From: Streptosporangiaceae bacterium
GTDB taxonomy: Bacteria > Actinomycetota > Actinomycetes > Streptosporangiales > Streptosporangiaceae
Reading direction: 5' to 3'
DNA: 37,199 bases
NCBI GenBank assembly: GCA_030040155.1
Contig: JASHUG010000366.1
Coordinates: forward strand, 1-37,199
Below the pieces are notes generated by a model. The model was not told the origin of the DNA, did no database searches, and saw nothing but the letters and a program-made list of their open reading frames with translations. Both the position numbers and the translations under genes were made by a program. Each line of letters starts with the position of its first letter. Positions within the stretch are counted from its first letter, which is position 1. Shown one piece after another: positions 1 through 37,199 of the stretch.

Positions 1-174
1 GAGGTGCGGCGCGGCGTGCCGAGCCAGGTCACCGCGGACCTGTCCGCCGAGCGGATCGACTTCAGCCGGCCTGAGCTGCGCGAGCGGATGAGCGGCAACC
101 TGTGCCGCTGCGGCGCGCACAACGGCATCGTCGCCGCGATCACCGAGACCTATGGCGCGGAGGCGGGGCGATGA
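1..174 (+). CDS. [2Fe-2S] subunit of a molybdenum hydroxylase (3' end only)
   Basis: Only the last 57 codons are in the window; the 5' end lies outside. The visible protein carries GNLCRCGAHNGI, the second pair of cysteines of the C-terminal helical [2Fe-2S] domain in the xanthine oxidase family. The small subunit passes electrons from the molybdopterin site to FAD. Its TGA (172-174) overlaps the ATG of the FAD subunit (171-173) as ATGA, so the two are translationally coupled in one operon with the large subunit that follows. The subunit order FeS-FAD-Mo matches paoABC (yagTSR) of Escherichia coli. Whether there is a Tat signal, as in PaoA, cannot be seen because the N-terminus is missing. 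Confidence 0.93.
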   Translation, partial: EVRRGVPSQVTADLSAERIDFSRPELRERMSGNLCRCGAHNGIVAAITETYGAEAGR

Positions 175-1151
175 TCCCGTTCACGTACGCGCGGCCCACC
201 AACGCCGAGGACGCGCTGCGCCAGGGCGCTGCGGCCGGTGCCCGGTACCTCGGCGGCGGCACCAACCTGGTCGACCTGATGCGCCAGACGATCGAGCAGC
301 CGGGCCTGCTGATCGACGTCACCGGCCTGCCGGGCGCCATCGAGGAGACGCCCGACGGTGGTCTGCTGATCGGCGCTGCGGCCAGAAACACCGCGGTTGC
401 GGAGCACCGGGCGGTGCGGGCACGCTACCCCATGCTGGCCCGTGCGATCGTAGCCGGAGCCTCGGGGCAGATCCGGAACATGGCGACCGTGGGCGGGAAC
501 TTGCTCCAGCGCACCCGCTGCCTCTACTTCTACGACCACGCCGGATCGCGCTGCAACAAACGGGTGCCCGGCCAGGGCTGTGACGCGATCGAGGGCTTCA
601 ACCGTTCGCACGCGATCCTCGGGACCTCGCCCGCCTGCGTCGCCACGCACCCGTCGGACATGTGCGTGGCGCTGGCCGCGCTCGACGCGGTCGTGCACAT
701 CAGGAGTTCCGGCGGCGGGCGCACGGTCCCGCTCACTGATCTGCACCGGCTTCCGGGCGACCACCCGGAGATCGAGACCGTGCTGGAACCGGGTGAGCTG
801 GTTACCGGCATCGCGCTGCCTGCGCTGCCACTGGCCGCGCGCTCGGCCTACCGCAAGGTGCGCGACCGGGCCAGCTACGCGTTCGCCCTGGTCTCGGTCG
901 CCGCGGCACTCGAGGTGGAGGGTGGCACCGTGCGGGACGTGCGGCTCGCGCTCGGTGGCGTGGCCACCAAGCCGTGGCGGGCGTGGCGGGCCGAGGAGGC
1001 GCTCCGGAGCAGGCCAGCCACCGCGGAGAACTTCCGCGCGGCCGCCGAGGCCGAGTTCGCAGAGGCCAGGCCGCTGCGCGACAACGGGTTCAAAGCCGCT
1101 CTCGCCGTGCGGACCACGACCGCGGTGCTCGAAGAACTCGCGGGAGGCTGA
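171..1151 (+). CDS. FAD-binding subunit of a PaoB-like molybdenum hydroxylase
   Basis: This 326-residue protein belongs to the CoxM/PaoB FAD-binding family. GGGTN at residues 28-32 and ATVGGN near 105-110 are the FAD pyrophosphate-binding loops, and the C-terminal CO-dehydrogenase flavoprotein domain follows. Between them lies an insertion with cysteines at 117, 128, 137 and 156 (RCLYFYD, RCNKR, GQGCDA, SPAC). In PaoB and 4-hydroxybenzoyl-CoA reductase beta, a comparable insertion holds an extra [4Fe-4S] cluster. The ATG at 171 overlaps the upstream stop; a longer in-frame reading from 102 would cover the FeS subunit and is not credible. The expected role is to take electrons from the FeS subunit and pass them to an acceptor. 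The [4Fe-4S] cluster is inferred from the cysteine pattern. Confidence 0.93.
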   Translation: MIPFTYARPTNAEDALRQGAAAGARYLGGGTNLVDLMRQTIEQPGLLIDVTGLPGAIEETPDGGLLIGAAARNTAVAEHRAVRARYPMLARAIVAGASGQIRNMATVGGNLLQRTRCLYFYDHAGSRCNKRVPGQGCDAIEGFNRSHAILGTSPACVATHPSDMCVALAALDAVVHIRSSGGGRTVPLTDLHRLPGDHPEIETVLEPGELVTGIALPALPLAARSAYRKVRDRASYAFALVSVAAALEVEGGTVRDVRLALGGVATKPWRAWRAEEALRSRPATAENFRAAAEAEFAEARPLRDNGFKAALAVRTTTAVLEELAGG

Positions 1152-1153
1152 GC

Positions 1154-3463
1154 GTGACCGCAGATGCCGGCGCCGCCCGGCCGGCGAGAGTCGCTATCGC
1201 CCCCGGGCCCGATGGCTGGGCGGGCGGTGAGCCCGATCCGCTGATCCGGCGTCGTGGCGGACCGCTCGGCGCACCGGTCTCGCGCGTGGACGGGGGACTC
1301 AAGGTGCGGGGCGCAGCTCGTTTCGCGGCCGAGGTGCCTTTGGCGAGCATGGTCTACGCCGCGCTGGCCTTCAGCACGGTCGCCAGGGGACGCATCGTCA
1401 GGCTGGACACGGCCGCTGCCGAGGGCGCGCCCGGCGTCGTGCTGGTGATGACGTACCGGAACGCACCGCGCATGACGGCGGTGCCTGCGTTGCTTTCGCC
1501 CGCGCCAAACGGCGCGATGGGTGACGAGCTGCCGATCATGCAGGACGACAGGATCCACTGGAACGGCCAGCCGATCGCGGTCGTGCTCGGCGAGACCCAG
1601 GAGCAGGCGGGTCACGCCGCGTCGCTGATCGAGGCCAGCTATGAGGCCGAGCCCGCAGTCACCTCGTTCGAGGAGGCCAAACGGCGCGGGGGCGAGCAAG
1701 CGGCGTACGCCGGGCAGCCGCTGTCACTCCAGGCCGGCGACGCCGAAGCGGCGTTGTCCGCCGCGGCGGTCAAGGTGGACGCCGTCTACCGCACTCCCTT
1801 TCAGAACCACAACGCCATCGAGCCGGAAGCCGTGACGCTCGCGTGGGACGGAGACGATTTGACCGTGCACGACAGCACGCGGATGGTGAGCCGCGTCGCC
1901 TGGTCGCTTGCGCAGGCTTTCGGGCTGAAGGAGGAACAGGTCCACGTCTCGTCGCCCTACGTCGGCGGCGCGTTTGGCAGCAAGACGCTGTGGCAGCACA
2001 CGGTCCTGGCGGCTGCGGCCGCGCGGCTGGCCGGCCGCCCGGTCCGGATGGCGCTCTCCCGCGAGGGCGTCTATCGGGTCGTGGGCGGGCGCGCGCGTAC
2101 CGAGCAGCGGGTGGCGATCGGCGCCCAGGCAGACGGGCGGTTCGACGCGCTGATCCACACCGGCGCGATGGCGAAGATCCGGCGCAACTACGTGCCCGAG
2201 CCGTTCATATCGCCGGCCATGTGCCTATACGCGGCCGGTAGCCTGAAGCTGGACGTCCGGGCGGTTTATCTCGACATGCTCGCCAACACGTTCATGCGGG
2301 CGCCGGGTGAGTCGGTCGGCAGCTTCGCGCTGGAGTCCGCGATCGACGAGCTCGCCGAGCGGATCGGCATGGACCCGGTCGAGCTGCGGCTCCGCAACGA
2401 GCCAGCCGCCGATCCCGGATCCGGCAAGCCGTTCTCCTCGCGTCACCTGGCCGAGGCCTACCGGGCCGGGGCCGAGCGGTTCGGCTGGGCCAGCCGTGAT
2501 CCGCGGCCGGGCGGGCGCCGCGACGGCGAGTGGCTGACCGGCATCGGCTGCGCCACCGCGACCTATCCCCATTTGCGGTTCCCTGGCGGCGCCGCGCGGC
2601 TCACCCTCAGTAAGGACGGGCAGGCCAGGGTGGAGGTCGCGGCTCACGAGATGGGAATGGGCACCGCTACCGCCCAGGCCCAGGTCACCGCCGAGCGGCT
2701 GGGCCTGCCGTTGGAACAAGTGTCCGTCGCCTACGGCGAGTCGTCCTTCCCCGGCGTATTCGTAGCCGGCGCGTCCCAGCAGACCGCGCAGATCGGCGCC
2801 GCTGTCGTCGCGGCGCACCGCGCGCTGGTAGCCGAGCTGCTCAGGCTGTGCGGCGGCGACTCGCCGCTGGCCGGCCTCGGCGTGGACCAGGTGGGTGCGC
2901 GGGGCGGCGGGCTGTGCAGCCTCGCCGATCCCCGACGGTGGCTGAGCTACGCCTCGATCCTCGACGGCGGCGACCGCGACGAGATCAGCGCCGAAGCCAG
3001 CGCGCCACCCCCGGCGGAGGCGGAACACTGGTCGATGCACTCGTTCGGAGCGGACTTCTGCGAGGTGCGTGTCAGCGCGGTCACCGGCGAAACCAGGGTC
3101 AGCCGGTTCCTCGGCTCATTCGACTGCGGGCGCGTCATCAACGCCAAGACGGCGGCGAGCCAGTTGCGCGGCGGAATCATCATGGGCCTGGGACTCGCGC
3201 TCATGGAGGAGACCTTGATCGACGAGCGCAGCGGGCGGATCGTGAACCCGAGCCTCGCCGAATACCATGTGCCCGCGCACGCGGATGTGCCCGAGATCGA
3301 CGTGATGTGGACCGACATCCCCGACCCGCACGCGCCGATGGGCGCCCACGGCATCGGGGAGATCGGCATCACCGGCGTCGCCGCGGCGGTCGCGAACGCG
3401 ATCTACAACGCGACCGGCACGCGCGTGCGCGACCTGCCCATTACCCCAGACAAGCTGCTGTAG
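1154..3463 (+). CDS. Molybdopterin-binding catalytic subunit, xanthine dehydrogenase/aldehyde oxidoreductase family
   Basis: This 769-residue large subunit is the catalytic component. The GTG at 1154 lies two bases after the previous stop and has GGGAGG about 7 bases upstream; the open frame extends further back, but only inside the FAD gene. The aldehyde oxidase hammerhead domain covers roughly residues 35-140. YVGGAFGSK (269-277) and RAPGESVGSFALESAIDELA are molybdopterin-binding motifs, and HGIGEIGITG near the C-terminus supplies the expected catalytic glutamate (Glu736). The GxGEIG form resembles PaoC-type aldehyde oxidoreductases more than classical xanthine dehydrogenases. The substrate cannot be read from sequence; an aromatic or aliphatic aldehyde is the family-based guess. 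Maturation would need an XdhC-type sulfurase chaperone, and a candidate lies at 16839. Confidence 0.93.
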   Translation: MTADAGAARPARVAIAPGPDGWAGGEPDPLIRRRGGPLGAPVSRVDGGLKVRGAARFAAEVPLASMVYAALAFSTVARGRIVRLDTAAAEGAPGVVLVMTYRNAPRMTAVPALLSPAPNGAMGDELPIMQDDRIHWNGQPIAVVLGETQEQAGHAASLIEASYEAEPAVTSFEEAKRRGGEQAAYAGQPLSLQAGDAEAALSAAAVKVDAVYRTPFQNHNAIEPEAVTLAWDGDDLTVHDSTRMVSRVAWSLAQAFGLKEEQVHVSSPYVGGAFGSKTLWQHTVLAAAAARLAGRPVRMALSREGVYRVVGGRARTEQRVAIGAQADGRFDALIHTGAMAKIRRNYVPEPFISPAMCLYAAGSLKLDVRAVYLDMLANTFMRAPGESVGSFALESAIDELAERIGMDPVELRLRNEPAADPGSGKPFSSRHLAEAYRAGAERFGWASRDPRPGGRRDGEWLTGIGCATATYPHLRFPGGAARLTLSKDGQARVEVAAHEMGMGTATAQAQVTAERLGLPLEQVSVAYGESSFPGVFVAGASQQTAQIGAAVVAAHRALVAELLRLCGGDSPLAGLGVDQVGARGGGLCSLADPRRWLSYASILDGGDRDEISAEASAPPPAEAEHWSMHSFGADFCEVRVSAVTGETRVSRFLGSFDCGRVINAKTAASQLRGGIIMGLGLALMEETLIDERSGRIVNPSLAEYHVPAHADVPEIDVMWTDIPDPHAPMGAHGIGEIGITGVAAAVANAIYNATGTRVRDLPITPDKLL

Positions 3464-3558
3464 TACCCCGCGCGAGACCCTGGGCTGGCCCCATGTCCCG
3501 ACCATCGCGGCGCAGGTAGCTCAGCGGGACGTCAGATAGGTCGGCGGTCCCTTGAGGT

Positions 3559-4305
3559 TCAGGACGGCGCGTGCGGGTGCGTTGCGTCCCAGAGATCCTG
3601 TTGGGCCGGATAGATCACCGATAGGTCGTTCGGAAGCGCTGCCTTGATGAAGCGGGTGCGTTCGTCGGTGAGGACCTCTTCCCGGCCGGCTTCGATGGCA
3701 TCGAGCGTCTGGTCGACGACGCTCTGAGGGCTGACCTTTGGCAGGTCAACGTTCCGGGCCATGGGGGTATCGATGAAGCTGGCAAATACACCGACCACCA
3801 GCGTGGCTTGCTGGCGAAGCTCGATTCTGGCCGCGTTGGTGAGTGCCCATTCGGCTGACTTGGAGGCCCCGTATGAGCTGTTGAGCGGCATCGCAAACCA
3901 GGACACAACGGAGAGGATGTTGACCAGGCTGCCGCCGCCGTTGGCGCCGAGAACAGGAGCGAATGCGCGGCACATTGCGAGCGTCCCGAAGTAGTTGGTG
4001 CGCATCTCATCTTCAGCCGCTTCCGTGTCAGGGGCCGACAGGAGCGGAGTGAAGTGCATGATGCCAGCGTTATTGATCAGCAGGTCCACGTCCGAGCATC
4101 GCTTCGCGGCCGCAGCGACCTGGGCCGGATCTGTGATGTCGAGCCGAACGGCGGTCACGCCTGATGTGGTGATCTGACTCGGGTCGCGGGCAGCCCCATA
4201 CACCGTGGCGGCGCCGCGGGCGACCAGGGTCTCGCTGAACACCTGCCCTAGGCCGCGGCCTGCGCCCGTGACGAGTGCTCTGGCGCCGCGGATCGTGGCC
4301 CTCAT
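3559..4305 (-). CDS. SDR family NAD(P)-dependent oxidoreductase
   Basis: A 248-residue classical short-chain dehydrogenase. The Rossmann motif TGAGRGLG is near residues 14-21, NNAG is near 87-90, and the catalytic Tyr and Lys are in YGASKSA. The length is normal for the family. The ATG is preceded by GAGGGG six bases away (GAGGGGACCACC then ATG), which fixes the start. It oxidises or reduces a small alcohol or ketone in the cytoplasm; the substrate is unknown. It converges on the molybdenum hydroxylase operon, so the two are not co-transcribed. The next gene upstream is divergent, making this a single-gene unit driven from the 4306-4762 region. Confidence 0.93.
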   Translation of the reverse strand: MRATIRGARALVTGAGRGLGQVFSETLVARGAATVYGAARDPSQITTSGVTAVRLDITDPAQVAAAAKRCSDVDLLINNAGIMHFTPLLSAPDTEAAEDEMRTNYFGTLAMCRAFAPVLGANGGGSLVNILSVVSWFAMPLNSSYGASKSAEWALTNAARIELRQQATLVVGVFASFIDTPMARNVDLPKVSPQSVVDQTLDAIEAGREEVLTDERTRFIKAALPNDLSVIYPAQQDLWDATHPHAPS

Positions 4306-4641
4306 GGTGGTCCCCTCGTTCGGTCGTCCCCCGTTTCCCTAATATGCGCCGGCGCGACTGAACGGTCGCTAGTGGGGCTGCTGAGGAACTTGGGGCAGCA
4401 GGTTGACGGCGCCAGCGGTGTCGAAAACCCGGCACCGGCGATCGCGCCGGCGATCGCTAGCGCAGGCCGTGTCGCCAGTCGTCTGGCCGGACCGTGACAA
4501 CCCACGTCCGCGGATCAGGCGCACCCCGTCGCCCGGCACGACGCACGACGCACGACGGCCGCGAGCCTGACGCGCAGGCAGGTACGCCTGGCGCCACCGA
4601 GCACCGCGCCGCAATGTTCCTGTCCTAAATGCGGCGAACTC

Positions 4642-4670
4642 TTGACAACCTCTGGCCTAGCCGTGACAAA
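4642..4670 (+). promoter_or_regulatory. Candidate promoter of the GH18-like gene
   Basis: A perfect -35 hexamer TTGACA (4642-4647) is followed after 17 bases by GACAAA (4665-4670), a poor -10. It lies about 90 bases upstream of the ATG at 4763 and just upstream of a palindrome that would cover the start of the transcript. The -35 is seen directly; the -10 assignment is weak. Confidence 0.4.
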
Positions 4671-4687
4671 GTAACCGCGTCAAGGCG

Positions 4688-4704
4688 TTAGGAAACTTTC
4701 CTAA
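4688..4704. promoter_or_regulatory. Perfect 17-bp palindrome, candidate operator
   Basis: TTAGGAAA-C-TTTCCTAA is a perfect 8-1-8 palindrome, 58 bases upstream of the GH18-like start codon and just downstream of the TTGACA box. From memory, similar TTAGGAAA/TTTCCTAA palindromes precede secreted chitosanase and other glycan-hydrolase genes in Streptomyces and bind ROK-family repressors such as CsnR. The palindrome is seen directly; the repressor is an inference. Confidence 0.6.
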
Positions 4705-4762
4705 TTAGTAGGAAGCACCGGACAACCACGCCCCGCCTCGGCGGCCGCGGAGAGGGAGTCGC

Positions 4763-7507
4763 ATGCTTCGGATGCGTTTGCTAGCAGGCCTAGGGGCGCT
4801 CGCCTGTGCGGCTGGAATGACATTTGCGATCGGCGGGCAGGCCGCGGCCTCCGTGCACGAAACTGTCCCAGCCAGAGCGGCCGCTGCCCATGGGGCGATG
4901 ACCGCGCGCCGAACCGCCTCGGGTGCTGGCGATGGCGCGTCGTCGGCCGCGGTGGCTGCAGTGCGGGCCAAGGTGCTGCCGCCGCATGTCTTCGCGCCTT
5001 ACTACTCAAACGGCTCGGACACGCTGGCCGCAACGTCGAAGGCGTCTGGTGCGAAGTACCTGACACTCGCCTTCCTGCAGACTGCCAAGCCTGGTTCCTG
5101 CACCGTGGATTGGAACGGCGATCCGCAGACACCAGTTGGCAAGACCTACGCGGCGGGTATTGCGGCCGTGCAGAAGGCCGGCGGCAATGTGGTCCCCTCG
5201 TTCGGCGGTGCCTACGCCGACGCCGTCGATGAGGAGATCGCTGACAGCTGCCACAGCGTCAGCAAGATCGCTGCCCAGTACGAGAAGGTGATCACGACTT
5301 ACCACGTGACCCGCCTTGATCTGGACACCGAGGAAGACTCGCTCAACAACTACGCCGGCATCAACCGGCGGAACGAGGCCATCGCGATGGTCGAGCGGTG
5401 GGCCGCCCGGACGCACCGCGTCGTTCAGTTTGTGTACACGATCCCGACCAACACCACCGGCATCGACCAGGGCGGGTCGGTCGTGCTGGCAAACGCTGTC
5501 GCGAACCACGCCAAGATCGCCATCGTCGACATCATGACGTTCGACTACTACGACAACCTGCCGCACGAGATGGCCGACAACACCGAGGACGCCGCGCAGC
5601 AGCTGTTCGACCGGCTGCATGAGCTGTATCCGGCCAAGTCGGCCAGCCAGCTGTGGGGGATGATCGGCATCTGCGAGGACCTGGGCGTCGACGACTACGG
5701 CCCGGCCGAAACTCTCACCGTGGCCGACGCGCATACGGTCGAGCGCTGGGCGGCGGCCCGTGGTCTGGCCGAGCTCTCCTTCTGGAACATCCAGGATGAC
5801 AACACCGCGGGCAGCCACGTGAAGCAGGCGCCGTACGCGTACGCGCATGCGTTCGAGCCGTTCACCAGCTCGGCGCCGGTACGGGGCGGCTCGGTTGCGC
5901 CGGGCGCCGGACCGAGCCTCGGTCCGGACCACCAGAGCGGTAACTTCCGATCGGTCTCCTGTCCGACCGCGTCGTTCTGCATGGCGGTGGACGAGTCGGG
6001 GAACAACGCGCTGCGCTGGAACGGGACCTCGTGGTCGCGGCCGGTCACGATCGACCCCGGCGGCTTCACGGTCGAGCTGACCAGCATCTCGTGCCCGTCC
6101 GACCAGTTCTGCGTGGCCGTGGATACCCTGGGCCGCGCGCTCATGTGGAATGGCCGGTCGTGGTCCGGGCCGAGAGCGATCGACCCGCGTGGCGCGGGAA
6201 TGGAGTCCGTGTCGTGCCCGAGTGCGTCGTTCTGCATCGCGGTCGACGGCAACGGCAACGCGCTCACCTGGAACGGCAGCTCCTGGACCCGCCCGGTCCG
6301 CATCGACGACACGGGTACCAACATCGGGTCCGTGTCCTGTGCGTCAGCGACCTTCTGCGCGGCCGGCGACTGGGGCGGCTACGTCCTGACCTTCAACGGC
6401 AAGAAGTGGTCCAAGCCGCAGCTCGTCGACCCGACGAACACGGCCGAGACCACCGGCGGCGGCATCGGCTCGATGGCCTGCCCAACGAGCTCGTTCTGCG
6501 TGGGTCTCGACTGGGAGGGCGGGTCGGTGACCTACAACGGTCACGCGTGGAAGCGCGACACGACCTTCGACCCTGACGGCGCCGAGGGCCTGATGGAAGT
6601 CTCCTGCACGTCCGCATCGTTCTGCATGGCGGTCGACGGCGGGAACGACTTGATCTGGAATGGCAGCGCGTGGACGAGCCCGAACTCCATCGACGTGACC
6701 GGGGACGGCATTGAGGACGTGTCCTGCGGGTCGATGACCTCGTGCATGGTGGTCGACTGGGACGGTAACGCGCTGCACTGGAACGGGACTTCCTGGCCGG
6801 CGACGGCTGTCTCCTGTCCCGACACGACGACCAATAGCGCTGGCGACTGCACGACGACGGGCAGCTACGCCGATGCGCGCACTGGCGTGCTCGACTCCGT
6901 GTCCTGCCCGACCGTGTCCTTCTGCGCGGCGGTGGACGGCAACGGCAATGCCCTCACGACTAACGGCGCTGTCGGCCGCCGTGATCCGCGGTGGGGCCGG
7001 CCGGTAACCATCGACCCCATCGCCGGGATCCTGCGCTCGGTTTCGTGCCCGACGGCGTCGTTCTGCATGGCGGTCGACGCGAATGGATATGCGCTGCAGT
7101 GGAACGGCGAGTCATGGTCGCAGCCGACGTGGTCGGCAGCTAGTCCGGAAGACCGGCTTGGTGGTGCGCTGGCGAGCGTCTCTTGCTCCTCGGCCGCGTT
7201 CTGCGTTGCGGTGGACGGCAACGGGCGGGAGCTGACCTGGAACGGCGCGTCGTGGTCGGCGCCGCGTGCGGTGGATCCGCATGGCGGCGGGCTGACCGGG
7301 GTGTCGTGTTCGTCGGCGTCATTCTGCGCGGCGGTGGATGCGGATGGCCGGGCGCTGACGTGGGATGGCGCGTCGTGGTCGGCGCCGCGTGCGGTGGATC
7401 CGCGCGGTGGCGGGCTGACCGCGGTGTCGTGCGGGAGTCGCGGCTACTGCGTCGCGACCGACTATGACGGCCAGACGGTTTCGGTCCGCGGTCTGGCCTC
7501 GCGCTGA
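4763..7507 (+). CDS. Secreted GH18-like protein with 12 C-terminal CX5C propeller-like repeats
   Basis: This is a 914-residue exported protein. A signal peptide covers about residues 1-30 (positive start, hydrophobic core, AAA near the cut). Residues about 75-365 resemble a GH18 chitinase-type barrel: FAPYYSNG at the start, VVPSFGG, DLDTE at 186-190 giving the catalytic DxDxE, and SFWNIQDDN near the end. The outermost Asp of the usual DxxDxDxE is replaced (TRLDLDTE), so full activity is uncertain. From residue about 395 to the end run 12 repeats of about 41 residues with the pattern SVSCxxxxFCxAVDxxGxxxxWNGxxW. GGGAG ends 4 bases before the ATG; an in-frame ATG at 4772 is an alternative. A strong hairpin follows the stop. 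The probable role is binding and perhaps cutting chitin-like or peptidoglycan-like glycans outside the cell. Confidence 0.85.
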   Translation: MLRMRLLAGLGALACAAGMTFAIGGQAAASVHETVPARAAAAHGAMTARRTASGAGDGASSAAVAAVRAKVLPPHVFAPYYSNGSDTLAATSKASGAKYLTLAFLQTAKPGSCTVDWNGDPQTPVGKTYAAGIAAVQKAGGNVVPSFGGAYADAVDEEIADSCHSVSKIAAQYEKVITTYHVTRLDLDTEEDSLNNYAGINRRNEAIAMVERWAARTHRVVQFVYTIPTNTTGIDQGGSVVLANAVANHAKIAIVDIMTFDYYDNLPHEMADNTEDAAQQLFDRLHELYPAKSASQLWGMIGICEDLGVDDYGPAETLTVADAHTVERWAAARGLAELSFWNIQDDNTAGSHVKQAPYAYAHAFEPFTSSAPVRGGSVAPGAGPSLGPDHQSGNFRSVSCPTASFCMAVDESGNNALRWNGTSWSRPVTIDPGGFTVELTSISCPSDQFCVAVDTLGRALMWNGRSWSGPRAIDPRGAGMESVSCPSASFCIAVDGNGNALTWNGSSWTRPVRIDDTGTNIGSVSCASATFCAAGDWGGYVLTFNGKKWSKPQLVDPTNTAETTGGGIGSMACPTSSFCVGLDWEGGSVTYNGHAWKRDTTFDPDGAEGLMEVSCTSASFCMAVDGGNDLIWNGSAWTSPNSIDVTGDGIEDVSCGSMTSCMVVDWDGNALHWNGTSWPATAVSCPDTTTNSAGDCTTTGSYADARTGVLDSVSCPTVSFCAAVDGNGNALTTNGAVGRRDPRWGRPVTIDPIAGILRSVSCPTASFCMAVDANGYALQWNGESWSQPTWSAASPEDRLGGALASVSCSSAAFCVAVDGNGRELTWNGASWSAPRAVDPHGGGLTGVSCSSASFCAAVDADGRALTWDGASWSAPRAVDPRGGGLTAVSCGSRGYCVATDYDGQTVSVRGLASR
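5945..7504 (+). repeat. Twelve tandem about 41-codon repeats with paired cysteines
   Basis: The encoded unit is SVSC-x5-C-x-AVD-x-x-G-x-A-L-x-WNG-x-SW, then a variable PxxIDPxG linker. Ten units have the CX5C pair in full form; unit 7 (SCGSMTSC) keeps it with a long insertion after it, and unit 12 is truncated before a WNG. The last full units are nearly identical at DNA level: 37 bases at 7244-7280 recur at 7367-7403, an offset of 123 bases or 41 codons, which points to recent duplication. Confidence 0.9.
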
Positions 7508-7529
7508 CGGTCCGCTCTGCTGTAGCGAA

Positions 7530-7558
7530 GAAGGCGCCCTCGGGCCGGGGGCGCCTTC
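7530..7558. terminator. Hairpin terminator between convergent genes
   Basis: A 10-bp perfect stem, GAAGGCGCCC (7530-7539) paired with GGGCGCCTTC (7549-7558), encloses a 9-base loop. It begins 23 bases after the GH18-like stop and lies before the 3' end of the convergent pirin gene. No U-tract follows on either strand, as is common in high-GC actinomycetes. It probably works in both directions. Confidence 0.75.
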
Positions 7559-7603
7559 TCCGGATGGTCCTGCTGGTCGGCCGCTGAGCCGGCGCGGCCG
7601 GGT

Positions 7604-8602
7604 TTACAGGACGTCGTGGCCGGGGTGCGGCTCCTCGGGAATCGTGGTCCGCTCGGCCGGAACGGTGCCCAGCCGGCCCGCCTGGTAGTCCTCGAAGGCC
7701 TGGACCAGTTCGGCCCTGGTGTTCATCACGAACGGGCCGTAGGCGGCGACCGGCTCCCTGATCGGCTGCCCGCCGAGGACCAGGACCTCCAGCTTCTCGC
7801 TGGGCCCGTCCATCAGCTGCCGCGCGCCGAAAGTTAGCACGTCGCCCGGTCCGAACACGGCGAGCTGGCCGGTGCGCACCGGACGCCGGTCGGCGCCGAC
7901 AGTGCCCGAGCCCGCGAGCACGTAGCCGAGTGCGTTAAAGTCCGCGCGCCATGGCAGCCGGAGCTGCGCGCCCGGCTCAACGGTGGCGTGCAGCAACGCA
8001 ATCGGCGTGTGCGTGATGCCAGGTCCCTGGTGCCCGTCGATCTCTCCGGCGATCACCCGGACGAGCGCTCCGCCGTCGGGCGAGCTGAGCAGCGCCACCT
8101 GGCCGGCCCGGATGTCCTGGTAACGAGGCGGGGCCATCTTGAGCCGGGACGGCAGGTTAACCCACAGCTGGAAGCCGTGAAACAGCCCGCCGCTCATCAC
8201 CAGGTCCTCCGGCGGCTCTTCGATATGCAGGATGCCGCCGCCAGCGGTCATCCACTGAGTGTCGCCATTGGTGATCAGGCCGCCTCCGCCGTTGGAGTCC
8301 TGATGCCGGAACGTGCCGTCGATGATGTAGGTGACGGTCTCGAATCCGCGATGCGGGTGCCACGCGGTTCCCTTGGGCTCACCTGGCCCGTAGTCGACCT
8401 CGCCCATCTGGTCCATGTGAATGAACGGGTCGAGGGCCCTCAGGTCAATTCCGGCGAACGCGCGCCTGACCGGGAAGCCCTCACCCTCGAACGCCGACGG
8501 CGCTGTTGTTACCGTCAGCACCGGCCGGTCATGCGCGACTGCCGGGTCTGGCTCGCTGATCCTGGGCAGCAGCAGGATGTCCGCGACGGTCACGGCTGGC
8601 AT
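7604..8602 (-). CDS. Pirin family protein
   Basis: A 332-residue bicupin of the pirin family. The metal ligands of the N-terminal cupin are visible as His82, His84 (WHPHRGFETVTY), His126 and Glu128 (ILHIEE); their spacing closely matches the His56/58/101/Glu103 set of human pirin. GDTQWMTAGGGI is the typical strand between them. The start is fixed by GGGAGG six bases before the ATG. Some pirins open the ring of quercetin and others act as redox-sensing transcription cofactors; the sequence does not decide which. The gene lies 81 bases downstream of the co-oriented TetR gene and may share its transcript. With the divergent flavin monooxygenase this suggests turnover of an aromatic compound. 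Confidence 0.92.
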   Translation of the reverse strand: MPAVTVADILLLPRISEPDPAVAHDRPVLTVTTAPSAFEGEGFPVRRAFAGIDLRALDPFIHMDQMGEVDYGPGEPKGTAWHPHRGFETVTYIIDGTFRHQDSNGGGGLITNGDTQWMTAGGGILHIEEPPEDLVMSGGLFHGFQLWVNLPSRLKMAPPRYQDIRAGQVALLSSPDGGALVRVIAGEIDGHQGPGITHTPIALLHATVEPGAQLRLPWRADFNALGYVLAGSGTVGADRRPVRTGQLAVFGPGDVLTFGARQLMDGPSEKLEVLVLGGQPIREPVAAYGPFVMNTRAELVQAFEDYQAGRLGTVPAERTTIPEEPHPGHDVL

Positions 8603-8683
8603 GACTACCTCCCTGGTGTTTATCTTGCCCGGCCCAACAGTAATTGAACGTGCAACATTCCCGGACTCTGAAGCGCCAGGCGC

Positions 8684-9421
8684 TCAGTGATCCGGTCGGC
8701 CGGGTTCGGCGGGCTCGGATTGGGCGGGTCTGCGTCCGGCGGGGCCAAGGCCGGAATCGGGCACACCGCGTTCGTCCCGCTGGCCGGCCGGGGCGCCCAT
8801 GATGCCGTGCAGGATGAAGCCGGCCAGCAGGTCCACCGCCTCGTCGGCGGTCGGCCTGTCTCCTTCCCCCGGGCGACGGCCGGCCAGCCAGGTATAGGAG
8901 TACTGCGACATCAGGGCAACCATCGCGGTGGCGACCTCCAGTGGCTGCCCGGGGAGGTGCCCGCCAGCGGCCCGGACGTACTCCAGGTGCGCGGCCAGGT
9001 CACGGAGCGTCGGTGCCATCAGCTCACGCTGGCGGCGCGCGAAGTGCTCGTCGACCATCGCGGCCTGCTGCAGGGCCAGGATCACCGCCGAGTTGCCCGT
9101 GACGAAGCTCCAGTACTGGGCGACATGCCAGCGCACTGCCTCGAGGCTGCTGAAGTCCGGGTCATGATCGGGCATCGCGGCGCGACGATCGGCTTCGGCG
9201 AGGATGTCCACCAGCAGCGCTTCAAGCAGCTGCTCTTTGCTGTCGAAATGGCTGTAAAACGAGCCGGCGGCACGACCGGCCTCGGCGGTGATGTCGGTTA
9301 TTTTCGCCCGGAGGTACCCGACCTGCCCGAACACCCGCTTGGCGGCTTCCTTCAGCGCAGCCTCGGTCTCGGCCGCGCGCATCTTGCGCGTTCCTGCCGC
9401 GATCCCGCCCTCGCCCATCAC
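8684..9421 (-). CDS. TetR/AcrR family transcriptional regulator
   Basis: A 245-residue TetR-type repressor. The N-terminal helix-turn-helix runs over about residues 18-65, with ITDITAEAGRAAGSFYSHFDSKEQLL as its recognition part. The C-terminal half is the ligand-binding domain and does not identify the ligand. The last 30 residues are rich in Gly, Pro and Arg and probably disordered. It is divergent from the FAD monooxygenase at 9543, and a 31-bp near-palindrome lies between them; pirin follows on the same strand. This is the common arrangement in which the repressor controls both itself and the divergent enzyme. The start codon is the first ATG of a tandem pair (MMGEGG), so a one-codon shift is possible. 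Confidence 0.92.
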   Translation of the reverse strand: MMGEGGIAAGTRKMRAAETEAALKEAAKRVFGQVGYLRAKITDITAEAGRAAGSFYSHFDSKEQLLEALLVDILAEADRRAAMPDHDPDFSSLEAVRWHVAQYWSFVTGNSAVILALQQAAMVDEHFARRQRELMAPTLRDLAAHLEYVRAAGGHLPGQPLEVATAMVALMSQYSYTWLAGRRPGEGDRPTADEAVDLLAGFILHGIMGAPAGQRDERGVPDSGLGPAGRRPAQSEPAEPGRPDH

Positions 9422-9496
9422 GCCTCCCGCCGTCCGGGGACTAGCGGACTCGCTCGAACTTGCCTCGACTTGCCTCGGACAGTAACAGGCTATACG

Positions 9497-9527
9497 GTGA
9501 ATCTAAATTCATTGAATTTGAATTCAC
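9497..9527. promoter_or_regulatory. 31-bp near-palindrome, candidate TetR operator
   Basis: The arms GTGAATCTAAATTCA (9497-9511) and TGAATTTGAATTCAC (9513-9527) pair with two mismatches around a central T. It is strikingly AT-rich for this genome. TATACG (9491-9496), a plausible -10 for the rightward monooxygenase gene with TTGCCT 15 bases upstream, touches its left edge. A repressor bound here would block transcription start. The symmetry is observed; assignment to the adjacent TetR is inferred. Confidence 0.7.
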
Positions 9528-9542
9528 TCAACTGGAGGAACC

Positions 9543-11141
9543 GTGACACCGGTCCAGACAGACGTCCTGATCGTCGGCGCAGGACCCGCCGGCCTCGTCC
9601 TCGGCTGCGAGCTTGCCCGCCGGGGAGTTCGCTGCCTGCTCGCCGAGAAGGACGCCGGCCCCTTCGCGGGCTCGCGCGGCAAGGGGCTCCAACCGCGAAC
9701 CCAGGAGATATTCGAGGACCTTGGGGTACTGCCGCACGTGCGCGCACACGGTGGCCTGTATCCGCCGATACGCGCGAACAGCGGTGGCCGAGTCGTCTTC
9801 GAGGGACGAATGGACCCGCTATCGGACGTGACCCCGGATGTGCCGTACCCGAACCTGTGGATGCTGCCGCAGTGGCGCACCGGCGAGATCCTGCTCAGCC
9901 GGCTGACCGAGCTCGGCGGCGCCGTGACCTATGGCGCCGAGCTGCTGTCGGTGCGCCAGGACGACGACGGCGTGACCGCGTCGCTCGGTCGTGGGGGCGG
10001 CGAGCAAGTCGTCCGGGCAAGCTATCTCGTGGGCGCGGATGGCGGGCACAGCACGGTCCGCCGCGCGCTCGGTATCGGCTTCCGCGGCGCGACTCACGAC
10101 GAACAGCGGATGGTCGTAGCCGATGTCCGGGTCAGGGGGATCGGGCGCGACCACTGGCAGGTGTGGACTGCGCCCGGAGCGCAGCAAGGCGGATTCCGGC
10201 TGGCGCTGTGCCCGCTGGCGGGTACCGATACCTTCCAGCTGACCGCCCCCGTCCCGGTCGCCGGCCAGGTCCCTGACCTCACGATCACCGGCCTCCAGCA
10301 GATGGTCGACGACGCGGCCGGGCCAGGCCAGATCCAGATCACCGACCTGACCTGGACATCGCTGTACCGGGCCAACATCCGGATGGCCGAGCGGTTCGCC
10401 GACGACCGGGTGTTCCTGGCCGGTGACGCGGCGCACGTCCATCCGCCGGCCGGGGGGCAGGGACTCAACACCGGCGTCCAGGACGCCTACAACCTCGGCT
10501 GGAAGCTCGCGGCAGTAGTACTCGGCGGCGCGCCCGCGCGCCTGCTCGACAGCTATGCCAGCGAGCGGATGCCGGTCGCAGCCGATGTTCTGGGCATCAG
10601 CACGGAGCTGGCCGGCAAGGCGATGAAGCAGGAACCGGACGCACACCGGCGGGACAATCCCGAACTTCGCCAGCTCAATCTCGGCTACCGCGACAGCGAG
10701 CTGAGCCGCGAGCTTCGTCGCGCGCCGGGCCGGGTACGGGCCGGGGACCGCGCCCCGGACGCGCCGGGACAAGACGGCCGCGGCCGCGCTGTCCGGTTGT
10801 TCGGCCTCATCCACGGCGGATGCACCACGCTGCTGGCATTCGGGCAGGCGGCCGGGCGGCTCGCCGTGGACCTGGCCGCCGCCGCGCCGGCGAACGTGCG
10901 GGCCGTTGCCGTGCTCCCGGCGGCCGGCCCGCACGGCCCCACCGCGTTCATTGATTGCGACGGTCACGCTCACCGCGGCTACGACGTCACGCCCGACGAC
11001 GACGTCTTGCTCGTCATCCGCCCGGACGGTTACCTCGGCCTCGCGCTCGAAGCGGGCCCGGCGGCGCCGGGCCTGACGCAGGACTACCTCGCCGGCCTGG
11101 GTGCGGGCTCCCGGCGCGGTGGATTCGCGCGCGTCAGTTAA
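9543..11141 (+). CDS. FAD-dependent aromatic monooxygenase (UbiH/PgaE-like)
   Basis: A 532-residue class A flavoprotein hydroxylase. G-A-G-P-A-G at residues 12-17 is the FAD-binding Rossmann motif, VGADGGHSTVRRALG is the DG motif for FAD and NADPH, and LAGDAAHVHPPAGGQGLN is the GD motif. A thioredoxin-like C-terminal domain follows, as in PgaE, RebC-type and phenol hydroxylases. The GTG at 9543 has GGAGGA four bases upstream. The enzyme would insert one oxygen into an aromatic ring using NAD(P)H. The neighbouring TetR and the palindrome at 9497 suggest substrate-induced expression. Members occur both in polyketide tailoring and in degradation or rifampicin-type antibiotic modification; no biosynthetic cluster is visible here, so degradation or detoxification is favoured. 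Confidence 0.9.
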   Translation: MTPVQTDVLIVGAGPAGLVLGCELARRGVRCLLAEKDAGPFAGSRGKGLQPRTQEIFEDLGVLPHVRAHGGLYPPIRANSGGRVVFEGRMDPLSDVTPDVPYPNLWMLPQWRTGEILLSRLTELGGAVTYGAELLSVRQDDDGVTASLGRGGGEQVVRASYLVGADGGHSTVRRALGIGFRGATHDEQRMVVADVRVRGIGRDHWQVWTAPGAQQGGFRLALCPLAGTDTFQLTAPVPVAGQVPDLTITGLQQMVDDAAGPGQIQITDLTWTSLYRANIRMAERFADDRVFLAGDAAHVHPPAGGQGLNTGVQDAYNLGWKLAAVVLGGAPARLLDSYASERMPVAADVLGISTELAGKAMKQEPDAHRRDNPELRQLNLGYRDSELSRELRRAPGRVRAGDRAPDAPGQDGRGRAVRLFGLIHGGCTTLLAFGQAAGRLAVDLAAAAPANVRAVAVLPAAGPHGPTAFIDCDGHAHRGYDVTPDDDVLLVIRPDGYLGLALEAGPAAPGLTQDYLAGLGAGSRRGGFARVS

Positions 11142-11427
11142 CCCATCCTGAGCGCTTCATAACGGAACGAGGGGTGTACTGCCCAGAGTTGTCTGCCCGC
11201 TTTGCGGCGATGTGCGACTGCCGGGAGTGACCTGGGTTACTGAGGAGTAGTGAGCTGTGTCTCATCGCGAAACCAGGACCAGGTAACTCGGCGTCGAACA
11301 TCGCGTACTGCACCGAGATCCTCGCCGGGATCGTGCCATGACCCCCAGATCCCGACCGTGACTATCACCAGCCGGCCAGGCGGCACGCCCCTGCGCCGGG
11401 CGGCGAGGACAGACAGGAAGGAACTGC

Positions 11428-12162
11428 ATGCCGCGCCTTGCCCGACTCACCGATGCCATCCGCGGTAGCCGGAAGGCCCTGCTGGTTGCCGGGTCCGTAG
11501 CGGCGCTGGTGGGTGTCGGCGCTGGTACCGCGAGTGCTGCGACCGTCGCCTCGTCCGCCGCCCCGGCCCGCCACCATGGCGCTGCCCGGATCGAGGGGCA
11601 GCCTGCGGCAGCGCGCCGTCCGTCGCGGCCGAGAGGGATGTCCTGGGACGAAGTCGCGGACATTCAGGCGCAGCGGGCCGACCCGAGCCTTGGCCGGGGT
11701 CCGCTGCCCGCGGCCGACCAATTGCGCCCCGTTGCCTCGTACGGCCCGCAGCAGTACATGTCGCTTGACTCGGCGCAGGTCGGTAACGCGGCAACGATCG
11801 TGAAGCAGGCACTGGCGAAGAAGATGGGCGTCAGGTCGGCCGTCGTGGCGGTAGCGACCGCGATGCAGGAGTCCACGCTGAACAACATCAACTACGGGAC
11901 CTCGGACTCCGTCGGGCTGTTCCAGCAGCGCCCGTCCTGTGGCTGGGGCACCGCCCAGCAGATCATGAACCCGACGTACGCCTCGGACTCGTTCCTCACC
12001 GCGCTGCAGAGGTACCAGGCAGCAAACCCCGATTGGGCCAGCCAGCCGCTGTACCAGGCGGCGCAGGGCGTGCAGGCCTCGGGATTCCCGACGGCGTACG
12101 CGCAGTGGGAAGACCAGGCCGCCAGCCTGGTCCAGGGCATCACGATGCACCTCACCCGCTGA
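11428..12162 (+). CDS. Secreted lysozyme-like/transglycosylase-type protein
   Basis: A 244-residue exported protein. Residues 1-37 form a signal peptide with a hydrophobic stretch ending in GTASA. A low-complexity Ala/Arg/Pro region follows. From about residue 125 comes a domain common in actinomycete secreted proteins: VKQALAKKMG, VVAVATAMQESTLNN, SDSVGLFQQRPSCGWG, MNPTYASDSFL, and a C-terminal PTAYAQWEDQA. It resembles the lysozyme-like fold, with Glu148 in AMQES as the candidate acid. Activity on peptidoglycan is inferred, not proven. AAGGA lies before the ATG. The 286 bases upstream contain an inverted repeat CGGGATC/GATCCCG (11326-11332, 11348-11354). No cyclic-di-AMP riboswitch core could be recognised there. 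Confidence 0.8.
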   Translation: MPRLARLTDAIRGSRKALLVAGSVAALVGVGAGTASAATVASSAAPARHHGAARIEGQPAAARRPSRPRGMSWDEVADIQAQRADPSLGRGPLPAADQLRPVASYGPQQYMSLDSAQVGNAATIVKQALAKKMGVRSAVVAVATAMQESTLNNINYGTSDSVGLFQQRPSCGWGTAQQIMNPTYASDSFLTALQRYQAANPDWASQPLYQAAQGVQASGFPTAYAQWEDQAASLVQGITMHLTR

Positions 12163-12221
12163 GGCCGCGGCGGACGCGTGGCCTGTCCGCCCCCGTCGGA
12201 CGGGACGCGCTGTGGCGCCTG

Positions 12222-12848
12222 CTAGCTCTCGGGCAGGGGCAGGCCCTGCTCAAGGTGAGCCAGCGCGGCATCAATCCGGTCGAACATCGCGTAGAAGTCG
12301 ATCGGCTGGTCCGCGTTCCACGGCATGGCGACGGTCATGATGACCCCGAGGATGGCCCCGGCCATGTTCCGGACCTCGAAATCGTCCGGGGAGGCGCCGA
12401 TGCGCCGGGCAATGGCGGCACTGATCTGATCGCTCGTCCGGACAAGCTCATCGACCGCCCTGGCGCGAATTTCGGGCACCGACAATGTGAGACGCGTGGT
12501 CTCGGCGAAGATCCGGGCCTCCTCCGGCGTGAGCTGCTTCCTGGCAGCGGCGGCCGCGGCCCGGAAGGCCGCGATGGGGCTCAGTTCGGGCGGCTGCGCC
12601 TCCATCTCGGCCAGCGCGACGAGGTCAAAGTCGTCCTGCAGGACGACGTCTTCCTTAGTCGGGAAGTACCGGAAGAAGGTGGCGGGCGAGACCTCGGCGG
12701 CCTCCGCGATCTGCTCGACAGTCGTAGCCGTGTAGCCCTGCTCGCTGAACAGCCGGAGCGCGTGCTGCCTGATGGCGGCACGCGTCCTGGCCTTCTTGCG
12801 TTCGCGCAGTCCCGCGGGTCTGGCGGGCACCTCGGTCATGGCCGTCAT
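12222..12848 (-). CDS. TetR family regulator of the DHA2 exporter
   Basis: A 208-residue TetR repressor. The helix-turn-helix region is at residues about 18-65 (TRAAIRQHALRLFSEQGYTATTVEQIAEAAEVSPATFFRYFPTKEDV, shown here as its pattern). The C-terminal part follows the common TetR_C form with SPIAAFRAAAAAARKQ and no ligand clue. The ATG (12848-12846) overlaps the TGA of the upstream exporter gene as ATGA, so the two proteins are translationally coupled and made from one transcript. The simplest model is that it represses the promoter at 14583-14611 and is released by a pump substrate. Confidence 0.92.
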   Translation of the reverse strand: MTAMTEVPARPAGLRERKKARTRAAIRQHALRLFSEQGYTATTVEQIAEAAEVSPATFFRYFPTKEDVVLQDDFDLVALAEMEAQPPELSPIAAFRAAAAAARKQLTPEEARIFAETTRLTLSVPEIRARAVDELVRTSDQISAAIARRIGASPDDFEVRNMAGAILGVIMTVAMPWNADQPIDFYAMFDRIDAALAHLEQGLPLPES

Positions 12849-14521
12849 TCTCCCCCGGCCGTGTCTGCGACCGGTCCAGCGACACCAGCGGGGTGCGCTT
12901 TCTCGCCGGCCTTGGAACCGATGGCGCCGGCGGCCGACGGAGCGGCGGTCCCGGCTGCGTTCCGCGGAATGAACAGTGTAGCGAGAATAGTGGCCGCGAT
13001 CGCGATACCAGCGCAGATCCAGAGCATGACATCCAGGCCGCTCGTGTAGGCCCCGCGGACGTTATGTAGCAGGCCGGCCGCGTCTGCCGACGTGGCGATC
13101 TTGACGCCGTAAGTGACGCTGCTGCGGGCGACGGCCGCAGCGCCGGCCGGCAGCCCGCGCAGGTGCAGGTGGCCCTGGTAGACGGTCGCGATCACGGTGC
13201 CCAGGACGGCCACCCCGATGGTCGCGCCGACTTGCCGCATCGCGCTCAGCAGTGCCGAGCCGGAGCCGCTGCGCTCGGGCGACAGCGCACTCAGCGCGGC
13301 GTTTAGCATGGTCGGCATCGCGAGACCGAGGCCCAGGCCGGTCAACGCGAACCAGGTCGCCATGAAGGCGGTCGAACTGCCCTGCGTAGTACGCGTGCCG
13401 ATTCCCGTCGCCACCGCCATGATCGCGAACCCGGTGGCCCCGAGGACCTTGGCGCTCAGGATCGACGGGCGGGGCTGGCCGTCCGGGGCCGGCTTGCGTT
13501 CGCTCTGCAGCCGCTGGCCGAGACCGAGGCCGACGATAAGACCGCCGATCAGCGGAAGCATGCGGACGCCGCTGTCGAGCGAGTTCAGGCCGCGCACGTC
13601 CTGGAAATACTGCGGCATCACGAAGAAGACGCCGAACAGCGCGAACGTGATCATGGTCAACAGCACGGTGCCCCAGCTAAAGCCGGCCGAACGGAAGAGG
13701 CGGAGGTCCACCAGCGGCAGGCCGCGCCCACGTCGTGCGATGCTCTGCTCCCAGAGGACGAAGGCTACGCCACCGACCAGGCCGGCCGCGATCGTGCCGA
13801 GCGTTGTCACTGAGCCCCAGCCGTCGGTGCTCGCGACGATGAAGCCGTACGTCACGGCGGTTAGCGCGGCACTGGAGATGATCACGCCGATCACGTCGAT
13901 GCTTGGACGATCCAGGCTGCGCGACTCCGGCAGCAGGAAGATGACCGTCACCACAGCGATCACGACGATGGGCACGTTGATCAGGAATACCGAGCCCCAC
14001 CAGAAGTGATCGAGCAGCCACCCGCCGACAATCGGCCCGAGCGGAAAGCCGAGGAACGTGGCCCCGCCGACAATCGCGATCGCCTTGGGCCGCTCATCGG
14101 GGGTGAACATGACGGGCAGCACCGCGAGGGCGAGCGGCGTGATGACCGCCGCGGCCAGGCCGAGCGCGACTCTGGCGCTGATCAGTTCGCCGGTGCTGCC
14201 CGAGTAGGCGCAGGCCAGCGAGGAGATTCCGAACAGGACCAGCGCCCCGGTGAGCAGCCGCTTGCGGCCGTACCGGTCGCCGAGCAGGCCGGCCGGCAGC
14301 AGGGCCGCGGCGAGCACCAGGCTGTAGGCGTCGAGAAACCACTGCGCGTCGCTGCTGGACGCGTGCAGGTCGACGGAGAGCTTGGGAATAGCGAGGGTCA
14401 GGACGAATACGTCCAGCCCGACGACGAGCACGCTTAGCGAAAGCGCCGCGAGCGCCCACCAGCGGCGGTTACCGGTAGCCAGCGGCGTGTCTGGCTGGAT
14501 TGCCATCACGGGAGAGGTCAC
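12845..14521 (-). CDS. DHA2 family (14-TM) MFS multidrug efflux transporter
   Basis: A 558-residue membrane protein of the EmrB/QacA type. Motif A (GLLGDRYGRKRLL) follows TM2 and motif C (GFPLGPIVGGWLLD) is in TM5; about 14 hydrophobic segments can be traced. The GTG at 14521 is preferred over an ATG ten codons upstream because AAGGAG stands six bases before it. The pump would export hydrophobic or cationic drugs in exchange for protons. The C-terminal tail is rich in Ala and Gly and hydrophilic. It is co-transcribed with the TetR gene through an ATGA overlap and is probably self-regulated by it. The substrate is unknown. Confidence 0.93.
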   Translation of the reverse strand: MTSPVMAIQPDTPLATGNRRWWALAALSLSVLVVGLDVFVLTLAIPKLSVDLHASSSDAQWFLDAYSLVLAAALLPAGLLGDRYGRKRLLTGALVLFGISSLACAYSGSTGELISARVALGLAAAVITPLALAVLPVMFTPDERPKAIAIVGGATFLGFPLGPIVGGWLLDHFWWGSVFLINVPIVVIAVVTVIFLLPESRSLDRPSIDVIGVIISSAALTAVTYGFIVASTDGWGSVTTLGTIAAGLVGGVAFVLWEQSIARRGRGLPLVDLRLFRSAGFSWGTVLLTMITFALFGVFFVMPQYFQDVRGLNSLDSGVRMLPLIGGLIVGLGLGQRLQSERKPAPDGQPRPSILSAKVLGATGFAIMAVATGIGTRTTQGSSTAFMATWFALTGLGLGLAMPTMLNAALSALSPERSGSGSALLSAMRQVGATIGVAVLGTVIATVYQGHLHLRGLPAGAAAVARSSVTYGVKIATSADAAGLLHNVRGAYTSGLDVMLWICAGIAIAATILATLFIPRNAAGTAAPSAAGAIGSKAGEKAHPAGVAGPVADTAGGE

Positions 14522-14582
14522 GGCCCGCTCCTTTCTGCCTGCCTCACTCACTCAAGAGCTGATCTCTTATGTGTTCAACTCT

Positions 14583-14611
14583 ATTATGAGAGTATCTATC
14601 AGATGAGTCAA
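14583..14611 (-). promoter_or_regulatory. Strong promoter with overlapping palindrome for the efflux operon
   Basis: On the minus strand TTGACT (14611-14606) is separated by exactly 17 bases from CATAAT (14588-14583), one of the best sigma-70-type matches in the window. An imperfect palindrome, ACTCT-N6-AGAGT (14578-14593), overlaps the -10 and is a plausible site for the co-encoded TetR. The predicted leader is about 55 bases to the GTG at 14521. Confidence 0.7.
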
Positions 14612-14706
14612 GCCGTCATGCAGATTTCGCGGCGGCGGCTTGGCGCGGCATGGACACGCTGGGAGAGACTGGAGCCGAGAGCGTCGTCGGCAAAGGAGAT
14701 GCGGCT

Positions 14707-15225
14707 ATGCCGGAGCCACAGGGTGAGGAGCTTGCCAGGGTCAGGGCGCGCCGTGAGGAACTGCGCAAGCGGTACCTGCGCCCCCTGGCCGAGCGCGGGC
14801 CAAGCACGGTCAGCGGCGTCCACCACCTGGCGCTGATCGCCAAGGACACCGAGGAGACGATCAAGTTCTACCAGGAGTTCCTCGGGTTCCCGCTGGTCGA
14901 GCTCGTGGAGAACAGGGACTACGCCGGCTCGAACCACTTCTTCTTCGACATCGGCAACCACAATCTGCTGGGCTTCTTTGATTTCCCCGGCTACGACCAT
15001 CCGGCCTGGCAGGAAACGATCGGCGGGGTGCAGCACCTGGCCATCTCGGTGACAGCCGAGCAGTTCGAGGCGGCGAGGAAGAAGCTCGAGCAGGCGGGCG
15101 TCGACTATCTGGGGCCCGACCGCGGCGCCGACAACAGCATGTATTTCCGCGACCCGAATGGCGTCGGGCTGGAGCTCTACCGCGAGGACCTGGGCAAGTT
15201 CGAGGGCGAACTCCTCGTCGAGTAG
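14707..15225 (+). CDS. VOC superfamily (glyoxalase/dioxygenase-like) protein
   Basis: A 172-residue protein with two beta-alpha-beta-beta-beta halves. GVHHLALIAKD and GVQHLAISV start the halves, and the family metal ligands are expected at the His of each and at the Glu of GVGLELYRED. An N-terminal helix rich in Arg and Glu (about 30 residues) precedes the fold. The ATG at 14707 has AGGAG eight bases upstream; the frame is open further back without a ribosome site. VOC proteins include glyoxalases, ring-cleaving dioxygenases, isomerases and drug-binding proteins, and the exact reaction cannot be assigned. It is divergent from the efflux operon, and its upstream region overlaps that promoter region. 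Confidence 0.88.
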   Translation: MPEPQGEELARVRARREELRKRYLRPLAERGPSTVSGVHHLALIAKDTEETIKFYQEFLGFPLVELVENRDYAGSNHFFFDIGNHNLLGFFDFPGYDHPAWQETIGGVQHLAISVTAEQFEAARKKLEQAGVDYLGPDRGADNSMYFRDPNGVGLELYREDLGKFEGELLVE

Positions 15226-15229
15226 CCAC

Positions 15230-15248
15230 GTGGCGGTTTTACCGCCGT
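15230..15248. terminator. Small hairpin between convergent genes
   Basis: GGCGGT (15232-15237), loop TTT, ACCGCC (15241-15246) forms a 6-bp perfect stem right between the stops of the VOC and PspC genes. It is short and lacks a U-tract, so termination is only likely. Confidence 0.4.
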
Positions 15249-15595
15249 CAGGTCGCCCCGTCGTGGCCCGAGTGCAGCAGGTTGCCGACGATTGAGTGCT
15301 CGCTGCCCTCTTCAGGGACCAGCACCCAGCACGCGAGGTAGAGCGGGATGCCCGCCAGGTAAAGCGGCAAGCCGGCCACGGCCAGCGTGCTGCCGATGAC
15401 GCCGAGCAGTGCCAGGACGACCAGCAGGATCCGCATGACGGTGACATCCATGCCGAAGTAGCGGGCCAGGCCTGCGGCCACCCCCGCGATCATGCGGCCT
15501 CGCACCGGCCGCCGCAGCGGTGGCTTCGCGTGCGGACGCGCCTGGTCGCCAGGGTCGGGCCCGGTGAAGTCCCGAGTCTCGCTGTCTGTGCTCAT
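15248..15595 (-). CDS. PspC domain membrane protein
   Basis: A 115-residue protein. The PspC signature is clear: GRMIAGVAAGLARYFGMDVTVMRILLVVLAL, followed by a second hydrophobic segment. The first 33 residues are hydrophilic and rich in Pro and Arg. PspC proteins sit in the membrane and help sense envelope stress; in actinobacteria they often stand alone or with LiaF/DUF1707-like proteins, and one of those lies at 17762. It is monocistronic or loosely linked to DUF3052 upstream (89 bases away, same strand). The C-terminal tail (SIVGNLLHSGHDGAT) has no recognised motif. Confidence 0.9.
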   Translation of the reverse strand: MSTDSETRDFTGPDPGDQARPHAKPPLRRPVRGRMIAGVAAGLARYFGMDVTVMRILLVVLALLGVIGSTLAVAGLPLYLAGIPLYLACWVLVPEEGSEHSIVGNLLHSGHDGAT

Positions 15596-15684
15596 GACAT
15601 CCAGGTTGCCGGGCGGACGACACGCTGGGTATCAGGATCGACCCCGATCTGACCCTGAGAAATCGCGCGGCTCTCGTGGCGCGG

Positions 15685-16104
15685 TTAGCGGTTCTTGCGG
15701 CGGATGACCAGACGCAGGCCGGTCCAGGTCTGGTCTATTGCGCACACTTTGTTGTCGACCAGACCGGTGGGCAGCGCGATCTCGCGAACAACCTCGTCAG
15801 TGATGTCCGTCGCCACCCTGGACGCTTTCTTGGGCCAGGCGATCCAGAGCCCGCACGCCGGTGCCATCCTGGCCCGCATTCTGGGCAGCTCAGCTTCGAG
15901 TTCCGATCGCTCAGTCACGAACGCCACGATGACGTCGTACCGGGCGTCATCGACCAGGTCGGTGTGCAGGCTGGCGATGTCCGGCAGCTTGCCGAGTGCA
16001 TCCTCGAACCACTCGGGAGCCCCGATCACCGCCACCGCGTCGTTCTCGCCGATTCCCAGCTTGACCGGCAGCGGCGGGCCGGAAGGGTCGGCGCGATCAG
16101 GCAA
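15685..16104 (-). CDS. DUF3052 family protein
   Basis: A 139-residue protein that matches the actinobacterial DUF3052 family throughout: KLGIGENDAVAVIGAPEWF at the start, LWIAWPKKASRVATDITDEVVREIALPTGLVDNKVCAIDQTWTGLRLV (pattern only) at the end. The family is widespread in actinomycetes with no established role. Its ATG lies inside the last codons of the MDMPI-like gene (8-base overlap), so the two are translationally coupled. The core looks like a small Rossmann-type fold related to methyltransferases but without an obvious cofactor motif; that comparison is an inference. Confidence 0.9.
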   Translation of the reverse strand: MPDRADPSGPPLPVKLGIGENDAVAVIGAPEWFEDALGKLPDIASLHTDLVDDARYDVIVAFVTERSELEAELPRMRARMAPACGLWIAWPKKASRVATDITDEVVREIALPTGLVDNKVCAIDQTWTGLRLVIRRKNR

Positions 16105-16741
16105 CCGGCTGGCTCCCCGACATGCGCGCGGACAGCGTGTCCAGCCCTTCGCCGGACAGGTCCTTGAGCGCAGCGGATCGTCCCGTCATCACCAGCAGCA
16201 GGGAGATCGCCGGCCCGGTCACCTCCGGGCCGTCGCCGGTGCTCCAGTCCGCATCGGTCGCGCGCAGCCGCAGCCCGGCGATCCGCTTCTTGGTGCCGAG
16301 GAGCATGTTCGAGCCCTTATAGAAATCTGCGACTTTGGTCACCGAGGCCTCCGGGTACTCGCGGATGATGAACAGCGGCCGGCGGATGTCCTCGGAGTGG
16401 ATCAGCGCCTCGCCGAGCCAGGCGTCCGCCGGGCCTGGCGGGTGCGTGGTGGCGCCTATGAGCCCGCGAAACGCGGCTAGTCCCTCGGTCGGCGTGCCGG
16501 CAGTCTCGCGCTGCACGTCCTTCTGGGTCATGGCGTTGAAGTTGAAGCCGGCGCGGGCGAAGTCCAGGAAGAACGTGGGCGGCGTCTTCCTCGCGGTGGC
16601 GGTCATGTGCCCGAGCACGTCGCGCACGGACCAGTGTGAGCACAGTGACGGCGTCCGCCACTTGTCGTCGTCAAGGCCGGCCAGGTCATCGGCCAGCGTC
16701 TCGCGTTCGGTCTGGATAATCGGCCACAGGCTTCCTGCCAT
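16097..16741 (-). CDS. Maleylpyruvate isomerase/mycothiol-dependent (DinB-like) family protein
   Basis: A 214-residue protein. The N-terminal MDMPI_N/DinB-like four-helix bundle is shown by a WP-type start (SLWPIIQTERETLADDLAGLDDDKWRTPS, pattern), then CSHWSVRDVLGHMTA with the first metal histidine and GEALIHSEDIRRPL with the Glu/His pair. The C-terminal part (TDADWSTGDGPEVTGPA) is the usual small alpha-beta domain. Family members use mycothiol as cofactor, which fits an actinobacterium. The ATG at 16741 was chosen because family similarity begins there; the frame is open upstream but antisense to another gene. It overlaps DUF3052 by 8 bases. The substrate is unknown. Confidence 0.87.
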   Translation of the reverse strand: MAGSLWPIIQTERETLADDLAGLDDDKWRTPSLCSHWSVRDVLGHMTATARKTPPTFFLDFARAGFNFNAMTQKDVQRETAGTPTEGLAAFRGLIGATTHPPGPADAWLGEALIHSEDIRRPLFIIREYPEASVTKVADFYKGSNMLLGTKKRIAGLRLRATDADWSTGDGPEVTGPAISLLLVMTGRSAALKDLSGEGLDTLSARMSGSQPVA

Positions 16742-16838
16742 GTGCAACCACCCCCAGTACGGCGCCTCAATTGGCGACTCCGGACCCGTTCCCAAGCTTG
16801 ACAGGTCCGGCCGTCGCCGGCAGCAAATGCCCCGCGGG

Positions 16839-17390
16839 TCAGAAGGCGAAACCGCCGGGTTTGCCGTTGCGGTCAGCGATGAGCCCGGCCATCGTCGCGA
16901 TCGCGATCTCGGCGGGCGCCCTGGAGCCGATGTTGAGTCCGATCGGGCGGTGTACTCGGGCGATCTCCTCGGCTGGCACGCCAAGCTCGGCGAGCGCCTG
17001 CACGTGCGGACCCTCATGCCGCGGATTGCCCATGATGCCCACCCACCTGGCCTTGCCGGCCAGGGCGTCGCGCAGTTGCGGGCCGAGTTCATCCCGGTGG
17101 TGATCGGTGACCACCACATCCGCGGTGCCGGGGGCGAAGGCGTCGATGCTGTCCGCCAGTTCGCTGCCATCGGCCTTGGCCGCCGCTGCGCGTTCGGGGT
17201 CGGGCTCTATCAGCACCGCCCGATAGCCCGCGTCGCCCGCGTACCTGAGCAGGAATCCGGCAACCGGCGTCGCGAACACCGCGACCAGCACCTTGTCCTC
17301 GACCACCGGTTCGGCCCGGCCATGAGCAACGTCGCAGTTGGGGTCGTGCTCGTGATCATGCTCGTGCTCGTGGGTGTGAGCCTCAGCCAT
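16839..17390 (-). CDS. XdhC-type Rossmann protein with His-rich N-terminus
   Basis: A 183-residue protein equivalent to the C-terminal XdhC Rossmann domain alone: VLVAVFATPVAGFLL, VLIEPDP, ADVVVTDHHRDELGP, WVGIMGNPRHEG, and HRPIGLNIGSRAPAEIAIA. Full-length XdhC proteins also have an N-terminal CoxI/XdhC domain, absent here. XdhC binds molybdenum cofactor and supports its sulfuration before insertion into xanthine dehydrogenase family enzymes. The first residues (HTHEHEHDHEHD) form a metal-binding-like tract. The start is uncertain: a GTG two codons upstream (17396) or an ATG at 17465 are alternatives. It is divergent from the molbindin gene and may serve the hydroxylase at 1-3463. Confidence 0.82.
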   Translation of the reverse strand: MAEAHTHEHEHDHEHDPNCDVAHGRAEPVVEDKVLVAVFATPVAGFLLRYAGDAGYRAVLIEPDPERAAAAKADGSELADSIDAFAPGTADVVVTDHHRDELGPQLRDALAGKARWVGIMGNPRHEGPHVQALAELGVPAEEIARVHRPIGLNIGSRAPAEIAIATMAGLIADRNGKPGGFAF

Positions 17391-17504
17391 GGTCACGAGC
17401 TTGCCACCGGGGCAGCAGCCGGGCAAATGCTCGGTGGCACCGTGCTGGCCCGGATCGCGGCACAATAGTCGGCGATGCCTGCTGCGGAGAACGGAGCGAT
17501 GACA

Positions 17505-17714
17505 ATGCGGCTCAGTGCGCGCAACAAGATTCCGGCGAGGGTGACGGGGATCACCAGAGGCGAGGCAACTGCCAACGTGACGATGGACGCGGGCGGCGTC
17601 CGGCTCGTCGCTTCCATCACCGTCGAGGCCGCGGCGGAACTCGGCCTGGCCGAGGGGAGTGAGGTCACCGCGGTCATCAAGGCCTCGGACGTGATCGTGG
17701 CGGTGCCGGACTAG
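17505..17714 (+). CDS. Molbindin (Mop/TOBE domain) protein
   Basis: A 69-residue protein that is a single Mop domain: MRLSARNKIPARVTGI at the start, ANVTMDAGGVRLVASIT in the middle, LGLAEGSEVTAVIKASDVIVAV at the end. Such proteins form hexamers that bind molybdate or tungstate and buffer its supply. Three in-frame ATGs are present at 17475, 17499 and 17505; GGAG at 17493-17496 stands eight bases before 17505, where family similarity starts, while 17499 has GGAG nine bases upstream. It is divergent from the XdhC-like gene, consistent with a shared molybdenum function. Confidence 0.88.
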   Translation: MRLSARNKIPARVTGITRGEATANVTMDAGGVRLVASITVEAAAELGLAEGSEVTAVIKASDVIVAVPD

Positions 17715-17761
17715 TCATCTGGTGCCGGTGGCTCGACTGTCGGGGTGCGCGACGGGGGTGG

Positions 17762-18394
17762 TCAGCCGGGCCGGCGCGGTGCGCGGCGCAGCCACTGCCA
17801 GAAGGTGCGGCGCGGACCCCGTACCTTGACGTTCCCGCCAAGCAGCTGACCGGCCACCAGAACCGTCAGGTTGACGGGTGCCTCCGGCGACGCCGGGCGG
17901 TTGTGCACGTTGCCGCCGACCATGGCGACCTCGCTGGTATCAACGACCACGCCCGGCCTGGTCACGATGGTGAGGTTGCCGCCGCGCACGACTACGTCCA
18001 CCTGGACCACGTCGGCGGTAATCACTGCGTCGGTGAAGTCGAGCTTGACGTTGCCGCCGGTGACGGCGGCCTCGATGCGCTTGGGCACGACCCAGCGGCC
18101 GACCTGCACGGCGTTACCGCCGTGGTGCACCATCCGCAGGACATCCTTGGGCTTGGCCACGGCGGCGGCGGTCCCGACTGCGGGCGGCAGGTCCTCCGTC
18201 AGCACGGCCAACTCCCGGTAGGTTCGCGCGGTGAGTGCTGCCTCCAGCCGCTCGTCGAGTTCCTCCGCGGTGAGCCGGCCGTCACCGGCAGCGATCCTCA
18301 GCTGCTCGACAACGCGATCGCGGTCGGCATGGGAGGCCCGCAGCTCTGGCCGGGCGTCGTCGGGCTGCCCGCCCGGGGCCAAGTCACCACTCAC
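17762..18394 (-). CDS. DUF1707 (SHOCT-like) and LiaF-C-type protein
   Basis: A 210-residue protein. The DUF1707 domain covers about residues 18-75: RASHADRDRVVEQLRIAAG, DGRLTAEELDERLEAALTARTYREL. The C-terminal half has glycine-asparagine turns in repeated strands (GGNAVQVG, GGNVKLDF, GGNLTIV, GGNVHN, LGGNVKVRG), as in the cell-wall-stress protein LiaF. The GTG at 18394 is preferred because the homologous part begins there and a longer frame from 18502 would translate a tandem DNA repeat. No strong ribosome site is visible. A sensor or scaffold role at the envelope is inferred. It lies downstream of the phosphosugar mutase on the same strand, separated by 124 bases containing that repeat. Confidence 0.83.
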   Translation of the reverse strand: MSGDLAPGGQPDDARPELRASHADRDRVVEQLRIAAGDGRLTAEELDERLEAALTARTYRELAVLTEDLPPAVGTAAAVAKPKDVLRMVHHGGNAVQVGRWVVPKRIEAAVTGGNVKLDFTDAVITADVVQVDVVVRGGNLTIVTRPGVVVDTSEVAMVGGNVHNRPASPEAPVNLTVLVAGQLLGGNVKVRGPRRTFWQWLRRAPRRPG

Positions 18395-18408
18395 CCGACA
18401 CACTTTAT

Positions 18409-18483
18409 GGCCGGAACGGGTTGTTCGTGCGGAAGCAAGTTTCTCCGGCCGGAACGGGTCGTTCGGAAGCAGCCGGTTTCTCC
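18409..18483. repeat. Two imperfect tandem copies of a 37-38 bp element
   Basis: Copy 1 (18409-18446) and copy 2 (18447-18483) both begin GGCCGGAACGGGT and end TTTCTCC. Each contains a GAAC-N5-GTTC dyad (18414-18426 and 18452-18464), with starts 38 bases apart. The element lies immediately upstream of the DUF1707 GTG start and downstream of the phosphosugar mutase stop, so it could be a double binding site. N5 rather than N4 separates the arms, unlike the LexA box. Confidence 0.75.
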
Positions 18484-18518
18484 CGACGGGGGCCGTGCAC
18501 AACTGGCCGTTCGAGCGA

Positions 18519-20327
18519 TCATGCCAGTAGCTGGGCGGCCGCCGCGCGCAGAGCGTCCATCCGCGCGGCCGCGTCCCGGCGGGCTTCGCTCAGCTCGCCG
18601 TGGCTGACCGGCTGAACGACCTCGAGGTAGGCCTTGATCTTGGGCTCGGTCCCGCTGGGCCTTATCACCACTCGCGCGCTGGGCATCTGGTAGCTCAGCA
18701 CGTCGGCCGAGGGCAGATCCCAGCTGCCGCCGGTGTAATCGGTGATCGCCGTGACCGGCTCTCCGGCGAGCTCCGCCGGCCCGATCGCGCGCAGCCGCGC
18801 CATGACCTCGGTCGTCGTGGCGCAAGGCAGACTCAGCTGCTCGGTGAGGTGCACGCCGTGACTGACCTCCAGGGCGCTGTAGGCATCGAAGAGTGACTCG
18901 CCGGCCGACCTTGCGACCGAGGCCAGGCTGAGCACCGCGAGCGCTGCGCTGATGCCATCCTTGTCCCTGACGACGTTGCCGATGTCGTAACCGAGCGCTT
19001 CCTCGTACCCGAAGGCGAACCGGATGCCCTCCCGCAGGTCGGCCGCTCGCGCAATCCACTTGAAGCCGGTCAGGGTCTGCGCATACTGGGCGCCTGCGGC
19101 CGCCACGATCCGCGACAGCAACGTGCCCGACACGATCGTCGACACGAACAGCTGCTCGTCGAGCTTCGTGGCCGGATCGGACGACATCCGCCGCAGGAGG
19201 AAGGCTCCGAGCAGCGCGCCCACCTGGTCGCCGGTGAGCACCCGCCAGCCGCCCGGCACATCGGCATCGGGCACCGCGACCGCGAGCCGGTCTCCGTCCG
19301 GGTCGTTCGCGATGACCAGGTCGGCGGCCGAGCGGCGGGCCTGGGCCAGGGCAAGGTCGAGGGTGCCCGGCTCTTCCGGGTTGGGAAAGTTCACGGTCGG
19401 GAACTCGGGGTCGGGCTCGAACTGAGCCGCCACCACATCGGGCGCGGGGAATCCGGACTGCTCGAACGCGCGCAGCGCCAGGCGGCCGGCCACCCCGTGC
19501 AGCGGCGTGTAGACAAACCGGAGCCAGGCCGCGCTGGCGGGCGGCGGTGCGATCGCGCAGACCGCGTCGAGGTACGCCTGCTCGAGTTCGTCCCCCGGCC
19601 TGCCGATCAGCGGGTCGTCGTCGGCCGCCACCGGCACGGCGGAGACGGGCCCGACCCCATCGATCAGCGCTTCGATCTCGGTGTCGGCCGGCGGCACAAT
19701 CTGCGCGCCGTCGCTCAGGTACAGCTTGTAACCATTGTCAGCGCGCGGGTTGTGGCTTGCGGTGATCATGACCCCTGCTGCGGCAGCCAGCCTGGGCACT
19801 GCGAACGCGAGGAACGGGGTAGGCATCCGGCCGGGCAAGGCATGCACCCTGATGCCCGCTCCGGCAAGCACGCGAGCGGTCTGCCGCGCGAACTCGTCGC
19901 TGCGGTGGCGCGCGTCATGGCCGATGACGACGCCGGCCTCGGCCGCGGATTGGCCGCGGTCAAGCAGCCAGCGCGCGAGCGCGGCCGTGGTCCTTGTCAC
20001 GGTCACGTGATTCATCCGGCCCGGGCCCGCGCCGACGGCGCCGCGCAGCCCGGCCGTGCCGAACTGCAGCCTCCCCGCGAACCGGTCGGCCAGTTCTGCC
20101 GCGGCTTCCGGGCTGGCGTCGGCCTCGGCCAGCAGGCTGGACAGCTCCGATCGGTCGCGCTCGTCGGGATCGGCGGCGAGCCATGCGGACGCCTGCGCGC
20201 GCAGTTCGTCGGAGACGGCACTGTCTGCCCGCGCTGACGGGCGGCGCTCTCGGTCCCCGCTGGCGCCGTGGCCGCCGCCTCGTGCTGACCAAGACCCAGC
20301 TGGCGGCTCGTGCTGGCTCGATACCAC
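18519..20327 (-). CDS. Phosphosugar mutase (phosphomannomutase/phosphoglucomutase/phosphopentomutase type)
   Basis: A 602-residue alpha-D-phosphohexomutase. The four active-site elements are visible: TASHNP with the phosphoserine, DPDGDR for the metal, GYEEALGYD for sugar binding and RPSGTEPKIKAYLE for phosphate binding. The GTG at 20327 starts one base after the PNP stop, with GAGG nine bases ahead inside the PNP end. That gives a 35-residue low-complexity N-terminal extension; family similarity starts near SDELRAQASAWL, where the codon is GTC and cannot start. Together with PNP it would isomerise the ribose 1-phosphate released from nucleosides, or feed sugar-nucleotide synthesis. The exact sugar is not decided by sequence. 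Confidence 0.93.
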   Translation of the reverse strand: MVSSQHEPPAGSWSARGGGHGASGDRERRPSARADSAVSDELRAQASAWLAADPDERDRSELSSLLAEADASPEAAAELADRFAGRLQFGTAGLRGAVGAGPGRMNHVTVTRTTAALARWLLDRGQSAAEAGVVIGHDARHRSDEFARQTARVLAGAGIRVHALPGRMPTPFLAFAVPRLAAAAGVMITASHNPRADNGYKLYLSDGAQIVPPADTEIEALIDGVGPVSAVPVAADDDPLIGRPGDELEQAYLDAVCAIAPPPASAAWLRFVYTPLHGVAGRLALRAFEQSGFPAPDVVAAQFEPDPEFPTVNFPNPEEPGTLDLALAQARRSAADLVIANDPDGDRLAVAVPDADVPGGWRVLTGDQVGALLGAFLLRRMSSDPATKLDEQLFVSTIVSGTLLSRIVAAAGAQYAQTLTGFKWIARAADLREGIRFAFGYEEALGYDIGNVVRDKDGISAALAVLSLASVARSAGESLFDAYSALEVSHGVHLTEQLSLPCATTTEVMARLRAIGPAELAGEPVTAITDYTGGSWDLPSADVLSYQMPSARVVIRPSGTEPKIKAYLEVVQPVSHGELSEARRDAAARMDALRAAAAQLLA

Positions 20328-20328
20328 G

Positions 20329-21162
20329 TCAGCCGACCTCGGGCAGGATCGTGGCCAGCAAAGCGCCCAACCGTGCCGCCGCCGTCCGCGCGGTCGCGAG
20401 CACGTCGCCGTGGTCAAGCTTCTGGTCGGAGAGTCCGGCAGCCACGTTGGTCACCAGTGACAGGCCAAGCACCTGCGCGCCGAGATGACGCGCAGCGATC
20501 GCCTCCAGGACGGTGGACATGCCAACGAGATCGGCGCCGGCCGTGCGCAGCATCCGTATCTCCGCCGGAGTCTCGTACTGCGGGCCAGGCAGCGCCGCGT
20601 ACACGCCCTCGGCCAGCTCAGGATCACGCTCCCGCGCCAGCGTTCGCAGCCGGGCCGAATACACCTCCGTGAGGTCGGTGAACGGTGATGGTCCATCGCC
20701 CGTGAGCGACAGGCCGGTCAGCGGCGACTGGCCGGTCAGGTTGAGGTGATCGCTGATCAGCACCGGCTGCCCGGGTTGCAGGCCAGACCGGATGCCGCCG
20801 GCCGCGTTCGACAGCACGATGGTGGCGCAGCCCGCGGCTATCGCGGTCCGCACTCCATGCACGACGGCGGCGGGGGAGTGCCCCTCGTACAGGTGCACCC
20901 GGCCGAGGAACACCAGCACACGCAGGCCGCCGATGCGCACCAGGCGGACGGCTGGGACATGGCCGGGAACTCGCGGCTCGGGAAAGCCGCCGAGCTCGGC
21001 CAGCGGAACTTCGCACTCGGCCGGCCCGAGGGCGTCGGCTGCGGGTGCCCAGCCCGAACCAAGCACGACCGCAACGTCATGCTGGGTCTGCCTGGTCCGC
21101 TCCGCGAGCGCGGCCGCGCTCGCGGCAGCTACGGCGAATGGATCCCCGCTCTGTTCAGGCAC
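20329..21162 (-). CDS. Purine nucleoside phosphorylase
   Basis: A 277-residue trimeric-type purine nucleoside phosphorylase (PNP/MTAP family 2). Visible motifs are VLGSGW near residue 33, GRVHLYEGH for phosphate binding, [19 protein letters not shown], and [16 protein letters not shown], the base- and ribose-binding segment. It splits inosine or guanosine with phosphate into base and ribose 1-phosphate. The stop lies one base before the GTG of the phosphosugar mutase, so the pair is a salvage operon. The gene before it on this strand is a small RHH protein, 97 bases away with a hairpin between. Confidence 0.95.
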
Positions 21163-21188
21163 GCACGCCTCCGCCCGTTACGTGACTA

Positions 21189-21207
21189 ACCGGCCTTTCT
21201 CGCCGGT
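21189..21207. terminator. Candidate hairpin between RHH and PNP genes
   Basis: ACCGGC (21189-21194) and GCCGGT (21202-21207) form a 6-bp stem with a 7-base loop, between the end of the RHH gene and the PNP start on the minus strand. It could end the RHH transcript, but it is short and has no clear U-tract. Confidence 0.3.
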
Positions 21208-21259
21208 CATGGCGATGATGGTAGCGAGCGCGGCGATCTCGACTGCCAACGGATGCGCC

Positions 21260-21553
21260 TCAGGTTCGCTCCGGGCGACAGCGGTGCGCCGCGGCCAGAG
21301 CCCGGCTGATCCGCGCGGTCATTTCGGCCCATGCCGCCTCGTCGGGCAGCGGGATCGTGGCCCTGGCCCGAATATCGGGCGGGATCGGGCCGTAGGCGGC
21401 TAGTTCCCACAGCAGTTCGGCGAGCAGGTCCTGGTGCAGGCGCTCCTGGACGGCACCGAATACGTACTGGCTGAATCCGCCGGCATCCGTCCGGCGCATG
21501 ACGGCACCCACCAGGTCGGCCGGCAGTGAGACGCTAACCTGAACCATGCGCAT
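21260..21553 (-). CDS. Small ribbon-helix-helix (CopG/ParD-like) protein
   Basis: A 97-residue protein. MVQVSVSLPADLVGAVMRR then GGFSQYVFGAVQERLHQDLLAELLWEL matches the RHH pattern of actinobacterial antitoxins: a beta strand, then two helices, then an acidic tail. PIPPDIRARA and the rest of the C-terminus are typical of a toxin-binding region. No toxin gene is seen on either side; the 97 bases downstream are non-coding. The start is ambiguous among a GTG at 21568 and ATGs at 21553 and 21547, none with a convincing ribosome site. It is divergent from the LLM oxidoreductase, which it might regulate; that is a guess. Confidence 0.7.
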   Translation of the reverse strand: MRMVQVSVSLPADLVGAVMRRTDAGGFSQYVFGAVQERLHQDLLAELLWELAAYGPIPPDIRARATIPLPDEAAWAEMTARISRALAAAHRCRPERT

Positions 21554-21660
21554 GCTGCCGAGGTTCACCCAGGCATGCTATCGCCGGAATTGGCGGCTAA
21601 GCGCGGACCACTGCAATCCGCTCAGCGGTAGCAATGCACTTCCGCGCTACGATGCCGGTC

Positions 21661-22599
21661 GTGCGCTATGGCATCGTGATCCTTCCCGACCAGCGCTGGC
21701 AGCGGGCGGAGCGACGGTGGCAGCTCGCCGAGCAGTACGGCTTCGCGCACGCCTGGACCTACGATCACCTGGGCTGGCGTGACCTGGTCGACGGGCCGTG
21801 GTTCGACGCGGTACCGACGCTGACCGCGGCGGCGATGGTGACGTCGCGGATCGAGCTGGGCACGCTCGTAGCCTCGCCCAACTTCAGGCACCCGGTGAGC
21901 TTTGCCCGCCAGCTCACCGCGCTGGATGACATCAGCGGCGGCCGGTTCGTGCTCGGCCTGGGCGCCGGCGCGGGACCGCCGAGCTTCGACGCAGCCGTGC
22001 TCGGCGGTCCGCCCATCTCCGGCCGGGCGCGGATCGACCGCTTTGCCGAGTTCACCGAGTTGCTCGACCTGCTGCTGCGCACCGACCACGTCACCTGGCG
22101 TGGTCAGTATTACGAGGCCGTCGATGCGCGGAACCAGCCTGGCTGCGTGCAGGCTCGACCGGGCCCCGGCTGGCGCTTGGGCCCGGCGCCGGATGCTGGC
22201 CAAAACCACTGGCCGCGGCTGCCGTTCGTGGTGGCGGCCAACGGCGCGCGCTCGATTGGCCTGGCCGCCCGGTTCGGCGAGGGCTGGGTCACGACCGGCA
22301 CCCGGCGCGACAGTCCGCCCGACTGGTGGAGGTCGGTGGCCGAGGTCGCCGCCCGGTTTGACGAGGCGCTCGCGGTCGCGGGGCGGGCGCCGCAGCTGGT
22401 GCGCAGGTACCTTTCGCTAGACGCGTCCGGTACCTATGCGCTGTCGAGCGCGGCGTGCTTCGCGGAAGCGGCGGGCCGGGCGGGCGAGCTCGGGTTCACT
22501 GACGTGATCACGCACTGGCCACGGCCGTCCGGCTGGTACGCGGGCAAGGAGTCCGTGCTGGAGACGGTGGCCGCGCAGATGACCGCCGGGGCTCGCTGA
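21661..22599 (+). CDS. LLM class F420/FMN-dependent oxidoreductase
   Basis: A 312-residue TIM-barrel protein of the luciferase-like family. VRYGIVILPDQRWQ begins the first strand; WTYDHLGWRD, FDAVPTLTAAAMVTSRIELGTLVASPNFRHPVSFARQ (pattern) and LTALDDISGGRFVLGLGAG are typical. The length is normal. In actinomycetes many such proteins use coenzyme F420. No ribosome site precedes the GTG at 21661, but TACGAT (21648-21653) lies seven bases before it, as expected for a leaderless transcript; ATGs at 21652 or 21634 are alternatives. The substrate is unknown. Its last 183 bases are antisense to the 3' tail of the AI-2E permease gene. Confidence 0.9.
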   Translation: MRYGIVILPDQRWQRAERRWQLAEQYGFAHAWTYDHLGWRDLVDGPWFDAVPTLTAAAMVTSRIELGTLVASPNFRHPVSFARQLTALDDISGGRFVLGLGAGAGPPSFDAAVLGGPPISGRARIDRFAEFTELLDLLLRTDHVTWRGQYYEAVDARNQPGCVQARPGPGWRLGPAPDAGQNHWPRLPFVVAANGARSIGLAARFGEGWVTTGTRRDSPPDWWRSVAEVAARFDEALAVAGRAPQLVRRYLSLDASGTYALSSAACFAEAAGRAGELGFTDVITHWPRPSGWYAGKESVLETVAAQMTAGAR

Positions 22600-23841
22600 C
22601 GGGCCCAGGCAATCGCCGGCAGCCGCGTCGGCTCGTGTCGTAGCCCGGTGCGGGACCCCGCGCGTAATCCGTTGGCGCGCTGGAGCTAAGGGCGACTCGT
22701 GATCAGGAGGGTCGGCAGAGACGGGTTGCGGGGGAGCTTGCCCGAGTTCGCGGACCACCACCTGAATGGCTCCGGCCGCCGGAATGGCCAGGAGCGCCGC
22801 TACGAACGCTCCGAAAATGCTGCCGATCCAGTCACCGACGTATACGGCCACGAGAATCGAGACGAGCACCAGAAGCGGGTTGATCTTGACGGTCCGGCTC
22901 ATCACGACCGGGTTCAGGACGTGGTTTTCGATCTGGGTATATATCACGAACACCACTAGGGTCACGATGCCGGCGGTCAGTGAGTGGGCGGCTGCGAACA
23001 GCACCACTGGGATGCCAGCCAGGGCACCGCCAATCATCGGCAGGAAGTCGACTAGTGCCACCCAGAGCGCCCACAGAACGGCAAATGGAACTCCGAGCAG
23101 CAGCAGGGTAAGGAGCACCACTACCCCGGCAATTACCGAAGTCGCGATGTCGCCAAGCATGTAACCGCCGACGGCGCGATTGACATCATGTGCGATCTGG
23201 AGGTAGCGGGCTGCCCGGTCGGCGGGAACCAAGCGCAGAAGGCTGGCCCGAATCTTCGGGCCCTCGAGCAGGAAAAGCACGACGAGCACGAACAGAACAA
23301 ACAGATTGAAGAGCAGAGCAAGGGCGCCTTTGCCAAAGCTGAGAGCCGGCCTCGCCAGTCCCTGACCGATCTTGACCAACCTAGGTTCGTTAGTACGTAC
23401 CCATCGCTGAATGTGATATTGACGGACTATATGACCGATCAGGCCTCGGCCGTGCTCCGCATCGTGTACGTACGACGGCAGCGACTTCGCAAAGTGCGTC
23501 ACGCCGTTGACCAGCGGGTACCCGAAAGCGATGGCCAGGCCGGCGAAAACCAGCAGGGCCCACAAGACAACCAGCGCCACGGCCCAGCCGCGACGCCGGA
23601 TGCGCCAGTTTTGCAGGACTACGACCAGCGGATTCAAGATCAGCGTCACGAATCCCGCCACGAAGAACAGGAGAATCAGGTCGCGCAGCCGGTAAATAAC
23701 TAGCCCGGCGAGAGCGGCGGCGGCGACCGCCGCTACTGAGGTCACGATCGTTCCCAGCGGAATGCCTCTGGATCCCGCCGCGGCCCAAAGGCGAGTACGG
23801 CGGGAATTGGGTGGCGTGCGATCGTCCACCCCGCCAATCAT
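22417..23841 (-). CDS. AI-2E family transporter with unusual C-terminal tail
   Basis: A 474-residue membrane protein of the AI-2E/PerM family. Several hydrophobic segments are visible, with the family motifs GYMLGDIATSVIAGV, LLGVPFAVLWALWVALVDFLPMIGG (pattern), IYTQIENHVLNPVVMSRTVKINPLL (pattern). Family similarity ends near VVVRELGQ (about 22740); the remaining about 108 residues are Arg/Pro-rich, and the last 61 codons are antisense to the LLM gene. In a different frame a TGA and a TAG lie just after the core (about 22680-22700), so a lost stop by frameshift is plausible. The ATG at 23841 is the chosen start; one at 23853 is possible. The DNA appears less GC-rich than its neighbours. Actual substrates of this family vary (sodium/proton exchange, signal export). 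Confidence 0.82.
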   Translation of the reverse strand: MIGGVDDRTPPNSRRTRLWAAAGSRGIPLGTIVTSVAAVAAAALAGLVIYRLRDLILLFFVAGFVTLILNPLVVVLQNWRIRRRGWAVALVVLWALLVFAGLAIAFGYPLVNGVTHFAKSLPSYVHDAEHGRGLIGHIVRQYHIQRWVRTNEPRLVKIGQGLARPALSFGKGALALLFNLFVLFVLVVLFLLEGPKIRASLLRLVPADRAARYLQIAHDVNRAVGGYMLGDIATSVIAGVVVLLTLLLLGVPFAVLWALWVALVDFLPMIGGALAGIPVVLFAAAHSLTAGIVTLVVFVIYTQIENHVLNPVVMSRTVKINPLLVLVSILVAVYVGDWIGSIFGAFVAALLAIPAAGAIQVVVRELGQAPPQPVSADPPDHESPLAPARQRITRGVPHRATTRADAAAGDCLGPSASPGGHLRGHRLQHGLLARVPAGRPWPVRDHVSEPELARPARRFREARRARQRIGTGRV

Positions 23842-23919
23842 TACAGTCCGCATGCGCGCGCACGACAGCGACGCCGGGCAGATCGGCGGCCTTGAGGGCT
23901 GGCCGGTCGATTGACGAGC

Positions 23920-23962
23920 AACGAAAATCGCTGTGACCGCGGCCATGCCGCGGTCACAGCGA
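23920..23962 (-). terminator. Rho-independent terminator of the AIM24-lipoprotein operon
   Basis: A perfect 16-bp stem, TCGCTGTGACCGCGGC (23928-23943) with its complement at 23947-23962, closes a 3-base loop. On the minus strand it is followed directly by TTTTCGTT. It starts 16 bases after the lipoprotein stop. This is the clearest terminator in the window. Confidence 0.92.
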
Positions 23963-23977
23963 GTCCCCGTCCGCTTT

Positions 23978-24778
23978 CTAGCCCTGAGTGAAGGACTCCA
24001 GTTCCTGGCGTGAGGCGACCTCGGAGTGGCCGAGGACGTCGATGGTCGCCTCGGACTGGACCGGGCCAACCCCGCTGGCCATCCACGTCTTGACCACGAT
24101 CGTTGACGAGTAGCCGAGCATCGAGAAGGTCTCGGTCATCTCCACGACGGTGGTCGAGTACGAGCCGGCCGGCACCGTGACTGACGCGGTCCCGTCGCCC
24201 TTGACCGTAATGTGCCCGGTCACGTCGTCCTTGGTGGACCCGGACGTGACCGCGATCTCGACCGTCGAGGTCGTCGGCTGGCCGGAGGCAATGACGGACG
24301 CCGGTGGCAGCACGATGCCGCCCTTGATGATGACCGCGTCGCTGCCGAACTGGTTTGACGGATACGTGATGGAGCCGTCGGAATGGAAGAGATAGGTGAT
24401 GTGCGTGGGCGTGCCGGTGAGCGAATCGGTATCGGACATTGTCACCAGGTCCCCCCCGGATCCCGGAGTGACCGAGAGGATCTTGTTCGTCACCGTGCTC
24501 GTTAGCCCGCCCGCAGCCACCGCCTTGTATACCCAGGTGTTCCCGGCCGCGATCGGGAACGGCACAGACAGCGCCGTGACCGCCGACGTGGGGCTGGAGC
24601 TACTGCTTGACGCCGGGGTGCTGGAGTTACTGGTGCTCGGGCTGTTCGTGCTCGAGCCAGCAGAGGTGTTGCTCGGTGACGAGCTGCCGCCGCAGGCGGC
24701 GAGTACAAGGCCGGCCGCCGCCACCAGTGCGGCTGCCGCGCCAGCCCGGCCTCGAGCCGGGTAACCGGATATGTTCAT
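23978..24778 (-). CDS. Secreted lipoprotein of unknown function
   Basis: A 266-residue lipoprotein. Residues 1-30 form a signal peptide ending in the lipobox LVLAAC, with acylation expected at that cysteine. A Ser/Thr/Asn/Pro-rich linker of about 45 residues follows, then a beta-rich domain (GNTWVYKAVAAGGLTSTVTN, VTMSDTDSLTG, YLFHSDGSITYP, TVPAGSYSTTVVEMTETF, WMASGVGPVQSEA). The pattern resembles YcfL/LppX-like or DUF3108-type outer-surface beta folds in which a WY start and a 'GVGxVxxE' end recur; no enzyme motif is seen. AGGA precedes the ATG at 24778. It begins 10 bases after the AIM24 gene stop, on the same transcript, and ends at a strong terminator. Confidence 0.85.
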   Translation of the reverse strand: MNISGYPARGRAGAAAALVAAAGLVLAACGGSSSPSNTSAGSSTNSPSTSNSSTPASSSSSSPTSAVTALSVPFPIAAGNTWVYKAVAAGGLTSTVTNKILSVTPGSGGDLVTMSDTDSLTGTPTHITYLFHSDGSITYPSNQFGSDAVIIKGGIVLPPASVIASGQPTTSTVEIAVTSGSTKDDVTGHITVKGDGTASVTVPAGSYSTTVVEMTETFSMLGYSSTIVVKTWMASGVGPVQSEATIDVLGHSEVASRQELESFTQG

Positions 24779-24788
24779 GTTCCTAACC

Positions 24789-25553
24789 TCATTCGCAGGT
24801 TGAGTCGGTGAGATCTGCCAGGGCCTGCCGCGTACTCCCGGCCTCCCCCTCAAAGGCCGGGGGTGACGGCAGGCCCTGAACGACTTGGGGAAGGCGGGCT
24901 AACCGCGCCTGGGCAGTGGCCAGCAGCGACGTCGACTGCAGCCAGATTGCGCCAGGCCCGGAGACCACCGCGAAATGTGACATCTCGTTCTCGAACAGGT
25001 CGGCATCGACGCCGCGCAGGCTGGCCACCTGCACCGCGATCGAGGCCTCCGACATTCCGATGTGCCAGGGGTGCGTGCGCAGCGAATTGCCCGCCGGCAG
25101 ATCGCGCCTGACCACCTCGCCGGACAGCTCGATCCAGGCCGTGCCCCGGCCGCCGATCCGGCGCAAGACGAACTCGTCAACGTCGGTCGAGTCATAGCGC
25201 TGGTGGTAGCCCGCCGTGACCTCGATGCCGGGCGTCGCTGCCACGAAGCCATGCTTGTGCACCAGGTATTCGCGCCCCGGCGACACCTGGATGCAAATGA
25301 TGCTGCCGGGGAGCCTGGACGCGAACGCGATCGTGCCCGCTGCCTCCCTGGCGGTGTAGGCGCTCAAGCGCAGGGATGAATCGTCCGCCGCCCGCTGTGC
25401 ATCCGCGGCCGGCCGACGGCTCCCAGCGCATGTCGACATCTGGATGGAGTCGGTCATCCAGCAGAACGTGCCGGACCCGGCGAGGATGCTCTCGCCCGGC
25501 TCGAGCGAGATGGACAGCACAGGCTGCGTCGACCCGAGCAGCTGATCGCGCAC
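24789..25553 (-). CDS. AIM24 family protein
   Basis: A 254-residue protein of the AIM24/TIGR00266 family, which forms a beta-stranded trimeric core. Visible elements are LEPGESILAGSGTFCWM at the start, GTIAFASRLPGSIICIQVSPGREYLVHKHGFVAATP (pattern), GRGTAWIELSGEVVRRDLPAG, LRTHPWHIGMSEASI. No catalytic motif is seen and bacterial function is not established; the name comes from a yeast mitochondrial protein. There is a hydrophilic insertion after residue 42 (Ser/Arg/Ala-rich), longer than is usual. The gene is followed at 10 bases by the lipoprotein and sits downstream of the STAND regulator across a 259-base gap. Confidence 0.88.
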   Translation of the reverse strand: MRDQLLGSTQPVLSISLEPGESILAGSGTFCWMTDSIQMSTCAGSRRPAADAQRAADDSSLRLSAYTAREAAGTIAFASRLPGSIICIQVSPGREYLVHKHGFVAATPGIEVTAGYHQRYDSTDVDEFVLRRIGGRGTAWIELSGEVVRRDLPAGNSLRTHPWHIGMSEASIAVQVASLRGVDADLFENEMSHFAVVSGPGAIWLQSTSLLATAQARLARLPQVVQGLPSPPAFEGEAGSTRQALADLTDSTCE

Positions 25554-25812
25554 TGTCGCACTCCTCCCGATGACCTCGTGGTCACGGCCCCGGAGCCGGC
25601 CCCGCCCCGCGGTGGACGGGGCCGGCCGCCGAGTCGGCCGATTCCTTCACCGCTTTTCTAGCGGGGCGACAGTGCCGAGCGAATCACTGCAACCATGTAA
25701 GTGCCCCGTGCCGATAAATGGGGCTTAACGCGCTAAAGCCTTGAGCCGAATATGAGACTGGCCGAATCGCGACTCAAGGGCGCCGGCCGGCGCTATAACA
25801 CTCGAGCGGCCG
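25554..25812. other. Gap between STAND regulator and AIM24 gene
   Basis: This 259-base gap holds a strong hairpin GCCGGCCCCG/CGGGGCCGGC (25595-25604, 25617-25626; loop 12) and a smaller one CCGCT/AGCGG (25650-25654, 25660-25664). CCTTGAG and CTCAAGG (near 25739 and 25773) are inverted arms 27 bases apart. No U-tract follows them on the minus strand, so termination of the regulator mRNA or regulation of the AIM24 gene remains open. A CGCTATAACAC/CGCTATAGCAC pair straddles the regulator stop. Confidence 0.5.
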
Positions 25813-28437
25813 CTATAGCACCCGCTGGCCGAAATCCGGGGCCAGGCCGCTATCGACGGCGAAGCGGGTGGCCTCCACGCGGCCGCTGAGGCCCAGCTTG
25901 CGGTAGATCGTCGCCAGGTGCCGCTCGACGGTCCCCAGGCTCAGCACGAGCTCGGCCGCGATCTCCTTGTTGCTCAACCCGGCCGCGAGCAGGCCGAGCA
26001 CCTCAGCTTGGCGGTGTGTCAGGTCCGCGGGCAGAGACGGGTGCTGGTAGCCGGCGGTGATCTCGTCGACGGCCGATCGGACGTCGGCCACACGCTGCGG
26101 ATTGCCCAGCCTGTCGGCGAGTTCCGCGGCGGACTCCAGTTGGCGCAGAGCCTCGTCGCTGCGGCCGGTCTGGTGCAGCACCTTGGCCAAGCCGATCACG
26201 GCCTCGATCGCATCATGCGGGTGGCCGGCCGCTTGCGAGGCGCCGATGGCGGCTTGGAAGTGCTCGCTCGCTTCGGCCCAGTCCTGCCGGTGCGCTGCCA
26301 CGTTGCCCTGGTTGCAGCGGATCGTGCCGACGATCTGGGGCATCCCGGCGGCCAGCTCGGCTGCCTCGGTCAGCACCAGGTCCGCTGCCTCCCACTGATT
26401 CGTCTTGATGAGCACGTCGGCCAGGTTGGCCAGGCCGATGGCGATGGACCGACGTTCGCCGAGTTCGCGCTTGATGGCCAGCGCGCGTTCGAACAGATCC
26501 CGCGCTTGCTCGAGGTTTCCGTCGTCCAGCTCCAGCAGTGCCATGTTGTTGATTGCCACCGACACGCCCCGGCGATCACCGAGTGCGATCCTCAGGTCCA
26601 TCGCGTCCTGGAAACTGCGCCTCGCCGCCGCGTTGTCGCCGAGGTAGCGATGCGCCGAAGCCAGGACCGTCGAGGCGAAGGCCATCCGCTCGGTCATGCC
26701 GAGTGACTCGAAGACAGCGAGCGCAAGCTCGGCATGCCGAATCGCCTGGTAGTAGTCGCCATTTTCGGCGGCGAGGACCGCGGCCGAGCACATCGCCCGC
26801 CCGGTGCGCTCGTCCTTTCGCGGGGCCGCCTGACGCAGCAGACCCGCCAGCCAGCCGCGCCCGATCGACAGCCGGCCCGTCAGCAGCCACCACCGCCAGA
26901 GCGCGGCTGCCATGTCCAGACCCAGGTCGAGTTCGTAGTCCTCGGCCCAGTGCAGCGCAAGCTGGAGATCGGGGACGGCCGCCTCCAGGCGTGTCGTCCA
27001 CGCGGTCGCCTCGGATCCGGTCAGGCCGTCCTCGCTGTCGATCGCGAGCCCGGCGAAGTGCCGGGCATGCCGCTCGCGGGCGGCCGGGCCGTACCCGGTC
27101 CGCTCGAGTTGCGCAGCCGCGAACGTCCTGATCGTCTCCAGCATGCTGAACCGGTTCTGGTCGCTGCTGCGGCTGACAACCAGCCAGGATGAGTCCACCA
27201 GGCCCCGGATGATATGAGCAGCCTGCGGCCCGGCGACGTCGAGGACGGCCTGCGCGTCCGCCAGGCCGAACGAGCCGCCGAACACGCTCAGGATCGGCAG
27301 CAGCCGCTGCGGCTCCGGCTCGAGCAAGTCGTAGCTGACCTGCAGCACATCGGCCAGCCCGCGGCTGCCGGCCTGGCCCGATCGGGCCGGGCCCGAGTCG
27401 AGCAGCGCCGCGCGCTGCTGCAGGATCTCCTGGATCGACAGCGTGCCGACCCAGCTCGCGATCAGCTCGATCGCCAGCGGCAATCCATCAAGCCGGCGGC
27501 ACAACTCGGCGATCGCGTGGGGAGCGACATCGGCCGCGTGGAAGGCCGGCAGCCGGTCGCTGGCCCGAGCGATGAACAACTGCACGGCGTCGGAGGCGGC
27601 GATCTCGGCCGCGCCGGCCGCGAGAGACGGGCACGCAAGCGGGGGTACCGTCCAGCACACTTCACCCGCCACGCCGAGCAAGACCCGGCTTGTGACGACA
27701 ATCCGCAGATCGGCCACCGCCCCAAGCAGCTGGCCAACCAGGCTCGCCGCCTCATCGCGCAGCGCCTCCGCGCCATCCAGCACCAGCAACCCGGGCGCCT
27801 CGATGAGCGCGGCCTGCAGCGACTCCCGCAGCGAGACGCCATGCTGATCGTGGACTCCCAGCTGGGATGCGAGCGCAGATTCCAGCGATCTGGGCGGCCG
27901 GACGGATTCCAGCGGGACGAACACCACGTTCACGGCGGAGAAGCTGCGGCTGACGACCTCGACCGCGAGCCTGGTCTTCCCTGCGCCACCGGGACCGACG
28001 AGGCTGACCAGCCGTGATTGGCGGATGAGATCGGCCAGCTCGCTGAGTTCGTGGTGGCGGCCGATGAAGCTGGTCTGGCTGAGCTGCGGCAGGCTAGCGT
28101 GCGGATGCTCGGCGCGCGGAAGGCTAGCTTGCGGCTGGCTGGCGTGCGGCAGGCTGGCGGGCGGCTGCTCGGCGTGCGGCTGGCTGGCGTGCGGCTCGCC
28201 TGGCTGGGACTGGCCGGCTCGCGCCTGCGCGAGCCTGGCCGCCGCGACCTCGGCCTCTAGCTCCGCGACTATCTGGAGCGCACGCGGCGACCCCTGGGTG
28301 CGCCCGGACTCCCATCGGTTGACGGTTGCGAACGACACGCCAAGACGCCGGGCCAGCTGCTCCTGGCTCAGCCCCAGGCTGCCGCGCAAGACCTTAAGCC
28401 GCGCCGCAACCGAATCCGCGTCGCGCGGCTCGCTCAC
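25813..28437 (-). CDS. Large STAND regulator: XRE HTH, NB-ARC ATPase, TPR, LuxR HTH
   Basis: An 874-residue regulator. An XRE helix-turn-helix is at residues 12-66 (LGLSQEQLARRLGVSFATVNRWESG). A pentapeptide-repeat linker fills 82-121. An NB-ARC/AAA ATPase follows: Walker A GPGGAGKT at 148-155, LLVLDGAE as Walker B, TSRVLLG as sensor 1. The middle has at least seven TPR-like helices pairs (residues about 500-800; NYGDRRGVSVAINN-type A/N pattern). At the C-terminus is a LuxR-type HTH, LTHRQAEVLGLLAAGLSNKEIAAEL. Two DNA-binding domains at opposite ends of one protein are unusual, although many actinomycete regulators of this family (AfsR/LuxR relatives) have one. Its likely target is not shown; the AIM24-lipoprotein genes immediately downstream are the simplest candidate. 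It is divergent from no gene. Confidence 0.85.
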   Translation of the reverse strand: MSEPRDADSVAARLKVLRGSLGLSQEQLARRLGVSFATVNRWESGRTQGSPRALQIVAELEAEVAAARLAQARAGQSQPGEPHASQPHAEQPPASLPHASQPQASLPRAEHPHASLPQLSQTSFIGRHHELSELADLIRQSRLVSLVGPGGAGKTRLAVEVVSRSFSAVNVVFVPLESVRPPRSLESALASQLGVHDQHGVSLRESLQAALIEAPGLLVLDGAEALRDEAASLVGQLLGAVADLRIVVTSRVLLGVAGEVCWTVPPLACPSLAAGAAEIAASDAVQLFIARASDRLPAFHAADVAPHAIAELCRRLDGLPLAIELIASWVGTLSIQEILQQRAALLDSGPARSGQAGSRGLADVLQVSYDLLEPEPQRLLPILSVFGGSFGLADAQAVLDVAGPQAAHIIRGLVDSSWLVVSRSSDQNRFSMLETIRTFAAAQLERTGYGPAARERHARHFAGLAIDSEDGLTGSEATAWTTRLEAAVPDLQLALHWAEDYELDLGLDMAAALWRWWLLTGRLSIGRGWLAGLLRQAAPRKDERTGRAMCSAAVLAAENGDYYQAIRHAELALAVFESLGMTERMAFASTVLASAHRYLGDNAAARRSFQDAMDLRIALGDRRGVSVAINNMALLELDDGNLEQARDLFERALAIKRELGERRSIAIGLANLADVLIKTNQWEAADLVLTEAAELAAGMPQIVGTIRCNQGNVAAHRQDWAEASEHFQAAIGASQAAGHPHDAIEAVIGLAKVLHQTGRSDEALRQLESAAELADRLGNPQRVADVRSAVDEITAGYQHPSLPADLTHRQAEVLGLLAAGLSNKEIAAELVLSLGTVERHLATIYRKLGLSGRVEATRFAVDSGLAPDFGQRVL
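28075..28194 (-). repeat. Eight tandem 15-bp units encoding pentapeptides
   Basis: Residues 82-121 of the STAND regulator are eight pentads: PHASQ, PHAEQ, PPASL, PHASQ, PQASL, PRAEH, PHASL, PQLSQ. The DNA shows the same 15-base unit (CTGGCGTGCGGC-like on the plus strand). Gain or loss of units would keep the reading frame and only change linker length between the XRE and ATPase domains. Confidence 0.88.
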
Positions 28438-28507
28438 GCTGGAAGCCTACGGCCTTCACCCCGCGGGCCAAAGCAATCATCTGGCGTGGCCTGCCCAACG
28501 CCGTCGC

Positions 28508-28969
28508 TCAGCTCGTCGCGGAGACGAACAGCGAGAGCGTATCGGCGACGCATGCCGCCTTGGACTGGCCCTCGATCTCGACCCGGATGCGGATGTGGGC
28601 AAGGGATCCGAGCTGAGTCTGCTTGATGTCGGTGAGAGTGGCCTCGCCGCGAATCAGCGACCCGGTCGGAACCGGCGCGGGGAAGCGGACCCGGTCAAGC
28701 CCGTAGTTGATGCCCATCGCCAGGTTCTCGATCCGGTAGGTCTCCATCATCATGACCGGCAGCAACGACACGGTGAGGTAGCCGTGCGCGATTGTCGAGC
28801 CGAACGGCCCGCTGGCGGCACGCTCGACGTCCACGTGGATCCACTGATGGTCACCGGTGGCGTCGGCGAAGGTGTTGACCTGCTCCTGCGTGATCTTGTG
28901 CCACTCGCTGTGACCGAGTTTTTCGCCCTTGGCCGCCGCGAACTCTTCCAGACTGGCGAATGTCCGCAT
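28508..28969 (-). CDS. MaoC family dehydratase
   Basis: A 153-residue single hotdog protein. The hydratase-2 motif is complete: TGDHQWIHVDVERA with Asp40 and His45 as the catalytic pair and Gly39 before it. SGPFGSTIAHGYLTVSLLP is the following helix. The ATG at 28969 has GGAGGT at 8 bases upstream, so an upstream ATG is rejected. It hydrates 2-enoyl-CoA to (R)-3-hydroxyacyl-CoA in the cytoplasm; NodN-like members have this length. It is 70 bases downstream of no operon partner: the regulator upstream reads away (same strand, downstream) and the methyltransferase gene precedes it at 112 bases. The role is probably in fatty-acid or polyhydroxyalkanoate metabolism, with the exact substrate unknown. 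Confidence 0.9.
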   Translation of the reverse strand: MRTFASLEEFAAAKGEKLGHSEWHKITQEQVNTFADATGDHQWIHVDVERAASGPFGSTIAHGYLTVSLLPVMMMETYRIENLAMGINYGLDRVRFPAPVPTGSLIRGEATLTDIKQTQLGSLAHIRIRVEIEGQSKAACVADTLSLFVSATS

Positions 28970-29081
28970 CCCGCAGCACCTCCGTGCTTGCACCCGACCG
29001 CGACGGCAGCAGTATTCGGATCAATAGTGCCAGACGGGCATCAGGGCAAGAACCCGCAGATCCTTGCGGTCCGACTGCGTG

Positions 29082-29969
29082 TTAGTCGGCTCCCCGGCCC
29101 GGCCGGCGGCGGTCGGCGAACACGTCTGGCGGCGGGACCGGGGACGGAGCGGCACTGCCGTCGGTGATCGGCCGGGATCCGGCCACGAACCGGTCGAGCT
29201 CCTCGCCCTCAAGCACCCGCGCGGGGAACGGGTCAGCCGCGGCGCGCCGGGTCAGCTCGGCTGTGCGCCGGGTCAGCTCGGCGGCAGGCAATTCGCGGTC
29301 GGTCCCGACCACGACCAGGTTGCCGAACCGCCGGCCGCGCAGAACCGCACTCTCGGCGATCAGCCAGCAGTGGCCGAACACCGACGCAGCGGCGGCGACC
29401 CGGCCCCGCGCGTGCTCAAGCGGCGGGCCGTCACCGATGTTGGCGGCGAACACTCCGTCCGGCCGCAGTGCCCGCTGCGCGGCTCTCACGAACTCGACCG
29501 AGGTCAGATGGGCCGGAGTCGCGGCGCCGGCGAAGACGTCGGCGACGACCAGGTCGAACGAGCCCGCAGCCACGGTCTCCACAACGGCGCGAGCGTCGGC
29601 GACGCGGACCCGGATCCGGCCCGCCCTCGCGCGCGACCGGCCCGGCTGATCAAGCGGCAGCCGGCGGCGCACGAGCTCCGCCACCTCCGCGTCGGATTCC
29701 ACGGCGAGCTGGCTCGACCCCGGCCGGGTCGCGGCCACGTACCTGGCCAGCGTCAGCCCTCCGCCACCGAGGTGCAGGACCCGCAGCGGCTGCCCGGGCG
29801 GCCCGGCCAGATCGGCCACGTGCCCGAGCCGCCGCATGTACTCGAACTCCAGGTGCTGCGGATCATCGAGGTCCACGTGCGATTGCGGCGTCCCGCCCAC
29901 CAGCAGCATCCAGGCCCCAGGCCGGTCGAGATCGGCGAGCAGCTCGACGGATCGCTCCTGGCCCTCCAT
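29082..29969 (-). CDS. Spermidine-synthase-like methyltransferase-fold protein
   Basis: A 295-residue protein with the spermidine synthase-type Rossmann fold. The start (LLVGGTPQSHVDLDDPQHLEFEYMRRLG, pattern) matches the actinobacterial fused MFS/spermidine synthase C-terminal form. VLHLGGGGLTLARYVAATRPG is the nucleotide-binding motif (GGG), AVESDAEVAELVRRRL follows, and VADARAVVETVAAGSFDLVVADVF is the catalytic-region analogue. Aminopropyl transfer activity is not certain; many such homologues have unknown function. GGAG lies 10 bases before ATG 29969; another ATG at 29978 is possible. A 7-residue unit, TRRTAEL, is duplicated near the C-terminus. It is downstream of threonine dehydratase (106 bases). 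Confidence 0.8.
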   Translation of the reverse strand: MEGQERSVELLADLDRPGAWMLLVGGTPQSHVDLDDPQHLEFEYMRRLGHVADLAGPPGQPLRVLHLGGGGLTLARYVAATRPGSSQLAVESDAEVAELVRRRLPLDQPGRSRARAGRIRVRVADARAVVETVAAGSFDLVVADVFAGAATPAHLTSVEFVRAAQRALRPDGVFAANIGDGPPLEHARGRVAAAASVFGHCWLIAESAVLRGRRFGNLVVVGTDRELPAAELTRRTAELTRRAAADPFPARVLEGEELDRFVAGSRPITDGSAAPSPVPPPDVFADRRRPGRGAD

Positions 29970-30075
29970 GTGCGCCATTCTCCAGTGCGGCCAGCCCGGC
30001 TCAGCTTTCAGGAGGGGAACGAGGTGTCTCCGGCGCCAGTCACCTCCCGGCCGCGCGGTCTCCCCGCCGGGAGGC

Positions 30076-31047
30076 CTAGTTCGCCGGGGCTGCCCACAAG
30101 GCGGTGAGCTGGGCCGGGCTGATGTTGCCACCGCTGCACACGACCGTCACCTGGCGCCCGGCGAACCGGCCGGGATCGGCCAGGACGGCGGCCAGTGCGG
30201 CCGCCCCGGCGGGCTCGACCATGTTGCGAGTCTTCTCGATCATCGTCCGGGTGGCCTCGGTCAGCGCGGCATCGGAGACAAGCACGAAGTCGTCGAGCAA
30301 CTGCCTCAGGATCCGCTGCGGCAGGTCGAAGGCGGTCCGCGTGGCCAGCCCCTCGGCCAGCGTGTGCGTGGAGTCCTCGACGAGTTCCCCGGCCTGCCAG
30401 GACCTGAAGGCAGCCGGCGCGGCCGCGGACTGCACTCCGATAACCTCGATCGACGGTCGGACCGCCTTGGCCACGATGCACGCACCGGCGGCGCCGCTAC
30501 CCCCGCCCACCGGTACGACGATGACCTCGGTGTCGGCTCGTTCCTCGAGAATTTCAAGGGTGTACGTGGCGACGCCGGCAATGAGGCCTGGCTCGTTGCC
30601 CGAGTGGATGTAGCGGTACCCGTGCTCGATGGCCTGCTTCTCGCAGTGCTCGCGCGCGTCGTCGAAGTCGCGGCCGTAGAACACGATGTCGGCGCCGAGC
30701 GCCCGCATCGACTCGACCTTGACGGCGTTGGCGTTCTCCGGCACGAACACGGTCGCCCGCACGCCGAAGAGGTTCGCCGCGTAGGCGATCGACTGGCCGT
30801 GATTGCCGGTCGAGGCCGCCGCTACGCCGCGATCGCGGTCTTGCGCGCTGAGCTGGCTTACCAGGTTGACTCCGCCGCGGACCTTGAACGCCCCGACGGG
30901 CTGGTGGTTCTCGTGCTTGACGTGCAGCCGAGCGCCCGTCAGCGCATCCAGCGCCGGATAACCGTAAAGCGCGGTGGGCCGCAGGTAGGGGGAGATGCGC
31001 TCGCGCGCCGCGAGCACGTCGGCAAGGTCGGGGATTGTGGTGCTCAT
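30076..31047 (-). CDS. Threonine/serine dehydratase (PLP-dependent)
   Basis: A 323-residue fold-type II PLP enzyme. Lys55 in GAFKVRGG forms the internal aldimine; ASTGNHGQSIAYAA binds the substrate carboxylate; VPVGGGSGAAG binds the phosphate; and SGGNIS near the end contacts the pyridine nitrogen. There is no ACT regulatory domain, so it is a catabolic-type or short biosynthetic-type enzyme. It converts threonine (or serine) to 2-oxobutyrate (pyruvate) and ammonia. Length fits the family (about 320). The gene is divergent from the RNase H-like gene; only 44 bases separate their starts, so promoters overlap. Confidence 0.93.
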   Translation of the reverse strand: MSTTIPDLADVLAARERISPYLRPTALYGYPALDALTGARLHVKHENHQPVGAFKVRGGVNLVSQLSAQDRDRGVAAASTGNHGQSIAYAANLFGVRATVFVPENANAVKVESMRALGADIVFYGRDFDDAREHCEKQAIEHGYRYIHSGNEPGLIAGVATYTLEILEERADTEVIVVPVGGGSGAAGACIVAKAVRPSIEVIGVQSAAAPAAFRSWQAGELVEDSTHTLAEGLATRTAFDLPQRILRQLLDDFVLVSDAALTEATRTMIEKTRNMVEPAGAAALAAVLADPGRFAGRQVTVVCSGGNISPAQLTALWAAPAN

Positions 31048-31091
31048 GGGCCGTTTCTACCATGGCCTGGCCGCCGGCCAGACTTGAGCGC

Positions 31092-32126
31092 ATGCCGGCC
31101 GGGCTGGATGAAATGAGGCTTCCGGCCATCGTGGCGCACGCGGACTGGGGCTGCGATCCCCGCAAGCGGCAGGTCGCCGTGGCGGAGCTGACCGCCGCGT
31201 CCCGTTGGCGGCCGCGCTACGAGGTCGTGTCGCTCGCGCCGGCCCCGAGCCACCCGGCCGACCTGTTTGACGTGCTCGCAGCCGGAGCCGGAGGGGACCG
31301 CGCGCTGGTGGGCTTTGACTTCACGATCGGCCTGCCGCGCGCCTACGCGGCCGCGGTCGGCGTGACGTCGTTTCCTGTATTCCTGGACCTGATCGGGTCC
31401 TGGCCGTGGCAGGAGTTCGAGGACGTGGCCGAGCGGGCCGCTGACATCGGGCTGCACCGGCCGTTCTACCCGCGGCGACCCGGCGGTACCCGCCGGGCGG
31501 ACCTGTACGCCGGGCTTGGGCTGTCGGCCGGCCAGTTGCGCCGCCGCGGCGACGGGAATGACGCGGAAACGCTGTTCTGGACGCTCGGGCCGAAGCAGGC
31601 GGGCAAGGCGTCCCTGGACGGCTGGCGACTGCTGCGACGGGCGAGGGCCAGGGGAGTAGACATCGCGCTGTGGCCCTTTGACGGCTCGCTGATCTCGCTG
31701 CTGGCCCGGACGGCGAGCCCGGCCGCCGCAGCGGGGTTCGTGGTCGCCGAGGTCTACCCACGCGAGTTCTACCGGCGCATCGGCGCGCCGCCGGCTCCCC
31801 GGTGGAGCAAGCGCCGCCGGGACGACCGGCTGATCTGCGTGCCGCGCCTGCTGGCGTGGGCCGAGTCGCTCGGCGTCGGCTGGGCCGCCGACGTCCGCCC
31901 GCGAGTTAGTGCTGGCTTCAGCGACGGCGTCGCGGGCGAGGACGAATTCGACTGCGTCGTCGGGTTGCTCGGCATGATCGGCGTCGTTACCGGCGCGATT
32001 CCCGTGGGCCTGCCGGCCGAGGATGCTGCGGTCGTGACGACCGAAGGCTGGATCCTGGGCCGGGCTCAGGCGTCAGGTCTGCAGCCAGGCGGCATAGAAG
32101 ATGCCGAGACCGAGCGCCACGCATAG
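31092..32126 (+). CDS. DUF429-like (predicted RNase H-like) protein
   Basis: A 344-residue protein of no certain function. [33 protein letters not shown] and the C-terminal [13 protein letters not shown] then TEGWILGR follow the order of DUF429 proteins, predicted RNase H-fold nucleases with acidic residues on strands 1, 4 and the last helix; I cannot confirm the match by search. The ATG at 31092 is assumed; 31113 is possible and has a better upstream GGA. Its last 54 bases overlap the mraY gene antisense. Divergent from threonine dehydratase. Confidence 0.65.
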
Positions 32127-33128
32127 GCCGGAGATCAGCCAGAACCTGATCACGATCGTCGTCTCCGGCCAGCCGAGCAGCTCGAAATGGTGCTGCAGTG
32201 GCGCCATCTTGAACACGCGGCGCCCCGTCAGCTTGTAGCAGCCGATCTGGATGACGTCGGACATCGTGATGATCACGAAGAGGCCGCCGAGGATGGTCAG
32301 CAGCAGCTGCGTCTTCGTGCAGATGGCCAGCCCGGCGAGCACGCCACCCAGCGCTAGCGATCCGGTGTCGCCCATGATGATCTTGGCCGGAGGCGCATTC
32401 CACCACAGGAAACCAAAACAGCCGCCGAGGACGGCGGAGGCGGCGACGGCCAGATCGAGCGGATCACGCACCTCGTAGCACTGCGACGTCAGGAAGTTCG
32501 GGCAGTCGTTGCGCTCCTGCCAGAGGCCGATCAGCACGTAGGCGGCTAGTACCGCGACCGTTGCGCCCGTCGCCAGGCCGTCGAGGCCGTCGGTGATGTT
32601 CACGGCGTTGGAGGTGCCGACCACCATGATCACTACCCAGATGACGAACGGCAGCGTGCCGATGGCCGGTCCGAAGTCCCGCAGGAACGACAGGTGAGGG
32701 TCCGCAGGCGTCAAGTCGAACTGGTTAGGGTGGTGCAGCGCCTCGACGGCGAATACGGCCGCGACCACGACCTGGCCAGCCACCTTTGCCCTGGCGCGAA
32801 GGCCGAGGCTCGTCTGCCGGAAAATCTTCAGAAAGTCGTCGATGAACCCGACGAGACCGAGGCCCGTCATCATCAGCAGCACTAGCACGCCCGAGGCCGT
32901 GATCGGATCATCGGTCGCCGCGTGCCCGACCACGTACCCGATCAAGGACGCGATCACGAACACCGCGCCGCCCATGGTTGGCGTGCCGCGCTTGGTCTCG
33001 TGCGACTTGGGCCCCTCAACCCTGATGGGCTGGCCGTAACCTTTGCGCCGCATGAGCCCGATGAACAGGGGAGTCCCGAGCAGCGCGGTGATCAGCGCCA
33101 CTGCGCCAGTTATGATGATCGTCTTCAA
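32073..33128 (-). CDS. mraY: Phospho-N-acetylmuramoyl-pentapeptide-transferase
   Basis: A 351-residue integral membrane enzyme that transfers phospho-MurNAc-pentapeptide from UDP to undecaprenyl phosphate, forming lipid I. Signature segments are all present: [41 protein letters not shown] with catalytic Asp residues, [11 protein letters not shown], and [10 protein letters not shown]. About ten hydrophobic segments are visible and the length is normal. The start codon is TTG at 33128; a 9-codon leader ORF (33154-33125) ends in TGA that overlaps it as TTGA. Normally mraY lies between murF and murD, but here the neighbours are a DUF429-like gene and a HelD-type helicase. It is therefore either a relocated or an extra copy. 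Confidence 0.95.
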
Positions 33129-33246
33129 CGGCCGGCCCCGCGATCGCCGGCCATGGTCGCAGTGGGGATCGGTCCGGGTTCAGCTACCGGTGGCACGGTC
33201 AGACGCTATCTCCAGTTGACCGTGTTCATACCCATTAAGCGTATTT

Positions 33247-33261
33247 ACCGCTTCAAGCGGT
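33247..33261. promoter_or_regulatory. Perfect 15-bp palindrome between mraY and HelD
   Basis: ACCGCTT-C-AAGCGGT is a perfect 7-1-7 palindrome in a markedly AT-rich region. It lies 119 bases from the mraY start and 137 bases from the helicase ATG, so it could control either. No known regulator's consensus is matched with confidence. Confidence 0.6.
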
Positions 33262-33308
33262 CCGGTCTCAAGGGCCCGGGAATCAACTCCGAGAATGCAA
33301 GAAAAAAA

Positions 33309-33353
33309 CCTTTCCTGGTACAGTTGAAATTCTCTGCCTATGCCCAGGAAAGG
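33309..33353. repeat. 10-bp perfect inverted repeat upstream of the HelD gene
   Basis: CCTTTCCTGG (33309-33318) and CCAGGAAAGG (33344-33353) are perfect arms separated by 25 AT-rich bases. An extended -10-like TGGTACAGT (33316-33324) covers the left arm, so the repeat may be an operator or form a leader hairpin ahead of the helicase start. Confidence 0.65.
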
Positions 33354-33397
33354 AATTAATTCTCTTGCGCCAGTTTCAAGATAACACGGATTTGAAA

Positions 33398-35761
33398 ATG
33401 CGGTCAAGCCAGGCGGAGGAGCTCGCGCACGAGCAGGCCTACGTGACGATGCTGTACGAGCGGCTCGATGCGCTGCGGGCGTCGACAGCCGAGCGGCTGG
33501 CCGCAGTCCGGCTCGATCCGACCGCGGACAACGACCAGGCCTGGTCGGAACGTGACTCGCTCGCCGGCATGTACCACGAACGCGGCGCCGAACTGGAGGC
33601 GGCCGAGCGCAACCTATGCTTCGGCCGGCTGGACTTCGACGACGGTGAACGCCTCTACGTCGGCCGGCTCGGCCTGCGCGGCGCCGATTACGACCTCGTG
33701 CTGGCCGATTGGCGGGCTCCGGCGTCGCGGCCGTTCTACCAGGCCACGTCGGTGCAGCGGTACGGCATCACCCGCCGCCGCCACCTGCGGACCGCGCACC
33801 GGAGGGTCATTGGCTTGGACGACGACGTGCTGGATCTGGACGCCGTCGACGAGAGCCGCCTGATTGGCGAGGCCTCGCTGCTGGCATCGCTTCGGCGGGG
33901 CCGGAGCGGCCGGATGGGCGACATCGTCGCGACCATCCAGGCCGACCAGGACCGGATCATCCGCGAGGACCTGAGCGGGATTCTCGTTGTCGAGGGCGGG
34001 CCGGGAACCGGGAAGACCGTCGTCGCGCTGCACCGGGCCGCCTACCTTCTCTACACCTACCGCAGGCAGCTGGCCCGCCGCGGGATCCTGGTCATCGGCC
34101 CGAACGCAGCGTTCACGCGGTACATCGACCAGGTCCTGCCCTCGCTCGGCGAGAACGACGTCGTGCTGGCGACGATCGGTTCGCTGTATCCCGGGGTCGA
34201 CGCCCGCGCCGCGGAGACACCGCGGGCGGCCCAGGTCAAGGGCGACGCCAAGATGGCCGGGGTCCTCGCGAGCGCCGTCGCGGGCCTGCAAGTGATGCCG
34301 TCCAGATCCCTTGAGGTCGCGGTCGGGGGCGCGACGTACCGGCTTACGCCCCAAGCCTGTCAGCAGGCTCGCGCTGCGGCCAGGCGCCAGCGGGACAGGT
34401 TCACCGGCGCACCGCTGCCACACAACAAGGCCCGCCGCACTTTCGTCGACGTCATGCTCAGGGGACTGACCCGGCAGGCAGTGCGGCGGCTCGGCGTCCG
34501 GGCCCTGGCGGCCGACGACGAGCAGGACCTGCGGGCCGAGCTGGCCGCCCAGCCGGCCATCCGCCGGGCGCTGGACATGCTCTGGCCGGAGCTGACGCCG
34601 GAGCAGCTGCTCGCCCTGCTGTACTCGGAACCGCGGCGGCTCGACCTCACCGAGGACGAGCGCGCCGCCGTGGCCCGCCGTGGCAGCCCTGCGGGGTGGA
34701 CCGTAGCCGACGTGCCGTTGCTCGACGAGCTAGCCGAGCTGCTGGGCGAAACCGACGCGGCCAGGCGGGTGGCGACCCGGCGGCAGGCCGAGCAGCAGGC
34801 CGGGCGCGATGAGGCGCTCGAGTACGCAGCGGAGATCGTGGACAGTCTGAAGGAGGCCGACGCCATCGTCGTGCCCGTCCTGGAGGTCGAGACGTTCACA
34901 GAATGGATCGCCGACCGGAACGCCGGCGACGACGGCCCCCGCGGTTCGCTGGCTGAGCGGGCGCTGGCCGACCGTCAGTGGGCCTACGGGCACGTCATCG
35001 TGGACGAGGCGCAGGAGCTGTCCGCCATGGCCTGGCGGATGCTGATCCGCCGCTGCCCGACCCGCTCGATGACCGTTGTCGGTGACCTGAACCAGACCGG
35101 CGCGGCTGGCGGTGCCGGCAGCTGGGCCCAGGTGCTCGACCCGGTGGCGCCCGGGCGCTGGCGGACCGCGAAGCTCACGGTGAACTACCGCACCCCTGGG
35201 CCGGCGATGGAACTGGCCGCCTCGCTCCTGCCACCGGGTGCGCAGCCGCCGGTCTCCGTCCGCGACACAGGCGAGGCGCCCTGGTGCGCGCCGGACGAAG
35301 GCGGTCTCGCCGCCCTGATCGCGCGTGAGGCCGAGCTGGCCTCAGACGGCCGGGTCGCCGTGATCGCCGCGCCCGCACGGATCGCCCGGACCGCCGCCGC
35401 AGTCGGCGTCAGCCCCGGACCGGACCTGGACGCGCACGTGACCGTGATCACCCCTGAGCTCGCCAAGGGGCTCGAGTTCGACTCCGTGGTAGTCATCGAC
35501 CCGGACGGGATCGAGCAGGCGTCGCCGCGCGGCCGCGCCGACCTGTACGTGGCGCTGACCCGAACCACCCGGCGGCTCGGGCTCGTCCTTACCGGCGACA
35601 TGCCGCCCTGGCTGGCGGCGGCGACGGGGAGTCAGCCCGTGCCGGTTTTGCGCGCCCGGACGGCTAGCACGGTCGGGAGTGGCTCGCCCCCTTCGGCGAA
35701 CCGCTCGGGCGCCAGTCCTGCGTCGAGGAACGCGTGCAGCAGTCCAGGCAGCGGCACGTGA
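33398..35761 (+). CDS. helD: HelD-like UvrD/Rep family ATPase (RNA polymerase-associated)
   Basis: A 787-residue protein. The N-terminal part is an acidic coiled-coil (HEQAYVTMLYERLDALRAS) as in HelD, which inserts into RNA polymerase channels. Walker A is GGPGTGKT, motif II VDEAQELS, motif III GDLNQTG, motif IV VNYRTP, motif V KGLEFDSVVV, motif VI YVALTRT. The domains are separated by the Arg/Asp-rich HelD-specific insertion. In actinobacteria HelD class II proteins recycle RNA polymerase and some displace rifamycin. The start is uncertain: a TTG at 33365 has AAAGGA about 10 bases upstream, whereas ATG 33398 fits homologues better. The last about 45 residues are a non-conserved Ser/Arg/Ala-rich tail antisense to the methyltransferase gene's 3' end. 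Confidence 0.9.
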   Translation: MRSSQAEELAHEQAYVTMLYERLDALRASTAERLAAVRLDPTADNDQAWSERDSLAGMYHERGAELEAAERNLCFGRLDFDDGERLYVGRLGLRGADYDLVLADWRAPASRPFYQATSVQRYGITRRRHLRTAHRRVIGLDDDVLDLDAVDESRLIGEASLLASLRRGRSGRMGDIVATIQADQDRIIREDLSGILVVEGGPGTGKTVVALHRAAYLLYTYRRQLARRGILVIGPNAAFTRYIDQVLPSLGENDVVLATIGSLYPGVDARAAETPRAAQVKGDAKMAGVLASAVAGLQVMPSRSLEVAVGGATYRLTPQACQQARAAARRQRDRFTGAPLPHNKARRTFVDVMLRGLTRQAVRRLGVRALAADDEQDLRAELAAQPAIRRALDMLWPELTPEQLLALLYSEPRRLDLTEDERAAVARRGSPAGWTVADVPLLDELAELLGETDAARRVATRRQAEQQAGRDEALEYAAEIVDSLKEADAIVVPVLEVETFTEWIADRNAGDDGPRGSLAERALADRQWAYGHVIVDEAQELSAMAWRMLIRRCPTRSMTVVGDLNQTGAAGGAGSWAQVLDPVAPGRWRTAKLTVNYRTPGPAMELAASLLPPGAQPPVSVRDTGEAPWCAPDEGGLAALIAREAELASDGRVAVIAAPARIARTAAAVGVSPGPDLDAHVTVITPELAKGLEFDSVVVIDPDGIEQASPRGRADLYVALTRTTRRLGLVLTGDMPPWLAAATGSQPVPVLRARTASTVGSGSPPSANRSGASPASRNACSSPGSGT

Positions 35762-36309
35762 GTGGCACCGACCTTGTCGCGTATCCCCTGGTCGGTATAC
35801 GAGGCCTTTGTCCAGTGACTGTCGAGGTAGCCGGGCCGGATGATGACCGCTTCCCGGTCGCTGTGGTCGGCGAACCCGCCGCAGAAGCAAGGGTGGACGC
35901 CGATGTGCACGAACAGCCCGCCGGGTCGCAGCACCCTGGCGGCCTCGCGCAGCACGGCCGGGTACTCGGGCATGTCGGTGTGCACCATGATCGAGGTCAC
36001 GGCTCCCACGCCGCCGTCAGAAACTGGCAGCCGGAGCGCGTCGGCGCGGGCGATGGGCAGTCGCCCCGCTGCGTGCTTGAGCATCGCAGCCGACACGTCG
36101 ACGCCGACCGGAGTCCAGCCCAGGTCGCGCACCTCGGCTGCCCACGCTCCCGTGCCGCACCCGATCTCCAGGCACGGGCCGGCCCCGGTTCCCAGCAGGC
36201 TCCGCAGTGCCGCAGCGATGCCGAGCGGATCCGTGCCCGGCTGCGTCCTGGCCATGAACTCCTGCTCATACCAGTCGGCGATCTGGTCATAAGCCGCCGT
36301 CGGCGCCAT
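35632..36309 (-). CDS. Class I SAM-dependent methyltransferase
   Basis: A 225-residue protein. Motif I is CLEIGCGTGAWAAE, post-I is VGVDVSAAMLKHA, then ADALRLPVSDG and the motif III LRPGGLFVHIGVH. The ATG at 36309 follows GGAGGAG by 6 bases, fixing the start. It transfers a methyl group to an unidentified small molecule; similarity is to the UbiE/Mtase_11 group. The stop overlaps the 3' end of the convergent HelD gene by 130 bases. Upstream is divergent from the SRPBCC protein. Confidence 0.9.
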   Translation of the reverse strand: MAPTAAYDQIADWYEQEFMARTQPGTDPLGIAAALRSLLGTGAGPCLEIGCGTGAWAAEVRDLGWTPVGVDVSAAMLKHAAGRLPIARADALRLPVSDGGVGAVTSIMVHTDMPEYPAVLREAARVLRPGGLFVHIGVHPCFCGGFADHSDREAVIIRPGYLDSHWTKASYTDQGIRDKVGATHVPLPGLLHAFLDAGLAPERFAEGGEPLPTVLAVRARKTGTG

Positions 36310-36501
36310 CACGTACTCCTCCGGTCCCGCGTACCTCACGACCTACGCTAGGTCGGCTCCGCCGCGGGCGGGAGCAGTGCAGCCGACGCTCTAAGCGAAC
36401 TCGGGTCTTCACCTCTGTCCATTAGCGGCGGTGCCGTTCGTCGTGGATACGACCGCCCGGCCGGCAGCGGAGCGCCGGGCACTCCAACGTGGAGGTACGC
36501 G

Positions 36502-36999
36502 ATGACAGAGGCAGCCGGAGCCAGGGTGGATGTCGAGATTGTCGTGGGCAAGGACCAGGGCGCGATGTGGGACTTGGTGACCGACGTGGCGAGGATCGGC
36601 GACTTCAGCCCCGAGTGCGTCGGAGCAGCCTGGCTCGATGGCTCGACGCCGGAGCCTGGAGGGCGGTTCGAGGGTCGCAACGAGTTCTCAGGCGGCTTCA
36701 GGTCCACGGTGACGTGCGTGGTGACGGAGGCGCACCGCCCGGACGTCTTCGAGTGGATCGTTCTCGACCCAAGCGAACTGCCCGAGCGCCCGGGCTCGAT
36801 CTGGCGCTACGAACTGGAACCGGGCGACGCACCCGGCCAGACGAAGGTGGCACACCGGTTCGTCCACGGCCCCGGCGTGACCGGCCTGAGCGAGGGCATG
36901 CGGGAAAACCCGAGCGAGGCCGCCGCTATCCTGCAGGGGCGCCTGGACATGCTGCGCAAGCACATGACCCAGACCATCGAGGGCATGGCAAGAAGCTGA
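36502..36999 (+). CDS. SRPBCC family (START-like) protein
   Basis: A 165-residue protein of the polyketide cyclase/dehydrase type (SRPBCC). Visible features are the N-terminal strand VDVEIVVGKDQGAMWDLVTDVARIGDFSPE, then GGRFEGRNEF, and a C-terminal helix (REN...GRLDMLRKHMTQTIEGM). The fold binds a hydrophobic ligand. GGAGGT lies 7 bases before the ATG at 36502. Function is not assigned; the gene stands between a divergent methyltransferase and the convergent upp end. Confidence 0.87.
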   Translation: MTEAAGARVDVEIVVGKDQGAMWDLVTDVARIGDFSPECVGAAWLDGSTPEPGGRFEGRNEFSGGFRSTVTCVVTEAHRPDVFEWIVLDPSELPERPGSIWRYELEPGDAPGQTKVAHRFVHGPGVTGLSEGMRENPSEAAAILQGRLDMLRKHMTQTIEGMARS

Positions 37000-37021
37000 C
37001 GCGGCCCGGCCTCCGCACCGA

Positions 37022-37199
<178 letters not shown>

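What the first reader, a model, noticed from the sequence alone, without database searches (positions are those of the whole stretch)
4763..7507. GH18-like domain fused to 12 CX5C/WNG repeats
The C-terminal 520 residues are 12 repeats of about 41 residues, each with a CX5C pair, an AVDxxG turn and WNGxxW. This looks like a beta-propeller-like or ring-like array stabilised by a disulfide per repeat and exported with a GH18-like domain whose outer catalytic Asp is replaced. It could be a glycan-binding or adhesion device rather than a simple chitinase.
Basis: partly seen in the sequence, partly recalled or inferred. Interest (0 to 1): 0.6.

Follow-up and report, generated by a model that had tools for sequence, protein, structure and literature searches.

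The report
Secreted chitinase carrying twin propeller domains
This soil-actinobacterium gene most likely encodes a working, exported chitinase fused to two disulfide-braced, seven-bladed propeller domains that probably grip sugar or cell wall, and it carries the DNA switch that other bacteria use to turn on chitosan digestion.

Summary
ORF 4763-7507 (+) is a 914-aa secreted-type protein with a GH18 domain (about residues 70-365) and 12 CX5C repeats (396-914). Three parts of the interpretation change.

(1) The GH18 domain looks catalytically intact. DxDxE is present, and the supposedly lost outer Asp is also Thr in the solved Pyrococcus furiosus chitinase and Exochitinase 1.

(2) The repeats are not one 12-unit ring. 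All four orthologues have exactly 14 = 7+7 repeats, and most relatives have 7 or 14. The first seven repeats model as a closed seven-bladed propeller (Z about 30). The design is two propellers in tandem; the window copy lacks two blades of the second, by deletion or assembly collapse. No Pfam or NCBIfam model covers the repeat.

(3) A perfect TTAGGAAACTTTCCTAA palindrome 75 bp before the start codon matches the CsnR-box, the operator of the chitosanase repressor. Similar boxes precede 16 of 31 homologous GH18 genes, against 0 of 640 shuffles. This extends a published exception, Streptosporangium roseum.

Best reading: a chitosan-inducible secreted GH18 chitinase whose twin propellers occupy the slot of carbohydrate-binding modules in its homologues. 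Ligand binding itself is inferred.

The parts
4642..4647 (+). TTGACA, -35-like element; CTTGACA/CTTGACG also precedes the operator in orthologues L039, L040 and paralogue L005
   Evidence: Read from sequence; not experimentally mapped
4688..4704 (.). Perfect palindrome TTAGGAAACTTTCCTAA = CsnR-box consensus (AGGAAANTTTCCT), 75 bp upstream (box start to ATG) of the gene
   Evidence: Only match in the window, 0 in 100 shuffles; 1 exact and 1 one-mismatch site in the whole genome, the other upstream of a second GH18 gene; operator sequence in PMC3048496 and PMC6097792
4763..7507 (+). GH18-propeller protein gene, 914 aa
4763..4852 (+). Signal-peptide-like N-terminus (MLRMRLLAGLGALACAAGMTFAIGGQAAAS)
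   Evidence: Read from sequence; orthologue L010/L039 has the same type
4970..5857 (+). GH18 TIM-barrel domain, about residues 70-365
   Evidence: phmmer to PDB 9buf (E 1.7e-27) and 2dsk/3a4w/3a4x
5318..5332 (+). Catalytic motif D186-L-D188-T-E190 (DxDxE)
   Evidence: invariant in the four orthologues
5948..6892 (+). Propeller 1: repeats 1-7 (residues 396-710, including the 60-residue seventh repeat with the linker to propeller 2)
   Evidence: AF2 model residues 1-287 superpose on seven-bladed propellers, Z about 30
6893..7504 (+). Propeller 2: repeats 8-12 (residues 711-914); seven repeats in all four orthologues, two missing here
7175..7420 (+). Near-identical tandem units 10 and 11 (79% DNA identity, 37-bp exact repeat), the place where two blades are missing relative to orthologues

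Best explanation
A secreted GH18 chitinase, predicted active, that hydrolyses chitin or partly deacetylated chitin (chitosan-like wall polymer). Its C-terminal tandem of two seven-bladed, disulfide-braced beta-propellers acts as a carbohydrate- or wall-binding accessory module. Transcription is held off by a CsnR-type ROK repressor at the palindrome before the gene and released by chito-oligosaccharides. Shown by computation: domain order, intact catalytic motif, heptad organisation, propeller fold of the first half, operator match and its conservation. Inferred: catalytic activity, secretion, disulfide formation, ligand binding, repressor binding and inducer. The window copy lacks two of the fourteen blades.
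For: GH18: E 1.7e-27 to solved chitinases with an aligned, intact DxDxE. Heptads: four orthologues all have 7+7 repeats; complete ORFs of the repeat family peak at 7 (14 ORFs) and 14 (11 ORFs). Fold: AF2 model (mean pLDDT 78); repeats 1-7 superpose on designed seven-bladed nvWRAP-T (Z 30.7, 2.4 A over 275 residues) and streptogramin B lyase (Z 30.1); profile hits to LST8 (1.5e-4) and fungal lectin tectonin 2 (2.5e-4) in the PDB. Regulation: perfect CsnR-box (PMC3048496 and PMC6097792). In relatives the same exact box precedes CsnR-like ROK genes, ABC sugar-binding proteins, CBM2 enzymes and GH18 genes. Sixteen of 31 distinct GH18 homologue loci have a box with at most 3 mismatches, 0 of 640 shuffles. 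Module slot: homologous GH18s carry CBM2, CBM5/12, CBM4/9, CBM6 or ricin-B lectin, some of them (CBM2, CBM5/12) under the same box.
Against: The second propeller has only five repeats in this copy and may not close. The own genome (73.6% complete) holds no close CsnR orthologue: best ROK 36-37% identity, while five congeners have one at 46-47%. No direct ligand evidence: the repeats have no Pfam or NCBIfam family and the fold matches are generic propellers. The second AF2 job (full orthologue) failed (pLDDT 47).
Confidence: 0.6

Rival explanations
1. The propellers are not sugar-binding but bind a protein or peptide, or serve as a protease-resistant spacer or surface anchor; the GH18 part is an ordinary chitinase.
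For: Propellers are general-purpose binding scaffolds; the same repeats occur C-terminal to zinc-ribbon/transmembrane segments and alone in many actinobacterial proteins; best structural matches are generic (Gbeta, WD61).
Against: In homologous GH18 enzymes the slot is filled by known sugar-binding domains; the profile touches tectonin 2, a lectin, and two relatives touch Tectonin/Tachylectin below threshold.
Confidence: 0.3
2. The GH18 domain is a non-catalytic chi-lectin and the whole protein is an adhesin.
For: The outer Asp of DxxDxDxE is Thr183; Pfam GH18 score lies below its cut-off.
Against: DxDxE is intact, the aligned Thr is present in 9buf and 2dsk, which are deposited as chitinases, and P. 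furiosus PF1233 is described as an endochitinase (PMC3575233). The DxDxE core is invariant in orthologues.
Confidence: 0.07
3. The 12-repeat array in the window is an assembly artefact: the true gene has 14 blades and short-read assembly collapsed two 123-bp units. (Compatible with the best explanation; it concerns only the blade number.)
For: Metagenome-assembled genome; the tandem units share a 37-bp exact repeat (79% identical overall) exactly where the two units are missing; all four orthologues have 14.
Against: A true in-frame deletion by recombination between the same units would look identical; 37 bp is short relative to usual read lengths.
Confidence: 0.45
4. The palindrome is bound by another ROK repressor (e.g. 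a relative of the one on contig C390) with a different inducer, so the gene is not chitosan-controlled.
For: No close CsnR in the incomplete own genome; the ROK gene on C390 has its own, different palindrome TTAGGACAGTATCCTAA.
Against: In relatives the exact box sits before CsnR-like ROK genes, SBP genes and a GH4-like gene, i.e. the csnREFGHK type of gene set (PMC6097792); congeners have a CsnR-like ROK with an ACAGGAAACTTTCCTAT box upstream.
Confidence: 0.2

Closest known systems
P. furiosus chitinase PF1233 catalytic domain (PDB 2dsk, 3a4w, 3a4x) and Exochitinase 1 (PDB 9buf)
   Same: GH18 domain aligned over about 280 residues, DxDxE core, Thr at the outer position
   Different: No propellers in the solved constructs; accessory domains elsewhere in such enzymes are CBMs
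Streptomyces-type modular chitinases (GH18 with CBM2/FN3 or CBM5/12)
   Same: Secreted GH18 plus an accessory module; in this bacterial family several share the CsnR-type box
   Different: Accessory module is a twin seven-bladed propeller instead of a CBM
CsnR/csnREFGHK chitosan-utilisation regulon (Streptomyces lividans/coelicolor)
   Same: Operator sequence; in relatives the same classes of target genes
   Different: Classical targets are GH46, GH2, GH5 and GH75 chitosanases; here GH18. One strain, Streptosporangium roseum, was already reported to have CsnR-boxes at chitinase genes (PMC6097792)
Lectin beta-propellers (tectonin 2, tachylectin-2) and tandem WD40 propellers (Aip1, Utp21)
   Same: Repeat length, propeller fold, tandem arrangement
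   Different: Conserved CX5C in every blade; no family-level match above a curated cut-off; no WD40 model match

Membership tests
Glycoside hydrolase family 18 | DxDxE catalytic motif | tested here: met
   D186-L-D188-T-E190, aligned to DFDIE of 9buf and 2dsk
Glycoside hydrolase family 18 | Sequence homology over the barrel | tested here: met
   E 1.7e-27 over residues 76-354 to 9buf
Glycoside hydrolase family 18 | Pfam PF00704 gathering score (a curation threshold, not a biological feature) | tested here: inconclusive
   22.1 bits against 29.6; close homologues also score low, e.g. L055 22.7
Glycoside hydrolase family 18 | Hydrolytic activity | not testable with these tools
   Needs an assay
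Seven-bladed beta-propeller | Seven repeats per closed domain, propeller 1 | tested here: met
   Repeats 1-7, linker, second set; model residues 1-287 match seven-bladed propellers, Z about 30
Seven-bladed beta-propeller | Seven repeats in propeller 2 of the window copy | tested here: not met
   Five repeats in the window, seven in all four orthologues
Seven-bladed beta-propeller | Four-stranded antiparallel blades | tested here: inconclusive
   DSSP gives three clear strands and short bridges per repeat
WD40 repeat family | Match to a WD40 Pfam model | tested here: not met
   No WD40 family among Pfam hits up to E = 1
Tectonin/tachylectin lectin propellers | Match above the curated Pfam cut-off | tested here: not met
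   Window: no hit. Relatives L045 and L046: 27.4 and 24.5 bits against 30 and 29.8
CsnR regulon | CsnR-box (AGGAAANTTTCCT) in the promoter | tested here: met
   4688-4704, perfect (consensus)
CsnR regulon | csnR orthologue in the genome | tested here: inconclusive
   None close in the 73.6%-complete own genome; in five of eight congeners at 46-47% identity
CsnR regulon | Repressor binding and induction by chitosan oligomers | not testable with these tools
   Needs EMSA and expression data

The most novel reading that the evidence does not exclude
The CX5C seven-bladed propellers are an undescribed, widespread actinobacterial family of extracytoplasmic glycan- or wall-binding modules, reused behind GH18 catalytic domains, behind zinc-ribbon/transmembrane receptors and in stand-alone secreted proteins. 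In the Streptosporangiaceae, chitin and chitosan breakdown are merged under one CsnR-type switch.
Probability: 0.3. Interest if true: 0.6.

Novelty: new variant of a known kind. Interest (0 to 1): 0.42.

Why it matters
The repeat family is common in soil actinobacteria and relatives but has no Pfam or NCBIfam model, so many secreted and membrane proteins may go unannotated. Fused to a GH18 enzyme with a known operator, it offers a concrete ligand guess (chitin or chitosan) that can be tested with one recombinant domain. The operator survey broadens a single published exception, Streptosporangium roseum, into a trait of many GH18 genes in the family.

Tried and rejected
AF2 on the full-length 14-blade orthologue L039 with a five-sequence alignment gave pLDDT 47 and was not used. 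Pfam and NCBIfam on the window protein gave no repeat family; the two NCBIfam hits (TA_Rv0910_toxin, phage_tail_L) are far under their cut-offs and were discarded. A viral-contig scan found no relative. In plasmid records no match covers 80% of the query; the best, in Embleya, is a GH18 enzyme that ends in an Ig-like region and a CBM5/12-like tail and has no box. No DasR dre site in the 460 bp upstream. The reverse strand of the finding has stops and no support. A single 12-bladed ring was rejected on orthologue counts. Whether the missing blades are a deletion or an assembly collapse could not be settled: DNA identities of the remaining units to the orthologue's units are too even. Neighbouring genes (MoCo-binding dehydrogenase, SDR, pirin, TetR, FAD monooxygenase, MFS) show no functional link. 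Paper searches found no description of the GH18-propeller fusion.

Full report
Observation. ORF 4763-7507 on the + strand encodes 914 residues. It begins with a signal-peptide-like stretch, followed by a GH18 domain and 12 repeats with CX5C in every unit. The finer motifs are looser than stated: AVDxxG in 7 and WNGxxW in 7 of the 12 repeats. The genome is a 5.6-Mb assembly, 73.6% complete; its named relatives are Streptosporangiaceae metagenome-assembled genomes.

The enzyme domain. Pfam sees GH18 only below threshold (22.1 against 29.6 bits), but phmmer against solved structures gives 9buf 'Exochitinase 1' (E 1.7e-27) and the P. furiosus chitinase 2dsk/3a4w/3a4x (E 3e-26 and weaker) over almost the whole barrel. 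In that alignment the query's LDLDTE faces VDFDIE and LDFDIE, so D186, D188 and E190 are intact. PF1233 is described as having endochitinase activity (PMC3575233). The sequence therefore gives no reason to call this domain dead. Two more GH18 paralogues of the same subfamily lie on contigs C299 and C159, and a shorter fragment matches on C339.

The repeats. Four orthologues with the same architecture (L008 to L011; named records L037 to L040) have 14 repeats each, seven before and seven after a conserved 60-residue seventh unit. The window has seven plus five. Across complete ORFs carrying the repeat, counts are 7 in fourteen and 14 in eleven; several of the others show a double-length gap where one repeat escaped the pattern. 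Zinc-ribbon/transmembrane proteins of the family have exactly seven, preceded by a W-x-x-P-x-x-ID segment that resembles the last strand of a blade, as in velcro closure (the closure is an inference). An AF2 model of window residues 390-914 (mean pLDDT 78, pTM 0.57) shows regular strand triplets per repeat. Foldseek returns tandem propellers. The structural second look aligns model residues 1-287, i.e. repeats 1-7, to seven-bladed propellers: nvWRAP-T Z 30.7, 2.4 A, 275 residues; streptogramin B lyase Z 30.1. The second half was barely tested by that search. A profile of the domain finds LST8 (1.5e-4) and the fungal lectin tectonin 2 (2.5e-4) in the PDB by sequence. The reading is two seven-bladed propellers in tandem, not one 12-unit ring.

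Why twelve here. Units 10 and 11 are 79% identical in DNA with a 37-bp exact repeat, and the alignment gap of two units falls there. An in-frame deletion and an assembly collapse both fit; reads would decide.

The switch. A perfect palindrome TTAGGAAACTTTCCTAA lies at 4688-4704. The same letters form the operator of the Kitasatospora chitosanase gene csnN106, which binds the ROK repressor CsnR of Streptomyces lividans (PMC3048496); a review gives the CsnR-box consensus AGGAAANTTTCCT and the csnREFGHK cluster (PMC6097792). In the whole own genome one exact and one one-mismatch site exist, the second upstream of the GH18 paralogue on C159; the C299 paralogue has ATAGGAAAGTTTCCTAT. Orthologues L039 and L040 have boxes with 2 and 3 mismatches. 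In 100 related genomes the exact box occurs in 22, and the pattern read backwards in none of those listed. Genes just downstream include CsnR-like ROK repressors, ABC sugar-binding proteins, a GH4-like gene, CBM2 enzymes with GH18 or GH5, and GH18 genes of the window's subfamily (the SBP and GH4 labels are read from the sequences, not from a family scan). Conversely, of 32 GH18 homologue loci with enough upstream DNA (31 distinct; L053 and L168 are one gene), 17 (16 distinct) have a box with at most 3 mismatches within 700 bp, against none of 640 shuffled stretches (mononucleotide shuffles). The review reports that CsnR-boxes are generally absent from chitin genes, with Streptosporangium roseum as the one exception. 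The present data make that exception look like a family trait; this is an extension of published work, not a first report.

The regulator. The own assembly lacks a close CsnR; five of eight congeners have one at 46-47% identity to the box-associated ROK L057, with ACAGGAAACTTTCCTAT upstream. Incompleteness of the assembly is the simplest reason for the absence.

What the propellers do. In GH18 homologues the accessory slot holds CBM4/9, ricin-B lectin, CBM6, CBM5/12 or CBM2. By position, and by the weak tectonin and tachylectin similarity, sugar or wall binding is the most likely role. It is not shown. A protein-binding or spacer role stays open.

Verdict. It is a new variant of a known kind (modular GH18 chitinase), with an unnamed repeat family worth describing.

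Noticed in passing
L013, L015, L017, L018: Double zinc ribbon, proline-rich stretch, transmembrane helix, then exactly seven CX5C repeats: looks like a membrane-anchored propeller sensor family; no function was found for it here.
   Followed up: partly
L173, L176: ORFs of about 1360-1400 aa; in L173 a GT2-type glycosyltransferase is fused to a GH18 domain, with CBM5/12-like tails in both; similar ORF lengths in several relatives.
   Followed up: no
L142, L143 (G000:C390): A second ROK regulator type carries its own palindrome TTAGGACAGTATCCTAA upstream, related to but distinct from the CsnR-box.
   Followed up: no
L002/L097 (G000:C357): The own genome has a secreted-type seven-repeat protein with a looser SVSC/WNG repeat of 45-58 residues.
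   Followed up: partly
L046:4860-8909 (Solirubrobacterales): About 20-21 repeats (possibly three propellers) followed by Ig-like domains; weak Tachylectin match.
   Followed up: no
L081: A GH4-like (csnH-type) gene starts directly at a CsnR-box in a related genome.
   Followed up: no

Follow-up and report, generated by a model that had tools for sequence, protein, structure and literature searches.

The A+T-rich region at positions 33129-33397 of the window, as we call the whole 37,199-nt stretch of Streptosporangiaceae DNA analysed here, is probably a convergent-promoter control site of the gene helD, working like the rifampicin alarm of Bacillus. In the mechanism that we propose: 1) a weak sense promoter, with an extended -10 only, would drive helD. 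2) A better antisense promoter, lying over the first codons of helD, would fire back across the sense promoter, its transcription ending at an intrinsic terminator just past the latter. 3) In growing cells this antisense traffic would hold helD low. 4) A rifamycin or similar inhibitor would arrest a few RNA polymerases at the starts, and the busier antisense promoter would be blocked most often. 5) The interference would then lift, sense transcription would go up, HelD would be made and RNA polymerase would be rescued. The sequence itself shows the two promoter-like sites, how they are spaced and conserved, and that they occur preferentially at helD; from this geometry we infer that helD of the window may respond to rifampicin through the same mechanism.

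The precedent is the dual convergent promoter rifampicin alarm of B. subtilis helD/pps (Nucleic Acids Res. 2026 gkaf1407; PMC12802891). According to the accessible part of that report, in B. subtilis a stronger, convergent antisense promoter represses helD and sub-inhibitory rifampicin lifts the repression; the two starts lie 39 bp apart and shortening by 17 bp abolishes the regulation; and the antisense RNA is ~90 nt long, with intrinsic terminators predicted downstream. The antisense spacer there is unusually long, at 19 bp, but we do not take this length as defining because the report, in that part, only speculates on its relevance. The survey in the same report found similar promoter pairs upstream of 18,798 genes.

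The sequence-only reading had singled out positions 33129-33397 for their A+T richness relative to the rest of the window, and this is borne out: their G+C content is 53.5% against 69.4% window-wide, a value as low as this occurs in just 0.3% of 269-nt windows, and the minimum of all starts falls at 33191. The elements on which our reading rests are the following:

33297-33410, no strand assigned: conserved helD control block, with 105 of 114 aligned columns (92.1%) identical in genome G008, the nearest congener.
33302-33353, minus strand: predicted intrinsic terminator of the antisense RNA, with a 10-bp stem (the inverted repeat), the sense -10 in its loop and seven U at 33308-33302.
33316-33324, plus strand: putative sense promoter P-helD, extended -10 TGG-TACAGT (TGG-TATAGT in G008), predicted start ~33331, without a recognisable -35.
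33346-33354, plus strand: Shine-Dalgarno-like AGGAAAGGA, 10 nt ahead of TTG 33365, the same in G008.
33365-35761, plus strand: helD coding sequence, 798 aa from TTG 33365 (alternative ATG 33398), identified as an ORF with profile matches; Class II, near M. smegmatis HelD.
33378-33386, minus strand: extended -10 TGT-TATCTT of the putative antisense promoter P-anti-helD, 18-bp spacer, predicted start ~33371 (TGC-TATCTT in G008).
33402-33407, minus strand: -35 TTGACC of P-anti-helD, from a consensus scan; identical in G008.

Judged by its sequence, the control block appears to hold two face-to-face promoters, a weak sense and a better antisense one. It is conserved above the 81-84% identity of the coding sequence behind it, and a DNA-level search of the 9 genomes of the genus recovers the whole block in G008 alone. 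The consensus scan recovered TTGACC-18-TATCTT, with TG before the -10, as one promoter-like site on the minus strand; this site overlies the first codons of helD and both its hexamers are unaltered in G008. On the plus strand the extended -10 reads TGGTACAGT in the window and TGGTATAGT in G008, followed by AGGAAAGGA and the TTG start, and the scan misses it because it needs a -35. With start sites set 7 nt beyond each -10, the two predicted starts face each other 41 bp apart, both included, and the predicted antisense RNA is ~70 nt long. The inverted repeat CCTTTCCTGG / CCAGGAAAGG, which the sequence-only reading had correctly placed at 33309-33353, has its arms at 33309-33318 and 33344-33353 with a 25-nt loop, and a simple terminator scan (loop 3-8) missed the hairpin because of that loop. 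Folding of the antisense strand gives -23.2 kcal/mol (z -2.9) for the window; for G008, whose stem has a G-U in place of one pair and a longer inner part, it gives -30.6 kcal/mol (z -5.0). No Rfam family matched above its gathering score at 32900-33700.

The product of the gene behind this block is, by its profile and structure matches, a Class II HelD related to M. smegmatis HelD over its whole length. In its protein a KEAD aligns to the acidic DDED stretch of M. smegmatis HelD, which we take to be the rifampicin-displacing loop, and this replacement makes rifampicin protection by the window's HelD uncertain. The NCBIfam profiles HelR_2 and HelD_MYCSM give 655 bits (below the cut-off of 1100) and 590 bits (below 1051) respectively, and the match to PDB 6yxu extends over residues 7-734 (E 1.1e-159). 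Translation most likely starts at TTG 33365 rather than at ATG 33398, since the homologue L096 has an ATG 11 codons ahead of the homologous ATG, at the same place as TTG 33365. The non-coding gap hence runs from ~33129 to 33364 and not to 33397.

Similar antisense promoters recur over the 5' ends of helD homologues. Our strict criterion was TTGAC-N16-19-TANNNT, with at least 4 of 6 positions in the -10, within the 150 nt before the LYxRLD anchor. The sample comprised 30 plus 60 loci of relatives, taken from among the matches listed and excluding most of the weaker rows and matches starting far into the protein or close to a contig end, together with 21 of 80 loci of named genomes (L093-L105, L107-L110, L112, L113, L153 and L164). 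Among the other named-genome loci, L092 coincides with L043, L106 and L111 were omitted for a late match start or lack of an anchor, and L114-L152, L154-L163 and L165-L171 were omitted as distant. L112 has no anchor, which gives 110 genes, and L093 contains N, which gives 109 scanned; L207 was scored as lacking the motif, its site lying beyond the 150 nt scanned, though it was found by the two-promoter scan described below.

The strict antisense promoter is present in 52 of these 109 helD 5' regions and on the sense strand in none of the 109; about half of the homologues lack it. Several controls set the expectation: 1) 40 rounds of dinucleotide shuffling gave 0.45 strict matches on average and never more than 2. 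2) Elsewhere in these loci, 5418 windows of 150 nt, each strand being counted, gave 1. 3) Starts of genes called by a GC-frame rule gave 1 in 333, that one being the helD of L106 itself, which thus carries an antisense promoter outside the count of 52. 4) None of the 11 arr genes scanned (11 of the 14 arr matches listed) had the antisense promoter. The 60 hold-out genes, fetched after the motif had been noticed by eye and unseen when the criterion was written, have it in 34 cases, and the first set in 18 of 50. By kinship, it occurs in 7 of 8 genomes of the genus (the window's genome included), 31 of 50 of the family, 2 of 4 of the order and 1 of 12 of the class, and in 8 of 20 named loci.

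Of 49 Arg-Gln pairs near the helD start, 38 are encoded by CGTCAA, whereas only 2 of the 347 pairs further inside these genes are; GTCAA is read in one frame in 37 of the 52 genes and in another in 15. By this codon bias and the use of two frames, the -35 is kept as DNA and not as protein. Mapped on a FastTree tree built from 109 HelD proteins, the motif requires 15 changes, where shuffled labels require 36.4, and several deep clades have it. Under a relaxed criterion 61 antisense sites were found, with spacers of 17 bp (40 sites), 18 bp (16), 16 bp (4) and 19 bp (1); two of them, L060 and L067, neither of which is among the strict 52, were dropped as off-position, leaving 59. In the genus we also observed a second helD type (L205, L208, L213, L216, L217 and L218), congener paralogues with antisense promoters, of which L205, L216 and L218 have the perfect consensus TTGACA-18-TATAAT; hairpins of the GCGCTAC..GTAGCGC type lie beside an A/T run in L205, L216, L217 and L218 by scan and in L208 by eye.

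A sense partner usually accompanies the antisense promoter. A sense -10 lies at a start-site spacing of 20-80 bp in 50 of the 59 homologues, where shuffles gave a mean of 13.85 and a maximum of 20 and the opposite strand gave 15. The spacing in these 50 has a median of 37 and quartiles of 33-41, the window standing at 41. Their sense -35 matches at 2.52 of 6 positions, not above the 2.56 expected at random, so that the antisense promoter would have a -35 and the sense promoter none, which is the order of strengths needed by the interference model. The scan found a terminator in 12 of the 59, where five shuffles gave 4-9 and the sense strand gave 2. The sequence shows it clearly in both the window and G008, and the scan finds it in L063, L205, L216, L217 and L218. 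A general enrichment of the terminator over all 59 homologues is unsupported.

These data bear on an explanation in which the same antisense promoter acts through its product: the ~70-nt antisense RNA would pair with the first 41 nt of the helD mRNA and block its translation. The predicted overlap, 33331-33371, does cover the Shine-Dalgarno site and the TTG, and the antisense RNA has a predicted stable 3' hairpin. However, what the homologues keep is the promoter hexamers and the start-site spacing, the terminator being no general companion, and in B. subtilis the accessible part of the report ascribes the effect to interference, its key features being seen in a minimal in vitro system (PMC12802891). 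We regard translational blocking by this RNA as unlikely.

The gene on the other side of the region has its own history, for which two further features are needed:

32073-33128, minus strand: mraY2, a second mraY copy identified by a protein family match; with its 5' region to ~33238 it is sited elsewhere in G008.
33247-33261, no strand assigned: odd, perfect 15-bp palindrome ACCGCTT-C-AAGCGGT, in the unconserved junction of the mraY2 and helD blocks.

The window's genome has three PF00953 matches; the other mraY (G000:C253:7516-8568) is 77% identical to the window copy and lies behind a murF-like gene, named from its sequence. The closest matches to mraY2 are those of G008 (91%; C116:8427-9479), G042:C18 (82%) and G001:C88 (81%). 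The G008 contig C260 is collinear with window positions 25001-28477, 28502-32065, 33297-35613 and 35645-37199 at 83-85% identity, and the mraY side (32072-33162 and 33175-33238) matches contig C116 instead. Thus mraY2 was relocated in one of the two lineages, either to the side of helD or away from it, and the helD 5' block is kept in G008 without an adjoining mraY. In the seam between the two blocks, 33239-33296, which contains the palindrome, 33 of 66 aligned columns are identical. A TATGAA box at ~33225-33230 on the minus strand (TATAAA in G008) may be the -10 of mraY2, and the palindrome occupies the place expected for the mraY2 -35.

By a rough GC-frame heuristic the nearest upstream gene is divergent from helD in 16 of 24 loci, or 14 of 22 without the two off-position ones. 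The divergent upstream gene in one helD clade (L048, L052, L056, L064, L066 and L070) is, judged by its sequence, a ROK-like regulator gene. In some clades, then, the antisense promoter may also serve a neighbour. These counts and this clade are what favours the notion that it merely serves a divergent neighbour as its promoter, this neighbour being mraY2 in the window and a ROK-like or phosphodiesterase-like gene elsewhere. We consider this quite improbable, because G008 retains both hexamers with a co-directional upstream gene; neighbours are co-directional, by the heuristic, also in L050, L058, L059, L063, L071, L094 and L098; a predicted terminator stands between the antisense promoter and mraY2 in the window; and the motif tracks helD across unrelated neighbours.

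The repeat might alternatively act as a sense-strand mRNA hairpin, a longer helD transcript hiding the Shine-Dalgarno site in the right arm, which contains AGGAAAGG; the sense strand also folds, at -16.5 kcal/mol (z -2.6). Against this, the sense -10 is inside the loop, so that its transcript would have no left arm; the scan needing a -35 finds no sense promoter-like site in 32900-33600; and the seven-T run follows the hairpin on the antisense strand only. This hairpin is thus highly improbable as the controlling element, and the convergent promoters remain our preferred explanation of the block.

The 15-bp palindrome at 33247-33261 is present just as the sequence-only reading had described it, and is unrelated to the inverted repeat. 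When 269-nt stretches are shuffled by mononucleotides, 3.2% contain a perfect palindrome with arms of at least 7; the window has 19 (13 odd, 6 even), so that this one is unremarkable post hoc. For 10-bp inverted repeats whose loop does not exceed 60, the figures are 0.9% of shuffles and 27 in the window, overlapping positions counted. Phylogenetic footprinting, which that reading had proposed for the repeats, sets the two apart when done against G008: the inverted repeat falls in the 92.1% block, whereas the palindrome falls in a stretch that aligns at 50%. No second exact copy of the palindrome exists across the 5.6-Mb draft genome, and allowing two mismatches adds only 12 sites, where the backward control has 79 per strand. 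As an operator it was rejected on the lack of another exact copy in the draft genome and of conservation in G008, and it is probably a product of chance. That the repeats are operators of a protein regulator common to mraY and helD, for which there is a palindromic sequence near both genes, has almost nothing left to recommend it, given that mraY2 is not beside helD in G008 and that the palindrome, a single exact copy in the draft genome, is unconserved there. The suggestion of a shared mraY-helD regulator is consequently unsupported: the mraY is a paralogue which, in the one congener compared, lies on another contig than helD, and the palindrome is unconserved there. The data do support, for helD alone, that the inverted repeat is part of a possibly drug-responsive control region of a gene related to RNA polymerase, and the mraY half of that idea falls away.

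The two-promoter pattern was also run over 90 whole genomes at any gene, these genomes overlapping those from which the pattern was drawn. It gave 33 sites: 20 at helD 5' ends (assigned by the coordinates of listed homologues or by reading the gene), 11 at other genes or no clear gene, and 2 unread (L249 and G045:C38). The 13 sites off listed helD are no more than background, as the backward pattern gives 22 sites in the same 90 genomes. In the window's genome the helD site is the sole match (backward control 1). In two genera the pattern precedes an apparent single MarR-type gene (L262, G045:C17; L271, G013:C4), possibly through autoregulation or by chance.

A different kind of control is known for actinobacterial helD. 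The sequence-only reading had advised a search for rifamycin-associated elements (RAE), and the core TTGCnGCAA, which we take to be characteristic of such elements, is absent from the 350 nt upstream of the window's helD. It is likewise absent from the 59 homologues with an antisense promoter, and among the 110 genes scanned it occurs only in 5 Tsukamurella loci, all of which lack the antisense promoter. These Tsukamurella helD genes (L107-L110 and L153) have RAE-like palindromes of the GGGCCTTGCCGCAAGGCCC type. The core also stands upstream of 3 of the 11 arr genes scanned. In the accessible parts of the literature the RAE is a 19-bp palindrome in the 5' UTR of Streptomyces and Mycobacterium helD/helR, and some HelR-group genes have no clear RAE (PMC10719064, PMC8655204); convergent promoters are said not to be used by all helD genes, those of actinobacteria being said to carry the RAE (PMC12802891).

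What is known, then, is the B. subtilis alarm, and what appears to be new is the predicted convergent-promoter arrangement on Class II helD in a soil actinobacterial family; no report of convergent promoters on actinobacterial helD was found in the literature searched, which lies mostly outside subscription journals. If it works as in Bacillus, soil actinomycetes among rifamycin producers would sense arrested RNA polymerase directly, without a ligand-binding regulator. The arrangement offers a candidate answer to how RAE-less actinobacterial helD genes are controlled, and the two-promoter pattern provides a sequence signature for finding such genes, with a prediction for Trebonia kvetii, Actinomadura and Nonomuraea. 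We give even chances to the broader proposal that, on helD of both Firmicutes and Actinobacteria, interference between convergent promoters serves as a general sensor of arrested RNA polymerase that needs no regulator, whether ancient or reached twice, and that it is the missing mode of control for many RAE-less actinobacterial helD genes.

Compared with known systems, as far as the accessible parts of the reports describe them, the window's helD is like the RAE-controlled helD/helR genes in being an actinobacterial Class II helD whose control may answer rifamycins, and unlike them in having no RAE-like core. With M. smegmatis rpoBC it would share the principle that an unequal effect of rifampicin on two promoters raises transcription (PMC10719064), but there the gene is a different one and the promoters appear to be tandem, not convergent. 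From the B. subtilis alarm it differs in several respects: 1) HelD is of Class I there, in Firmicutes, and of Class II in the window and its homologues, in Actinobacteria. 2) The window's antisense -35 overlies the helD start codons. 3) The antisense spacer is 18 bp in the window and mostly 17 elsewhere, against 19 bp. 4) The window's sense -10 sits in the terminator loop. It resembles that alarm in the helD gene itself; in the pairing of a weak sense promoter with an opposing, better antisense promoter that has an extended -10, here as promoter-like sequences; in a start spacing of 39 bp there against 41 predicted in the window and a median of 37 in the homologues; and in a short antisense RNA ended by an intrinsic terminator, predicted in the window. 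If this likeness is true, it would suggest one sensing principle in two phyla and two structural classes of HelD.
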